IMG/VR virus record: IMGVR_UViG_3300042892_003184
Location: 1 to 50,552 of that record
Source of the DNA: a virus
Strand: one strand, 5' to 3'
Length of the DNA stretch: 50,552 bases
The notes under the pieces were generated by a model. It was not told the origin of the DNA and searched no databases. It saw only the letters and a program-made list of their open reading frames with translations. Positions 1 through 50,552 of the stretch are shown here, piece after piece. Both the position numbers and the translations under genes were made by a program. Numbering within the stretch: the stretch's first letter is position 1; every line of letters starts with the position of its first letter.

Positions 1-780
1 AAAATGTTCAAGTGTATATTGTCTTATATATTCCCACGGACATTTCCACTTTGATAAGAAAATATTACGAGTAGTTTGCATAGCCACATTGCTTTCATTG
101 CTTGCGCGAGAAGTTAAACTTCCCATGTGGTATACAATACTATTTAATGAATGAACAAAATTATATCCGCTCATATACATTCGAAGAATTAAATCGGCAT
201 CCTCATAAAAATACGGTTGAAACTTTTCATCGAAGTTACCAATTTTATTCAAGGAATCTACATACCCAGCCATAAAAAATCCGCCAAACGGTGATGGTAC
301 GGTTACATCAGTTAACTTACCGATGTGCAGTTGTGTATGAGTATTAAATTCATTCCAATTAAACGATTCAACATCTCTACCAAAATCCTTGATGGGCTTC
401 ATCAACGTATCAGGGTCATTATATAATGGCGGTTCAATGGTAGTAAAATTACAGAATTGTGTTTCCGTTACGTGCGAAATAATATTCTCTAAGAAGTTTT
501 CCGCGGGAAACGTATCGTCATGTAAAAATACAAAACATTTTCTTGTGGCACGCGCGAGTGCTAAATTATAACCCCCACTAACATATACACGCTTATCTGT
601 ATGCACTTCTATTAAATTAGCGTCTGCAACACCAAGAGTTGATGTAGTATTATTATCGTACACAATAACAATTTCATTGGTTGGATATAGATTTCTGATA
701 GTACTATATACCGCAAGAAGTCTATCAATATCCTTGCCAGTTGTAACTAAAAGTAAACTAAAGTCATTTAAAGTAAGCAT
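1..780 (-). CDS. Family 2 glycosyltransferase, 3' end beyond window
   Basis: The frame is open from an ATG at 780 to the left edge, giving 260 codons without a stop, so the C-terminus lies outside the window. It reads as a GT-A fold family 2 glycosyltransferase. There is a Rossmann-like N-terminus, an acidic metal-binding HDD at residues 87-89, a GGFFMAG loop near 166-172 and a YEDAD acceptor/catalytic-base region near 191-195. Such enzymes transfer a sugar from an NDP-sugar to a glycan or protein acceptor in the cytosol. Its start overlaps the 3' end of the next transferase gene by 17 nt, so it belongs to the same glycan operon. Substrate cannot be inferred. Confidence 0.75.
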   Translation of the reverse strand, partial: MLTLNDFSLLLVTTGKDIDRLLAVYSTIRNLYPTNEIVIVYDNNTTSTLGVADANLIEVHTDKRVYVSGGYNLALARATRKCFVFLHDDTFPAENFLENIISHVTETQFCNFTTIEPPLYNDPDTLMKPIKDFGRDVESFNWNEFNTHTQLHIGKLTDVTVPSPFGGFFMAGYVDSLNKIGNFDEKFQPYFYEDADLILRMYMSGYNFVHSLNSIVYHMGSLTSRASNESNVAMQTTRNIFLSKWKCPWEYIRQYTLEHF

Positions 781-1600
781 AACATTTCTCTACGAAAATA
801 TCAAGTTGATTAAGTGTATTATTTTCTACGAAGCTTAGGTGATCAAAAAATTCATTTCTTATACTGCGTGACCTATCAAGATCATTTTCACCATACGCTA
901 TATATTTATTTAACTCAAACCCAGCTAAAAACTGTTCTTTATTCTGTAACTTACTGGGTATAACGATAGTATCTGTGTTACACATTAGACTTTGCATTGT
1001 TAGGTATGTGTAATTATCATAACAATAAAATGTTTCTTTGGAATTAAACAGCATTGATAGCGATGCTAAATCACCCGCTGCATGATATGGAATGAAAGTT
1101 CCATCGGGATGACTATATTCATTCTTAGAAACTTCTGCTTTTCTTAGCGTCCAACACGATCCGTTTCTAGAAAGATTCATGTCATAAAAAATATCTCTGT
1201 GAGTTTCTCCCACATATAAAATATTATCAGCGTTGGTTTGAAATTGTCCATTAAAAAAATACGGAAGATACCAAAACCACAAATCTTTCGTGTCCCAAGT
1301 ATCTACGTGCTGTTTATACGGAAACCCTAGAATCCATCTCACCACATTGGGTGCATTCAAATAATTTCCATACCAACTTTCTGGATAGATTACTATTACG
1401 TCATCTAGATTATCCATTATATCTTGCGTTACCATTTTTGTATTATATCCTTCATATACAGAAAAAGTATTTAGAAAATCTAGAGGAATTAAATATGCAT
1501 CGTGGCCCTTTTCATTCAAGAGATGACATAGTTTATGAAGAACTTTTAATCCACCAATTCCCATATCAAATCCATGTGTACTAATGACAAACTTTTTCAT
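764..1600 (-). CDS. Putative GT-B-like glycosyltransferase
   Basis: 278 aa. The N-terminus (a beta strand followed by THGFDMGIGGLKVLHKL, residues 8-24) matches the glycine-rich first loop of GT-B glycosyltransferases such as GT4. No C-terminal GT4 signature (E-x7-E) stands out, so family assignment is tentative. The start ATG overlaps the stop of the upstream WavE-like gene in an ATGA arrangement, showing translational coupling. Together with the genes on either side it points to a cytoplasmic glycan-assembly module. A one-domain or divergent member of the capsule or LPS transferase group is the best guess. Confidence 0.5.
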   Translation of the reverse strand: MKKFVISTHGFDMGIGGLKVLHKLCHLLNEKGHDAYLIPLDFLNTFSVYEGYNTKMVTQDIMDNLDDVIVIYPESWYGNYLNAPNVVRWILGFPYKQHVDTWDTKDLWFWYLPYFFNGQFQTNADNILYVGETHRDIFYDMNLSRNGSCWTLRKAEVSKNEYSHPDGTFIPYHAAGDLASLSMLFNSKETFYCYDNYTYLTMQSLMCNTDTIVIPSKLQNKEQFLAGFELNKYIAYGENDLDRSRSIRNEFFDHLSFVENNTLNQLDIFVEKCYAYFK

Positions 1601-2394
1601 AAGTTATCGGGACTCCAATAAGCATGTCCGCCGCGTTCACTTTCCATAACGTCATAGTGATATGATGACATGCCATATTTAATCCAATTTAATTCAATTT
1701 TGGGAAACACATAAAATAAAGTTGGCATCAATTGCTCACTGATAGAAATTGCCTCTTGTCGAAGCGGACTATTATCAAGCAAATACTCAGTATAATTCTC
1801 CTTCAGATGTGATAGTTCATTATAATGATGAAGCACATAAGAAAGTGTTATGTATGTTTCTGAACGTATGTAGTTATCAAAATCAGATTTTCCACTCGGT
1901 GTAGGTAATTGCATATCATATTCTATATCAAAAAACTTAACGAGGTCTTGTGTATTCCCCCAGAAAATGTGATCAATTGGATGAAATGCAAAATCTCGAC
2001 AAACTCCATGCACACCAATTTTATTATATGGTGTGGCGGTTTTAAACGGGGAATTAATCTCACAGTTGGAAAAATAGTAATTATATAATTTGTGCATACT
2101 GTCTAGTGAGATGAATTGATCAGTTCTTAACTTAGCACAAAATTCGGTCATAACATATTCTAAACCGTTTCTAGATGATTTAATCTGGCGATTTCTATTA
2201 CCAAATCCAGTTGTAGGACTATCTGAACTACAAACCAATTTAATATTAGATGGCATCTCGTACATTGGGCAGCTATCCCAGCAAGAAATTATAACATTAT
2301 TTACGAATGGCAGTTTCGAATATTCTGTTGCAATTGTTGGGGTGTAATCATGCATTGGCCCTTGTAATACTATGTCCATAAGATGTTCATTCAT
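1597..2394 (-). CDS. WavE-like LPS glycosyltransferase
   Basis: About 265 aa. The start (residues DIVLQGPM followed by a variable stretch and NVIISCWD) is the hallmark of the WavE lipopolysaccharide-synthesis family, a GT-A-type group known from Gram-negative core or O-antigen loci. A LRTDQF motif, typical of the acidic donor-binding site in this family, is near residue 90. I chose the ATG at 2394 because it overlaps the cupin stop codon and has an AAAGGTG Shine-Dalgarno; a GTG at 2403 is the alternative. Role: transfer of a sugar onto a surface-type glycan. Acceptor unknown. Confidence 0.65.
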   Translation of the reverse strand: MNEHLMDIVLQGPMHDYTPTIATEYSKLPFVNNVIISCWDSCPMYEMPSNIKLVCSSDSPTTGFGNRNRQIKSSRNGLEYVMTEFCAKLRTDQFISLDSMHKLYNYYFSNCEINSPFKTATPYNKIGVHGVCRDFAFHPIDHIFWGNTQDLVKFFDIEYDMQLPTPSGKSDFDNYIRSETYITLSYVLHHYNELSHLKENYTEYLLDNSPLRQEAISISEQLMPTLFYVFPKIELNWIKYGMSSYHYDVMESERGGHAYWSPDNL

Positions 2395-2704
2395 ACTTAT
2401 CACCTTTAACAGAAGGATGTTTAATTACCAACAATGCAGTGTTTTCTAAATATTGCACAGTAGACCTGTCGTATGGTTCATAAATAAAAATATCACCGGC
2501 AGTGTAAACAGATTCGTTTATCTGAGCCTTACCAGACACTATAATATTATACTCAGTGTGTAATTTATGATAGTGCCCGTCAGCAACGTGCCCCTTTTCG
2601 CAAAACAACAACCCCACATCTATATCAGTAGTTGGTATTAAACTTGGTTCAAAATTACCAACTAACCACCCTCTGTGAAAATTATTAATACTATTGAATT
2701 TCAT
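2387..2704 (-). CDS. Single-domain cupin protein
   Basis: 105 aa, the length of a minimal cupin. Motif 1-like residues are in the GHYHKLHTEYN stretch (around 43-53), with two His and a Glu as likely metal ligands. Motif 2 is in the AGDIFIYEP stretch (around 69-77). Small cupins in nucleotide-sugar loci act as isomerases or epimerases, or as sugar-binding regulators. The gene sits between the nucleotidyltransferase-isomerase fusion and the WavE-like transferase and overlaps both, so a sugar-modifying role is likely, though the reaction cannot be named. Confidence 0.65.
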   Translation of the reverse strand: MKFNSINNFHRGWLVGNFEPSLIPTTDIDVGLLFCEKGHVADGHYHKLHTEYNIIVSGKAQINESVYTAGDIFIYEPYDRSTVQYLENTALLVIKHPSVKGDKYE

Positions 2705-3857
2705 TTTCTAATTTCTGTATACGTGTGATATGTCTACCGCCATCAAATGTATTTGATTTAATAACATCTATCAATCTTCCCATATTATATTCGTCTACAC
2801 CACGTTCACTGAATGCGAAGAAGTTTGCACAATTATGACGCACCGCCATCTCAGCAGAAAATTCATCGGATACAAGCGCGGATCTGATTCCAGACTGTTT
2901 ATTTGCACACATGTTAACGCCTTGCCCACTTCTACAAAAAGCAAATCCAAAATCACATTCACCGTTTCGTATGAACTCGGCGGCTTGTTCTATGTACTCA
3001 TTATAATCACAATCTTTCTTAACGTATGTGCCAAAGTCAATATATTTTATACCACGGTCATCAAGTAACTTCTTTGTAATTTCTTTTAGTTCAAATCCCG
3101 AGTGATCCGCTGATAAAGTTATGGGCTTATTTCCAAATTTCTTGTTTACGTTTCGTTTGAAAAAACTTAATTCCACTGGTGTGCCCATCAAATGCATCTT
3201 TTCTACTTGGGAGGTTCTAACGATTTTATTATCACCAATCATTAAATTATATAAAGGACAGACGTAGAATTCGTTATTACTTCTTAAATTCTTGTCAATC
3301 ATCTCATGTGAGTATTTGACAAAATCAGAACCACGTTTGAAATAATATATTCCAACTGCGGCATTCTCACTGATAATTTCTTTTTCAGCAGTACGGGCAG
3401 CCGTACCGTTTTCATTTAACTGTACATATGAATATGCGGGATTATTTGCTTTGAACGTCAGAATAAATCCGTCACTGTCTCCAACTGCATCTAAATTAAA
3501 TCTGGGTTCGAAGTATACATCAAGTGTATAAACAACTAAAGGCATATCATTGTCTATATATTTTTCAGCTAATAAACAAGACGCCACTGTTCCACTGGTG
3601 ATTTTATCAGTGGATACAATCGTAACGTCTGTGCCAAATTTATTTTTTAATACGTGATCAATACCAAAGTTCCGAATATGTTCTTCTCTAACAACAAAAA
3701 CAATATTGTATTCCGATACATCAATTGATTTGAATGACCAATCAATTATGTGCTCGCCGTCAACCATTATGAGTGGCTTCGGCATATGAAATCCTTCGTC
3801 AATAAATCGTTGTCCCTTGCCAGCTATGGGAACCAATAAAGTAGCTTTCTTATTCAT
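2691..3857 (-). CDS. Nucleotidyltransferase-RpiB-type isomerase fusion
   Basis: 388 aa, two enzyme domains in one chain. Residues 1 to about 230 form a sugar-phosphate nucleotidyltransferase: the glycine-rich PIAGKGQRF loop (10-18) and PKPLI (26-30) are the NTP-binding signature, and an acidic YTLDVYF motif follows near residue 107. Residues 244-388 match ribose-5-phosphate isomerase B end to end, including the ADHSG start, the active-site Cys at 308 in AFCRSGQGV, the His at 341 in VRHN, and GGRH near 374. RpiB-family enzymes interconvert aldose and ketose phosphates. The chain could therefore catalyse the first and last steps of NDP-sugar activation. The gene overlaps the kinase gene upstream (3850) and the cupin downstream. 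Confidence 0.8.
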   Translation of the reverse strand: MNKKATLLVPIAGKGQRFIDEGFHMPKPLIMVDGEHIIDWSFKSIDVSEYNIVFVVREEHIRNFGIDHVLKNKFGTDVTIVSTDKITSGTVASCLLAEKYIDNDMPLVVYTLDVYFEPRFNLDAVGDSDGFILTFKANNPAYSYVQLNENGTAARTAEKEIISENAAVGIYYFKRGSDFVKYSHEMIDKNLRSNNEFYVCPLYNLMIGDNKIVRTSQVEKMHLMGTPVELSFFKRNVNKKFGNKPITLSADHSGFELKEITKKLLDDRGIKYIDFGTYVKKDCDYNEYIEQAAEFIRNGECDFGFAFCRSGQGVNMCANKQSGIRSALVSDEFSAEMAVRHNCANFFAFSERGVDEYNMGRLIDVIKSNTFDGGRHITRIQKLENEIQ

Positions 3858-4509
3858 AGTTTTTCAAAAAATTAAAAGTGTGAATGTGTGCGTTAGTCAA
3901 CGAAGCATCCAAATCATTGCCATTCAACATACTAACAATAAATGCAGAGGCAAAATAATCTCCGGCTCCCAAGACATTTACGTTTGACAACTCAGTTGTG
4001 GTGTGATGTAATAAATCTGCTGACCGTATATAAGTCATACTACCCGCTTTGCCGTGCACAATTACGGCAATTTTTACATACTTGATAAATTCAGACAAAT
4101 ATTTGCATTCATCGTCAGCAACAAACAAATAGTCAACATATTGTAGATTATTAAAAGAGAATTTAGTGTTTCCGGCAACATCGGCCGAAACTATTCCCCC
4201 GTGAATCTCTGATAAAAAGTCTAGATTGCGCAATCTGTTTACATATGTTATGTGATGCCATTTTGCCGCACATACATTCGGTTTCCTATAATGTATTTGT
4301 AAATTGGGCTTAGATACTTTTACACCTGTATTAGTATCTACAAAAACCAAAGCCTCACCATACTCTATGGGTTCCAGATTAATTGATTTGGTGCCATCCA
4401 GTTTTACCAGCGCATCCCACACGTTGCCCATAGAACCAATACTTTTGTAAATTTCAGTATTCTTTATGATGGTGTCAATTGTAAGATTGCCGTATAATGA
4501 TATATCCAT
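3850..4509 (-). CDS. Short PfkB-family sugar kinase
   Basis: 219 aa. The C-terminal NVLGAGDYFASAF (residues 178-190) is the PfkB signature, with GAGD (181-184) as the anion hole and the Asp as catalytic base. The N-terminus keeps YGNLTID and a GSMGN glycine pair (25-29), as in ribokinase/HldE-type kinases. It is about 80 residues shorter than usual PfkB proteins, so the lid or another peripheral part is reduced. Predicted reaction: ATP-dependent phosphorylation of a sugar or sugar phosphate. The neighbouring isomerase, phosphatase and nucleotidyltransferase suggest it plays the HldE/HddA kinase role. The start follows a GAGAAG ribosome-binding site. Confidence 0.75.
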   Translation of the reverse strand: MDISLYGNLTIDTIIKNTEIYKSIGSMGNVWDALVKLDGTKSINLEPIEYGEALVFVDTNTGVKVSKPNLQIHYRKPNVCAAKWHHITYVNRLRNLDFLSEIHGGIVSADVAGNTKFSFNNLQYVDYLFVADDECKYLSEFIKYVKIAVIVHGKAGSMTYIRSADLLHHTTTELSNVNVLGAGDYFASAFIVSMLNGNDLDASLTNAHIHTFNFLKNYE

Positions 4510-4512
4510 ATT

Positions 4513-5043
4513 TCAAAACTTCTCAAGTTTATCAAGTTCATTAATGGCCAACATTATTTCATCAAATGGTAGTTGTGGTATTAAATTATTGTTTTCACAA
4601 TAATCAAACAAATGCATAATAACATTATCTCCACCATCTTTGTCCATCACAATAGCACAATTCTTCTTTACGATGGAAGGTGAATCGTTTGTACAAAATG
4701 AATATTTAATCTTCCGCATTATCCCTATATCAAACAAATCGTCGCCGACATATGCCATATTTTCTGATTGGCAATTAAATCTTTCTTCGATAATTGGAAG
4801 TAAATCGGCTTTGTCCATCCCTCTACTCAAATATACTGGAATGTTTCTGTTTATCCCAACCAATTCATTTACTGTGGCATCGCCAGTAACAAAAATTACT
4901 GGGATGTTTAGTGCCTTAAATCGTTTTATTGCCGTCCAATCCTTGTCAGAAAAGGTTTTGATAAATGGCATTCCATCCAAACCATAATATTTTCTACCAT
5001 CAGTCAATATGCCATCAACATCTAAAATTAATAAATTTATCAT
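4513..5043 (-). CDS. KdsC/GmhB-like HAD phosphatase
   Basis: 176 aa. DVDGILTDG (residues 8-16) is HAD motif I, with nucleophile D8 and acid/base D10. FVTGD near 51-55 gives the motif II Thr, a Lys follows near 78, and VGDDLFD near 99-105 is motif IV. Size and the DVDGxLTDG signature match the capless KdsC type (3-deoxy-octulosonate-8-phosphate phosphatase), which also contains sugar-phosphate phosphatases of nucleotide-sugar pathways. In this cluster the likely job is to remove a phosphate from a bisphosphorylated sugar between the kinase and nucleotidyltransferase steps. Confidence 0.78.
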   Translation of the reverse strand: MINLLILDVDGILTDGRKYYGLDGMPFIKTFSDKDWTAIKRFKALNIPVIFVTGDATVNELVGINRNIPVYLSRGMDKADLLPIIEERFNCQSENMAYVGDDLFDIGIMRKIKYSFCTNDSPSIVKKNCAIVMDKDGGDNVIMHLFDYCENNNLIPQLPFDEIMLAINELDKLEKF

Positions 5044-5501
5044 AAAAAAACGTAATTAAAAATTACATCGCTACAAATACCGGCACATTTTTTTAAATAT
5101 CTATTCTTTATTCCCAATATTTCTGGTAACATGTATATACTGTTATCTATACAACGGTTTGCATGAGAATGCATAATAATATCCCCATGACTAGAGATAA
5201 CTGCCGGCTCTGTGATGTGATAAAAATAATTAAATTTACTTAATTTTTTATCGTTGTGCATGAATTCCAACGTTTTTAAATCTCTACAATGTATCAATAA
5301 CTCAGCCGAGTGTTCATGTAAAAACTCAAACGATGTTTTATATAAAGGATCGTCGTGGCCAAGGTATAAAGTTTGGTTTACATACCACATATCAATTTCC
5401 ACTTGATATCCCTGTGCAATGGCATCAATTATATACGGTTCTGTATTTTCTAAATGCGGAATTTTACCACGTATATTACCTCTATGTGCGATTAATCTCA
5501 T
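5040..5501 (-). CDS. Short glycerophosphodiester phosphodiesterase-like protein
   Basis: 153 aa. The catalytic pattern of the GDPD TIM-barrel family is visible: AHRG (H6, R7), LENTEP (E19), VEIDMW (E35, D37, the metal ligands) and GHDDPLY (H49). Usual family length is about 240-300 aa, so this is a compact version; catalytic residues near the N-terminus are all present, while C-terminal barrel elements appear shortened. Family members hydrolyse glycerophosphodiesters to glycerol-3-phosphate and an alcohol. In a glycan cluster it might act on a phosphodiester-linked sugar. The gene overlaps both neighbours by 4 nt. Confidence 0.7.
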   Translation of the reverse strand: MRLIAHRGNIRGKIPHLENTEPYIIDAIAQGYQVEIDMWYVNQTLYLGHDDPLYKTSFEFLHEHSAELLIHCRDLKTLEFMHNDKKLSKFNYFYHITEPAVISSHGDIIMHSHANRCIDNSIYMLPEILGIKNRYLKKCAGICSDVIFNYVFL

Positions 5502-6307
5502 ATATCTAAAACCGTATTGAGTTCTTTATTTAAGTACCACTGTATATTTTTGGAGTACGCCTCCTCACCCATGCAGTGAGTAGCATCGGGCGTGGTTGGC
5601 AGTTCTATTATTCTTTTTTTATCCATACTGTGTGCGATAACAGATGCGGCGGTTAGATTGGACACAATCATTTCACATGTATTAATTGCCGAAAACCATT
5701 GATGTAACGTGCTGATTTTATAAAATTCTACATCATTTTTATATGGGAAGTTAAAATAATCTTGATCCGAAGAACCAATAAATACGATGTTATCCTTATA
5801 TTTTTCTATAAGTTCCGCATATGGGAACGATTTATTTAATCGGATTGGATTATATCTACGATGTATCAATACTTTCCCCTGTAAGTTCTCATCTATATGT
5901 GGATACGATATCCACGCCGCATCCTTAGATATTTCAAACTTAAATGTTTTACTATAAATTTCCGACCAACAGTTTTTATACAGAAACGGTGATCGAATAT
6001 ACCCACCCAAATCTATAAAACCATTCATACATAATTCTATATCATACACACGTATAGGAGTACTCTGAGAGGGAGTTTGAATAGGATCTAATTCATAATT
6101 GCGTAGTATGGCCAAAGAATTAATATACGATTGTTGTTCTAGTATCGGTTGTAGTTCGGCGTGAGTATTTTGTATTCCATACTCCCATCCAATATCGTAC
6201 ATATACACGTTTGCTGGCTCAGCACGCACCTCAGATAATTGTTTTACTGCATACATTGCATGTAAAAAATCACCAAGCTTTCCACCCATCAAAAAATTAT
6301 TTGCCAT
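5498..6307 (-). CDS. GT9/heptosyltransferase-like glycosyltransferase
   Basis: 269 aa. The N-terminal FLMGGKLGDFLHAMYAVKQL matches the glycine-rich start of heptosyltransferase (GT9) proteins. The C-terminal part has VFIGSSDQDYF and a SNLTAASVIAHSM segment, resembling the donor-binding half of this GT-B family, where a conserved Asp/Ser-rich loop binds the ADP-sugar. It is shorter than bacterial heptosyltransferases (about 320-350 aa). Presence of an isomerase/kinase/phosphatase/nucleotidyltransferase set next door makes a heptose-like NDP-sugar donor plausible, but that is inference. Stop overlaps the GDPD start. Confidence 0.6.
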   Translation of the reverse strand: MANNFLMGGKLGDFLHAMYAVKQLSEVRAEPANVYMYDIGWEYGIQNTHAELQPILEQQSYINSLAILRNYELDPIQTPSQSTPIRVYDIELCMNGFIDLGGYIRSPFLYKNCWSEIYSKTFKFEISKDAAWISYPHIDENLQGKVLIHRRYNPIRLNKSFPYAELIEKYKDNIVFIGSSDQDYFNFPYKNDVEFYKISTLHQWFSAINTCEMIVSNLTAASVIAHSMDKKRIIELPTTPDATHCMGEEAYSKNIQWYLNKELNTVLDI

Positions 6308-6548
6308 ACATCTTCGTTGAACCTTGTTTATATAACTTCTGTAATTTTCCAGTGCTCACCATTTCGTTTAACTTCTCGTCAATTTCTTGAATAAGATCGG
6401 TTCTTAGACTATTTACAACATTAGTTACTCTGGTAGCATCTGCAATTTGTTTATCTGTAGTATTTTTATCACGTTTGATATCTTCCGCCATCCATATTCT
6501 GATATTTGCTATCGTTAATTTATCTATAAGATTTCCTATGGTTTCCAT
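6297..6548 (-). CDS. DUF4254-like small protein
   Basis: 83 aa, mostly helical and charged. The N-terminal pattern NLIDKLTIANIRIWMAEDI (residues 6-24) resembles the DUF4254 family, small proteins commonly encoded beside heptosyltransferase genes in bacterial glycan clusters. Here too it directly precedes a heptosyltransferase-like gene and overlaps it by 11 nt. No catalytic residues can be named; a partner or scaffold role for the transferase is possible. Confidence 0.5.
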   Translation of the reverse strand: METIGNLIDKLTIANIRIWMAEDIKRDKNTTDKQIADATRVTNVVNSLRTDLIQEIDEKLNEMVSTGKLQKLYKQGSTKMYGK

Positions 6549-6560
6549 ATATTATTTCCT

Positions 6561-7781
6561 TTATAACGAGATTATTTCAAACCGAGGACACGGAACTATA
6601 AACTTTCCCCCATTGCGTAAAAACTCAGATTCCCGCTTAACAAATTCTGATATGAAGTGCCAAGGAAGTACCAACATATAATCGGGCTTCATATTTCGCA
6701 CCTCTTCTTCAGAAAGAATGGGAATATTGGTTCCCACGGTTTTCAACCCAAACTTATACGGAGAACGTTCTGCGATGGCATCAATTAGTGTATGATCCAA
6801 TCCAAACCACTGTAATAATGTATTTCCTTTTGTTGAAGCACCATACCCACAGATAATCTTTCCTTTTGCCTTTTCAGCTTTAATAAAGGATACCGTTTGT
6901 TCTTTCAATTCTTCAATATTCTGTTGAAACTTATTCCACACCGAAATATCATTTAAATTAAAATGTTCGCGTTCATACTGTAAAATACAATTTGTTCTGA
7001 ATTTACATACATCACGCAATGGTACCGTTCCAAACGAATTGGCATTGGCCACAGTCTTCTGTACATATACCCGAAAACTTCCACCGTTTACATCATTCAA
7101 ATCACAATCTACCACTTTTAAATCATGTTCGGCAAATAATGACATAATTGACGATAATGAATAATAATAAGCATGTTCGTGGCAGATATTATCAAATGCC
7201 AACTGTTCAAGCATCAGTGGTGTATACGACATTTGTAGTATCCAAATGCCATCATCATCCAACACAGACTTTATATCTTCGATAAATGGGTGTGGGTTCA
7301 TCAAATCATAAAACATCGCTATAGTTGTAATTACCTTTGCTTTTCTATCACCATATCCAGTACGCTTGTATGCATCATAACTAAAATAATCTTGGATAAC
7401 TGTGCCATGCTTGGATGCTTCTACATGAAAAGAATCTTCTGCGGGATCTATTCCTAATTTTATAAGATTGGAAGGAATCTGACGTAGTAGCGTACCATCA
7501 TTACAAGCAATGTCTAACCAAATATCATTATCTTGTAGGCGGACGCGAGATACTATTTCTTGTACAATATTACCAAGTTCTTTGGTCATCGTACTATTAA
7601 TACCAGACCGATACCAATACTTTCCCCACATTGTATTAGAGGGAGGAACTTCTGTTAATCGGGCGGCCCCGATAGTTTCATCAAGTTCCAAGTCCAATGA
7701 CCACTTAGTTCTATTTACATAATCATCATCTGACTTAATAAAATCCGAGACATAGTGCGGTCCCATGCGTGTAACTATCAT
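6561..7781 (-). CDS. SAM-dependent sugar C-methyltransferase
   Basis: About 406 aa. The central part is a class I methyltransferase (WLDIACNDGTLL near 110, then GIDPAED), followed by the CHEHAYYYSL motif of sugar C-methyltransferases of the TylC3/NovU kind. The last third (GKIICGYGASTKGNTLLQ through NGGKFIVPCPRFE) is the C-methyltransferase C-terminal domain. The usual N-terminal zinc-binding Cys cluster is not obvious, so the N-terminus is divergent. Role: adds a methyl branch to a 4-keto-deoxy-NDP-sugar. The ATG at 7781 overlaps the RfbH-like stop (ATGA) and has AGGA 8 nt upstream; a TTG at 7787 is the alternative. This gene and the dehydratase probably act in sequence. Confidence 0.78.
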   Translation of the reverse strand: MIVTRMGPHYVSDFIKSDDDYVNRTKWSLDLELDETIGAARLTEVPPSNTMWGKYWYRSGINSTMTKELGNIVQEIVSRVRLQDNDIWLDIACNDGTLLRQIPSNLIKLGIDPAEDSFHVEASKHGTVIQDYFSYDAYKRTGYGDRKAKVITTIAMFYDLMNPHPFIEDIKSVLDDDGIWILQMSYTPLMLEQLAFDNICHEHAYYYSLSSIMSLFAEHDLKVVDCDLNDVNGGSFRVYVQKTVANANSFGTVPLRDVCKFRTNCILQYEREHFNLNDISVWNKFQQNIEELKEQTVSFIKAEKAKGKIICGYGASTKGNTLLQWFGLDHTLIDAIAERSPYKFGLKTVGTNIPILSEEEVRNMKPDYMLVLPWHFISEFVKRESEFLRNGGKFIVPCPRFEIISL

Positions 7782-9097
7782 ATACAAATTCCTGAAATAA
7801 ATTTATGTAATATTTTTCCAATATACTCTATCTTTTCGTGGTCGATAACCGGACTAGTCCCCAGAAAGAATGTGTCGGTTGTAACCTTTCTCGCCACTGG
7901 AAACTTTTGTATTACTTCTTCGGCATCGTACATTCCCGCATATGCTGGTTGTAACATAATATTACCGGCAAAATATGGGCGCGTTTGAATCATGTGTCGT
8001 TCAAAAAACGTACAAAGATCCGACCGTTTGAAATCAGCGGTGTTCTTTAATGTAACTGGAAACGCAAACCAATCTGGATCTGATTTGGGTTGTGCTTTAT
8101 GTAAGTGGAAAAATTGATCGTATTTGGAAAATATCTTATATAAGTGAGCATAATTCTCACGGCGTTTCTTTCCAATCTCTTCCAACTTATCAATCTGTGC
8201 CAATCCAATTGCCGCCTGAAGTTCAATAGGTTTTAGATTGTATCCAATCTCTTCATACACATATTTGTGGTCAAACAAATAATCTGGGAGTGCTGGAAGC
8301 CAACTGCTAAATCGGCATTCACACGAACCATTTGCCAGTAGATTCTGCTTGCCTATACAGTAACAGCCGCGACCCCATTCTCTAAATGATCGAACAATCT
8401 TCTCTGTTTCGGGGTCATTCATCGCAACGAATCCACCCTCGCCCGTGGTGATATGATGCGCAGGATAGAACGAGCAACTGGCCATCTCACCAAACGACCC
8501 GAGCTTCTTTCCGTCATACGTGCTTCCCAATCCATCGCAACAATCTTCTAATAGAATAAGGTCATATTTCTTGACAATTTCCATTAACTTATCCATGTTC
8601 GGGGGATTACCGAGAACGTGAGCAAAGGTAATAATCTTTGCATCTGGATGTTCTTGACATGCCTTTTCCACTTCATCTAAGTTAAGATTCAATGTATCCA
8701 ACTCAATATCCACAAATACTGGTTCAAATCCACTTTGAAAGATTGGATTGATGGTTGTTGGAAAGCCGGCAATCGGAGTAATGACTTTACTACCCTTTGG
8801 GAAGTTTCGGCCTCTCATAGAAGTCAATGCCTTCAACATCAATAAGTTAGCAGAAGAACCACTATTAACAAATAGCCCAAGTTTCTTACCCAGTAATGCT
8901 GGGAACTTACGTTCAAACTTTGTGGCATCTGCTCCAAGTACCAACCACCCACTCAACAAACTTCGTATGGCATTAACGTATTCGTCGTGAGTAAAGTATG
9001 GGCCGGCGTATTGCACCCAATCTTCGCCGGCAACCCATTTCTTTTTAGAATCTTTATTCTTTATATATTCTTCTACTAACTTCAAAATTTCTTCCAT
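7778..9097 (-). CDS. rfbH: RfbH-like CDP-sugar 3-dehydratase (PLP, Fe-S)
   Basis: 439 aa, DegT/DnrJ/EryC1 fold. The Schiff-base lysine of the aminotransferases is replaced by histidine in YPAHHITTGEGG (H214/H215). That replacement defines the dehydratases of the CDP-6-deoxy-4-hexulose-3-dehydratase (E1/RfbH) type. A cysteine group at 245, 247, 259 and 261 lies where this family binds a 2Fe-2S cluster. EDCCDGLGSTYDGK (184-197) is another RfbH signature. Family reaction: PMP-dependent C3 deoxygenation toward 3,6-dideoxyhexoses. A reductase partner is not seen in the window. First gene after a strong early-type promoter at 9140-9168; start is the only good ATG, preceded by AAAGG. Confidence 0.85.
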   Translation of the reverse strand: MEEILKLVEEYIKNKDSKKKWVAGEDWVQYAGPYFTHDEYVNAIRSLLSGWLVLGADATKFERKFPALLGKKLGLFVNSGSSANLLMLKALTSMRGRNFPKGSKVITPIAGFPTTINPIFQSGFEPVFVDIELDTLNLNLDEVEKACQEHPDAKIITFAHVLGNPPNMDKLMEIVKKYDLILLEDCCDGLGSTYDGKKLGSFGEMASCSFYPAHHITTGEGGFVAMNDPETEKIVRSFREWGRGCYCIGKQNLLANGSCECRFSSWLPALPDYLFDHKYVYEEIGYNLKPIELQAAIGLAQIDKLEEIGKKRRENYAHLYKIFSKYDQFFHLHKAQPKSDPDWFAFPVTLKNTADFKRSDLCTFFERHMIQTRPYFAGNIMLQPAYAGMYDAEEVIQKFPVARKVTTDTFFLGTSPVIDHEKIEYIGKILHKFISGICI

Positions 9098-9139
9098 AAT
9101 AAACCTTTATTATAAGTTGTGTAGATTAATCCATTCTGT

Positions 9140-9168
9140 AATATACTACCTTCGGGTGCATTTGTCAA
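9140..9168 (-). promoter_or_regulatory. Early sigma-70-type promoter P1
   Basis: Read on the minus strand: TTGACA (9163-9168), 17-nt spacer, TATATT (9140-9145). Both boxes fit the host sigma-70 consensus closely. Transcription would begin near 9133 and run into the RfbH-like gene and the glycan cluster below it. The -35 box lies just after the stop codon of the upstream zinc-binding ORF. Confidence 0.8.
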
Positions 9169-9177
9169 TAGACGCAT

Positions 9178-9468
9178 TCACCACTTATTTACCGGACACT
9201 TTACGTTTATAAATTTATTCTTTGTTTCCATGAAACATCCACACTTATTACACCGTTTCGTATCTTGGATGAAGAACTCACAACCACCGCAGATACTCAT
9301 GCGGTGATTGTAAACTTCGTCAGATGCAATTAGACCCTCTCCCGCAACAGCTCCAGAGATAACATCTTTTGCACTTGCAACGAATCCTTTTGCCATATCA
9401 CCAATGGATGGCAACTTTGGTTCATCATGACACTCTGGTTCTAAACACACTCCAAATGGATCGGTCAT
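9178..9468 (-). CDS. Zinc-ribbon-like small protein
   Basis: 96 aa. The C-terminal half carries a CGGCEFF...CNKCGCFM cluster followed by VKCP, six or seven cysteines spaced as in a zinc ribbon or rubredoxin-like knuckle. The N-terminal half has an Ala/Gly-rich hydrophobic helix (GFVASAKDVISGAVAG). I do not recognise a named family. It overlaps the upstream gene by 4 nt (ATGA). A structural metal-binding or nucleic-acid-binding role is possible. Confidence 0.65.
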   Translation of the reverse strand: MTDPFGVCLEPECHDEPKLPSIGDMAKGFVASAKDVISGAVAGEGLIASDEVYNHRMSICGGCEFFIQDTKRCNKCGCFMETKNKFINVKCPVNKW

Positions 9469-9866
9469 TCAAGTTCTCCGATTAAAATCTGTTGTAAACT
9501 AGAAATATTATCTACTACGAAGGTTCTATATCGACGATCATTTTTCATAGTTGATGCGGTATATCGAGAGTAAGCCTCACCGGATTGTAAATTTGTTATT
9601 GGGTTCGACCTATCATCTGCGTTATAATTAAATGTTTGCCCAAATTCCGTTGATATCCTAACAAGATCCATGTCCGACAAATCATCCACCAGCAATCCAT
9701 GCAATTGATCTTTGGTTGTTGATTCATTCTTTTTATTAGGATCAATCACCAATACCATATACTTTCCAGTGTTCCCATCTTTAATTTTTTTATATGAAAA
9801 TTCTACAAGCATACCGGATTGTATATTACCTTTTGATATAAACTTTCGTTCGCTCCGTAATGCCAT
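9465..9866 (-). CDS. Hypothetical phage protein
   Basis: 133 aa, not recognised. The N-terminal half looks like a small beta-barrel (KGNIQSGMLVEFSYKKI and KYMVLVIDPNK, with GLLVDDLSDMDLVRI following), resembling proteins that wrap a short SH3-like or KOW-like fold. No signal peptide, membrane segment or cysteines. It overlaps both neighbours by 1-4 nt, so it is co-translated with the GT4 gene upstream. Confidence 0.6.
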   Translation of the reverse strand: MALRSERKFISKGNIQSGMLVEFSYKKIKDGNTGKYMVLVIDPNKKNESTTKDQLHGLLVDDLSDMDLVRISTEFGQTFNYNADDRSNPITNLQSGEAYSRYTASTMKNDRRYRTFVVDNISSLQQILIGELE

Positions 9867-11191
9867 TATTCAACCTTGTTGAGTTTAGGAAGGTCAATCT
9901 TATTTAATTTAGGTAATACCAATGTACGCTGCGTTGGAAACTCGGGAACATACTTGTCCAATAATTCCCACGTTTTCTTTTGAATACTTTCATACGAAAA
10001 TTGCTTGCGATTACGGTCAGCGGTGTTATATGCTTTATTCTTAAACGTGGTGTAATCCATGAATACCGCCGCCATAGCATTTACACATTGCTGCGGATCT
10101 GCGGTGAACCACTGCGATTCTGCTATAATAACATTCTCCCACACAGAACTCGGATGCACATTCGTGAGTTCACCGCCCACTAACACCGCCTCATCTACTC
10201 GTAAGAAGTCCATATGACCGCTCCAACCACTTGCAATAACTGGTTTACCACTCACACTTGCTTCCAAGAGTGGACGACCAAATCCTTCACCCTTTGTGAA
10301 ACTCACATGTGCCTTAACCTTGTTATGGTTATACAACGTATTCATTTCCTTCTCAGTCAATTCACCGTGTAACAAGTATATATTTGGAAGTTTCTGTGTT
10401 CCTGTCAAAGTAACAGAATCCTTTAACTGTTGAATCTTGGTGAGAATTTCTTCACGATCTAAAATAGAAAATCCTGCGCTGCTTGTTTTAAGAATAAGTG
10501 CGGGCAGTGGCTTGTCTGTAATTTGCTTGAATGTTTCCAAGAACAGTTTAATTAATACTGCCACATTCTTTCTATCTTCGCTGTATTCCCCACGTAACCA
10601 ATGCCCAACGAATGCAAAACAGAATGACTCTGGGATACTATTCAGCATTTTCGTAAATCCTGCGTCCATCGGTGCTTTCTTCCCAAAGATATTCGTGTCA
10701 ATGCAATTGTGTAAGACTTCAATGGGTTTTGATAGTTCCAGAGTTCCTTGCGTATTCTGTGGAGTTTTGTATCCATATTTACTATTCATGAATACATTCT
10801 TGGAATGTTCGGAGATTGTAAAGATTGCATTCATACGATTGCATCCTTCAATCCACTGCGATGATACCGCCGTCGTTTCAATACCCGCAGTAATACCAAT
10901 GTTATACTTTCCAATCGGTTCAAATTCGTTTGGAACGGTAATAGAAACAAACAAGTCAGGTTGCTTATTGATATTCTCACGAATAATTCTATCTAGAATT
11001 ATTTTATCCTTTGGATCATTTTCATCCAAGGCATTCATGGGTGTATCACCCCAATTCACGCTATGAACTTTCACATCAAACTTATCGTATTCAATAAGGT
11101 GACGAATAATATCACGGCTCATATCGCCGTATCCGCTACGAGTCGCACAGGGCGCTCTTACTACACACAGCGGTTTTTGTTCTATACTCAT
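9866..11191 (-). CDS. GT4 glycosyltransferase
   Basis: 441 aa, GT-B fold. The N-terminal domain starts with a glycine-rich loop (ATRSGYGDMSRDIIRHL). The C-terminal domain has FVGHWLRGEY, then HVSFTKGEGFGRPLLEASVSGKPVIASGWSGH. In that stretch the E-x7-E type motif (EGFGRPLLE) is the donor-phosphate-binding signature of GT4 retaining enzymes. It transfers a sugar, probably from a GDP- or UDP-donor. The adjacent GDP-mannose dehydratase suggests a GDP-deoxyhexose donor. AGAGG Shine-Dalgarno 6-7 nt before the ATG; 4-nt overlap with the dehydratase gene. Confidence 0.85.
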   Translation of the reverse strand: MSIEQKPLCVVRAPCATRSGYGDMSRDIIRHLIEYDKFDVKVHSVNWGDTPMNALDENDPKDKIILDRIIRENINKQPDLFVSITVPNEFEPIGKYNIGITAGIETTAVSSQWIEGCNRMNAIFTISEHSKNVFMNSKYGYKTPQNTQGTLELSKPIEVLHNCIDTNIFGKKAPMDAGFTKMLNSIPESFCFAFVGHWLRGEYSEDRKNVAVLIKLFLETFKQITDKPLPALILKTSSAGFSILDREEILTKIQQLKDSVTLTGTQKLPNIYLLHGELTEKEMNTLYNHNKVKAHVSFTKGEGFGRPLLEASVSGKPVIASGWSGHMDFLRVDEAVLVGGELTNVHPSSVWENVIIAESQWFTADPQQCVNAMAAVFMDYTTFKNKAYNTADRNRKQFSYESIQKKTWELLDKYVPEFPTQRTLVLPKLNKIDLPKLNKVE

Positions 11192-12162
11192 AATGTAACC
11201 TCTAATTTTTTAATATCATGATTAATCATTTTCTTTACCCACACATCAAACGGAGTTTTTGGTTTCCATCCAAGTACATTTTTGGCTTTACTTGCATCTC
11301 CACACAATACTTCAACTTCGGCGGGACGAATGTATCTTGGATTTATTTTAACATACGAATCCCAAGTATTAATTCCCACGTTACTGAACGCCGCATCTAA
11401 AAATTCTCTGATGGTTCTAACTTCGCCCGTAGCAATCACAAAGTCATCTGGTGTTTCTTGCTGTAACATCATCCACGCTGCTTCTACGTAGTCTGGTGCA
11501 TATCCCCAATCTCTACCCGCATCCAAATTACCCAGTTCTATATGGGTATCCAATCCAAGATGTATTCGGGCAACACCGTGTGTAATCTTACGAGTAACAA
11601 ATTCCAACCCACGGCGTTCACTTTCATGATTGAACAACAACCCAGACACATTAAACATATTATAACTTTCACGATAGTTTTTTGTAATCCAATGGCCATA
11701 TAGCTTAGAAACTCCATATGGCGAACGTGGATAAAATGGCGTAGTTTCTCTAGAAGGATTTTCTACCATTCTACCAAACATTTCACTGGATGATGCTTGG
11801 TAGAATTTAATAGGTTTACCATACTCACGAATAGCTTCTAACATTCGTAACACGCCGAGAGCGGTAATATCACTAGTTTGTTCTGGCGTATTCCAACTTT
11901 CTGCCACAAAAGATTGTGCTGCAAAATTATATATTTCTTCGGGGTTTGACGTTTTTATGCACCGTAGTAGTGAATTTTGATCCGATAAGTCTCCGATAAT
12001 GAATTGAAAGTTTGGATGTAATTCTAGATGATTGGTATTCTCTCTATTTTTTACAGAGACTCTACGTTCCATCCCATATACTTTATATCCTTTATCAAGA
12101 AGAAATTCAGCCATGTACGAGCCATCTTGACCATTTATTCCAGTTACTAATGCGCGTTTCAT
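11188..12162 (-). CDS. gmd: GDP-mannose 4,6-dehydratase
   Basis: 324 aa, extended SDR. TGINGQDGSYMAE (7-19) is the NADP-binding loop with the GMD-specific GQDGSY. ASSSEMFG (123-130) supplies the catalytic Ser/Glu. YGVSK (149-153) is the Tyr-x3-Lys pair. The LLFNHESERRG and GNLDAGRDWGYAPDYVEAAW segments are diagnostic of GMD. It converts GDP-D-mannose to GDP-4-keto-6-deoxymannose, the precursor of fucose, rhamnose, perosamine or methyl-branched sugars. Slightly shorter than bacterial GMD (about 345-370 aa). No fucose synthase or aminotransferase is adjacent, so the product may be used by host enzymes or by the two neighbouring GT4 proteins. Confidence 0.93.
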   Translation of the reverse strand: MKRALVTGINGQDGSYMAEFLLDKGYKVYGMERRVSVKNRENTNHLELHPNFQFIIGDLSDQNSLLRCIKTSNPEEIYNFAAQSFVAESWNTPEQTSDITALGVLRMLEAIREYGKPIKFYQASSSEMFGRMVENPSRETTPFYPRSPYGVSKLYGHWITKNYRESYNMFNVSGLLFNHESERRGLEFVTRKITHGVARIHLGLDTHIELGNLDAGRDWGYAPDYVEAAWMMLQQETPDDFVIATGEVRTIREFLDAAFSNVGINTWDSYVKINPRYIRPAEVEVLCGDASKAKNVLGWKPKTPFDVWVKKMINHDIKKLEVTL

Positions 12163-12163
12163 A

Positions 12164-13567
12164 TTACGCCTTCACTAAAGTATAACGTTCCCGTGAAGTC
12201 CAATTCTCCAACGCTGTATTAATATGTTCTATAAATAGTTCACCCATCTTTTCTGCTGTCATCATGCCTGGCCCCATTGCAAACTCACGGCCGGACAAAC
12301 CACGGCGTTTCCGTTCTTCACGTGTCATGTTGTAGAGTTCAAGTATATGATTGCCGGCATCTTTCCAATCACACCGATCATCGAAGATGTACGGAGTTTG
12401 TGGTGACCCCTGCAATGCTCTTGACGTTGGATAACATGGGAATGCCCATTCACCGTGATTGCGGAAACGACCATCGTGATTGCTGCCCCATTCAAACGTG
12501 AAATCTTTTTCTGCGTCAAGATATTCACCGGCATCATTCTTGAATCCACATTGATCTTGTAGTCCACCCGTGACGTTGACAATGATCGGCGTTCCTGCCA
12601 ACATGCTTTCACACGTACCTAACCCAAATCCTTCGTTACTTGCGAGATTAATCGTAACATCAGCAACATTGTATAAAGCATTCAGCACACTTGCATCAAC
12701 TTGCTGATTACTAAAGACTGCTTTCACATTCGGCACGACATCACGAATAACAACGGGAAGATCTGTTCCATTCTCGTCTACTGGTGCGGTATGCATGACG
12801 ATGCGGCAACGGTCTGCTTTTTCTTTTGGAAGTTGCGATAAGAAATGGTCGTAGGCAAGTAATACATCTGAAGTCATCTTGCGACGGAGATTGCGTGCAT
12901 TATAAAATACCACGAAATCTACTTCTTGATTATTTAAAATACCTTCCTTGACATTATTCATCAATGTCTGTCCTTCTACATTATCTTCGGCAATCGGGTA
13001 GAACTTCTTCACATGATCAATGCCATGTGGAAGATAGGTAATAACCTTATCCTTAGCATCCTCACCCAATACTTGCTTGACAATGTTATAGGTTTGCTTA
13101 CTAATGCAAAATAATCCGTCATCAGACTTATAAAAGTTCTTATTATATTTTGGGTACGGCAAATCATCCCAGATGGTATAGAACAACATAGGAATCTTCT
13201 GACGAATTTCATGTTCAATTTGATAGAGCCACACCCAGTACCGAGGGTCTGTGAAGTGTAGAATAGCGTCGGGCTTTTCAGTTTCCAATAACTGCCGAAC
13301 CACCATACTAGTGCCATACCCATTTTGTGGATAGATACGGACAGATGCATCAGCAACACCTGTAACATTTGCTACCTCGGCGCTAATATCAATTTGCTTT
13401 CCTGCTTCTGGGTGATTCACTGCGGCACCCACTTGAATCCAATTAAAAACACCAGCAGTTTGTTCTACGATTTCTCTAGACATAACTCCAATGCCCGAAT
13501 GAACTCGGATGTCATCAGACATTAGCATAATTTTCTTACGCTGTTCTTTTGGTAACCATTGCTTCAT
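12164..13567 (-). CDS. GT4 glycosyltransferase
   Basis: 467 aa. The N-terminal loop HSGIGVMSREI fits the acceptor domain of a GT-B enzyme. The C-terminal NLASNEGFGLGTCESMLAGTPIIVNVTGG carries the conserved E-x7-E (EGFGLGTCE) that contacts the donor phosphate in GT4 family enzymes. A variable linker follows before a helical C-terminus. It is homologous in layout to the 9866-11191 enzyme, though sequence is clearly diverged. The ATG is preceded by AGAGGA at 7 nt. It is the most upstream gene of the gmd-containing glycosylation set. Confidence 0.83.
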   Translation of the reverse strand: MKQWLPKEQRKKIMLMSDDIRVHSGIGVMSREIVEQTAGVFNWIQVGAAVNHPEAGKQIDISAEVANVTGVADASVRIYPQNGYGTSMVVRQLLETEKPDAILHFTDPRYWVWLYQIEHEIRQKIPMLFYTIWDDLPYPKYNKNFYKSDDGLFCISKQTYNIVKQVLGEDAKDKVITYLPHGIDHVKKFYPIAEDNVEGQTLMNNVKEGILNNQEVDFVVFYNARNLRRKMTSDVLLAYDHFLSQLPKEKADRCRIVMHTAPVDENGTDLPVVIRDVVPNVKAVFSNQQVDASVLNALYNVADVTINLASNEGFGLGTCESMLAGTPIIVNVTGGLQDQCGFKNDAGEYLDAEKDFTFEWGSNHDGRFRNHGEWAFPCYPTSRALQGSPQTPYIFDDRCDWKDAGNHILELYNMTREERKRRGLSGREFAMGPGMMTAEKMGELFIEHINTALENWTSRERYTLVKA

Positions 13568-13581
13568 TTATAAATCCTCTT

Positions 13582-13848
13582 TTATGGTGCTTGTAATATT
13601 CCAGGAGCTGTGGTAGCTCCTACTTGATTCGTTGGGCCACCCGCGGTAACTACCGGAATTCCGGGTATAACAGTTACATTCGATAATAAATATTGTTGCA
13701 TCGCCGTTGCAATTGCAGTTGCTAACTTATCTGCAAACAATGCCTGAGCGACGGCGGGATTGGGCGGGCCTGTATATGTTTCTGACCCATAACTTTGTAA
13801 TACGCCTAGTATTTGTGGTTGTAATAATCCCTTTAAAATAGCCGACAT
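13582..13848 (-). CDS. Small Ala/Pro-rich hypothetical protein
   Basis: 88 aa. A helical N-terminus (LKGLLQPQILGVLQSYG, then AVAQALFADKLATAIATAMQQYLL) is followed by a Pro/Gly/Val-rich tail ending in TTAPGILQAP. This composition is typical of small phage structural or baseplate-associated proteins, but I recognise no family. GAGAAA ribosome-binding site 7 nt before the ATG. Confidence 0.5.
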   Translation of the reverse strand: MSAILKGLLQPQILGVLQSYGSETYTGPPNPAVAQALFADKLATAIATAMQQYLLSNVTVIPGIPVVTAGGPTNQVGATTAPGILQAP

Positions 13849-13859
13849 AATATTTCTCG

Positions 13860-14018
13860 TTAAACTGTTAAACTACCAGACATACTTGCAGAGATTTCAC
13901 TCAGCCAATAATTCTCTGTAAACGTGGAGGCTAACCAGCCACGTTCTTTACAGAGTTTTCGGACATGCTCATTAATTTCTCTACGAATTTGTATGGTTGT
14001 ATATTTTGATTTATTCAT
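13860..14018 (-). CDS. Small ribbon-helix-helix-like protein
   Basis: 52 aa. An N-terminal strand (KYTTIQIRREI, residues 5-15) is followed by two predicted helices (NEHVRKLCKERGW and ASTFTENYWLSEIS). This is the layout of a minimal ribbon-helix-helix DNA-binding protein, where the strand of a dimer enters the major groove. The start ATG follows AGAAGAGATT. It lies between the PurA-like gene and a small structural-like gene. Assignment rests on pattern only; it may be a phage transcription regulator. Confidence 0.6.
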   Translation of the reverse strand: MNKSKYTTIQIRREINEHVRKLCKERGWLASTFTENYWLSEISASMSGSLTV

Positions 14019-14081
14019 AATAATCTCTTCTAGTGAGTTCTACAGAATATATATCATCCTACTTCACCAAACATTCATTTT

Positions 14082-15110
14082 TTAAATGCCATCTGGGGTT
14101 TGTGACCATGTAATTTTTAATCCACGATTATTTGAATCATACATTCTTGCATTTACATACCGATTAAAATCATAATAGTTCATAAAGGTTTTAATCATGC
14201 CATCATCAATAACGGCAAACTTGTTTACTTGCCGTAGAATATCTACCTTATTAATGATTAAATCCGTGACGCCATTAATATGCATTGCCTTAATAACATT
14301 ATCCAAGTTTGCCCAATTGACTTGGCGAGGCCGACCAGTAGTTGCTCCAACTTCCTGCCCAACCAATTGAATGGTCTTTAATACATCGTCGTCTTGGTTT
14401 GTAAAGTTCTTATTGTTTCCCACATAGGTTTCATATGCCTTCATGACCCCATATACTTTGCGGATCTTGTGCGGAGGGATACCGTTTAAGCACACTGATC
14501 CCACTGTACAATGCGACGAAGTAACATACGGATATTCTCCCCAATCAATATCTAAATGAAATCCCTGTGCCCCTTCACATAAAATATTATACTTGTCATC
14601 GTGGACAAATAAATAATCATAGATATCAATTACTTCAAACAAATTCTGATACTGAGACACATCCATCTTACCGATAGGAATACCAGTGCGACCATACTTA
14701 TCACGGTAGGCGGGACCGATGCCTTGTCCCGTCGTACCGATGATACTGTCCGTTTTGTCATCGTGTATGTGTTGATCGGTGACCACGTGCGCTCGTTTAT
14801 CAATCTTAATTAAGTTCTTCGTATCAATTCCGACAGTATTTAACGCACGAATTTCCTCAATCAATTTACCGATGTGCACCACACATCCCAGACCAATGAT
14901 ACTGGTGATGCCGTGGAGAACACCCATAGGAACCTGATGTGTGACAATTACTTCGCCGTTATGATATACGGTATGTCCCGCATTACTACCGCCATTATAT
15001 CGCAGTACAATATCATAAAAACCGGATTTGGCAAGGTGATGGGCCACTTTCCCTTTACCGGTATCGCCATGTTGGCAGTCTACGATAACATCTACGCTTT
15101 GAATTCCCAT
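14082..15110 (-). CDS. Adenylosuccinate synthetase-like (PurA/PurZ family)
   Basis: About 342 aa, much closer in length to archaeal PurA and phage PurZ than to bacterial PurA (about 430). GDTGKGK (15-21) is the P-loop, with the catalytic Asp (D16) present and the usual Glu changed to Thr. NAGHT (43-47) supplies the catalytic His. IGTTGQGIGPAY, EGAQGFHLDIDWG and the GATTGRPR aspartate loop are all present. INKVDIL matches the guanine-binding lysine/aspartate segment, while the bacterial C-terminal STGPxR motif is missing. PurA joins IMP and aspartate; PurZ does so with dGMP to make 2-aminoadenine. I start at the ATG at 15110, just after the cupin stop. Confidence 0.85.
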   Translation of the reverse strand: MGIQSVDVIVDCQHGDTGKGKVAHHLAKSGFYDIVLRYNGGSNAGHTVYHNGEVIVTHQVPMGVLHGITSIIGLGCVVHIGKLIEEIRALNTVGIDTKNLIKIDKRAHVVTDQHIHDDKTDSIIGTTGQGIGPAYRDKYGRTGIPIGKMDVSQYQNLFEVIDIYDYLFVHDDKYNILCEGAQGFHLDIDWGEYPYVTSSHCTVGSVCLNGIPPHKIRKVYGVMKAYETYVGNNKNFTNQDDDVLKTIQLVGQEVGATTGRPRQVNWANLDNVIKAMHINGVTDLIINKVDILRQVNKFAVIDDGMIKTFMNYYDFNRYVNARMYDSNNRGLKITWSQTPDGI

Positions 15111-15111
15111 G

Positions 15112-15474
15112 TTAGTCTCTATGATATTTGTCTTGTACTCGGACCAAATCATCCAAGTGGTTAGTTGATGCTTCTAAAATTTGTATATCCGAAATTGCTT
15201 CCACGTTATGAACTTGCGTTGGTGCAATGTGAATGGAATCACCTGGAACCACAAATTGTTTATTAACGAGTACTGGCTGTGCATCTTCAAGAATATAAAA
15301 GTTAATATGCCCCGTACCAGATAACACATACATCGTTTCATCTTTGAAGTGGTGATACTGAATACTCAATGATTCTCCTGCATTCACCTTCAAAATCTTT
15401 CCTACATAATGTTTCGTGTGGGCCCACAATGTTTCACTGCCCCACGGCTTTTCTGTAATTTTTGGTAGTTTCAT
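15112..15474 (-). CDS. Mannose-6-phosphate isomerase type II-like cupin
   Basis: 120 aa. KPWGSETLWAHTKHY (8-22) and SIQYHHFKDETMYVLSG (37-53) match the C-terminal cupin domain of bifunctional ManC/PMI proteins, including the HxH-x3-E metal site (HHFKDE). GDSIHIAPTQVHNVEA supplies the second motif with the last His. Stand-alone versions bind Zn and may isomerise mannose-6-phosphate and fructose-6-phosphate. That would feed the GDP-mannose used by the nearby dehydratase. It ends one base before the PurA-like start. Confidence 0.75.
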   Translation of the reverse strand: MKLPKITEKPWGSETLWAHTKHYVGKILKVNAGESLSIQYHHFKDETMYVLSGTGHINFYILEDAQPVLVNKQFVVPGDSIHIAPTQVHNVEAISDIQILEASTNHLDDLVRVQDKYHRD

Positions 15475-15475
15475 A

Positions 15476-16147
15476 TTACACCGCCAATAGTTCGTTAATG
15501 TCCAAAATACGATACGTCATTCCTTCTACAGTTCTGTGCATGTGACCAGAATATATGTTTGGCGTTCCAATCGCATGCCAAATGTTTTCAATGATATCTT
15601 GGTTATGGTCATGCCAATCTAATCCCACACCAAACTGCAACTTTCCTCTAGGGTCAAAGTGTTCGTTGATGACACTATTCGGCGGACAATGTGTAATGAA
15701 CAAATCAATGTGTTTGTCCTTTGCATTATCCATCATACGCAATACTTCGTAGGGACTGATGTTCTCCCTTTCATCCCAGTGCCAATGATTACGCAGACGA
15801 TATTCTTTATCAATACTTGCTGCGCCACCCATGAACGCAATTGTGCGATTATCAATTTCCATGACCATACCGCGAGGAATGTAAAACAAATTAGCATCAT
15901 CCCAAATGCGTGTAACTTCTGATAATTCCGTCCACCGAGTGCAATCGTCGTGATTACCGCATATGAAGTATACGGGAAGTTTTGCTTCCTTGCATACTCT
16001 ATGGAATCCCGCATCATTGCCACTATGTTGCATCAATCCAAAATCCCCTACTTGGATAAGTGCGACAGCACCCGAATCCTCTGCTTCGGCAATAGCGTTA
16101 CGAAGTTCCCGAACATCACCGTGAATATCCCCCAAAATGCAAATCAT
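15476..16147 (-). CDS. Calcineurin-like metallophosphoesterase
   Basis: About 223 aa. GDIHGDVREL (D, H), QVGDFG (D), CGNHDD (N, H), a His in ITHCPP and a final SGHMH are the full five-block dinuclear metal site of the calcineurin-like superfamily. The substrate may be a nucleotide, phosphoprotein or other phosphodiester. Phage members include lambda-like serine/threonine phosphatases. I place the start at the ATG at 16147, which has AGGTGGG about 7 nt upstream; a GTG at 16159 is the alternative. Confidence 0.82.
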   Translation of the reverse strand: MICILGDIHGDVRELRNAIAEAEDSGAVALIQVGDFGLMQHSGNDAGFHRVCKEAKLPVYFICGNHDDCTRWTELSEVTRIWDDANLFYIPRGMVMEIDNRTIAFMGGAASIDKEYRLRNHWHWDERENISPYEVLRMMDNAKDKHIDLFITHCPPNSVINEHFDPRGKLQFGVGLDWHDHNQDIIENIWHAIGTPNIYSGHMHRTVEGMTYRILDINELLAV

Positions 16148-16151
16148 ATTG

Positions 16152-16421
16152 TTACCCACCTAAAAATGTTGAAGATATCCAAATGCCTAAATAACTACCA
16201 ACCACGCTACCCAATGCGTATCCGGCCCACTGGTGAATTGCATCCGTGTTTTGTGCAATTTTCCGAATAACAAAAAAACTCATAGTGGCAATCATAAAAT
16301 CACTAAGAGCAGCGGTAGCATAGTGGGCATCAGCAACCGCACGATAGTTCACCTTCAGAATACTATACGATAATATCTGAATGAAAAACAGTGTGAGGAA
16401 TTCTTTTGCTTTCGTGTGCAT
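16152..16421 (-). CDS. Small membrane protein
   Basis: 89 aa with three hydrophobic segments: about 8-24, 38-53 and 65-86. The last is glycine-rich (GYALGSVVGSYLGIWI). A short charged stretch separates the first two. No lipobox or cleavable signal. Function unknown; size and topology would suit a holin or an inner-membrane accessory protein, but nothing specific supports that. It overlaps the next ORF upstream by one base. Confidence 0.6.
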   Translation of the reverse strand: MHTKAKEFLTLFFIQILSYSILKVNYRAVADAHYATAALSDFMIATMSFFVIRKIAQNTDAIHQWAGYALGSVVGSYLGIWISSTFLGG

Positions 16422-16654
16422 TACGGTATAATTTCGTATCGTGTATGAACAACATTTAGTGGTCGTAGTGTATATTGACCAAATGTATAGTGTCGGAGAT
16501 TTTTAGTTTGAAGTGCAAACAATAACATATTGTCTCTGGATTCTTTTCCAACATATTCTACTGATGGGAATGCACTCATAATTGCTTTCACCGGATCAAG
16601 TTCAGCCCCTATAATTTTTTGATTCTCATCTTCGACGATCCAAATTTGTGTCAC
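16421..16654 (-). CDS. Hypothetical protein
   Basis: 77 aa, starting at GTG with AGGAA upstream. It begins TQIWIVEDENQKIIGAEL, a short antiparallel-beta pattern, and contains a helix and a Leu/Arg-rich C-terminus. No recognised family or motif. Coupled by overlap to the membrane protein genes on both sides, so probably expressed with them. Confidence 0.5.
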   Translation of the reverse strand: MTQIWIVEDENQKIIGAELDPVKAIMSAFPSVEYVGKESRDNMLLFALQTKNLRHYTFGQYTLRPLNVVHTRYEIIP

Positions 16655-16902
16655 TTCATATTCCTTACATACAGTTTAAGTGCCGCCTTTACCGCAATTG
16701 CAAACATTACAATGCCACCCGACACCAATGAAACCCGAATAACTTGTACTGGATTTGAAATTGTAAGTTGATACATCTGTGTCCCGAGCACATATAGACA
16801 TGCGGACATCACAATAAACCAGATTAATGGAAATGTTGAAATGTCTTTTACTGCATCTATCTTTTTAAATTCATTAGTCCAGTTATCATCATGAATTGCC
16901 AT
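16651..16902 (-). CDS. Small two-helix membrane protein
   Basis: About 83 aa. Two hydrophobic helices (WFIVMSACLYVLGTQM and VSLVSGGIVMFAIAVKAAL) are separated by a short polar loop. A charged N-terminus precedes them and the C-terminus is basic (KLYVRNMK). Function unknown. Start taken at the ATG at 16902; a GTG at 16911 overlapping the upstream stop is possible. Confidence 0.55.
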   Translation of the reverse strand: MAIHDDNWTNEFKKIDAVKDISTFPLIWFIVMSACLYVLGTQMYQLTISNPVQVIRVSLVSGGIVMFAIAVKAALKLYVRNMK

Positions 16903-16907
16903 AAAGT

Positions 16908-17114
16908 TCACCCATCCTTGTCTAATCCGTGTTCGTAAAAATATTGCGTCACGGCAACGTCAAAGGTTTTTTCACAGAATGTCAATCCCACCATAAGTGC
17001 TTTAAATGCATCAAATAATTCGTGTGAATCACTATCCATTGGAAGCTCAATACTAAGTTTTCTATTGTAATTACTGGCTGTAAGCGTTAACGCATCATAC
17101 TTGTAGTGCGTCAT
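16908..17114 (-). CDS. Hypothetical protein
   Basis: 68 aa, soluble, acidic-helical in the second half (ELFDAFKALMVGLTFCEKTFDVAV). The pattern of a beta-hairpin start then amphipathic helices is common among small phage early proteins. No family recognised. It sits in a run of four short co-oriented genes between the AAA+ ATPase and the phosphoesterase. Confidence 0.5.
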   Translation of the reverse strand: MTHYKYDALTLTASNYNRKLSIELPMDSDSHELFDAFKALMVGLTFCEKTFDVAVTQYFYEHGLDKDG

Positions 17115-17117
17115 GTC

Positions 17118-17360
17118 TTATACGTCCTCAGTCATGGGCTTTAAACTGTTAATAAAATCATCCGCAACAATAACTTCTACATTGTTACTACCCACTTCAA
17201 TTCTGATACCAACTGGAGTTTCACCAGAATCAACAATCGTTTGAAGAAAGTCTCCTAGTCCAACTGCCTGATAGGAATATCCGCCCCGCCCACCGGCGGC
17301 ATCGTTTACCCAGAATACAAAATCTTTTCCAGAGGGTTCTTCGGTAGTCATATTTTCCAT
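17118..17360 (-). CDS. Hypothetical protein
   Basis: 80 aa, acidic. A central glycine-rich turn (NDAAGGRGGYSYQAVG) is followed by a strand (PVGIRIEVGSNNVEVIVA). The pattern is unfamiliar. The ATG has GAGGA upstream within the preceding gene's end, and the two genes share one base. Confidence 0.5.
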   Translation of the reverse strand: MENMTTEEPSGKDFVFWVNDAAGGRGGYSYQAVGLGDFLQTIVDSGETPVGIRIEVGSNNVEVIVADDFINSLKPMTEDV

Positions 17361-17530
17361 TATCGGTAATCCTCATAGTCATATTCCTCATAGGGAGCAA
17401 GTTCGTCATCGGGGGGAATAATTTCATCAAGTCGATTCTTTGCCGTCTTTCGTGGTTCCTTCACGGGATCTTCATCGCGCTTGTTACGCTTACGATCCCA
17501 CTTATTCTGGTCTTTATAGGTTTTTCCCAT
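17360..17530 (-). CDS. Small highly charged protein
   Basis: 56 aa, starting at the ATG (17530) that overlaps the stop of the AAA+ ATPase gene as TAATG. The N-terminal half is strongly basic (KNKRDEDPVKEPRKTAKNR), the C-terminal half acidic and Tyr-rich (PYEEYDYEDYR). It is probably disordered. Tight coupling to the ATPase suggests an accessory partner; no family recognised. Confidence 0.5.
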   Translation of the reverse strand: MGKTYKDQNKWDRKRNKRDEDPVKEPRKTAKNRLDEIIPPDDELAPYEEYDYEDYR

Positions 17531-18732
17531 TAGATCGCATTCCACATGCCAGACGCTGGCACCTGCGTCGAAGCGTGAAGGTTATCCCACACGTTACCAG
17601 TGTTCAGAATGCTTGGAATATACTTCTGAACCAACTGCTTCATGTAGGTGCGTTCCGAATCTGCACCACCGGCGTCCGAGAAGAACGGATAGATGCACAC
17701 CTCGGCCGCCTCTGCCAAACTGAATCCATCATAAATCAATCCGGCCATTTCTACCGTGAGACGACTAGAGATTGAAGTGGTAACCTTCGGATCATCAGAA
17801 CGAACCTGCGTTCGGGTATTTCCAGCAATTTCAGCAATTGCCCGAGCCGATACTTCTGGAAGATTCGGGTAGGTCATGTTAATCAGCTTCAGTTCATTCT
17901 CAACCGACAGTGGTTCCATTTCAACGATTGCCGTAAACCGATCCATCATCGCTCGGTCAAGTACACGGGTGGCGGTATACTCACTACCGATATTTGCCGT
18001 GGCGATAAATGTCACGCCCTTCGCAACCTTGATGGTCGGCGTATCAGGCTTCTCGTCAATTCGGAGATATCGCTGGTTTTCGTCAAGTACCGTGATGAGA
18101 ATGTTCCATGCGTCAGAAGTTCCGCGCGTCAACTCGTCAATCATGATGATGGCATTTTCTTTCTGAATGGCCTGGCAGAACCATGCCTCTGCCACGAAAG
18201 TTCCCTTTTCCTTACTATAATGGGTATTACCAATCAGAGACGAGCGAGGATCGGTGGTGGCGCCAAGATTGAAGTAAAAGAATGGACGGCCATTCAACGC
18301 TTTCGCAACACTCTGGACTGCCAGCGTCTTGCCGCAACCAGACGGGCCGGTCATCATAATGTTCTTGCCACGAACCACCGAACGCATCAGATACTTCCAC
18401 TTCAAATCGGAAATGATGAGATTGGACGGGCGAAGGTCAATACTCTCCGCCAGATACTTTTCAATATCTTCATGCACTTCATCCGAACGATTGTCGGTTA
18501 CGTCCAGCGGAATTGCATTCTTTGAGAGTGCATCGAATACGCTCATTTCTGCATGACGCAACTGCGTACCGCCCGTCTTTGTGGTAATCATACGATAACA
18601 CCCACCATTTTTACGCAGGTGACGAATCTTGTGTGCTGCCAGATCAACCGTATCACCAAACTGATTCACTGGAATCTCTGCATCATTCAATGCCACCACG
18701 ATTTCTACCTGCGTATGCTTGACCTTAGTCAC
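17530..18732 (-). CDS. MoxR-type AAA+ ATPase (CobS-like)
   Basis: 400 aa from a GTG at 18732. GPSGCGKT (129-136) is Walker A, IIMIDE (195-200) Walker B, FIATAN sensor 1, and an arginine-rich stretch (ATRVLDRAMMDRF) supplies the finger region. The layout matches CobS/NirQ/CbbQ-type ATPases that remodel targets together with a VWA partner. The partner lies immediately upstream at 18800-21028. Class II RNR in this window needs adenosylcobalamin, so a cobaltochelatase-like role is tempting but unproven. An in-frame ATG upstream lies inside promoter P2, upstream of its -10 box. The true start must be the GTG, which has GGAG 9 nt before it. Confidence 0.85.
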   Translation of the reverse strand: MTKVKHTQVEIVVALNDAEIPVNQFGDTVDLAAHKIRHLRKNGGCYRMITTKTGGTQLRHAEMSVFDALSKNAIPLDVTDNRSDEVHEDIEKYLAESIDLRPSNLIISDLKWKYLMRSVVRGKNIMMTGPSGCGKTLAVQSVAKALNGRPFFYFNLGATTDPRSSLIGNTHYSKEKGTFVAEAWFCQAIQKENAIIMIDELTRGTSDAWNILITVLDENQRYLRIDEKPDTPTIKVAKGVTFIATANIGSEYTATRVLDRAMMDRFTAIVEMEPLSVENELKLINMTYPNLPEVSARAIAEIAGNTRTQVRSDDPKVTTSISSRLTVEMAGLIYDGFSLAEAAEVCIYPFFSDAGGADSERTYMKQLVQKYIPSILNTGNVWDNLHASTQVPASGMWNAI

Positions 18733-18774
18733 TGTTTTACTCTCCGAAAAATGATTGATTATTGAACCTTCTGT

Positions 18775-18803
18775 AATATAACACATTCCCACCTATTTGT
18801 CAA
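18775..18803 (-). promoter_or_regulatory. Early sigma-70-type promoter P2
   Basis: Minus strand: TTGACA (18798-18803), 17-nt spacer, TATATT (18775-18780). It drives the CobS-like ATPase gene, with a predicted transcription start near 18768. Its -35 box overlaps the last codons of the VWA gene, so the ATPase and VWA genes have separate promoters. Confidence 0.8.
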
Positions 18804-21028
18804 CCCCTAACCAGTAATCTAGAATTAAGGGTGCGTAATACTTCGGTAGCATTTTGGACATTAACTGATAGCGAATCCTCTCCATACATACTCTTAAATG
18901 TTGAATATGCAGGAATGTAACTTCCTTCACTAATAAAATAACTTAATACCTTAATCCCAGAGTCACGCAATTGCTGTACCATCATTTTCGTATGCTTGGC
19001 GGCGGTTTCTCCGGTATAACTGAAGTAGGCTCCGCCATACGATTTTCTCCGGCTACCTTTCTTACCTGCAGCTGTTTTTTCAGAATATCCAAATGATGGT
19101 TCGCCGTCACTGAAATTAATAAAGTATACATCGTGCGTATCCTTACATTCCATAATAAGATCCAACGTTGCCTTAAAACACAATCCTTCTGGCGTTGCTC
19201 CCGCAGGGTCCAACACCCGCATATACCTAAGAAATCGTGACAATTGATCACGCCGAGAATCATATACAACTGATACAATTGGCATCTCGTTGCCGCCGCG
19301 AATAGATACCACAGTATCCACATTGCGGAGTTTCGAACCAACATAGGCTAGTGCAACTGCCACCGACCGAACCTTATCCCACTTTCTTCCACTCATAGAA
19401 CCCGATGCATCCAGTGTAAGATGCAACATGGCGGGTTTATGAATGTCGGTGCGAGACTTCTGAAACACTGAGGTAATATCCATACCCAACTGTGCCAGTA
19501 ACCGTCGATCCAATCCACCCTGCGGTAATCTCGTTTGCTTGGTAATCATTGGATCATTACGCACCTGCAACCGATGCACTAGAATTTGTCCCATACGCTT
19601 TCCTGCTGCAATAGAGGCGTCAGACCGGTCATCATTAAGGTTGCGATCCCATCCATATCGTTTGAAAATAAACCAATCTTGGCGCATAAGTTCGTCCGTC
19701 ATTTTTCTGGTAACCATGCACTTGCCAAACGGAACGCCTTCACCAGTAATATCGACCATCTTGGCATCTGCCTCTTCCAACGCAGTTACTGCTTCCGCAT
19801 CGGCCTTGGACAATTTCTTTTTCTTGATATCACCCTCCAACACTTTCTTAGCAGTTTCCAATTCCTTCCGTGCTGCCTTTTCGTTAAACTTACCGTCCAC
19901 TTCAACTTGCTTACTACCCTTACCCTTTGTATCCTTTTCAACAGGAACGGGCTCCATATCACCCATGCCAGGCGCCCCATCAAGGTCTGGTAGTCCATCA
20001 AGCGCCGACGACTTTTGCTGGATAATATCATTCATAGGATTCTGCGAAGGTTCCTTATTGGGTTCATAAGTAACCATACCCACATACTTTAGAATATGTG
20101 CATACAATACATTTGCTTCCTTCCACAGAATCGGCATAGCATCATACGTGCCCGTCGTCAGCCACAATGGACGCTTGTTACCGTCTACGATTTCATAAGG
20201 ATCGTGCTCAGGACCAACCCGATCAATCGTATTCAAATTCATACGATTAATCAGTGCACGCAGGCCGGGCATTGCATCGAAATCTGCGGCAGGATGAATG
20301 CAATACAACAAACGAGTGATATAATTCTCTACCGTTAGTTCACGAAACTTTGGATTGAACCGAAGATTCTTTCCCATTTCTTTTGTGTAAAAATACTTGT
20401 TATACAACGCCTGATAATAGGGGCGGTATCCCATTGCATTCTTATACACATAGTTATCAATGCGGCGATCTTCCAAAATATTCATCAAGAATTTAAGATC
20501 ATCCAACACCTGCAACGATGCCTTCCAATACGGAGACTCTGCATCAAGATACATACCAATTTTTGCCGGATAATCGGGCAGCAACTTTACAATATCGGGA
20601 TGGAGAATGTCAGTAAAGACATTTCCAGACTTTGCTTCCGTTACCTTCGTGCCCGTGTTCCAATGGATATGAGGACCACGATATCGCAATTGATCTTCCA
20701 CCGAACGCTTTAGGGTCTGCAACAGTGAGAAATCGGACAATAGAATGTGACTACCCTCATGTAATGCCAATCCAACCATTACATCGAATTTATCAATATC
20801 TTCGTCGGCAGAAATAATAACCTGTGTACCATCTGTGTACGATTCCTTTCCACTGGAAAAATGTACGGGGACATTCTTCCCGCTCAGAATTGATACGAAA
20901 TTGGCAATACCACGGCGCACGGCACTGAGTCTGGTGATGCGTTGCAAATCTGTTGTCTGCTCATCGGGAGCGTTATCAAACAGATCGTCATCAAGCCAGT
21001 AACTAGAGTGTTGGGTAGTCTTAATCAT
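18800..21028 (-). CDS. VWA-domain protein (CobT-like), MoxR partner
   Basis: 742 aa. The N-terminal third contains LALHEGSHILLSD, an HExxH-like zinc motif (H90, E91, H94). The middle is a Lys/Glu/Asp-rich linker (about residues 340-420). From about residue 540 comes a von Willebrand A domain with the MIDAS residues DASGSMS, a Thr in DPAGATPEG and an Asp in NFSDGEP. Acidic linker plus C-terminal VWA is the CobT/BchD/YehL organisation that works with a MoxR/CobS ATPase, which is encoded just downstream. The HEGSH motif hints that it could also act as a metallopeptidase, an activity known for some phage relatives only by prediction. It has its own early promoter P3. Confidence 0.82.
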   Translation of the reverse strand: MIKTTQHSSYWLDDDLFDNAPDEQTTDLQRITRLSAVRRGIANFVSILSGKNVPVHFSSGKESYTDGTQVIISADEDIDKFDVMVGLALHEGSHILLSDFSLLQTLKRSVEDQLRYRGPHIHWNTGTKVTEAKSGNVFTDILHPDIVKLLPDYPAKIGMYLDAESPYWKASLQVLDDLKFLMNILEDRRIDNYVYKNAMGYRPYYQALYNKYFYTKEMGKNLRFNPKFRELTVENYITRLLYCIHPAADFDAMPGLRALINRMNLNTIDRVGPEHDPYEIVDGNKRPLWLTTGTYDAMPILWKEANVLYAHILKYVGMVTYEPNKEPSQNPMNDIIQQKSSALDGLPDLDGAPGMGDMEPVPVEKDTKGKGSKQVEVDGKFNEKAARKELETAKKVLEGDIKKKKLSKADAEAVTALEEADAKMVDITGEGVPFGKCMVTRKMTDELMRQDWFIFKRYGWDRNLNDDRSDASIAAGKRMGQILVHRLQVRNDPMITKQTRLPQGGLDRRLLAQLGMDITSVFQKSRTDIHKPAMLHLTLDASGSMSGRKWDKVRSVAVALAYVGSKLRNVDTVVSIRGGNEMPIVSVVYDSRRDQLSRFLRYMRVLDPAGATPEGLCFKATLDLIMECKDTHDVYFINFSDGEPSFGYSEKTAAGKKGSRRKSYGGAYFSYTGETAAKHTKMMVQQLRDSGIKVLSYFISEGSYIPAYSTFKSMYGEDSLSVNVQNATEVLRTLNSRLLVRG

Positions 21029-21064
21029 TATCCGAGTTAAAGAGGTTATTTTTCATCATACTTA

Positions 21065-21093
21065 AATATAACACAATACCCCACCGTTGTCAA
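21065..21093 (-). promoter_or_regulatory. Early sigma-70-type promoter P3 with operator-like palindrome
   Basis: Minus strand: TTGACA (21088-21093), 17-nt spacer, TATATT (21065-21070), in the gap between 21029 and 21124. The -35 box is enclosed by a perfect 10-bp inverted repeat, AATACCCCAC (21075-21084) and GTGGGGTATT (21094-21103). A repressor binding this site would cover the -35. The same repeat could instead form a hairpin ending the upstream transcript. Confidence 0.8.
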
Positions 21094-21124
21094 GTGGGGT
21101 ATTTTAAATACTATATAATAGGTA

Positions 21125-21352
21125 TTATCGGTATTTCCTAATAATTTCAAAGATTTTCTTTGTATCGGTTAATTTAATCTCGCCACCAGCCGATACGGTA
21201 GCAATCGTAAATCCGTGTTTTGCCATATACTTTTCCATAACACGCTTTCCGTTCACCATATGCAAATATACCCACGGATAATTTCCAATATAAGTAGTGT
21301 CTATGTCAATCGCCAGTAGACGACGATAGAGTTTATGTAATGGGTCAAGCAT
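21125..21352 (-). CDS. Hypothetical protein
   Basis: 75 aa. Two short alpha/beta units (RRLLAIDIDTTYIGNYPWVYLHMVNGKRVMEKYM and GFTIATVSAGGEIKLTD). Not recognised. It overlaps the next gene upstream by 8 nt and ends just before the P3 region. Probably an early accessory protein. Confidence 0.5.
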   Translation of the reverse strand: MLDPLHKLYRRLLAIDIDTTYIGNYPWVYLHMVNGKRVMEKYMAKHGFTIATVSAGGEIKLTDTKKIFEIIRKYR

Positions 21353-21614
21353 TGTTACTTCTTTCTAAGAGATAAGCGTTCCATTCGTCGTCTGCATATT
21401 CGGTGCCGCGTGGTGGTTTTCTGATAGTTGCTCCCGTTGCCCACTGATGTATGTAATTATGCTTGCCATAATACCATTCTGTATTTTGGTTAAGAACAAT
21501 ATGTGCTTTTGCTAACGAGGCAGGAAAATCACATCCTCCTTCATATCCATTAATCACAATCATCTTATCTTGGTCTAACTCTTGGAGTTTGGTAATCAGT
21601 TCGCTAACTTTCAT
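21345..21614 (-). CDS. Small phage protein of the MKVSELI type
   Basis: 89 aa. The N-terminal KVSELITKLQELDQDKMIVINGYEGG is a pattern seen in many small phage and bacterial proteins of unknown function, with a short helix then a strand ending in GYEGG. The C-terminal half is polar and Trp/Tyr-rich. No catalytic residues evident. Overlaps the coiled-coil gene upstream by 4 nt. Confidence 0.55.
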   Translation of the reverse strand: MKVSELITKLQELDQDKMIVINGYEGGCDFPASLAKAHIVLNQNTEWYYGKHNYIHQWATGATIRKPPRGTEYADDEWNAYLLERSNNA

Positions 21615-22030
21615 TTTCGTGACGGTAAGTGTATAATTGTATTGTTGTACATTGTTTGACAGGTATCACTCCACGATTCTCCGCTCTTAATAACTGATGC
21701 GAAGAACGCTACTGTTTTGCATAATTCTGTGCGCTCTTCTACCAGTTCACGCAGTTGTCGTTCACCTGCTGCATCAATCATTGTACCTCGTGCGGCAGCA
21801 ATTGTTTGTTCGGCAGCATCTTTCCAATCACCAACTTGTAATTGTAGTTCATTGATTTGATGTTTTAGTTCCATGTTTTCATTGACGACTTTATCGTATT
21901 CCTGTAAGATTCCCGTGAGAAATGCACCAAGCACATGATTACCACGGTTATCATATCCACCAGACAATTCTTTTGCCTTTGCTACTCGTCTACGAAGTTC
22001 GGTGATATCGTTTGTTGCGTCTTTCATCAT
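21611..22030 (-). CDS. Coiled-coil protein
   Basis: 139 aa. Residues 45-70 (YDKVVNENMELKHQINELQLQV) form clear heptads, and a second helical part (GERQLRELVEERTELCKTVAFF) follows. AAGGAGG ribosome-binding site 5 nt before a double ATG. The 5' flank is a short GC-rich tract unlike the rest of the window; the gene itself is of average composition. Function unknown. Confidence 0.55.
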   Translation of the reverse strand: MMKDATNDITELRRRVAKAKELSGGYDNRGNHVLGAFLTGILQEYDKVVNENMELKHQINELQLQVGDWKDAAEQTIAAARGTMIDAAGERQLRELVEERTELCKTVAFFASVIKSGESWSDTCQTMYNNTIIHLPSRK

Positions 22031-22034
22031 GGTG

Positions 22035-22350
22035 CCTCCTTGCGCGCCTTCCGCACGGCGCTGTTAAAATGTTTGAGGATCAGCCGCACAATCTCTTCTC
22101 AATACTCTCTCCGGTCGTCGGCTGCACCACCAGCGCGGATAAAGCGGCGGCTATCGCAACGTGATGGTCGTCGTCACCGACGATCCCCCGCAAACGCATG
22201 TCCGTCTGCTTCGGCTGCGGCCAGCCGTGCGATTCCGGCCGCCGTAAAGCCGGCGGCCGGCGACGGGCCACCCCGGATGCGGGCCATGATGGCCTCCGTA
22301 CGCAGCGCATCCCGCTCGGCCCGCGCCTGATCCCGCTCGGCACGAAGATT
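22035..22350. other. GC-rich patch, probably acquired
   Basis: About 300 bases of very high G+C (many GGCC, GCGC and CCGGC steps) inside an otherwise AT-rich genome. It covers the 3' end of the 22174-22719 gene and the intergenic gap down to 22031. Within it, a GCGCC/GGCGC hairpin lies near 22045-22062. The gap contains a possible 39-codon frame from an ATG at 22199 to a stop at 22080 (minus strand), without a ribosome-binding site. Composition suggests recent transfer from a high-GC host or phage. Confidence 0.6.
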
Positions 22351-22719
22351 GAGTATCTCACGAGCCATCCCAAAAAAGTCAGGTGCAATAAATCCTTCGT
22401 CTTCTGTCATACTCTGCCCGTAAAACTCTTGAACTACCGCTTCTACTCGTTCCGCCAGTACGGCGGTGTCTGGGCCAACGTCATATGTCTTTGCGAAGAT
22501 ATCAGGCTTGCACGGGTAGAACTCTCCACTGACACCACAGATGATGTAGTCACCCTCGCTGGCAGTCATCACACCTTCCAGTGTCTTGATCTTCAACTCA
22601 GCGGGATCAGTGCTCCACTCCATTGCATCGCACCAGCGGAACGCCTCTAGCACGTTGTCGTTTGTGAGTTGCACAGCCTGAATCACGACGGGCTTTTTGC
22701 GAAAGTTCTGTACGATCAT
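22174..22719 (-). CDS. Hypothetical protein with GC-rich Ala/Arg tail
   Basis: 181 aa from an ATG with GGAG 8 nt upstream. The N-terminal half (MIVQNFRKKPVVIQAVQLT, then GDYIICGVSGEFYPCKPDIF) is a small domain common in phages of many hosts. From about residue 125 the protein turns into Ala/Arg/Glu-rich helix (LNLRAERDQARAERDALR) and then a GPSPAAGF low-complexity tail. That change coincides with a jump to GC-rich DNA. The end may be a fusion or frameshifted junction. Confidence 0.6.
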   Translation of the reverse strand: MIVQNFRKKPVVIQAVQLTNDNVLEAFRWCDAMEWSTDPAELKIKTLEGVMTASEGDYIICGVSGEFYPCKPDIFAKTYDVGPDTAVLAERVEAVVQEFYGQSMTEDEGFIAPDFFGMAREILNLRAERDQARAERDALRTEAIMARIRGGPSPAAGFTAAGIARLAAAEADGHAFAGDRR

Positions 22720-22736
22720 TGTATACTCTCCGTTTT

Positions 22737-23405
22737 TCATGAGCACCTCGCTCTAGTATCTTCCCATGTTTCTCTAATATTCTTACTGGCTTGCCGCACC
22801 TTATTTACCACATAGATATCATGATAACTGTTTTCTAGTTCCTGTGCCGCTTCAATCAATGGAACCAATGATTCGTTGTATGCACGTAATTGGAGGTTGT
22901 ACTCTACAGCCGCTTCGTATTTCATCTTCCATTGGTCACGTTGCCCTTCCGCAATAATCAATTCATCATGTAACTTCGCACGGGCGGCATGAGACTTATC
23001 CAATTCGTCCCACGCACTCTGTGCCATCTTCAACTTAAGTTTGGCTTCTGCTAATTCAGGCTTTAAGACTTCATTAACGTAATCATCCATCTGTCCCAAC
23101 TTACTCTTGGTGTCAGCAAGTTCTTCCTTCATCTTATGATATTCTTGCCACGCACTTGATGCGTCAATCCTTACTGCTGCCAAATCGCTCTTAACCTTAT
23201 GATATTCTTCCCACATGCGGTCAATGTAATACTTGCTTGTTGGGTCAACATATCCTTGTGGGTTCATATAGGATTCTTTAGAGGTTGGTTGCTCACCCAA
23301 CCATGTATTAAATGCATTTCCCATGTCTTGACGAGAGATTTTATCTATCACACAATCATGATTAAAGTTAACACTATTTTGACACTCTTCACAGTAGTAA
23401 GTCAT
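22737..23405 (-). CDS. Coiled-coil protein with N-terminal Cys pair
   Basis: 222 aa. The start YYCEECQNSVNFNHDC has a C-x2-C and a His/Cys suited to one zinc knuckle. Residues 70 to 200 are long heptad helices (EELADTKSKLGQMDDYV and LKLKMAQSAWDELDKS among others). This arrangement resembles phage scaffolding or regulator proteins but no family is recognised. AAGGAGAAGG ribosome-binding site; overlaps the upstream gene by 4 nt. Confidence 0.55.
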   Translation of the reverse strand: MTYYCEECQNSVNFNHDCVIDKISRQDMGNAFNTWLGEQPTSKESYMNPQGYVDPTSKYYIDRMWEEYHKVKSDLAAVRIDASSAWQEYHKMKEELADTKSKLGQMDDYVNEVLKPELAEAKLKLKMAQSAWDELDKSHAARAKLHDELIIAEGQRDQWKMKYEAAVEYNLQLRAYNESLVPLIEAAQELENSYHDIYVVNKVRQASKNIRETWEDTRARCS

Positions 23406-23665
23406 ACCTTCTCCTTATTAAATTTAGCAAGTTGTCTACCAATCCAAATAGGAAAGTACACAATTCCCACAAGTAATACCATTAACAAACAAAATGGCCA
23501 GAAAAACGCAAGGATACCCAGAGTAATAGGAACTTCTGGCTCGTCGTGTGCATAATTTTCCCAATTCATACCAATCAAAATCAAGATAATTATCGTGCCG
23601 ATTATCCATGCCCATTGGTTAAATGTAGCGTTTTGAAGCGTGATGATTTGCATAAGTGTATTCAT
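23402..23665 (-). CDS. Small two-TM membrane protein
   Basis: 87 aa. Hydrophobic segments at about 20-35 (WIIGTIIILILIGMNW) and 48-72 (LGILAFFWPFCLLMVLLVGIVYFP) flank an acidic loop. The C-terminus is basic. Function unknown; no lipobox. It sits between the coiled-coil gene and a small soluble gene. Confidence 0.55.
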   Translation of the reverse strand: MNTLMQIITLQNATFNQWAWIIGTIIILILIGMNWENYAHDEPEVPITLGILAFFWPFCLLMVLLVGIVYFPIWIGRQLAKFNKEKV

Positions 23666-23668
23666 ATT

Positions 23669-23932
23669 TTATTTCTCCGTGTTGTCTTTCCATGTAGTTT
23701 CAAATACCAACCGCATCATGACACGGGTAAGCCATCGGGGTTTCTTCGTCATGGCAAGACTTGTGTTGCCATGTTGCCAATACCCTACATATCTGGGGAA
23801 ACTGATTGATGACGCTAGGTTTAGATGGCGTGAAGGAATTATTCCGGATGTAAAAAGTTTTTCCGCAATATTATTCGGAATATTTTCTGCTTCATCAATA
23901 GATATCCAATTGACTGACTTACCATGAGTCAT
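23669..23932 (-). CDS. Hypothetical protein
   Basis: 87 aa, soluble. The N-terminus is SVNWISIDEAENIPNNIAEKLF and a basic C-terminus follows (TKKPRWLTRVMMRL). No recognised motif. Its ATG overlaps the stop of the SPOUT methylase gene (CTATGAC), so it is translated with it. Confidence 0.45.
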   Translation of the reverse strand: MTHGKSVNWISIDEAENIPNNIAEKLFTSGIIPSRHLNLASSISFPRYVGYWQHGNTSLAMTKKPRWLTRVMMRLVFETTWKDNTEK

Positions 23933-24591
23933 AGATGCGTCTCCTTAATGTAATCCCACACGATTAGATTCATAGCGGCACTCACATTAAAACTTCTAAG
24001 TACACCACGCTGGGGGATGCTAACTTTTATAAAACTATGATTTTCAAGAAGGCATTTGGGTGTTCCAAAAGATTCGCTACCGAACAAGAACAATGGAGTA
24101 TACTTACTATAATCTTTTGCCTTGATTAACGTTCCGTCAACCATAAATCCATGACTATCCTCAATGAGTTTCGCCCACGAAAAAGTTCCCAATTGCGCTC
24201 CACCATGTTCACACAACACAATATCATGCTTCTCCAAATATAAATCTACAACCTTCTGATAGATATCTTCGTCGGAATTTATCGGGTCATCAAACACATA
24301 TTGAACAACATTGATATAGTTTTCCGCACCAACCGTGGAACGAGCGTCAAACTTTTTGCGTCCGAAGATATAAAAGTTTTCTGCTCCCAACAAAGACGCC
24401 GAACGCAGAGCCATTCCCACGTTAAGTTCTCCGGTTACGTTAATCATTCCCACCGAGAAAGGAAGTCGGTCTGCTTTACATATGTTTACGTTTTCTTGTA
24501 GCGTGTTATTCTTATATTCATCCCGCACGTTATAATGATTGCTCAGAATTTCCTTATTAATTTTCTTATAATTAACCATTGGGTTTTCCAA
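23929..24591 (-). CDS. SPOUT (TrmH/SpoU family) RNA 2'-O-methyltransferase
   Basis: 220 aa. INVTGELNVGMALRSASLLGA (51-71) is the first SpoU motif with the RNA-contacting Asn-Arg. LFLFGSESFGTP and VSIPQRGVLRSFNVSAAMNLIVWDY form the trefoil-knot SAM-binding motifs II and III. Members methylate ribose in tRNA or rRNA. A phage copy would act on host or phage tRNA. The frame begins at a TTG with AAGGAG 5-6 nt upstream (24591), and promoter P4 lies 30 nt above. An ATG at 24579 would leave the ribosome-binding site 17 nt away. Confidence 0.85.
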   Translation of the reverse strand: MENPMVNYKKINKEILSNHYNVRDEYKNNTLQENVNICKADRLPFSVGMINVTGELNVGMALRSASLLGAENFYIFGRKKFDARSTVGAENYINVVQYVFDDPINSDEDIYQKVVDLYLEKHDIVLCEHGGAQLGTFSWAKLIEDSHGFMVDGTLIKAKDYSKYTPLFLFGSESFGTPKCLLENHSFIKVSIPQRGVLRSFNVSAAMNLIVWDYIKETHL

Positions 24592-24617
24592 GTACTCTCC
24601 TTAATAGGGTTAAGTTA

Positions 24618-24646
24618 AATATAACTAAAAGAAAGCAGTTTGTCAA
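24618..24646 (-). promoter_or_regulatory. Early sigma-70-type promoter P4
   Basis: Minus strand: TTGACA (24641-24646), 17-nt spacer, TATATT (24618-24623). It serves the SPOUT methylase gene. The stop codon of the upstream GIY-YIG endonuclease gene (TGA) lies inside the -35 box. The endonuclease insert therefore ends exactly at the promoter. Confidence 0.8.
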
Positions 24647-25350
24647 GGTGTTGGTTTTAATCTACAATTATCAAAATGATATCGTTTCATACCACTGGGC
24701 TTTCCCTCTTTATTACAGTGTGGACACACAATATTCAGTTTATTTTTCATACTATCAGATTGTTTTTTTCGTTGTTCATCGGATAATACAACATTTTTTC
24801 TTGGAGAGGGTCTGCCTTTATTGAGTTCAGAAATATATTTTTTAAGTTCCGCTGAGTGTTGTTTACCATAAAAATGATTATCTTTACCTAACTTTTTTTC
24901 TCTATTGATTGCCATTTTTTGCTTAGATTCTTCCGAGTGAGTTTTTCCATACATCGGATGTTTTTCTCCAACATAAGGTTTTCTTTTTTCCGATATCTTT
25001 TTACGTGTCCGTTCACTGTGCGTTTTTCCAACAATCCACGAAGGAATGCCCGTCGTACAAAAATTCTTACCGCCATTATGACGATTTAACCATTCATCTT
25101 TAGACGCTGCATCAATTCGTGTTAAGAATTTTGTTTCCCATGATAGCGCATCTTCTGAGGTTTCAAATAATTTACGAACTTCATACTCAAATGAATCATC
25201 ACCATGTTGTTCTCGTAATGATTTTACGATTTTTGAAGTTGAAAAATAAGTTTTCCACAATTCATCCGGATGACAATCTTTTGCCGTTCTTACGCCATAG
25301 TAATGTTTGCCCGTTGGTTTGTGATACAAATAATAGGTATATGGTTGCAT
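24643..25350 (-). CDS. GIY-YIG homing endonuclease with NUMOD3 repeats
   Basis: 235 aa. The N-terminus YYLYHKPTGKHYYGVRTA (5-22) is a divergent GIY-YIG start (Y..YYG), with a catalytic-region Glu in WETKFL near 76. It is followed by at least three NUMOD3 repeats (GKTHSERTRKKISE, GKTHSEESKQKMA and GKQHSAELKKYISEL), DNA-binding modules of homing endonucleases. A CPHC...H...C zinc knuckle closes the protein. Such enzymes cut intron- or gene-free alleles and promote their own spread. Start follows GGAG at 6 nt, downstream of the hairpin element at 25371-25482. Confidence 0.88.
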   Translation of the reverse strand: MQPYTYYLYHKPTGKHYYGVRTAKDCHPDELWKTYFSTSKIVKSLREQHGDDSFEYEVRKLFETSEDALSWETKFLTRIDAASKDEWLNRHNGGKNFCTTGIPSWIVGKTHSERTRKKISEKRKPYVGEKHPMYGKTHSEESKQKMAINREKKLGKDNHFYGKQHSAELKKYISELNKGRPSPRKNVVLSDEQRKKQSDSMKNKLNIVCPHCNKEGKPSGMKRYHFDNCRLKPTP

Positions 25351-25370
25351 ATCTTACTCCAAAACACAAA

Positions 25371-25482
25371 ACCCCTACTTTCAGTCACCAAAGTGTTAAC
25401 GGCACCTTGGGCTTACTTATAGGGGTAATTTTGTTATATGTGCGAAGAAGGCCGTTAACAATCCTCACATATATAAATATCA
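25371..25482 (-). ncRNA. Kissing-loop RNA element, copy A, upstream of GIY-YIG gene
   Basis: As transcribed with the minus-strand gene: a hairpin with stem TATGTGAGGA/TCTTCGCACATA shows loop TTAACGG (452-458). An outer stem ACCCCTA/TAGGGGT (420-426 with 371-377) encloses a second hairpin, CCAAGGTG/CACTTTGG, with loop CCGTTAA (396-402). The two loops are exact reverse complements over 7 nt. Flanking conserved strings are ATGATATTTATA at the 5' end and GAAAGTAGGGG at the 3' end. All last-three-digit positions are within 25xxx. Copy B at 50236-50350 keeps the fold with different loop bases. Class unknown. Confidence 0.7.
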
Positions 25483-25500
25483 TTTGTGTTTTAGAAACAT

Positions 25501-25821
25501 TTAATTCTCCCTTAATACTTTAAATCTATAATGCCCACCACGTTTACTTTGCTCCCAACAAAACATCCAAAACAATCTGTTATCTTGAAGGGCATTAATA
25601 ATACTTTCGTTGCCAGACCACCCGCCTGTAGAAATGTCGTATGTAATTTCATGGCGGTTGTTATAATCTTTGGTATTATACTCCTGCCACCCCCAATCTG
25701 CGGCCCACCAAATATCCTTTACAAATTCCATTAAATGAACAAACTTATCCGTGTACGACCAATTCGTAATTTTATCTAATACTGCATCAGTCGGATAATC
25801 ATCATCATCAAGATTTTCCAT
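25501..25821 (-). CDS. Hypothetical protein
   Basis: 106 aa from the ATG with AGGAG 6 nt before it (25821). Rich in Trp/Asp/Tyr (IWWAADWGWQEYN), soluble, two or three helices. No family recognised. Its stop lies 18 nt from the conserved border of the kissing-loop element, so the endonuclease module was inserted just behind this gene. Confidence 0.55.
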   Translation of the reverse strand: MENLDDDDYPTDAVLDKITNWSYTDKFVHLMEFVKDIWWAADWGWQEYNTKDYNNRHEITYDISTGGWSGNESIINALQDNRLFWMFCWEQSKRGGHYRFKVLREN

Positions 25822-25823
25822 AT

Positions 25824-26033
25824 TTACTCCTGACACCAACACTTAGGTTTAACCGATTCACTCCACCGATGTCCGTTTGAACATGAATATTGAGTGGTTG
25901 TTGTATTTGGGTTATGACTATGGAAGCGTCCCGCTTCATCATAAAATGGCGCACAATACATTAACGTAGTCATACTCATCCCAACTGACACGGTGCTCTT
26001 TTGATTATTTTTCACGCATTCAGGACATTTCAT
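25824..26033 (-). CDS. Small zinc-finger-like protein
   Basis: 69 aa. CPECVKN near the N-terminus, YSCSNGHRW in the middle and CWCQE at the end give two Cys pairs plus a His, consistent with one zinc ribbon. GGAGGAA ribosome-binding site in the end of the upstream gene. Function unknown, possibly nucleic-acid binding. Confidence 0.55.
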   Translation of the reverse strand: MKCPECVKNNQKSTVSVGMSMTTLMYCAPFYDEAGRFHSHNPNTTTTQYSCSNGHRWSESVKPKCWCQE

Positions 26034-26206
26034 TATTCCTCCATAGCAGCATCTCGTACTTCAATCACATTATCCACTGGCACCTTTCCATATCTCGGGG
26101 TAATATAGTATTCGCCGTATGGGTATCTATGTTCAACACCAAACTTAATAGTCACATCAACCACAACTTCACCATTGTTATAAAACATAATCCATGCGGT
26201 AGTCAT
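26033..26206 (-). CDS. Small hypothetical protein
   Basis: 57 aa: begins TTAWIMFYNNGEVVVDV, ends VRDAAMEE. A beta-rich single domain with a Tyr/Pro-rich centre (YPYGEYYITPRYG). The stop shares one base with the downstream zinc-finger gene start, and its last codons form that gene's ribosome-binding site. Not recognised. Confidence 0.5.
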   Translation of the reverse strand: MTTAWIMFYNNGEVVVDVTIKFGVEHRYPYGEYYITPRYGKVPVDNVIEVRDAAMEE

Positions 26207-26208
26207 AA

Positions 26209-26439
26209 TTATTTTTTATTGAGTTGTGTAACAACACAGGTGATTGGATATTCTCGCCAATTATCCGGACCAGCATAGATTGAGAGTCTACTTTTGTAGT
26301 AGGCGTAATGATATCCCGTAATAGTATCTACCTTGACGTGTAGCATACTCATAGGACACATGACTTCATAGGTAGAAGTTACCTTTGGGGATGAACACGC
26401 AGTGAGAGCGAATACCAGTACCATAAGAAGATATTTCAT
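26209..26439 (-). CDS. Small lipoprotein
   Basis: 76 aa. A signal peptide (KYLLMVLVFALTAC) ends in the lipobox LTAC, so the mature protein would start at Cys15 and be lipid-anchored in the host envelope. The rest is a small beta-rich domain with another Cys pair. AAGG precedes the start. Phage lipoproteins of this size can serve in superinfection exclusion or lysis; nothing here decides between these. Confidence 0.65.
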   Translation of the reverse strand: MKYLLMVLVFALTACSSPKVTSTYEVMCPMSMLHVKVDTITGYHYAYYKSRLSIYAGPDNWREYPITCVVTQLNKK

Positions 26440-26449
26440 AGATTATACC

Positions 26450-27001
26450 TTAGTTAATTTGTAGCAAGGATTTAGGAAAAAAGATTTCACCACCAGCGTC
26501 TTCAATAAACTGCACAAACTCGTCAATACTTGCTCCCGCAAACAACCATTTCTGGGGATGCACGGTTACCCACGGAATCAGTCCTTCATTAATCTGTTGC
26601 ACTGAATACTTGCTATTACTTCCTGACATCTGTGCGGGAGTTCCTGCCGTTGGACAATAAAAGGCAATCTTCATAATTTCCCACTTCGGCGATCCATTCT
26701 CATTCCAATACTCAGGAATCTTCTCGGTGCGACCATCAGCATAATATCGGATATGTGGTGTGTAGGGTTCTCCAGCATTATGTTCATAGGGAGTATCATC
26801 CCAATCATCGCCCCACTGCTTGTCAAGGTCTTGGGTAGTGAAGTAGGCAAAGTTATTTTCAATGTAACAGAGTTTGTATAATTCTTTTTCCATAAGTATT
26901 ATCGCAGTGTATGTTGGAATGAGTGCGGTCAGTGCTTTATCTGTTAGAGTCATTTCTTGTATCTGGTATTGATATTCTAAATTATTTACTTTATTATACA
27001 T
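26450..27001 (-). CDS. Hypothetical protein
   Basis: 183 aa from the ATG following the preceding stop (TAAATG); an ATG 16 codons on is possible. Acidic, Tyr/Trp-rich, with segments WGDDWDDTPYEHNAGEPY and KWLFAGASIDEFVQFIEDAGG. It resembles single-domain phage proteins of unknown fold. No catalytic motif or membrane helix. Confidence 0.5.
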   Translation of the reverse strand: MYNKVNNLEYQYQIQEMTLTDKALTALIPTYTAIILMEKELYKLCYIENNFAYFTTQDLDKQWGDDWDDTPYEHNAGEPYTPHIRYYADGRTEKIPEYWNENGSPKWEIMKIAFYCPTAGTPAQMSGSNSKYSVQQINEGLIPWVTVHPQKWLFAGASIDEFVQFIEDAGGEIFFPKSLLQIN

Positions 27002-27451
27002 TTAGTATGTTTTTGAAAAGGTTCCGGTATCCAACAAATCATCAACGCACTCTAAACAAAATTTACTACCGTTCCACCAATGCCAGAAAAATGTAATAAC
27101 CTGTTTGGTATCCTTATTATAATGATACCCCATAATGGCGGTATTCTGTTTCTCACACATCGTGCACTGCCCAATCGGTAAATTTAATTGGTGAATATAT
27201 TCTTTTGTGCAGTTTCTACACCATGATTTAGACGACTTGATAACCAAATCAGTACACACATTTTTATATCCTAATGGATGTGTGCCCGTTTTCTGTTTTA
27301 CATATGACCCATATCGGTCAGGAATTTTGCAGTTACACGAATGACACCGATACGGAACAAAGAATACATACAGTTTCTTTTTCCATGCACGAAGTTGATA
27401 TCGTGTGGGAACCCACTTCGGAATTTTAATGGTAATGGTTCTGGTGTTCAT
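27002..27451 (-). CDS. Multi-zinc-finger protein
   Basis: 149 aa. Four Cys-x2-Cys groups (CHSCNC, CRNC, CTMC and CLEC) with intervening basic residues suggest two zinc ribbons. The N-terminus is basic (TITIKIPKWVPTRYQLRAWKKK). I start at the ATG at 27451 because GGGGGA is 7 nt upstream. Promoter P5 predicts transcription starting near 27474, leaving almost no leader for an ATG at 27466. Likely nucleic-acid binding. Confidence 0.6.
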   Translation of the reverse strand: MNTRTITIKIPKWVPTRYQLRAWKKKLYVFFVPYRCHSCNCKIPDRYGSYVKQKTGTHPLGYKNVCTDLVIKSSKSWCRNCTKEYIHQLNLPIGQCTMCEKQNTAIMGYHYNKDTKQVITFFWHWWNGSKFCLECVDDLLDTGTFSKTY

Positions 27452-27480
27452 ACAAAAATCCCCCATGATGAGTATACTTA

Positions 27481-27509
27481 AATATACACTATCATAGAGG
27501 ATTTGTCAA
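27481..27509 (-). promoter_or_regulatory. Early sigma-70-type promoter P5
   Basis: Minus strand: TTGACA (27504-27509), 17-nt spacer, TATATT (27481-27486). It drives the zinc-finger gene and the small genes below it. Confidence 0.8.
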
Positions 27510-27528
27510 GGGGGTTTGTATTATATAT

Positions 27529-27536
27529 TATTTATA
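27529..27536 (-). promoter_or_regulatory. Possible T4-type late promoter
   Basis: TATAAATA on the minus strand, the T4 late-promoter -10 octamer, 20 nt upstream of the -35 of P5. One such octamer is expected by chance every few tens of kilobases at this AT content, so support comes only from its placement above a promoter. Confidence 0.3.
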
Positions 27537-27565
27537 TCGGATGTACCTAATTTATTATAATGTGC

Positions 27566-28444
27566 TTATTTAGACACACCCAATGCGCACAACTCCTTCT
27601 TATCACGAAACTTGCACCAGCGACATGCGTCTTTACTGGGCGTTGCAAGTTGTTCTGTGATATACTGTCCATTTTCATCAAAGCACGTATTAATGAATTG
27701 CTGAAAACTATTCCAACTTTTATTCACGGATGGTGCGCCGTTCGATGGTTCAAACTTACTAATCCGTGGAATATGATACTGACTATTTTCCATGATGGTG
27801 CGCTTCAGAATAATAAACTCCACGCTAATATCCTTTTCATCAATACCCAATTGCTGGGAAAAGAACCGTTTGTAGAGCAACAACTGACCAACCTTCAGTG
27901 GATCGTTTTTCTGTGATTGCGTCCATCCAGACCGAGAAGTCTTCAAATCATACAGTACATATTTCTTAGTGGCTTCATTATAGGTTACAACGTCGATGTA
28001 TCCAATATACTGAACGCCTGATCTAACTTCCATGTCCAGTGGATATTCAATACTATGCAACTTAGTATTAATCGTGGGGAAAATCTTCTTATAATTTTCC
28101 TGTAGATAGGTTAAAATCAAACACCCATGTTCATAGAACTCCATCAAAGTTTTCTTATCAGCAAGAAATACCTTCTCACCATTTTCGGCAATTGTAGTAT
28201 TTTCCTTGAAGAGATTAAGCAACTTCTCCTTGAACCCATCATGAAGATACATGGTTTTCGCCATCGTTTCACTTTGATTATACAACACATCCAGCCATTC
28301 TTGGATGCTCTCATGACAAACAGTACCAAAAATTGTATGAATGCTACTGTCATCCAATCTATGGCCATCGACGTACTTCAACTGCCACGACTTCGGGCAG
28401 TTAGCCCACATGCTATATTGTGAGTAGGAGATTTTATTGCTCAT
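27566..28444 (-). CDS. RecB/Cas4-like PD-(D/E)XK nuclease with Fe-S Cys
   Basis: 292 aa. The N-terminal SYSQYSMWANCPKSWQLKYVD is the typical start of RecB/Cas4/AddB-type exonucleases, with the first Cys at 16. Around residue 150-170, YIGYIDVVTY and YVLYDLKTS provide the D...(D)LK catalytic core, then QLLLYKRF gives motif Q-x3-Y. Three clustered cysteines at the end (CRWCKF, LC) complete a four-Cys iron-sulfur site. Expected activity: single-strand DNA exo/endonuclease in recombination or host DNA breakdown. Overlaps the upstream gene by 4 nt. Confidence 0.82.
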   Translation of the reverse strand: MSNKISYSQYSMWANCPKSWQLKYVDGHRLDDSSIHTIFGTVCHESIQEWLDVLYNQSETMAKTMYLHDGFKEKLLNLFKENTTIAENGEKVFLADKKTLMEFYEHGCLILTYLQENYKKIFPTINTKLHSIEYPLDMEVRSGVQYIGYIDVVTYNEATKKYVLYDLKTSRSGWTQSQKNDPLKVGQLLLYKRFFSQQLGIDEKDISVEFIILKRTIMENSQYHIPRISKFEPSNGAPSVNKSWNSFQQFINTCFDENGQYITEQLATPSKDACRWCKFRDKKELCALGVSK

Positions 28445-28677
28445 TCAATACTATCCAGAATTTTAGTAAAGGTTTTTTGTGTACGGGCATCATATGCATC
28501 CACCGATGTTTTATTATCCGTCTTATCCAAGATAACACGCACGACTGCCATGACGGTATCCATGTCATTAACACGCCACTCTATTGGCCCATGATTTTCT
28601 TGCTCAATTAATATACTCATCTTGCCCGTGAATTTCAATTCCAATTCGGGCGTGGTGTCTTTCTTTTTCCGCGGCAT
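28441..28677 (-). CDS. Hypothetical protein
   Basis: 78 aa from the ATG right after the upstream stop (28677). Basic start (PRKKKDTTPELELKF), then an alpha/beta segment, DTVMAVVRVILD. No strong ribosome-binding site is visible, so it may be expressed by coupling. Not recognised. Confidence 0.5.
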   Translation of the reverse strand: MPRKKKDTTPELELKFTGKMSILIEQENHGPIEWRVNDMDTVMAVVRVILDKTDNKTSVDAYDARTQKTFTKILDSIE

Positions 28678-28678
28678 A

Positions 28679-29038
28679 TTAAAAGGGACTAATAGCGGGG
28701 CGGCCATTTGCATGCACATCACACAAGGTTTTGTACCAGTCGGCGCCGCGGAGTTCACCCGCTTCTCCACAGGTTTCGCAAATCTTATAACTTTCGGTTT
28801 CTAATTCAATAACAAACTTATCAAATTCTTCGTACATGGTCGATGTATAAATACGCAATCCACCGTACTTTTCCTTTACTTGGTCAATGACAATAATAAT
28901 ATCGGTAATGGATTCCAACTTATCAAATGCTTTATTGATTAATCCATGCCATCCAATATCAACCGATTCCAGTGCTTGTTCTCTGGTGTATCCTGGCGGA
29001 TAAAAACTGGCTGGTAGCCATACTGGGGGATTCTTCAT
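28679..29038 (-). CDS. Hypothetical protein with Cys pair
   Basis: 119 aa. A helix-rich domain (DKLESITDIIIVIDQVKEKYGGLRIY) followed by KICETCGEAGELRGADWYKTLCDVH, which has C-x2-C and C-x2-H spaced as a zinc finger. The DQVKEKYGGLR-then-zinc-knuckle pattern is common in phage and bacterial hypothetical proteins. First gene below promoter P6; AAGGAAGG ribosome-binding site. Confidence 0.6.
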   Translation of the reverse strand: MKNPPVWLPASFYPPGYTREQALESVDIGWHGLINKAFDKLESITDIIIVIDQVKEKYGGLRIYTSTMYEEFDKFVIELETESYKICETCGEAGELRGADWYKTLCDVHANGRPAISPF

Positions 29039-29065
29039 ACACCCTTCCTTGCTAGAGTATTCTTA

Positions 29066-29094
29066 AATATACCTAATCTATCATTAAAAGTCAA
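29066..29094 (-). promoter_or_regulatory. Early sigma-70-type promoter P6
   Basis: Minus strand: TTGACT (29089-29094), 17-nt spacer, TATATT (29066-29071). Drives the 29038 gene and the nuclease below it. It lies in the only divergent intergenic region of the window. Confidence 0.8.
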
Positions 29095-29114
29095 GTGTTT
29101 GTGAGAATATATTC

Positions 29115-29122
29115 TATTTATA
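29115..29122 (-). promoter_or_regulatory. Possible T4-type late promoter
   Basis: TATAAATA on the minus strand, 21 nt upstream of the -35 of P6. This repeats the early/late arrangement seen at P5. The octamer alone is not significant. Confidence 0.3.
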
Positions 29123-29160
29123 CTGGGAAGTATTAATACCTTAATTATACGGAGCAGTTT

Positions 29161-29367
29161 ATGGCATGGAAATATCTTACCGCAATAATGCCGTCCGGTT
29201 CGGCAATTGACACCGCGTGGCTAAATGCATTGGGTTCTAATACCGCGCAGACCATACCAGGCGCGGTATCTGGAAGTTGGAACTTAGTGCAAGTTGTTCC
29301 ATTATCAAATATTAACGGAAACGGTAATGGTCAAGTATTGTGCTACTTTATCTCTGGTTCGTATTAA
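29161..29367 (+). CDS. Lone plus-strand small ORF
   Basis: 68 aa, the only convincing plus-strand gene. GGAG lies 6 nt before its ATG. The product is Ser/Gly/Asn-rich (AWKYLTAIMPSGSAIDTAWL, then SNINGNGNGQVLCYFISGSY), a composition seen in small virion or fibre-related proteins. It converges on the 29364-29582 gene with a 4-nt tail overlap. I see no clear plus-strand promoter. Family unknown. Confidence 0.5.
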   Translation: MAWKYLTAIMPSGSAIDTAWLNALGSNTAQTIPGAVSGSWNLVQVVPLSNINGNGNGQVLCYFISGSY

Positions 29368-29582
29368 GCAATAACATCAATTGGTGTATACATACCAATT
29401 ACCTGTTCTTCTAATGTTTTAACGCTTTCTTTTACGAATTCAATATTTGGCGGATTTTCAATAAAATCATATATAACATTGTTTCCATACGAAACGGAAA
29501 TATGAAATGACGAGGGGGTATCCTGTGCAATAACATAGGTGCCTCCTCGTTCCGTTTTCCCAATTTCTTTAGCGATGAACAT
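29364..29582 (-). CDS. Hypothetical protein
   Basis: 72 aa, beta-rich N-terminus (AKEIGKTERGGTYVIAQ) and a helical C-terminus (EFVKESVKTLEEQVIGMY). GGAAGG ribosome-binding site inside the end of the upstream gene. Not recognised. Confidence 0.5.
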   Translation of the reverse strand: MFIAKEIGKTERGGTYVIAQDTPSSFHISVSYGNNVIYDFIENPPNIEFVKESVKTLEEQVIGMYTPIDVIA

Positions 29583-29880
29583 TGAACCTTCCCCACTCCG
29601 CTGCGTCTAATTCCCACTTACCACTTAAGTGTGGATATAATTCCCAGAACATTCCAGATTGAATGGTTTGAAGGTATTCATCCGGCGCCCCCGTCTGTGC
29701 TTTCAACTTATTTGACAGTTCGGTAATTTCTCGTTGAATGTTCTCCACGGTTACCGGCGTTGGCAATCCACTATACTCACATCTTTCATGGTCGCCGAAC
29801 GCCGTATCCCAATTATCCGAGAATGTTTTCTGGTCAACACTTGATGGGCGCTGTTTATCACCCTTTCCGTTTTCACTCAT
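29569..29880 (-). CDS. Small phage protein of the GKGDKQRP type
   Basis: 103 aa from the ATG preceded by GGGG (29880). The first residues SENGKGDKQRPSSVD are a pattern shared by many small phage proteins of unknown function, usually with a conserved YSGLPSP-like ending; YSGLPTP is seen near residue 37. A helical segment (TVENIQREITELSNKL) follows. No catalytic residues evident. Confidence 0.6.
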   Translation of the reverse strand: MSENGKGDKQRPSSVDQKTFSDNWDTAFGDHERCEYSGLPTPVTVENIQREITELSNKLKAQTGAPDEYLQTIQSGMFWELYPHLSGKWELDAAEWGRFNVHR

Positions 29881-29998
29881 TTTTATTTCCCCAATCTTTA
29901 GCGTCTGCCCACACAAGTGGATAATAAGGTATATACAGCGGATTCTGTAAAATTTCTTCCATAGTGTAACCGATTGAACTTGACACTGGACTATTCAT
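29873..29998 (-). CDS. Very small hypothetical protein
   Basis: 41 aa. Its ATG overlaps the stop of the dCMP deaminase gene (ATGA), and it ends inside the next gene's start region. The product has a Tyr/Pro centre (NPLYIPYYPLVWADA). Tight coupling on both sides supports it as real. Function unknown. Confidence 0.5.
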   Translation of the reverse strand: MNSPVSSSIGYTMEEILQNPLYIPYYPLVWADAKDWGNKNE

Positions 29999-30453
29999 GA
30001 TTTATCTCCATAATATTCAATAGTCATACCCGCTTCAATAAACATCGTAATACTACGCAAACCATGCTCTGTCCATATGCCGTCCTTTGCGCCAGAACCC
30101 GTACCATTTGGTTCAATCACAATCTTTTCAATACCGGCGTTTATAATTGCCTTGGCACAATCTGCGCACGGCATGCCGCACGTCATATACATTGTACATC
30201 CTTTCGTGGATACACCAATGCGGGCAGCATTTACAATAGCATTTTGCTCGGCATGCATCATCCAAAAATATTTCTCAGGACGTTCTTGTCGTTCAAGTCT
30301 ATAGTCGTCAATTCCTCTAGGAAATGAGTTATATCCCGTAGAAACAATTTCATTGTCTTTTCCAACAATGGCCACGCCAATCTGCGTGTGCCAATCTTTC
30401 GACTTCAATTTGACCGTATGTGCTATTGCACGAAAGTATTCTGGCCAGTTCAT
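29995..30453 (-). CDS. cd: dCMP deaminase
   Basis: 152 aa. HAEQNAI (H67, E69) and PCADCA (C96, C99) are the zinc and proton-shuttle residues of the cytidine/deoxycytidylate deaminase fold. The N-terminus (W-x-EYFRAIAH, then TQIGVAIV and GYNSFPRGI) matches dCMP deaminases, including T4 gpcd. It converts dCMP to dUMP, feeding thymidylate synthesis; the window's dUTPase feeds the same pool. Slightly shorter than the 193-aa T4 enzyme because the extra T4 zinc-binding insert is absent. Confidence 0.92.
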   Translation of the reverse strand: MNWPEYFRAIAHTVKLKSKDWHTQIGVAIVGKDNEIVSTGYNSFPRGIDDYRLERQERPEKYFWMMHAEQNAIVNAARIGVSTKGCTMYMTCGMPCADCAKAIINAGIEKIVIEPNGTGSGAKDGIWTEHGLRSITMFIEAGMTIEYYGDKS

Positions 30454-30572
30454 AACAATACTTCTTTACATTGGTCAAGAATAACGTGCAGTTTTCGTAT
30501 ATAAGCAACCAAGGTAGGTATGTCTTCCCGATTACATTTAATTTCAATTTCTTTTAATTCGGTATCTGTCAT
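30450..30572 (-). CDS. Very small helical protein
   Basis: 40 aa. TDTELKEIEIKCNREDIPTL then a helix (VAYIRKLHVILDQCKEVLL). It overlaps gp62-like stop upstream and dCMP deaminase start downstream, each as ATGA, so all three are translationally coupled. Not recognised. Confidence 0.55.
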   Translation of the reverse strand: MTDTELKEIEIKCNREDIPTLVAYIRKLHVILDQCKEVLL

Positions 30573-31036
30573 AGCTTCACCTGCTTCAATTCCTTTTTAC
30601 CAATCCCATACATCTCACACAATTCCCGCAATCCATTTTTATTTTGGTTATAATAGATTTCCAGATAAGTAATTGCTTCCACTTTCGATACTTGATAATG
30701 TTTGGCAACCAATTCTACCAACCACTTTTCATACTTCTCATCTTTGCTGCCTTTAATATATTTATTATATTGTTTCCCACGGGGAAGAATATTCGTGAGA
30801 AATTGATAATGTGCCCTATCGGGAATGCTTGGATACTTTTGGAGTTCATTCACGATAGGGGCATAATTCACATTCATCGAAAGAAAACGGTGAAGAATAT
30901 ATCGGGAATATTTATATTTCTTTTTATCCGTATCAGTCAACCCATCAAAAAACTGCATAGATTGGTCAGCAGTAACAGCAGCTAAGAAATCAAATAACTC
31001 CTTTCCCTTTTCAGATACTTCAGCTTTCTTTGTCAT
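30569..31036 (-). CDS. 62: Clamp-loader small subunit, gp62-like
   Basis: 155 aa (T4 gp62: 187). The central AHYQFLTNILPRGKQYNKYIK aligns with the AHFNYL...VPRGKRYGKW stretch of T4 gp62, and LVAKHYQVSKVEAI with its LLAKRYQV region. gp62 holds the gp44 ATPase ring open at the template end so that gp45 can be loaded on DNA. The gp44-like gene lies three genes upstream, separated by a zinc-finger gene and a ClpP-like gene, unlike the adjacent T4 order. Confidence 0.85.
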   Translation of the reverse strand: MTKKAEVSEKGKELFDFLAAVTADQSMQFFDGLTDTDKKKYKYSRYILHRFLSMNVNYAPIVNELQKYPSIPDRAHYQFLTNILPRGKQYNKYIKGSKDEKYEKWLVELVAKHYQVSKVEAITYLEIYYNQNKNGLRELCEMYGIGKKELKQVKL

Positions 31037-31047
31037 GTATAACTCAA

Positions 31048-31632
31048 TTATTTTAGGTTCTTAACTGCGTCAGTGAGATTGTATTCCAGTGCTTCTTCTG
31101 CACTTAACCAAATATCCTGTGGGGGCAGTAACTTTTCCCGAATCATTTTCTCACTCAACTTTGTACACTTCTTATAATGAGATATCATACGCTGTGTGGT
31201 AAGATCAAACTGACGTTGCGTTGCAATAAGTTCGTGCTCCTTTCCATAGGTTCCGGCCGACCACTGGTGCGAAAGAATGGAAGTATTTGGCGTAATAATT
31301 CTATGACCAGGCGTACCGGCAATAAACGTCATTAATCCTGCACTTGCAATTACTCCCAATCCAACGGTATGAACTGGAATACTACTACCTCGCATAACAT
31401 CAATCAAGGCAAACGCGGACATAAGATCTCCGCCATAACTCGTAATCATGAGGGTCAGATGTTCAAACTTATTAGCCGTTTGAAAGTTGTTATCCAGAAT
31501 CCATGTAATAACATCTTTCGTTGTACTAGTGTTAAATTCACTGGAAAAATAATACACGCCGTGATCAGACAATGACGACTGGCGCTGATCTAACATAAAT
31601 CCCTGAAGATCCTGCATGTTATTATTTAACAC
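31048..31632 (-). CDS. ClpP-like serine protease
   Basis: 194 aa, ClpP size. IASAG (nucleophile S97 in a hydrophobic strand), ILSHQW (H122) and LPPQDIWLSAEEALEYNLTD (catalytic Asp near 173) give the Ser-His-Asp triad, and TSYGGDL is the oxyanion-loop glycine pair. ClpP forms tetradecameric chambers fed by an AAA+ partner. A phage copy could work with host ClpX/ClpA or process phage proteins. Starts at a GTG (31632); an ATG at 31617 is possible. Confidence 0.85.
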   Translation of the reverse strand: MLNNNMQDLQGFMLDQRQSSLSDHGVYYFSSEFNTSTTKDVITWILDNNFQTANKFEHLTLMITSYGGDLMSAFALIDVMRGSSIPVHTVGLGVIASAGLMTFIAGTPGHRIITPNTSILSHQWSAGTYGKEHELIATQRQFDLTTQRMISHYKKCTKLSEKMIREKLLPPQDIWLSAEEALEYNLTDAVKNLK

Positions 31633-31633
31633 A

Positions 31634-31894
31634 TTACAGCTCTAACTTCAACTGAGACTTTGCCGGAGTTTCTGACTGTTCTGCAATCTTGACCGGCAAG
31701 AACTGCTTGTTAATAAATCCACACGCATTGCATGCGAACGTTGGGATTGGCACAATAGCTTCCTTTCCAGTGGGTGATACAAGAGCAGAAACTCTCTTCA
31801 TCAACGCTACTTCTTGAAATGTATAGTTACCGCAACTTTCACACGTAACATCCTGCGCGTTACTTAAATCAATATTCATTGGTTGCTTGCTCAT
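31634..31894 (-). CDS. Two-knuckle zinc-ribbon protein
   Basis: 86 aa. CESCGNY and CNACGFI, 41 residues apart, form a classical four-Cys zinc ribbon. A polar, probably disordered tail follows. GGAG 6 nt before the ATG. Position between gp44-like and ClpP-like genes suggests a replication or regulation role, not identified. Confidence 0.65.
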   Translation of the reverse strand: MSKQPMNIDLSNAQDVTCESCGNYTFQEVALMKRVSALVSPTGKEAIVPIPTFACNACGFINKQFLPVKIAEQSETPAKSQLKLEL

Positions 31895-31904
31895 AAAATC
31901 TCCG

Positions 31905-32819
31905 TTAACTTGTTAAAATGGTATGTAGTACTGTTATAAAATTAATTTCTTTGTCAATCACTTGACTGTCCCACCTACACCCGTCTCCAATTGCAATAAT
32001 TGCTTGTGAAATTTTATTGGGGGCATATTGTTCAACATAATCAAATAATACTCTGTATAATTCGGTGAAGTCTTGAATCTGTGCGTCAGCTACAATCTTT
32101 CGAATTTCACCAACCTTATCCTTCAAGGTCAAATTACTGGTTAATGCATCTACGACCTTTAGTTTAACATCCTGTCCAATCAGTTCATCAATACTTACTT
32201 GTAGTTTTCCATCACGGGTCTGAAGTTGTGCAGTATTGATACATTTACGAATGTCTGGGTAATATGCATTCACAATCTGTGCGATTGTCTTTGTATCATA
32301 TTCCACATTTTCATTTTTTAGGATATCCGCCAACTTCTTTGCGGCATCCTTCTTACTCGGTGGCGTGAGCTTATACACCTGCGTTCTACTTACTAGTGGG
32401 TCAATGATTCTTTCTAGATAATTTGCCGTCAAGATAAATCGAGTTGATGCGGAATATGCTTCCATCATGTTACGAAGCGCGGGTTGGGCTTCTCGTCCCA
32501 AGAAATCTGCCTCATCCAATACAACAATCTTCAATGGAGCAAATCCAACCGTTGACGCAAATCCCTTAATCTTATCACGAACCGTATCAATACCCCGTTC
32601 GTCGGATGCATTAATAAACATATAATCACAGTCAATGTTCTTAACAAGAATCTTTGCGGCAGTCGTCTTACCAGTTCCCGCAGTTCCGTAAAACAATAGG
32701 TGTGGAATATCCTGTGTTTGGATATACTGTTCCAACTTTGCCCGAATCACATCATTTCCGATATAGTTTTCAAGATTATCAGGGCGATAGCGCTCCGTCC
32801 AAATCGTATTTTCGTTCAC
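31905..32819 (-). CDS. 44: Clamp-loader large subunit, gp44-like AAA+ ATPase
   Basis: 304 aa from a GTG (32819) that overlaps the methylase stop as GTGA, with GGAGG just before; T4 gp44 is 319. WTERYRPDNLENYIG (7-21) is the RFC/gp44 N-terminal box. GTAGTGKT (45-52) is Walker A, VVLDEADF Walker B, and LVSRTQVY carries the SRC motif. FILTAN is sensor 1. With the gp62-like subunit it loads the gp45-like clamp using ATP. A longer GTG start at 32837 lies inside the upstream gene and lacks a better ribosome-binding site. Confidence 0.93.
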   Translation of the reverse strand: MNENTIWTERYRPDNLENYIGNDVIRAKLEQYIQTQDIPHLLFYGTAGTGKTTAAKILVKNIDCDYMFINASDERGIDTVRDKIKGFASTVGFAPLKIVVLDEADFLGREAQPALRNMMEAYSASTRFILTANYLERIIDPLVSRTQVYKLTPPSKKDAAKKLADILKNENVEYDTKTIAQIVNAYYPDIRKCINTAQLQTRDGKLQVSIDELIGQDVKLKVVDALTSNLTLKDKVGEIRKIVADAQIQDFTELYRVLFDYVEQYAPNKISQAIIAIGDGCRWDSQVIDKEINFITVLHTILTS

Positions 32820-34045
32820 ACCTTCCTCCACAGCCACAGCGGCTCGGCAAAAATTTTATTAACAGAGTTATCTACTCTGTCCATTGTATCGTCTGTCCAC
32901 TCGTTCGGTGCACTTCCTTGTGACACCGTTCCTGCTCCCGCACTATTCGGTCGTTTGGACATTTCCATTCCGATTGATCCCATATATTCCAATCCCAATG
33001 ACTGTAAATGATTATTCATGGGAGTTGTAATTTCTAACCACCGTTTACCACCCTTCCCAGATGTAGAAAATACATCAGCAATGTTTATTGCCATAATACC
33101 ACCGACTCGTAATGCTGGATAAATATTCGTTAGTACTTGATGTAAGAACTTTTCATTCCATTCTTCAATAGATTTATATCGTTTGAAACTCTGGGTGTCA
33201 TCCGTACTATAATGTTCTACATTAAAATATGGTGGCGAAGTGAATACTATATCAAAGTACTCATTATACTCTGAAAAGTCAACCCCTTCGGCGGGTAATT
33301 CATAAAATGTTGTTTTTTTATCGTTCTCAAAAAAACTACTATGTTTTACATAAAATTCTTTTTGTTTTTCATATAATGGATGATTATCTTTATTGGGGTC
33401 CATGCCAACATAATGTTCTGTTGTGTTTCCCGCATAGAATCCCGCCAACCTATCACCCCAACCCATTGAAAAGTCCAATACATTTTTAGATTGGAACATA
33501 TCATATAATGATTTTGCTACATTTGGTCTGAATTGCGAACACGTATATTTACGTAAATGTAAACATCCTCGCAATGTAGACTTATCAATGCGAGGAACTT
33601 TTAAGGTAAACAATGATCCCATCAGACTTACCATCGTACTCTTAGTACGCCATGTCTTCTCGGGACCAGGTGACCGATTTGAATTTGCTTTCCAACGATT
33701 CTCTTGTTGAAAGTAATTTGAAGCCATGTTACCCGTATTGCTCTTTGAAAATATCGTCGGCGTTCCTTCAAACAATAAACTATAGTCTGTACTTTTTGTA
33801 CGGGAAAACCATTCTTGTTGTTTAGTACTCTCATTCCATTTAACACTTTTCAATTGCATATAACTATTATACGCATCGTCTTCACTAATATCATTGTAAG
33901 GAATAGGGTACATCATACAAATTGTCGCCATACTTTCTTTGATATCATCTACCGAGAATGTTTGTTTAATATACTGCCACTCGTCCGCACTTATTGCCAA
34001 GTACGGAGTCATGGCTAAAAACTTGTCAAAGTAATTTTGATACAT
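32816..34045 (-). CDS. DNA N4/N6 methyltransferase-like protein
   Basis: 409 aa. LDFSMGWGDRLAGFY near residue 197 is the SAM-binding FxGxG-type motif and VFTSPPYFN near 271 is catalytic motif IV (SPPY, the N4-cytosine/N6-adenine type). VGGIMAINIADVFS follows as motif V/VI. The 190-residue N-terminal extension has no recognised domain. The next gene upstream encodes a TET-associated-type glycosyltransferase, so the two may act in DNA hypermodification. The replication genes surrounding it fit a role in marking progeny DNA. The target base cannot be read from the sequence. Confidence 0.75.
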   Translation of the reverse strand: MYQNYFDKFLAMTPYLAISADEWQYIKQTFSVDDIKESMATICMMYPIPYNDISEDDAYNSYMQLKSVKWNESTKQQEWFSRTKSTDYSLLFEGTPTIFSKSNTGNMASNYFQQENRWKANSNRSPGPEKTWRTKSTMVSLMGSLFTLKVPRIDKSTLRGCLHLRKYTCSQFRPNVAKSLYDMFQSKNVLDFSMGWGDRLAGFYAGNTTEHYVGMDPNKDNHPLYEKQKEFYVKHSSFFENDKKTTFYELPAEGVDFSEYNEYFDIVFTSPPYFNVEHYSTDDTQSFKRYKSIEEWNEKFLHQVLTNIYPALRVGGIMAINIADVFSTSGKGGKRWLEITTPMNNHLQSLGLEYMGSIGMEMSKRPNSAGAGTVSQGSAPNEWTDDTMDRVDNSVNKIFAEPLWLWRKV

Positions 34046-35296
34046 TTATTCTGTTTCGGTTTCAATATCCACTGGATTAGTACGTTTTACTAGTTTCATA
34101 TTATATTCATTGACCTTTGGTTCTCTAGAAATTCCCTCTTTCAATACCAAGTCTTGCTTAAATAACTTAGTGTATGCAATGTGATGATGCGGTCTGCCAT
34201 CTTTATGCATTTCATGCGTCAATGTAACAATTTTACCCCAATGCTTCTTTAACTCATCAAACTTTTTTTGATATCCAGAAGTATTACCACCTTCATAAAT
34301 GGTATCCGTATTCCCGCCACGCATGGTACCGGTGGTTTGTTTTCCACTCAGTAGTGTATTAAAGTTGACCGTGCACAAATCGCCAGTGGACAGCACTCGC
34401 AAAGACAAGTCGGTATCTTCGTTGTACGTTCCGCGCCAACGTTCTTCCAACCGAGTATCTAGTAATTCAGAATTGATTAAAATACAGCTATACACTCTTG
34501 TATTTTTTATAAACTGACTACGGCCTGGTTCTGTTGCAGGAACAAATGACATATATTGGCATCCGACCAACCCCAAGTTTTCATATCGGTCACTGAAATC
34601 TTCCATGATTCTGAAAAACACACCGTCTTTAACTTTCTTCTTTAAATTATTGTTCCACCGATAAAATCCAAGAATATTATCATCGACTACCCAATGTTTT
34701 TTGTGACCACTCTTAACCGCATGATCCCATACGAAATTTCTAACAGGAATACTACCCCTCTTTAATGCACTAAAGTTTTCGGGGAGTTTTATAATTTTTT
34801 TTACATCTACTTTTGCAGCATACGAATCGTATTCCGCGGGTTCTACACATATATAAAAATCAATTCCCATCTCTTCAAGTGTATCAATCGTAAATGTCTT
34901 TTCCCACCGACCTTTAGTAATTACATATATCGGATACTTGGGATAAATTTTATGTGTGTATGCATATTCATAATCCCGCAATGGATTTTCATTAAGATCA
35001 TAATGTACATAACGACTTGCATTATTTTCTTTCAACCCAAATGTCTTATACACTATATTCCGTTCCATTTGATTTTTAACAAATACATTTACTATGCACC
35101 GTTCCATCAAATATGGCGACCACGCAAATTCTGGTAGATTGAAATAATGTTCACATTCCAAATCATACATGTTATGATTTTTATAATCAAATTCATATGA
35201 AAGTGTATAATCCCAGAAGTCACCTTCAATAAGTGTGTTATTTAAAATATCTGCAACTTTTTCTTTATGACTTGTGTGGATTTTAATAATTTCCAT
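34046..35296 (-). CDS. TET-associated-type glycosyltransferase (TAGT-like)
   Basis: 416 aa. YPIYVITKGRWEKTFTIDTL near 141, IPVRNFVWDHAVKSG near 182 and KHWVVDDNILGFYR near 200 form a GT-A-like core with a DDN metal/donor motif. They match the TET-associated glycosyltransferase group known from phages that glycosylate hydroxymethylated or otherwise modified bases. The ERWRGTYNEDTDLSLR region suggests the C-terminal acceptor base. No TET/JBP dioxygenase is visible in the window. Adjacent methylase gene abuts the stop. Family call is from memory of the motif pattern. Confidence 0.6.
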   Translation of the reverse strand: MEIIKIHTSHKEKVADILNNTLIEGDFWDYTLSYEFDYKNHNMYDLECEHYFNLPEFAWSPYLMERCIVNVFVKNQMERNIVYKTFGLKENNASRYVHYDLNENPLRDYEYAYTHKIYPKYPIYVITKGRWEKTFTIDTLEEMGIDFYICVEPAEYDSYAAKVDVKKIIKLPENFSALKRGSIPVRNFVWDHAVKSGHKKHWVVDDNILGFYRWNNNLKKKVKDGVFFRIMEDFSDRYENLGLVGCQYMSFVPATEPGRSQFIKNTRVYSCILINSELLDTRLEERWRGTYNEDTDLSLRVLSTGDLCTVNFNTLLSGKQTTGTMRGGNTDTIYEGGNTSGYQKKFDELKKHWGKIVTLTHEMHKDGRPHHHIAYTKLFKQDLVLKEGISREPKVNEYNMKLVKRTNPVDIETETE

Positions 35297-35310
35297 ATAC
35301 TATACCTATA

Positions 35311-36030
35311 TTAAATAGAAATCTGAACAAGGTAATATGTTGATGTGTATCCGTTTGCATCAAACTTTGCCACAGATAATCCCTTTGAACTAATCTGCAA
35401 CGTTCCGTTACTAATTTCTTTATTTGCCGTAAAGATTTCACGAAGATAGTTTGCCGAAAAACTAATAGGAGCCAACTTTACAGCAACATCGGTGGCCACT
35501 GAAATGGAGATTCTATTCGTATTGTTGGCCGAATGACCAATTACTACTTCTGCCATCTTTTCATCGCCGGAACTCATCACGGTAAATGTTTCAACATCAT
35601 TCAATGCACTCTTTGCCTTCACAAAGGTATTGACAAACTTATCATCCAGTAGAATAGTAAAATCTATAATCGGAAGTTTCTTCAACTCCGGCACTGCGGG
35701 AATGACGGTTGCGTCAGCAAGGACGAATGTTGCCTTTGTGGAACTGTCGGACAGATTAAGTCCCGTCGTCTTACCATTTGCAGTACTTGGATTTACCACA
35801 ATGTTTTCATCCAATACACCAAGGATCGACCGAAGCTTCTTGGTATCATACACACCAAATTCACCCTCGGGAAAATTAATCTTTTCTGCTGCAATTTCAA
35901 CAAGAACATTCTTGTCTGCTGAAATCGTTCGAACGGAAAGATTGTTCCCATCAGACTTCAAGGTAACACTTTCACACGAACCACCCAAATTATACTTACC
36001 AATAAACTTTTCCAACTTTGATTTTTCCAT
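35311..36030 (-). CDS. 45: Sliding clamp, gp45-like
   Basis: 239 aa (T4 gp45: 228). Repeated beta-alpha-beta units, a low-cysteine acidic surface and a C-terminal strand TSTYYLVQIS fit the PCNA/gp45 fold, and MEKSKLEKFIGKYNLGG resembles the T4-like N-terminus. As a trimer it encircles DNA and tethers the family-B polymerase. In T4 it also activates late transcription. AAGAGG ribosome-binding site. Position between the modification genes and amidase region is unusual for T4 itself, though the gene set is complete. Confidence 0.8.
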   Translation of the reverse strand: MEKSKLEKFIGKYNLGGSCESVTLKSDGNNLSVRTISADKNVLVEIAAEKINFPEGEFGVYDTKKLRSILGVLDENIVVNPSTANGKTTGLNLSDSSTKATFVLADATVIPAVPELKKLPIIDFTILLDDKFVNTFVKAKSALNDVETFTVMSSGDEKMAEVVIGHSANNTNRISISVATDVAVKLAPISFSANYLREIFTANKEISNGTLQISSKGLSVAKFDANGYTSTYYLVQISI

Positions 36031-36050
36031 AACCGTTAACCTCTTAATTA

Positions 36051-36407
36051 TTAATATTGTGTATCTTCATACCACATCTTTGTTAACTTCCCATCCGTAA
36101 ATCGTGCAAAATAATCACGCAATACATTGTTGCTATTCATACCCTTATAGAACATAATATCACCGTGGTAATCTGTCAAGTACTCACGACGATAACTTCC
36201 TTCTATTTTTTGCGAATATCCTTTAAACAAGGCAGTGCCATCATCTATCCATTCATACTCCCAAAGTTCTTCATACAATTCACCCTTTGCCGTAATAACA
36301 TATTTAGTCAGTGCATTTTCAAGTGACTTCGTTTGATACCATTCATCGGCAATTTCTGTATTACCTGGTAATATTTGTTCTATTCTGATTTCATCGAACA
36401 TTCCCAT
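36051..36407 (-). CDS. Hypothetical phage protein (MGMFDEI type)
   Basis: 118 aa from the ATG with GGAG 6 nt upstream (36407). The opening GMFDEIRI is frequent in phage proteins of unknown function. The body is beta-rich with many Tyr/Trp (LYEELWEYEWIDDG) and no cysteine. Its ribosome-binding site lies in the end of the amidase gene. Confidence 0.6.
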   Translation of the reverse strand: MGMFDEIRIEQILPGNTEIADEWYQTKSLENALTKYVITAKGELYEELWEYEWIDDGTALFKGYSQKIEGSYRREYLTDYHGDIMFYKGMNSNNVLRDYFARFTDGKLTKMWYEDTQY

Positions 36408-36409
36408 AA

Positions 36410-36919
36410 CTATCTCCATTTATTAATATTGACATGCAATTTTTCCCAATCGAAATGCAATCCTGGATCAATTTTTCTTCCTCGGGGAATTGCAATATCA
36501 GAATGTCCAATAATTACCTTTGATGTAGAATCATTGTATCGTGACTGTAATTGTTTTATAAGCCATCCCGCACTATTATATTGTTTTTCTGTATATGCTT
36601 CCGGTGGGTCATTTTGTAAACAAATACCAATACTATATTTATTTAATCGAACCATTCCTGTATAATACGAAATGCCCGCATGGGATGCCTGATATTTGGG
36701 GTCAATTAATTTAATAATAGTACCATCACGTTGAATATAATAATGATAACTATTTCTTTTTTTAATTAATGTTCGTCTTGTCGATTTGTATGAACCACCG
36801 TCATCATAATGTAATACAATATAATTGGCAGTGGTACTTCTTACTGTTTTCTTTGACGCTAATGGGTTGTTTAATAAGGTTGGAACTATCAATTGTGCCA
36901 TCAATAACATTTTTAGCAT
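36410..36919 (-). CDS. Secreted N-acetylmuramoyl-L-alanine amidase (amidase_2)
   Basis: 169 aa. An N-terminal hydrophobic signal (MLKMLLMAQLIVPTLL) would export it. VLHYDDGGSYKSTRR holds the first zinc His, YHYYIQRDG the second region, SIGICLQN the core strand, and IIGHSDIAIPRGRKIDPGLHFDW the second His and the final Asp/Lys motif. The architecture is the amidase_2/PGRP type that cleaves the glycan-peptide bond of peptidoglycan. It probably acts as endolysin after release, or in the periplasm. AGAGG Shine-Dalgarno. Confidence 0.88.
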   Translation of the reverse strand: MLKMLLMAQLIVPTLLNNPLASKKTVRSTTANYIVLHYDDGGSYKSTRRTLIKKRNSYHYYIQRDGTIIKLIDPKYQASHAGISYYTGMVRLNKYSIGICLQNDPPEAYTEKQYNSAGWLIKQLQSRYNDSTSKVIIGHSDIAIPRGRKIDPGLHFDWEKLHVNINKWR

Positions 36920-36932
36920 ATATTCCTCTCAG

Positions 36933-37053
36933 CGGCATCGGGGGATTCGAACCCCGCATAGATTTCTCTAAGTCCTTGGCTAGCATAGTGTGGTCATAAC
37001 ATTGGGGTAGCAACCCGTCCACTCCTACCGACTTCCCGACAGTCCGCGATGCC
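36933..37053 (-). tRNA. tRNA-like sequence, unusually long, possibly degenerate
   Basis: The ends form a perfect 7-bp acceptor stem (GGCATCG with CGATGCC). The 3' side carries a T-arm with GGGG-TTCGAAT-CCCC and one mismatched pair at the base. The 5' side has GACT-GTCGGGA-AGTC and, further on, an AGTCGGTA D-loop-like string. The span is about 120 nt, 30 or more longer than a normal tRNA. The middle folds into a GGGT/ACCC hairpin and a TAGA-GAAA-TCTA hairpin rather than a clear 5-bp anticodon arm. Anticodon not assignable with confidence (a TTGCTAC loop would read GCT, Ser). No CCA encoded. Confidence 0.45.
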
Positions 37054-37059
37054 AAAATA

Positions 37060-37395
37060 TTAATATTTAGGACGGTTTAACATCTTTGATAGTTCACTTT
37101 GAAACAATGGCACTACCTTTTGAATAATACCTTCTACAAATTCAATCTGTGACGCACGATATAAATCCTCGTCAAATATAACAGAAATATTAATTTTACT
37201 ATGAAACGCCGTGGGATCAAACACTCTCTCGGTTCTATAATCAAACTTCTTTTCTACTACCTTATTCAAGTTTTCCCAACGTGCCGACAGTTCATCACGT
37301 TCTTTGGTCAGCTTATTATTCTTTTCTTTGAGCAAAGTATTTTCCGCAAGTGCCAGTTCTAACTTTTCCCATATGAAATCGGTTTCTTGTCCCAT
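37060..37395 (-). CDS. Coiled-coil protein
   Basis: 111 aa. Residues 10-55 (WEKLELALAENTLLKEKNNKLTKERDEL and onward) are heptad-rich coiled coil; the C-terminus is a short helical domain. The stop lies 7 nt before the tRNA-like sequence. It overlaps the upstream gene by one base. Not recognised. Confidence 0.55.
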   Translation of the reverse strand: MGQETDFIWEKLELALAENTLLKEKNNKLTKERDELSARWENLNKVVEKKFDYRTERVFDPTAFHSKINISVIFDEDLYRASQIEFVEGIIQKVVPLFQSELSKMLNRPKY

Positions 37396-37619
37396 TAAAA
37401 TTCCCCCTCGTCATCGGATACGTGATGGATGTTGTAATACGCAAAATCCAACAACTTCAAGTTACAGATGCACAATAATACGTAATGACCAGGCGAATGG
37501 TCACCAGAGGTTCTACTTTCTACAAGAAACTCAAACCACTGAATTCCATCCATTCTATATCCAAAAGACGGCCAGTTCCATTCGAAGTACATTTCAATTT
37601 TTTCTGGTTTATTACGCAT
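37395..37619 (-). CDS. Hypothetical protein
   Basis: 74 aa, Trp/Tyr-rich (MYFEWNWPSFGYRMDGIQW), ending in acidic residues. It overlaps the ligase stop by one base and the coiled-coil gene start by one base. Not recognised. Confidence 0.5.
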   Translation of the reverse strand: MRNKPEKIEMYFEWNWPSFGYRMDGIQWFEFLVESRTSGDHSPGHYVLLCICNLKLLDFAYYNIHHVSDDEGEF

Positions 37620-38719
37620 TAAAACTCCCCGTGGTTGCGAATCGACACCCCGACCGGAAAGATCGGGATGCCGTCGCGGCTCAGCTCTTGATAGCGAACT
37701 GTCAAGAACTTACCTACCAATTCCTTGCGATTGATATATAGTTCCGCTCGATTACTTTGCGTGCCTTCTGGACGACAATTGAAACGGTTACCGTCATCTG
37801 TTTCCAAGATGAAAATAGCAAGCCCTGTATCAGAGCCACCACCATCAATGATATCAAAAATACGATATTCTGCATCAACAAAATCCTTTAGTTTAAGTAG
37901 TGAATAGGAACGTTTTCCAATTTCATATGCCATCGACGGATTGCGAATCATGGTACCTTCGTAACCTTCAGACACAAACTGGGTGTGCTGCTTATAAACT
38001 TCTGTCTCATCTATACACGCCACCGTCTTTACCATAACGACATTCGGTGGTGCGTCATGCATCAAGTCAACGATAATCTGCTGCCGCATGGCATAAGGAA
38101 GTTCGTTGTCCACAATGTCATATACATGATACATAAGTAGTGGAGACAGTTCTGGACGATACTTCTTGATAGCCTTCATGCTTTCCTGCAACAGCTGATT
38201 ATTCGGAAGCATCAGTTCACCATCAAGAATGAACCCACCCGTGTCAAACTGTAGATGTTCAATCACTTCGGGAATAATTTCTTTGTTGCCCCGACTGCGT
38301 GCGTCAGTGCCGTTGAACAACATACGCATACCGTTGAGCTTGGGCTGGATGTAGGACGGCCATTCCACCTTGTTCATATGATCCTTGAACTTGTGCGCCA
38401 ACATCGGCATCGGCCAACTATCTACCTTCTCACCTTCACGATAGAATCCCGCATCCAACTGCTTCTTGATAATGGCATCAAACTCAAAGAAAGCCTGTTC
38501 TTCACTGTTCCGTTCGTTTGCTCGTCCAACATTAGTCGGTGCCGCAAAGTATGGGTCCGAAGTCTGCTTCTTTGTTTCACGGCCTGTCTTGGTCAACTGA
38601 AACCATTCCGACTGCGTATAGAAATCGGTATTATCTTGAAGGATATACAACCGCCAGAATTTCCGGTTACCGGCCTTATTTTCAGAAATCAGCAAATCAC
38701 TACTTTTAATAATTTTCAT
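37619..38719 (-). CDS. ATP-dependent DNA ligase
   Basis: 366 aa. IQPKLNGMRML (K127 as the adenylated lysine in a KxNG variant of motif I), LDGEL (motif III), a GYEGTMIRN motif IV near 250 and SLLKLKDF motif V define the nucleotidyltransferase. The last part (FLTVRYQELSRDG) fits the OB domain. Residues 5-60 look like a WGR-type domain (RKFWRLYILQDN). It is smaller than T4 gp30 (487 aa) and joins nicks during phage replication. The KLNGMR form of motif I, with Asn for Asp, is unusual but known in phage ligases. Confidence 0.85.
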   Translation of the reverse strand: MKIIKSSDLLISENKAGNRKFWRLYILQDNTDFYTQSEWFQLTKTGRETKKQTSDPYFAAPTNVGRANERNSEEQAFFEFDAIIKKQLDAGFYREGEKVDSWPMPMLAHKFKDHMNKVEWPSYIQPKLNGMRMLFNGTDARSRGNKEIIPEVIEHLQFDTGGFILDGELMLPNNQLLQESMKAIKKYRPELSPLLMYHVYDIVDNELPYAMRQQIIVDLMHDAPPNVVMVKTVACIDETEVYKQHTQFVSEGYEGTMIRNPSMAYEIGKRSYSLLKLKDFVDAEYRIFDIIDGGGSDTGLAIFILETDDGNRFNCRPEGTQSNRAELYINRKELVGKFLTVRYQELSRDGIPIFPVGVSIRNHGEF

Positions 38720-38817
38720 CGAAACCAGTGTTTAAAGAGTTTACCTACTCCCATTAGAAGAACGCCTACACCGAACACCATCAATCCCCAATACTCATCC
38801 ATAGAGTCATCAATCAT
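38716..38817 (-). CDS. Tiny single-TM protein
   Basis: 33 aa. A short acidic N-terminus (IDDSMDEYW) precedes one glycine/leucine-rich hydrophobic helix (GLMVFGVGVLLMGVGKLF) and a basic end. Overlapping start/stop (TAAATG, TGATG-type) with both neighbours. A small membrane peptide; function unknown. Confidence 0.5.
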   Translation of the reverse strand: MIDDSMDEYWGLMVFGVGVLLMGVGKLFKHWFR

Positions 38818-38949
38818 TTAGTTATTTCTCAGATTGTTAGATGTACACGAACACATACCTTGACACTTCGGACAATCACATTCTCCATAGGAATGTGCCG
38901 TGCAATGACGGGAGAGCATCTGAAAGTATTTCATGCAGCATTTACACAT
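38818..38949 (-). CDS. Cys-rich mini-protein
   Basis: 43 aa with nine cysteines: CKCC near the start, then C16, CDCPKC and CSC. This would bind one or two zinc ions. Start follows AGAAAT, no strong ribosome-binding site. First gene downstream of promoter P7 and coupled to the membrane peptide and ligase below. Function unknown; possibly a metallothionein-like or zinc-ribbon domain. Confidence 0.55.
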   Translation of the reverse strand: MCKCCMKYFQMLSRHCTAHSYGECDCPKCQGMCSCTSNNLRNN

Positions 38950-38978
38950 ATTTCTGACCTCGGTTATGGTATACTAGT

Positions 38979-39007
38979 AATATAACTAATCTTGCCCCAA
39001 AAGTCAA
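38979..39007 (-). promoter_or_regulatory. Early sigma-70-type promoter P7
   Basis: Minus strand: TTGACT (39002-39007), 17-nt spacer, TATATT (38979-38984). Starts the Cys-rich/ligase unit. CCCC and GGGG blocks (38995-38998 and 39008-39011) flank the -35 box symmetrically, a weaker version of the palindrome at P3. Confidence 0.75.
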
Positions 39008-39020
39008 GGGGTATTATACA

Positions 39021-39473
39021 TTATTTATTGGATTTAACATATGCCCCTAATACAAAGGTTGCGGCGATTAATACCATATTTTTCAATATATATTGCCCTT
39101 CTAATGTCAATATAAATGGGACATATATAAACATTCTTTCTGGAAAAATAATTAATGGCGTCCATGCCCCTATCATTTGCATCCACAATAAAAATAATGT
39201 AGTACGTTGAAATATATTACATAAAAATCCTATTCCGATTAATGTTTCCCACACTGCCAATATCTTAATACTAATATATGATGGAATTATTCCAAAAGTA
39301 AGTACATTAATGGTATCCGTTGCCAAGGATTCTGCCGGCGATACATTTGGGAAAAACTTTAAGAATCCAAACCAAAAGAATACAATGCCAAGAGATATAC
39401 GTAAGGTATCTAACGCATATCTATTAAACAACGGTATTAAGTATTGGTCTAATTTAGAACGTAAAAAATTCAT
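39021..39473 (-). CDS. DoxX-like membrane protein
   Basis: 150 aa with four hydrophobic segments (about 22-42, 60-80, 82-102, 122-145). The first contains LRISLGIVFFWFGFLKFFP, typical of the DoxX/DUF417-type four-helix family, with the family's invariant Gly/Phe. Members are inner-membrane proteins linked to redox or respiratory roles, usually bacterial. Presence in a phage is unusual. It overlaps the polymerase gene by 20 nt. Confidence 0.6.
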   Translation of the reverse strand: MNFLRSKLDQYLIPLFNRYALDTLRISLGIVFFWFGFLKFFPNVSPAESLATDTINVLTFGIIPSYISIKILAVWETLIGIGFLCNIFQRTTLFLLWMQMIGAWTPLIIFPERMFIYVPFILTLEGQYILKNMVLIAATFVLGAYVKSNK

Positions 39474-41976
39474 TCGAATTTTGATTTTTTTCTGTTGGTA
39501 TTAGTCCCCACGATAGCGCGGAATAAAAATCATGCAACTTATTCCGTAACTCATTTTCAAACAATGCATCGGTGTCAATATATTCGGTAATCATCTCAAC
39601 AATCTGCGGAGGATCTTGATATCCTTTAATTGCCAACGCATCAATGTGTAATGGATTATCCTTCAGATACACATACTTGATCTTTGCACCATCTGCGATG
39701 GGTTCGTATCGTGTTTGAATATTGAAATGTGTCAATAATCTATTATATACAATTGCCGCCTTAATGTGTGCAGGAGTTCCCTTCTTGAATCTATTAATGC
39801 CACCCCCGCCCTCACCTGCGGCAAACTGACTAATATTGTTTGCTGATGTATTTCGGGCAACTTCTAGATAATGGCGAGTCTTCAGTGAAGTCTTCAACGC
39901 AAGAATCTTATCATCCAATTCATTCTTATCTACTCTGCCCAAAATATCTTTCAACATCTGCGTCATAAATTCCCGAAATGCTTTGGGGAACGATGACCTT
40001 ACAACATCCAATCCCTTTACGACAAGTTTACTGACAGTCTGGTGGGTTTCCAAATCATACACCTTGTCCAGTGCATATCGCTTCTTAGCGACCCAGAATC
40101 CCGTCTTAGCGACACTTTCTCCCTTAATATGGAACTTATGACTATCGCAATTGAACATACGTTTTGCCATAGAATCATAGAACTTATTCAGTCCACTTTC
40201 CATGTCATACGCAATATCAATAGTTGCCGCAAGAGCATCGGGGGCGTCCTCAGTAAACAATGGCTTTGCTGGAAAGTACACGGAGTCCGTATCGACGTAT
40301 ACACAATGGTCTTTCTTCTCACCCGTTGCATTTTCATATTTCAAATTGATAAACTTGGCTGTAGTCTTAATTACATCTTGCCCCGTCAATGTTACTGCGG
40401 CGGCATTGTCAACATCATAGAAGCGGAACACCGGCAAGCCTAACACACCGTAGAGACTATTGAGAAAAATCTTCTGAATATGTTGCCGTTGGTCGTAATA
40501 GGCGGCCTGTACCTTATCACCTTCGTTAGTATACTTCTTCATCAGATTCTTATATTCCACACGTTTAGCAAACCATTCTTCCAATACCTCTGGGATAATT
40601 CCCTTTGATATTGTACTATACAATACGCCATTAGATGCCATCGTGAGATTATTCTCTTGTATAAACTGGACAAACGCATCGTACTCCAATTCTACCGTCG
40701 TATCGTTACCCATTTCTTGAATTACATACGCAACAATTTCTTTACGGAAATGTTGCTCCATGTCAAAGTTCAATACTTTGGCAACCTTTGTCTCTGGGGA
40801 AATATTCAAACTCATAATGATACTTGGATATAGCGATTGCAAGTCGAGCGAATATACCCAATCATACAATCCAGGCACAGGTTCTTGTACATATGCTCCC
40901 GCAAATCCTTCTCTATCACCCATTGCATCCATCTGTTCTCTACCATCCTTGGGTTTATCGGTCACGATAATTCCCTTGCGATGCAGATAGGTAACAATAG
41001 TACCTTCAAGAAAACGAGAACTCATGCCATAGTCTTCGTATGGCACGTGTCCAATGTGACAGATACCTCGTACAAGGTCGATGAGATTTAATTTCTTATC
41101 TAGGTCAACAATAATGCGCACGTCCTGTAAGTTGTACTCAATAAATTTATCCAAGTCATCTCGGAACAAATCGTCAAGAGAACCTTCGTAGTCTACCTTG
41201 CCCATACCGACTTCCAATCGTCCAATCGTATCAAGACGATAGTTAGGTTGTTGGGTATACGTGAACTTCTTATATAGGTCCAAATAATCCAACGATGATA
41301 CACCAGCAATTTTATATCGTTCCATGCGGTCAGAATATTTTACACGACCAATAGGACTTAATCTATTTGCAGTTCCTTGGCCACATATTTGACGAATGCG
41401 ATTGTATAGATAGGGTACGTCGAATCCGTTACTATTCCATCCACTGATAATGGTTGGGCGGATTTGTTCGTAAGAATTAATAAATTTATGCAATAGATCC
41501 ACTTCATCCATACAGAAATGAACGGCAGTTTCTTCGGAATCACGATCTGTATACAATCCGCGTTTGTCTAATACAAAAACTTCATACTTCTTTATCAGAG
41601 GATCGTATAATGCAATGGAGGTAATTTCATTATTTGGTTTCTGGGTATTAGGGATACCATTTTCCATCGACACCTCAATGTCGAAGAACAATGTAACATT
41701 ACCCTCGGATGAGGTATCTTCATTCAAATACAAATCCGTAAGAACGCGAGTTTCCCTTGGAAGATCACTTTCAAACACATTAGGATTGCCACGGATGAAA
41801 CGTCTCGTTTTACTGAGGCGTTCTCCCGTCATACTGATGTACTTCCCCTTGGGATCGCGGACGTAAGCATAATTAAATTCTGACCAGGAGAGTGTAATAA
41901 GCCCCTGTGCATCATCCCAAATATAAACTGTTTGTTCGTCAGACGTTGAATCTATAAAAATATTTTGATACGCCAT
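39454..41976 (-). CDS. 43: Family B DNA polymerase, gp43-like
   Basis: 840 aa (T4 gp43: 898). LFFDIEVS (D99, E101) is exonuclease motif I, ISGWNSNGFDVPYL exo II, and YNLQDVRII with a Tyr-x3-Asp-like arrangement fits exo III. YSLDLQSLYPSI near 377 (motif A), NSLYGVLG near 505 (motif B) and YVDTDSVYF near 565 (motif C) are the polymerase site. No intein or intron interrupts it. Replicates the phage DNA with proofreading, tethered by the gp45-like clamp. It has its own promoter, P8, with AAGAGG ribosome-binding site. Confidence 0.97.
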   Translation of the reverse strand: MAYQNIFIDSTSDEQTVYIWDDAQGLITLSWSEFNYAYVRDPKGKYISMTGERLSKTRRFIRGNPNVFESDLPRETRVLTDLYLNEDTSSEGNVTLFFDIEVSMENGIPNTQKPNNEITSIALYDPLIKKYEVFVLDKRGLYTDRDSEETAVHFCMDEVDLLHKFINSYEQIRPTIISGWNSNGFDVPYLYNRIRQICGQGTANRLSPIGRVKYSDRMERYKIAGVSSLDYLDLYKKFTYTQQPNYRLDTIGRLEVGMGKVDYEGSLDDLFRDDLDKFIEYNLQDVRIIVDLDKKLNLIDLVRGICHIGHVPYEDYGMSSRFLEGTIVTYLHRKGIIVTDKPKDGREQMDAMGDREGFAGAYVQEPVPGLYDWVYSLDLQSLYPSIIMSLNISPETKVAKVLNFDMEQHFRKEIVAYVIQEMGNDTTVELEYDAFVQFIQENNLTMASNGVLYSTISKGIIPEVLEEWFAKRVEYKNLMKKYTNEGDKVQAAYYDQRQHIQKIFLNSLYGVLGLPVFRFYDVDNAAAVTLTGQDVIKTTAKFINLKYENATGEKKDHCVYVDTDSVYFPAKPLFTEDAPDALAATIDIAYDMESGLNKFYDSMAKRMFNCDSHKFHIKGESVAKTGFWVAKKRYALDKVYDLETHQTVSKLVVKGLDVVRSSFPKAFREFMTQMLKDILGRVDKNELDDKILALKTSLKTRHYLEVARNTSANNISQFAAGEGGGGINRFKKGTPAHIKAAIVYNRLLTHFNIQTRYEPIADGAKIKYVYLKDNPLHIDALAIKGYQDPPQIVEMITEYIDTDALFENELRNKLHDFYSALSWGLIPTEKNQNSNEFFTF

Positions 41977-42006
41977 GTAACCTCTTAAATGAGAAGAACT
42001 ACCTTA

Positions 42007-42035
42007 AGTATATATCATCACGACACTTATGTCAA
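42007..42035 (-). promoter_or_regulatory. Early sigma-70-type promoter P8
   Basis: Minus strand: TTGACA (42030-42035), 17-nt spacer, TATACT (42007-42012). It lies in the gap between dUTPase (its stop is inside the -35) and the polymerase gene, giving a leader of about 25 nt. Confidence 0.8.
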
Positions 42036-42451
42036 GTCCCCGTTGAACCAAATCCACCAGTTCCTCGTTCGTCTGCTGATACTAATTCATCTACTTCTTC
42101 GACTTTGAAGTTTACGGTTGGAATGAGAACTAGCTGTGCAATTTTTTCTCCTACGGAAATATGCACGCTACGCTCTGATGCGTTATGTAATGCAATCATT
42201 ATTTCTCCTATGTATCCATTGTCAATCACACCGGCTACCACGAATAAATTTCGTTTGGTGGCAACTGATGAACGGTCCCGAAGTAATCCGCCATATCCTT
42301 CTGGGAACTGGATTGCAATACCCGTAGATACTAACTTTGTTTGCCCTTCTGTAAAAAATACTTCCTCGGATGCATACAAATCGTACCCCAAATCACCTGC
42401 GTGTGCCTTATGTGGCAACACTGAATTTTCTGATAGCCGTTTAACTTTCAT
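42032..42451 (-). CDS. dut: dUTPase
   Basis: 139 aa. HAGDLGYDLYA (motif 1), LRDRSSVA (motif 2), VAGVIDNGYIGEIMIAL (motif 3 with the catalytic Asp/Tyr), KIAQLVLIP (motif 4) and ERGTGGFGSTG (motif 5) are the five trimeric dUTPase blocks. It hydrolyses dUTP to dUMP and PPi, protecting progeny DNA from uracil and supplying dUMP. Full-length. Start after AAGAGA. The stop lies within promoter P8. Confidence 0.95.
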   Translation of the reverse strand: MKVKRLSENSVLPHKAHAGDLGYDLYASEEVFFTEGQTKLVSTGIAIQFPEGYGGLLRDRSSVATKRNLFVVAGVIDNGYIGEIMIALHNASERSVHISVGEKIAQLVLIPTVNFKVEEVDELVSADERGTGGFGSTGT

Positions 42452-42829
42452 TTATATTTTCTCTTGAAGTTTTTTTAGTGTTTCGTATATTGCATCTTGA
42501 ATAAACTGTTTCATGGTTGCTTCATCGCCGCCCCCCTGTTTTTCCATAACTTGCTCACTGCGACAAAATACTTTGAAATGTGGAACGCCTTGAATTCCCC
42601 ATGTTTCTTTACAGTATATATTTTGTTCTACGGGTTCCCACGCATTTATCTTAAAGAATTTAATGTGTGCGCCCTTTTCTACATAGAAATTGGCAACGGC
42701 TTCATAGTTGGGCATCGTTGCTTTACACGGGCCACAGGTTTCTCCATAAAACATAATAACATATATATCATTATATGTTTCCAATGGAACACCCGATGTC
42801 ATTTCACGTATAGTAATTTCTGTAACCAT
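42452..42829 (-). CDS. Thioredoxin-like protein
   Basis: 125 aa. MFYGETCGPCKATMP (C32, C35) is the redox CGPC motif, and IQGVPHFKVF gives the cis-Pro loop of the thioredoxin fold. The second of two thioredoxins within 1 kb. Class II RNR and other phage enzymes need a reductant, so this may serve the fractured RNR a few genes upstream. GAGGA ribosome-binding site. Confidence 0.85.
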   Translation of the reverse strand: MVTEITIREMTSGVPLETYNDIYVIMFYGETCGPCKATMPNYEAVANFYVEKGAHIKFFKINAWEPVEQNIYCKETWGIQGVPHFKVFCRSEQVMEKQGGGDEATMKQFIQDAIYETLKKLQEKI

Positions 42830-42836
42830 ATTGTCC

Positions 42837-43211
42837 TCACGTAATATATCGTTTTAATGCTGCTTTTATATCTTTTATATTATTATTGATTTCATGTTCC
42901 CAGAAATATAAAACTTTATATCCCAATCGTTCTAGTTCACGTTTTCGTTTTTCGTCACGTTTCCAAATCTCTGCCGCGGTTTTCTTTTTTCCACGATTAT
43001 AATAATCTGCGGCATATCTGGCGGGATTGCAGTGCCAATAATCTCCGTAACATTCTATAATATACTTCTCGTCAATCAAAAAGTCAACATTATAATTATC
43101 AATTGTTGCTTGAGACTTATAAGAAAAATTCATTGAATGCAATAAACTCATCATTTTTTGTTCGATTGCATTCAGTGAAGATTTTTGTTTTACTTCTTTT
43201 TTACGCCCCAT
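42837..43211 (-). CDS. Vsr-like (EDxHD-type) endonuclease
   Basis: 124 aa. YNVDFLIDEKYIIECYGDYWHCNP contains the Asp, Glu and YWH residues of the Vsr-related endonuclease/homing-nuclease fold. WKRDEKRKRELERLGYKVLYFWEHEI is the matching C-terminal helix-strand. Such enzymes cut one or both strands at specific sites. It lies between the two thioredoxin genes, overlapping one, which is typical of a free-standing mobile nuclease. Start uncertain: ATGs at 43211 and 43223 both lack a good ribosome-binding site. Confidence 0.75.
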   Translation of the reverse strand: MGRKKEVKQKSSLNAIEQKMMSLLHSMNFSYKSQATIDNYNVDFLIDEKYIIECYGDYWHCNPARYAADYYNRGKKKTAAEIWKRDEKRKRELERLGYKVLYFWEHEINNNIKDIKAALKRYIT

Positions 43212-43470
43212 CTCTCGCTGCATTAATCGCGGCAATATACTTTTGTTTGCTTTGTACTCCTACAAATTTTTCAATTAGTACATTATCCTTTTCAATGATA
43301 ACGGTTGGAACGCTTCGAATAGAATATAATTTTGCAATTGATGGCTTATCTTCTACGTCGATGGAAATAAATGTTGCTTCGGGGGTCATATCCTCCAGCT
43401 CCCGAAATACAGGAGCTAGAGCGCGACATGGCCCGCACCACGCTGCGCTGAATCTTGTTACTGTAATCAT
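43201..43470 (-). CDS. trx: Thioredoxin
   Basis: 89 aa, shorter than usual (about 105) but with the core: RFSAAWCGPCRALAPVF (C12, C15) and IRSVPTVIIEKDN with the cis-Pro. Reduces disulfides in the host cytosol, likely reductant for the class II RNR coded upstream. ATGA overlap with the phosphoesterase gene. Confidence 0.9.
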   Translation of the reverse strand: MITVTRFSAAWCGPCRALAPVFRELEDMTPEATFISIDVEDKPSIAKLYSIRSVPTVIIEKDNVLIEKFVGVQSKQKYIAAINAARDGA

Positions 43471-44195
43471 TTGTGAAACTCCTTAATGCTGATATTATTG
43501 TCATAGTCTACTACAATCGCAGTTAAACTTTCCACCCAATCACCTGAATTTAAATAATGTACACCGGCAATTTGTCTATTTTCTGGGTGGTGAATATGTC
43601 CACAAATCACACCATCACAATTATGTTGTTTTGCAAGTTTTGTTGCTGTTACTTCAAAATCTGTGATGTAGTTTACTGCCGCCTTCACACCCTTTTTAAT
43701 ATCTTTGGAGATGGAGTAATATGGCAACTTCCTCCACTTCCGCCATCTATTATATAGGGTGTTTAATTTCAACGCGATGTCATATCCTTGTCCACCTATT
43801 TTTGCAATCCATTTCCATTTAGAAACAAACACATCCAAGATATCACCGTGGAAAATGAAATATCGTTTCCCTTCACCTAAATCCAAGATGTAATGTTCTT
43901 CTACTTGAAGTTTACCCAAATGCATGTGCATGAACTCATGTAAAAATTCATCATGGTTTCCACGAATCCATACCACAGGTATTTTTCTGGAGATATCTAA
44001 CACTTTAGAAATGACTTTTGTGTGCTTGCCTCTCCATCGAACGCCACGAGACAATGCCCATCCATCAACAAAATCCCCATTGATAATTAAAATGTCAGTG
44101 TGATGCGTGTTTAAAAATTCTAAAAATTCTGCGGCTTTACTATTGTCTGTTCCTAAATGTACATCGGATACAATGATGGCCTTATATCGTTGCAT
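43467..44195 (-). CDS. LpxH-like metallophosphoesterase
   Basis: 242 aa. SDVHLGT, NGDFVDGW, RGNHDE, HGDIL and GHIHHPE are the five metal-binding blocks, in the order and spacing of UDP-2,3-diacylglucosamine diphosphatase (LpxH/LpxI-type) and relatives. LpxH acts in lipid A synthesis. In a phage it may instead hydrolyse a nucleotide sugar or other diphosphate. It precedes a GT2 gene, which fits a glycan task. Confidence 0.75.
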   Translation of the reverse strand: MQRYKAIIVSDVHLGTDNSKAAEFLEFLNTHHTDILIINGDFVDGWALSRGVRWRGKHTKVISKVLDISRKIPVVWIRGNHDEFLHEFMHMHLGKLQVEEHYILDLGEGKRYFIFHGDILDVFVSKWKWIAKIGGQGYDIALKLNTLYNRWRKWRKLPYYSISKDIKKGVKAAVNYITDFEVTATKLAKQHNCDGVICGHIHHPENRQIAGVHYLNSGDWVESLTAIVVDYDNNISIKEFHK

Positions 44196-44197
44196 AA

Positions 44198-44911
44198 TTA
44201 ATCCCAGTAGTTAACTTTAGCTTTTTCAAAATGCTGTAAGTTATGACGGTTAAAGAAATTTATAATCATGTACCATAACATTCCAAGATACCCTAATTTT
44301 TTAAAACGGCGTTCATCTTGTCCAAAATAATGATTTACAATTTTAAATTTCTTTGCATCATACTGTTTACTTAAAATATAATCTTCCGAGGTGTCGTACT
44401 TATTGGGGAATCCCCCGAATACCTCAAACACGCTGCGGCGAGTTAAGAAAAACGCACCAATGGCAAACGGGGTGAACTGTGTCATGACTTTATTAAACAC
44501 ACTGAACAGACGGAATATAATGGATGCTCTCCATTCAGTTCCATAGTTTTTCGGACTCAAAGTAACTAAATCTAAATTTTCTTGATGGATGCATTGTACT
44601 GCATCATATATGGCAGTTGTCGAAAAGAACCGGACATCGGCATCAAGAAATAAAATATATGGAGTAGTAACTAATTTGGCACCATTGTTTCTTCCTTCAG
44701 AAACTTGCCCACCTTGAATTGTCTCAATGTTCAATCCACGTGACCATTCTTTGATGATATGTCGGGTGTTGTCTGTGGAATTTGCATCAGCAATGATAAT
44801 TCTTACATCTCCAATTTCCACTGAGCGAAATAAATCTCCCAACAAGCTGCCGATATATCCTTCTTCGTTTTTACAAGGAATAACAATGGTGACCAAATCT
44901 TTTAACTTCAT
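44198..44911 (-). CDS. Family 2 glycosyltransferase
   Basis: 237 aa. TIVIPCKNEEGYIGSLL (8-24) and IIADANSTDNT (39-49) are the GT2 nucleotide-binding elements, and FLDADVRF (D90, D92) the DxD metal motif. YDTSEDYILSKQ near 170 provides the catalytic ED region. Transfers a sugar from an NDP donor to a polyprenyl or glycan acceptor. It lies between the LpxH-like gene and the C-terminal RNR gene, and its start overlaps the RNR stop. Confidence 0.85.
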   Translation of the reverse strand: MKLKDLVTIVIPCKNEEGYIGSLLGDLFRSVEIGDVRIIIADANSTDNTRHIIKEWSRGLNIETIQGGQVSEGRNNGAKLVTTPYILFLDADVRFFSTTAIYDAVQCIHQENLDLVTLSPKNYGTEWRASIIFRLFSVFNKVMTQFTPFAIGAFFLTRRSVFEVFGGFPNKYDTSEDYILSKQYDAKKFKIVNHYFGQDERRFKKLGYLGMLWYMIINFFNRHNLQHFEKAKVNYWD

Positions 44912-45960
44912 ACCACCTCACACCCGCCGGCGCCGCCGCAGGCCACTTCCCCCGATAAATCGGTGGCATCATCTAACTCCACCACCTGACTTAAATCAAT
45001 ATTATGAAGATGCTCAACTAATTCTTCGTAATGTTCTGGTGCAATGTCTTCGAACGGCGCTTGAATGTAGGTATGCTCCGAATGGGGTAAAACGCTTAGC
45101 GCGGTAAAATTTTCCTTATTTGCCCACATCCATTCCCCAACTTCTTCCCATTCATTTGGCTTAATCGTTACGGTGACAGATACATTGTTCTTATTTTCAC
45201 CCTTACGATGACCAGGCTTGACCCATTCCTTCCACACCTTACTCACGCGTGCAAGTAAGTCTAATGCGGTTTCTTGGCGAGTTACCGCTCCCACCGGAGC
45301 CTTCTGTGGAACCGAGATAACAGCCTGTTGGTTTGGCTTGAAGTATTCATCTTCCAACAGTTCTGGATGATTAATCAGCAGATATGTGTAAATGCTTTCA
45401 TTCTTGCCCACGCGAATACGACGAATGTAATATTCATTATGCCACGCATGAATACCCGAAGAGGAACCTAATACCAATGAAGAAGTACCACTTGGCTTCA
45501 CCGTTGTTGTCCGAGCAGCCTTATTAATACCAATCATGCCAGCAATTCGTTCGTTTTCTGCTTTCACCACATTTGCGGCTTCCTTCATATCCAATTTCAA
45601 CACCGCCCCAGATGCAATGCCCGTCATACCAACACCAATCAACGCTTCACGTTCAGTAGTGCGCTTCCAGATATCACGGAGATAATGGAAATTGGTGTAA
45701 CTTGCCTGCAACGTTCCGATAAATGCGGCTGCCTTTGCCCGTGCATTATAATCGTCTTGGTCAATAATATCCGACGCATTGATTTCGCAGAGGTTGCAGA
45801 ATTGAAATGGACGCAACGAAATTTCGGCGCAATTATGCACCAATAATCCGTTTGCAAAAAAGTTATGATTCTTTCTTACAGTCAAATCATACACATCTTC
45901 ATTTTCCCGGACTGTCTTTTTTACGATTCTAGCTTTAATAATCTGTTTTGTTTCCACCAT
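44908..45960 (-). CDS. nrdJ: Class II RNR, C-terminal part with C-intein
   Basis: 350 aa from an ATG with AGGAG 7 nt before it. Residues 1-43 are a C-terminal split-intein half: a helix-poor stretch, then NFFANGLLVHN (block F/G, ending in the cyclising Asn43). The remaining 307 residues are the C-extein: CAEISLRPFQFCNLCEIN, then the barrel, and a tail GEVACGGAGGCEVV with the mobile Cys pair that reduces the enzyme. With the 46793-48076 product it would be joined by trans-splicing into a B12-dependent ribonucleoside-triphosphate reductase of about 617 aa. Translation starts inside the 3' end of the homing endonuclease gene. Confidence 0.92.
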   Translation of the reverse strand: MVETKQIIKARIVKKTVRENEDVYDLTVRKNHNFFANGLLVHNCAEISLRPFQFCNLCEINASDIIDQDDYNARAKAAAFIGTLQASYTNFHYLRDIWKRTTEREALIGVGMTGIASGAVLKLDMKEAANVVKAENERIAGMIGINKAARTTTVKPSGTSSLVLGSSSGIHAWHNEYYIRRIRVGKNESIYTYLLINHPELLEDEYFKPNQQAVISVPQKAPVGAVTRQETALDLLARVSKVWKEWVKPGHRKGENKNNVSVTVTIKPNEWEEVGEWMWANKENFTALSVLPHSEHTYIQAPFEDIAPEHYEELVEHLHNIDLSQVVELDDATDLSGEVACGGAGGCEVV

Positions 45961-46730
45961 TTTAATTCTCCTAAGTATGTATTTCCATCCAAAAACGGAG
46001 TTATATTGTCTATTAAGCAAAACTCAACATTTTGGAGAGATGGTTCTTTTTTTAATTCATCAAACTTCCACAATCTATTTTTATAATATCCTTTAACTTC
46101 TATTATCTTTACAAGTTCATTATTTTCGTAAATGAAGAAGTCTGGTCTGTATGATTCGGTTCCTATCATCCATTGCTGTGATTCTACTGCCCAGTTCATT
46201 TTATTCTTATCTAACCACTTTGCTAAAATAACTTCATAGGTTGACCGAAGCCATACATATTTTTGTTTAGATTGATTAAAGAAATATCCCTGAACACCCC
46301 GTTCGGTATTTTTATTTTTTGTTTTTTTGTTTCTCCAACCACCCGATGCTATAGCGTTTGCGCGTCTAATCTTTCTCAAGTGTTCAGTAACTACGGAATA
46401 TCCTTTACGAATGGGTATTCCTGTATATTCCAGTAGTCTACGCATTTTTGTATAACTAATTCCAATTTCCCTTGCCATCAACTTTAATCCTACGCCATCA
46501 AATTCATATTTGGATTGTAAGGTAGATACAAAATATAACCATTCATCTGGGTATACTTCTGTAAGTTTTTTTCTTACGAACGATTTTTTTACAAATCCTC
46601 TAGCACCATTTCCATACAGTTTATATTGTTCTTTAAAAAACTCTCTATATTCGTCTTTCCATTCGTCACGAATATTGGAACATTCTTTTAACTCTATAAA
46701 CTTACAATATAATGTATTCAAATCTAACAT
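45921..46730 (-). CDS. PD-(D/E)XK homing endonuclease inside fractured RNR gene
   Basis: 269 aa. Residues 80-105 look like a helix-turn-helix (LMAREIGISYTKMRRLLEYTGI). The C-terminal half has LRSTYEVILAKWL (162-174), YRPDFFIYEN (P196, D197) and KIIEVKGYY (E211, K213), the PD-(D/E)XK catalytic core. It is a free-standing homing endonuclease gene placed between intein halves, the arrangement described for fractured genes with split inteins. It would cut RNR genes lacking the insertion. Start is the ATG at 46730, with GGGG just before, held in a hairpin (46735-46780). Confidence 0.85.
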   Translation of the reverse strand: MLDLNTLYCKFIELKECSNIRDEWKDEYREFFKEQYKLYGNGARGFVKKSFVRKKLTEVYPDEWLYFVSTLQSKYEFDGVGLKLMAREIGISYTKMRRLLEYTGIPIRKGYSVVTEHLRKIRRANAIASGGWRNKKTKNKNTERGVQGYFFNQSKQKYVWLRSTYEVILAKWLDKNKMNWAVESQQWMIGTESYRPDFFIYENNELVKIIEVKGYYKNRLWKFDELKKEPSLQNVEFCLIDNITPFLDGNTYLGELKWWKQNRLLKLES

Positions 46731-46734
46731 AATG

Positions 46735-46780
46735 TTCCCCACAATAGGTTCTACCTATAAGTAGTGTGTATTGTGGGGAA
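46735..46780 (-). promoter_or_regulatory. Ribosome-binding-site-sequestering hairpin
   Basis: TTCCCCACAATA (as plus-strand 46735-46746) pairs with TATTGTGGGGAA (46769-46780), 12 bp perfect; an alternative inner stem ATAGGT/ACCTAT (46744-46749, 46753-46758) shares three bases. On the transcript the stem buries the GGGG ribosome-binding site of the endonuclease. Phage homing endonucleases are often kept silent early by such hairpins. Confidence 0.7.
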
Positions 46781-46792
46781 ACAACCCATATG

Positions 46793-48076
46793 TTATTTAA
46801 TTGTTAACAAAATATCTTCTTCTGTCAGTTGGGCCGCCTCCACCCAACCACGATTTTCGGTAAATACCTTGTGGTCAGGGGTAAGTTTGAGAGTCTCACC
46901 ACTATCAAGTACCAACTCAATAATGGACGCCTTCTCGCGAGTAAGTGCTGCGTTGTCCAACATATCCCATTCCAACTGTTTCAATTCTGTATTATATGAA
47001 AGAATCATGGGTGGCAGAGTACTGGTTTCATAAAGTTCCACAAGTTGCTTTAACGGAATTTGATATATCCCACCTTCAGCAATTGTTATGCTATCGGCGG
47101 TGGTGTCGTGATCTTTGACTGTGATTATGGAGTCTCCTGTCAAACATGGATTCAGTCCCCAACTTGCATCATTCGTAAAGAAGAACCCAGGTTCACCAGA
47201 ACCACTTAATTCAATCTTCTTCCACAAGTCAAGGAAGATTTCCTTTTCAATCTTGTGACGAACAATCACCGCAGAGTTATTTGCACGACCACGTTGTGGT
47301 TCATTCTCCCACCAGTTGCCGAACTTGCAAGTCAACATATCGTCGTCGTCCAAATTAAACAACGCAATCATTGCCGACCGACGAATACCGCCCGACAATA
47401 CCGCATCGGCAATATAACACATAATGTCATGCACTTCCAGTGTGGTGAGTTGTTCACCGTTTGCCTTGCGGTCTAATACCTTTTGGATATTATGCAAGCA
47501 ATCCTTCAACGGTTCCGCGCCGGGTGCTTTTCCACCGGCCGTAATCAACATTGCACCCTTTGGACGAATGTCGCGGAAGTCAAACAATGGATACGCCTTG
47601 CCCTTCATGTAAGCAGTCACTAACACCTTCACGGCATCTGCCCATCCTTCGATGCTATCCGCAACAAGGTAACGACGAGACTTGGTTGGTTTATTAATTT
47701 CTGGGAGCTTTTCTACGTGCTGACGTTGTACGGAATATCCCACACCAGTTCCCGACAACAATAGGAACATAATTTCACTGAATGCATCACTGTGGTCTAC
47801 GGGAAGAAAACAGCAATTGTATAAACGAGTATTGTTTAAATCAACTGGCTTTCCCGCAAACTGCAAGGAACGCATAGAGGGGAGGATTTTCTTATCATAT
47901 ACAAATTTATATGCGGCATCAATTTCCTCTTTCAACTGAGGGAACTTTTCTAGATGCATGTTCTTATTTCTATCAACTAACTCTGTCCATGTTTCTCTAC
48001 GTTGCTTATCTGGCACGTATTTTGCGTACTTCATAAATGTCGTAATTTCCGACAATAATTTTGATTCTAGCTGCAT
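46793..48076 (-). CDS. nrdJ: Class II RNR, N-terminal part with N-intein
   Basis: 427 aa from an ATG with GGAG about 10 nt before it. Residues 1-310 are the N-extein. ILPSMRSLQFAGKP and RLYNCCFLPV hold the first redox cysteine region. LLSGTGVGYSVQ, the GGIRRSAM block and SGEPGFFF follow, as in monomeric B12-dependent RTPR. From residue 311 an N-intein begins with CLTGDSIIT (block A) and ends after LKLTPDHKVFTENRGWVEA (block B with TxxH), 117 residues, then a stop. The intein N-half thus has A and B, and the partner at 44908-45960 has F and G. Confidence 0.92.
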   Translation of the reverse strand: MQLESKLLSEITTFMKYAKYVPDKQRRETWTELVDRNKNMHLEKFPQLKEEIDAAYKFVYDKKILPSMRSLQFAGKPVDLNNTRLYNCCFLPVDHSDAFSEIMFLLLSGTGVGYSVQRQHVEKLPEINKPTKSRRYLVADSIEGWADAVKVLVTAYMKGKAYPLFDFRDIRPKGAMLITAGGKAPGAEPLKDCLHNIQKVLDRKANGEQLTTLEVHDIMCYIADAVLSGGIRRSAMIALFNLDDDDMLTCKFGNWWENEPQRGRANNSAVIVRHKIEKEIFLDLWKKIELSGSGEPGFFFTNDASWGLNPCLTGDSIITVKDHDTTADSITIAEGGIYQIPLKQLVELYETSTLPPMILSYNTELKQLEWDMLDNAALTREKASIIELVLDSGETLKLTPDHKVFTENRGWVEAAQLTEEDILLTIK

Positions 48077-48126
48077 TTCGGGCAATCTCCGAGCGGTTTG
48101 GGTTCGTTGGTTCTAATAATTATCAC

Positions 48127-49512
48127 TCACTCCTCCGAAAAATCATCGTGGAGTTCAGATAATTTCTTTGCAAGAGTCTTTTTTAACATTCCTTCTCCCG
48201 CCTGCATTTGCTTCTTCAACAGAATGCCCTTGGAAGAATTTTCATCATAAATTTCAATCTTTCCAAGACCAGTATTCATATACACAGGCAGTGTTACACC
48301 ATCGACGCCAAACCGATTTTTCATAATATGTGCTCGACCAGTATGATTTGCTTTATCTTCCAGTTTACGCGACAATGAAATTACCAAGTCAGCCGTCATA
48401 ATTTTCTGATAGGATTCGGCAATCTTGTCTGCTTGAATTACATCGTCTTGAATACTACTGCGTTGCGTTTGTGAAGCAGTCCAACAGGGAATACCCATCT
48501 CACCGGACATACCACGTATTTCTTCGTAAATTGCTCCAAGTTCTTGATGTCGTGCTTCTATACGATCTACTGATCGCATGAGATCTGCGTAATCAATCAA
48601 AATTAGATCGGGCTTTAATTTATTACTTACAAGATGGTCAAGATGTGCCCGAATTGTATGCACGGTAATGGAACGTGCGGGATAATATTTAATGATAATA
48701 TCACCGGTTACTCCCGCAACTGCTTCTTTTACAACTTCTGGGTGATTGGGTACATTTCCAGGTTCAATGCCCGTGAAAATAGTGTCGTATCGAAGTCCAA
48801 CATAATTCTCATTTAATTCCAATGTATAATACACCACTCGTTTTCCGGCCTTTGCTGCATTTGCTCCAATCGTGGCAAGCGCCCAACTCTTGCCAATACC
48901 AGAAGGAGCAGCGATAACGCCCAGTTCACCTGCCCCCAATCCTCCGCCAATCAACTGATCTACAGAATCCCATCCCGTAGGAACAACGATACGAGAAATA
49001 CCCGATAATCGAATACCAATATCGTCTCTCCAATTATGTCCAATATTACGAGGCTGTCCTGCCTTCATCGCCCCATCAATCAAATTCTTAATTTCGCCAT
49101 ATTGCCCAATCTGCAGCAAATCGACGGATCGAATAATTGCCGATTTAATTGCTTGATTCTTTGCGAAATCTAGAAAACTGTCACGGATATATTCCAAATC
49201 GTCGTCGTTCTTTCGTTGGAATGCGGATCGCAATTGATCCTTGATCGCAATCTTCAACACCTCATCATTCACCGAATCCAACTTAACCTTGAAAACTTCT
49301 AATGTCGGCAATGACTTGTAATCGGCAAAATAATCAATCGTCGTATCAACAATCCATTGCCCCGCATTCGATTCAAAGAATTTAGGATTTAATACATCTA
49401 ATGATTGCTGTAGGAATTCTGTAGATGACAATAAATTTGCTAATACTTTTGCTTGAAATACGCTTCCAAATTTTGTTAACGTGTCTACCGTCGTATCATG
49501 CTGTGTTGTCAT
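48127..49512 (-). CDS. 41: Replicative DNA helicase, DnaB/gp41-like
   Basis: 461 aa (T4 gp41: 475). APSGIGKSWALATIG near residue 204 is Walker A, LILIDYADLMRS Walker B, and ASQTQRS carries the switch Gln. The N-terminal 150 residues are helical as in DnaB-type N domains. Forms the hexamer that unwinds ahead of the polymerase. Continuous: no intein, although the gene is a frequent split-intein site in T4-like phages. Own promoter P9 upstream; GAGG ribosome-binding site. Confidence 0.92.
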   Translation of the reverse strand: MTTQHDTTVDTLTKFGSVFQAKVLANLLSSTEFLQQSLDVLNPKFFESNAGQWIVDTTIDYFADYKSLPTLEVFKVKLDSVNDEVLKIAIKDQLRSAFQRKNDDDLEYIRDSFLDFAKNQAIKSAIIRSVDLLQIGQYGEIKNLIDGAMKAGQPRNIGHNWRDDIGIRLSGISRIVVPTGWDSVDQLIGGGLGAGELGVIAAPSGIGKSWALATIGANAAKAGKRVVYYTLELNENYVGLRYDTIFTGIEPGNVPNHPEVVKEAVAGVTGDIIIKYYPARSITVHTIRAHLDHLVSNKLKPDLILIDYADLMRSVDRIEARHQELGAIYEEIRGMSGEMGIPCWTASQTQRSSIQDDVIQADKIAESYQKIMTADLVISLSRKLEDKANHTGRAHIMKNRFGVDGVTLPVYMNTGLGKIEIYDENSSKGILLKKQMQAGEGMLKKTLAKKLSELHDDFSEE

Positions 49513-50216
49513 TCTGCCTCACTGGCGTTGTCTGTATCAGTATACACCCGCGGGTGTTTTTTGTCAAGGTGTTGTTTTCTTTTAGTATCCGATATTTTCT
49601 TCCTGGTTGACGCGGGACGAACAATGCCGGTTAGTTTATTGGATATTTTCTTCTTGGTTTCCGTGGAATGTGAGGTTCCGGTCAGTCTCGCCGATACTTC
49701 CAATTTACGTTGCTCCGTCCAACCGGCGACTGCGGCCATGCACATCTCAGTTCTATGAGTTGTCCATCGCGATGCTAAACGGGATTTCATTCCAACTCGT
49801 TGTTCTTTTGAAATAAGCCTTCCTTTATTTGCGGTTGATATGTTATGTTTATGCTCGTCTGAAAACTTTTTTCCTTTATGACTATCCGACATTTTCTTTT
49901 TTGTTTCTATCGAATGGGGGCGTCTAACTAACGAGACAAACCCAATACCACCATCGACTAGGTTTACTAGTTCACCAGTTCCGGTATTTTTTCTACCGTA
50001 ATGTTTTATTAGTTCCTCTTCTTTACGCAACGCGTCTTCGTGCGATAGCCCCTCATATAATAGGACAACATCATATCCATACTTAGCGACGACGGTGTGC
50101 CATAAATAATTTCTAGATGCTGTGCTATATGCACGGTGTTTTTTTCCCTTGCCTATATAAAATGGATCAGAACTACCGGGAATATAATGTGCGTACACGT
50201 AATATATAGATTCCAT
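49509..50216 (-). CDS. GIY-YIG homing endonuclease with NUMOD3 repeats
   Basis: 235 aa from the ATG with GGAG 6 nt upstream. YYVYAHYIPGSSDPFYIGKG is the GIY-YIG signature, and EEELIKHYG supplies the catalytic Glu region. Repeats RPHSIETKKKMSD, SDEHKHNIST, SHSTETKKKISNK and STRKKISDTKR are NUMOD3 DNA-binding modules. The frame runs through promoter P9 and overlaps the helicase ATG, so its last 20 codons double as promoter DNA. The upstream flank carries kissing-loop element B. Confidence 0.9.
   Translation of the reverse strand: MESIYYVYAHYIPGSSDPFYIGKGKKHRAYSTASRNYLWHTVVAKYGYDVVLLYEGLSHEDALRKEEELIKHYGRKNTGTGELVNLVDGGIGFVSLVRRPHSIETKKKMSDSHKGKKFSDEHKHNISTANKGRLISKEQRVGMKSRLASRWTTHRTEMCMAAVAGWTEQRKLEVSARLTGTSHSTETKKKISNKLTGIVRPASTRKKISDTKRKQHLDKKHPRVYTDTDNASEAE
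49539..49567 (-). promoter_or_regulatory. Early sigma-70-type promoter P9 with spacer palindrome
   Basis: Minus strand: TTGACA (49562-49567), 17-nt spacer, TATACT (49539-49544). The spacer contains the perfect 12-bp palindrome CACCCGCGGGTG (49545-49556), an operator-like site. It serves the helicase gene and lies within the 3' end of the GIY-YIG gene. Confidence 0.8.
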
Positions 50217-50235
50217 GCGATTCTCCAAAAAAGAA

Positions 50236-50350
50236 ATCCCCTACTTTCTGACGATAGGTGTTCGTGGCACCTAATGCATACTCATAGGGGATAGACTTAC
50301 TATGTGTCGGAAAATGCCACGAACATCTTTCCGACTCCTATAAATATCAT
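50236..50350 (-). ncRNA. Kissing-loop RNA element, copy B, upstream of GIY-YIG gene
   Basis: Same fold as copy A. Hairpin GTCGGAAA/TTTTCCGAC carries loop TTCGTGG (317-323). Outer stem ATCCCCTA/TAGGGGAT (285-292 with 236-243) encloses hairpin TAGGTG/CACCTA with loop CCACGAA (261-267). Loops are exact complements, with bases different from copy A at three paired positions. Conserved strings ATGATATTTATA and GAAAGTAGGGG are at the same places. The upstream ORF's stop (50350-50352) abuts the conserved 5' border. Last-three digits refer to 50xxx. Confidence 0.7.
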
Positions 50351-50552
50351 TATCCAGTATGAAACCGACTCAATGGGATGAAATTTTGAGCTAGCCAGTC
50401 GTCATAATTAGAAAAACTCCCCAGCAGGCGCGATCTCATCATCAACTTTGTCAAGTCTACCTTCCGCAATGAAGTCGATGTCGTCTGAAATCTATTGACT
50501 ACCTTCATTTTAGCATCAATAGACATAATACTTTCATGGAGGTTCATTAATG
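50350..50552 (-). CDS. C-terminal part of an ORF running off the right edge
   Basis: At least 65 codons, with an ATG at 50547 close to the edge and an open frame before it, so the true start may lie outside. The product is basic and helical (DAKMKVVNRFQTTSTSLRKVDLTKLM), ending FIPLSRFHTG. No family recognised. Its stop adjoins the endonuclease-associated RNA element. Confidence 0.5.
   Translation of the reverse strand, partial: LMNLHESIMSIDAKMKVVNRFQTTSTSLRKVDLTKLMMRSRLLGSFSNYDDWLAQNFIPLSRFHTG

Follow-up and report, generated by a model that had tools for sequence, protein, structure and literature searches.

A structured RNA family with predicted loop-loop pairing, probably the 5' leader of phage homing endonuclease messages

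The RNA element found twice in the genome of an uncultured phage is best explained as the structured 5' leader of a free-standing homing endonuclease mRNA, inherited within a mobile unit that comprises a TATTTATA box, the leader RNA and the endonuclease gene. We assign this reading a probability of about 0.58. The two copies (A and B) are located on a stretch of 50,552 nucleotides (IMG/VR record IMGVR_UViG_3300042892_003184), in the following denoted as the window. Together with six further variants (C to H) there are eight distinct variants in the window and in related phage contigs. The element is a real structured RNA family whose general kind, the leader RNA of phage homing endonucleases, is known; new here are the fold and a ribosome-binding site that is kept outside of it. 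The structure is established by covariation, and a conserved context and absence at empty sites are observed as well; the element is best read as neither an intron nor an established ribozyme. The carriers are a group of uncultured phages with selfish DNA-cutting genes, and the leader probably controls the timing or the amount of the enzyme.

Fold, variants and covariation

Both copies are encoded on the minus strand (A, 25468-25351; B, 50335-50217) and consist of two hairpins, P1 followed by the longer P2/P3. As described in the original prediction, both have the outer stem CCCCTA/TAGGGG (P2) as well as loops with exact 7-nt complements, TTAACGG/CCGTTAA in copy A and TTCGTGG/CCACGAA in copy B, and three central loop pairs are altered on both sides between the copies. 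The complementary segments are L1, a segment of the P1 loop, and L3, the apical loop of P3. Their complementarity is exact, but the 9 nt initially noted were too short: the full complement comprises 10 nt in A (25460-25451) and 11 nt in B (50325-50315). Folding z-scores are -3.47 for copy A and -3.09 for copy B.

Leader A comprises 118 nt (25351..25468, minus strand), with an inferred +1 at 25468 that is derived from the box and the start of P1. Its structured part covers 25468-25372, and the leader itself continues to 25351. The element was at first thought to span 25351-25500; this holds up to 25468, whereas 25500-25480 lies upstream of it and precedes a promoter-like box (25479-25472). The P1 hairpin (25442..25468) pairs 25468-25462 with 25448-25442 around a 13-nt loop that contains L1 (TTAACGG, 25452..25458). 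The P2/P3 hairpin (25372..25425) consists of P2 (25425-25420 with 25377-25372), P3 (25410-25403 with 25395-25388) and L3 (CCGTTAA, 25396..25402). Between P2 and P3 there is an internal loop with AGTA on the 5' side (25417-25414) opposite GAA on the 3' side (25382-25380). A Shine-Dalgarno motif GGAG was read from the sequence at 25357..25360. Leader B comprises 119 nt (50217..50335, minus strand; inferred +1 at 50335), with the P1 hairpin at 50306..50335 (50335-50328 with 50313-50306) and L1 (TTCGTGG) at 50317..50323. Its P2/P3 hairpin (50238..50290) consists of P2 (50290-50285 with 50243-50238), AGTA (50282-50279) opposite GAA (50248-50246), P3 (50273-50268 with 50260-50255) and L3 (CCACGAA, 50261..50267). 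The internal loop, AGUA/GAA in the RNA, carries what we take to be the loop E or S-turn consensus, a match that concerns the bases only and not the geometry. Loop E or S-turn motifs are found in the sarcin-ricin loop, in 5S rRNA and in T-box specifier loops. The same bases face each other within a helix here and there, as a common building block only; the Rfam search gave neither a T-box nor an rRNA match.

The element was originally described as occurring in two copies. Instead, seven variants with loop pairing (A to G; L1-L3 complementarity of 7-12 nt) and one with the second hairpin only (H) were found, and all eight share the P2/P3 hairpin with the AGUA/GAA internal loop. Variant C (TTAGCGG/CCGCTAA) results from a pattern scan of viral_contigs that also gave near-identical contigs of A and B. 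Two covariance models were built, R1 from A to C and R2 from A to E, with the loop-loop pairs excluded from the structure used. Applied to the surroundings of relatives of dnaB and of a SpoU-type methylase gene, both neighbouring genes (75 of 80 loci, five being left out as known copies), R1 gave variants D (TTCACGG/CCGTGAA, E = 8.1e-28) and E (TTAGAGG/CCTCTAA, E = 6.5e-24). R2 gave variants F (E = 8.5e-9, L1 GCCGGCAAGC, exact 10-nt L1-L3 complement) and G (E = 1.8e-5, L1 GCCTGGAAAGCA, exact 12-nt complement). In F and G, P2, AGUA/GAA and the L1-L3 complement are kept though most other sequence differs, and L1 is the 5' tail of the inferred message, not a hairpin loop. The original prediction of a loop-loop pairing thus has two limits, the 5' tail as partner in F and G and the lack of a detectable L1 in H.

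Variant H corresponds to a weak R2 row (G020, E = 0.23; CCCCCATTAGTA...GAACGTGGGGG), whose P2/P3 hairpin is separated by 20 nt from the start of an HNH gene and whose fold is only moderately stable (z = -1.73). Within 300 nt upstream there is neither TATTTATA nor TACTTATA, and there is no credible L1 (the best upstream helix is equalled by 310 of 2,000 shuffles). The second hairpin can thus occur on its own, and truncation or recombination may have given rise to H. When 50 related records were searched with a pattern of P2 and AGTA/GAA, exactly the eight variants were returned (reversed control 0), and a box-P2-AGTA pattern in 50 related records gave 5 matches, all known variants (reversed control 2).

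Covariation was counted in variants A to E only, as F, G and H are not reliably alignable. In this alignment, which was fitted to the covariance model and is hence biased toward the structure, the loop-loop helix is paired in 35 of 35 cells: its 7 pairs are present in 5/5 sequences, and 3 of them exhibit two-sided changes. For the whole structure (40 pairs), 94.9% of 197 cells are paired, compared to 84.4% in shuffled and 38-54% in slid alignments, and the two-sided changes at 15 of the 40 pairs are equalled by 0 of 500 shuffles; these shuffle statistics ignore the kinship of the five related sequences. When the five L1s are re-paired with the five L3s, only the true one of 120 arrangements gives 35/35. 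Shuffled arms equal the observed complement in 10 (A), 4 (B), 4 (C), 2 (E), 8 (F) and 0 (G) of 20,000 cases, and in 559 of 20,000 for variant D, whose complement has only 7 nt. A script requiring AGTA...GAA, a complement of 8 nt or more and the P2 stem picked out six of the variants A to G in 5.14 Mb (both strands counted) and missed D with its 7 nt. Three further listings (L015, L173, L231) were judged to be chance. These comparisons support a loop-loop pairing in the RNA that would be kept by compensatory change. As anticipated in the original prediction, the covariance-model search yielded more copies, all beside endonuclease genes and with covariation in the loop pairs. The element is a natural example of the drift of a loop-loop pairing, and, thanks to its clean loop covariation, a small reporter would suffice for direct tests of structure and function.

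Rfam 15 gave 0 matches at gathering scores in the 50,552 bases, and a permissive scan of A and B (E up to 10) returned 9 rows in total, all far below threshold, consistent with the earlier statement that the element matches no known ribozyme, riboswitch or intron class. A second viral_contigs pattern returned only contigs of the first scan. Other viral_contigs patterns matched 15 contigs, of which the 7 new ones were read as chance, and 41 contigs, of which none of the 33 new ones has the fold; one sequence present in three contigs (L197, L211, L214) has a matching centre without the fold. The 2 contigs matching a genome_contigs pattern were likewise read as chance. A blastn search against 50,697 phage records gave two short chance matches for A and none for B. 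Among 139 of 142 loci from two endonuclease searches (L019, L080 and L082 being left out as duplicates), R1 recovered A and B and no other copy; the remaining rows were controls, mirror-strand rows and 12 weak ones (E 0.78-9). R2 gave a single weak row (E = 0.09) in five named phages and, besides H, only one weak row (L316, E = 0.31) in six annotated phage endonuclease neighbourhoods and eleven loci without leader. The P2-AGTA/GAA pattern had 0 matches (control 0) in 50 other contigs with GIY-YIG relatives. Further weak rows (G036, G032, G033, G017, G035; E 0.03-1.03) were dropped as chance, like the 12 rows of R1, and are also unlisted by the two fold scripts that cover their loci. Rows on the mirror strand over A, C, D and E reach E = 1.6e-4 at best and reflect the same hairpins read in reverse. 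A literature search found no description of this motif, although one may nonetheless exist. Judged by DNA polymerase, the closest isolate is Microcystis phage Mel-JY01 (44% amino-acid identity), in which R2 finds no leader copy.

Promoter-like box and endonuclease genes

The box TATTTATA is found in exact form before six of the eight units (A, B, D to G), with TACTTATA in C and none in H, and directly adjoins the RNA element in the seven units A to G. In the window it is located on the minus strand at 25472..25479 (unit A) and at 50339..50346 (unit B, exact match). In the 145-kb relative G007, the same octamer is the most frequent one within 80 nt upstream of genes (14 of 139 regions), with a total of 20 sense copies. 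Ten of 15 G007 genes behind boxes were taken: four match virion families, one matches a UvsX-like recombinase and five are without match. The distance from box to start codon is 23-43 nt for the middle 90% of 28 cases, which were selected for a start codon 15-60 nt downstream. In gene direction, TATTTATA is the main promoter-like box of this T4-related group (G007, L168-L175; window). The late box of T4 is TATAAATA, and TATTTATA is its reverse complement.

In variants A to E the first base of P1 is the 4th one behind the box; in F and G the corresponding base immediately precedes L1 or falls at it. We place the inferred start of the transcript at this position, which results in leaders of 94-119 nt. 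The leader probably belongs to a separate and probably late endonuclease mRNA; against late timing stands that the box also precedes a recombination gene.

All eight variants stand directly before a homing endonuclease gene, GIY-YIG in seven cases and HNH in one. Gene A (24643..25350, minus strand) encodes a GIY-YIG homing endonuclease of 235 aa with NUMOD3 (E = 3e-19) and a match to PHROG 314 (E = 6.5e-31); its SegE_GIY-YIG match is under the cut-off. Gene B (49509..50216, minus strand) encodes a GIY-YIG homing endonuclease of 235 aa from ATG, with a PHROG 314 match (E = 6.6e-29) and NUMOD3. The two genes were said to be of identical length, which holds (235/235 aa) if B starts at this ATG, but not for its longest ORF (239 aa from TTG). 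PHROG 314 is matched by 7/7 GIY-YIG proteins (A to G); the GIY-YIG assignment is based on this match and the motif, with curated Pfam GIY-YIG cut-offs unreached where looked at and a weak match (E = 0.0025) of a B-G protein profile to GIY-YIG structures. The gene behind H encodes a 203-aa HNH homing endonuclease with NUMOD3 (PHROG 655, E = 2.8e-46; Pfam HNH under cut-off). The endonucleases B to G are clear relatives of each other, with A as a distant branch whose BLASTP scores do not exceed 29.6 bits, also between A and B. Leader A is 85% identical to leader C and 82% identical to leader D. The distant gene A behind a leader close to C and D, together with the HNH gene in H, therefore indicates that leader and gene are partly independent modules. 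By reading, the units have seven different downstream neighbours; with two distant GIY-YIG branches and an HNH gene behind it, the leader thus behaves like a module in its own right.

Other GIY-YIG genes of these phages do not have the leader, which speaks against the preferred reading. With the B-G profile, 12 endonuclease places were found in 48 related records, 7 with leader (6 variants, B twice) and 5 without; with Pfam GIY-YIG, 38 records gave 9 places, 3 with leader (A twice, F) and 6 without. Ten of the eleven leaderless loci were read, L340 being left out as the third copy of one sequence: seven have TATTTATA or TACTTATA 35-75 nt before the match, and three (one family) have neither. 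R2, which also covered L340, finds no leader at any of the eleven. The existence of leaderless GIY-YIG relatives implies that the long leader is an addition to a short one and not required by the gene family. At one leaderless GIY-YIG gene (L338/L339) the box is immediately followed by a small perfect hairpin, CTATAG-ATGGT-CTATAG. Protection of the 5' end as a general habit of these phages was not supported by a comparison of 28 leaders, whose first 6 nt are unpaired at 0.68 versus 0.65 in shuffled sequences and thus not paired above chance.

Possible role in translation of the endonuclease message, and related leaders

In the preferred reading, RNA polymerase would start about 4 nt behind the box, so that the message opens with P1 (A to E) or at or just before L1 (F and G). 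L1 would then pair with L3 at the tip of the long P2/P3 hairpin and close a compact, pseudoknot-like domain. By rough geometry, the linker of 14-16 nt between P1 (or L1) and P2 in A to G should be long enough for L1 and L3 of the same molecule to pair. In A to G, 14-23 nt separate the end of the structured part from the start codon, and the ribosome-binding site would lie in the short stretch just outside the domain. Most likely the leader would set the stability and the translation of the separate endonuclease message; its effect may be on translation, stability or protein binding. The chief alternatives are protein binding and sensing of transcript origin.

In T4-type phages, homing endonucleases are described as being controlled by leader RNA structures and late promoters, and such control of selfish endonucleases as worked out mainly on structures that bury the site: in the leaders of I-TevI, I-TevII, I-TevIII, segB and Aeh1 mobE, the ribosome-binding site is buried in upstream-initiated messages (PMC2988022). 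The units described here resemble these systems in having a leader RNA structure and a phage homing endonuclease; just upstream there is a middle or late promoter in those systems and a promoter-like box here. They differ in that a multi-helix loop-loop domain lies inside the inferred box-started message, and in that no consistent burial of the site is found in A to G. The Shine-Dalgarno sequence of variants A to G is unpaired at 0.69, 0.29, 0.55, 0.29, 0.96, 0.74 and 0.26 in folds of the leader only, which cannot contain L1-L3, and at 0.06, 0.14, 0.73, 0.87, 0.02, 0.58 and 0.19 in read-through folds, which ignore L1-L3. No shared rule of burying or freeing the Shine-Dalgarno sequence across A to G emerges from either set; low in some folds and high in others, these values do not indicate sequestering of the T4 type. 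A closer counterpart may be seg43(25) of Aeromonas phage 25, described as having a very stable hairpin directly before the ribosome-binding site of a segD-like endonuclease (PMC2988022). Compared by description alone, both structures end before the ribosome-binding site and not on it; the available description of seg43(25) is of a hairpin, without mention of loop-loop pairing, whereas the element considered here has L1-L3.

A protein-binding operator, in which the fold docks a phage protein (the endonuclease or SSB) that represses translation at the adjacent ribosome-binding site, is possible but rather unlikely. The T4 gene 32 operator is described as a 5'-terminal pseudoknot of about 28 nt that needs UUAAA/UAAA repeats (PMC535899), and the architecture here, a 5'-terminal pseudoknot followed by a less structured ribosome-binding stretch, is similar. 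The AGUA/GAA bases, kept in 8/8 variants, could be a recognition site, and H keeps that hairpin alone. However, the gene is a different one, and the repeats needed by T4 gp32 are absent between P2 and the start codon in A to G. Moreover, in G007 both R1 and R2 detect no leader other than the one at the endonuclease, and a single leader type that serves two distant GIY-YIG branches and an HNH gene argues against a private fit of endonuclease and leader.

Sensing of transcript origin is less probable still. Here, the box strand of read-through messages would pair with the 14-16-nt linker (P0), shorten it and hinder L1-L3; box-started messages, free of this strand, would fold correctly and alone be translated or stable, a logic as described for I-TevI, segB and mobE (PMC2988022). 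P0 helices of 8, 8, 9 and 9 bp are found in C, D, F and G, where shuffled linkers equal them in 169, 390, 121 and 99 of 5,000 cases, but P0 is at chance level in A (1923 of 5,000), B (3236) and E (4982), and the hindrance of L1-L3 is a geometric guess. In its full form, a switch in which box-started messages fold L1-L3 and are translated, P0 spoils read-through messages and each mobile unit has its own loop code, this idea is slightly more doubtful again. Within it, two units in one genome (A and B; E and G) have non-matching loops, so that their leaders could not cross-pair. If true, the element would be a new family of phage mRNA leaders, a switch read from transcript origin.

It is improbable that the element acts as an attenuator or terminator, with P2 and a U-run stopping RNA polymerase before the gene unless L1-L3 intervenes. 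The GC-rich P2 is indeed followed by U-rich tracts in A to E and, more weakly, in F. But G has only AUUUGAG behind P2, F has AUUUUUGUGAG and H has UUCUCUUCUGG; with the long U-run found in A to E but not in G or H, termination is unlikely as a shared function. A terminator scan lists neither A nor B (its 8-nt loop limit would exclude both anyway), and with the box upstream the unit would stop its own gene.

Insertion sites and mobility

The 145-kb relative G007 lacks unit B: a 5'-3' exonuclease gene (Pfam 5_3_exonuc_N), which we take to be T4 RNase H-like, runs straight into dnaB, which is 78% identical and starts at the corresponding ATG. In the window, unit B lies between genes. Behind it dnaB is whole, and the exonuclease gene before it, of which only the last codons are in the window, ends within a few residues of the G007 end. 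The insertion site of D and E, before a PD-(D/E)XK nuclease gene, is empty in the window (around 28444). Unit E (L266, 1777-2620) is located behind codon 5 of the PD-(D/E)XK nuclease gene. With a predicted endonuclease protein and an empty site in a relative, these are putative free-standing homing endonuclease units. Two functions had been proposed earlier, and control of endonuclease expression appears better supported than an RNA that is the mobile unit's own; for the latter, the leader travels with the gene, and nothing beyond that was found.

A compact and constrained fold on a mobile unit, in E just behind codon 5, would also be expected of a catalytic or splicing RNA, such as a small ribozyme or an intron-like element. 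We consider this highly improbable, given the position of B between genes, a downstream ORF in D and E that is open from a start inside the endonuclease gene, and no ribozyme or intron match of A and B in Rfam. A group I intron is disfavoured by the position of B between two genes; E is exceptional in its position. Equally implausible is a DNA-level inverted repeat (an operator or cleavage site) that merely resembles an RNA: L1 and L3 are inverted repeats in DNA as well, but the stems covary too, with G-U pairs (for example CCCCUG/UGGGGG in E) that are valid on the coding strand only, and AGUA/GAA is kept although it lies outside the stems.

Several units carry a sigma-70-like promoter that points at the downstream host genes. 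In A, B, C and H, such a promoter with 11/12 matches overlaps or lies within the terminal part of the endonuclease ORF: TTGACA-17-TATATT where gene A ends (24618..24646, minus strand), TTGACA-17-TATACT near the end of gene B before dnaB (49539..49567, minus strand), each the best of 12 sites, as well as sites in H (L303, 2191-2219) and at the gene end of C (L176). Units D to G have no such promoter above 8/12. The numbers of promoter-like sites are not above those of shuffled sequences (12 versus 15.1 for A; 12 versus 9.6, sd 3.1, for B), hence the weight of these promoters lies on their quality and position. A precedent is described for T4, whose seg and mob genes contain embedded promoters, and host-gene promoters within some endonuclease ORFs are a further likeness to the T4-type systems (PMC2988022).

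Two side features of the window are noted. In the regions 34046-35296 and 32816-34045, beta-glucosyl-HMC-alpha-glucosyltransferase (PHROG) and, weakly, a DNA methyltransferase are matched, which suggests that the phage DNA may be modified. The region 17530-18792 encodes a 420-aa protein that matches porphyrin-biosynthesis and AAA ATPase PHROGs.
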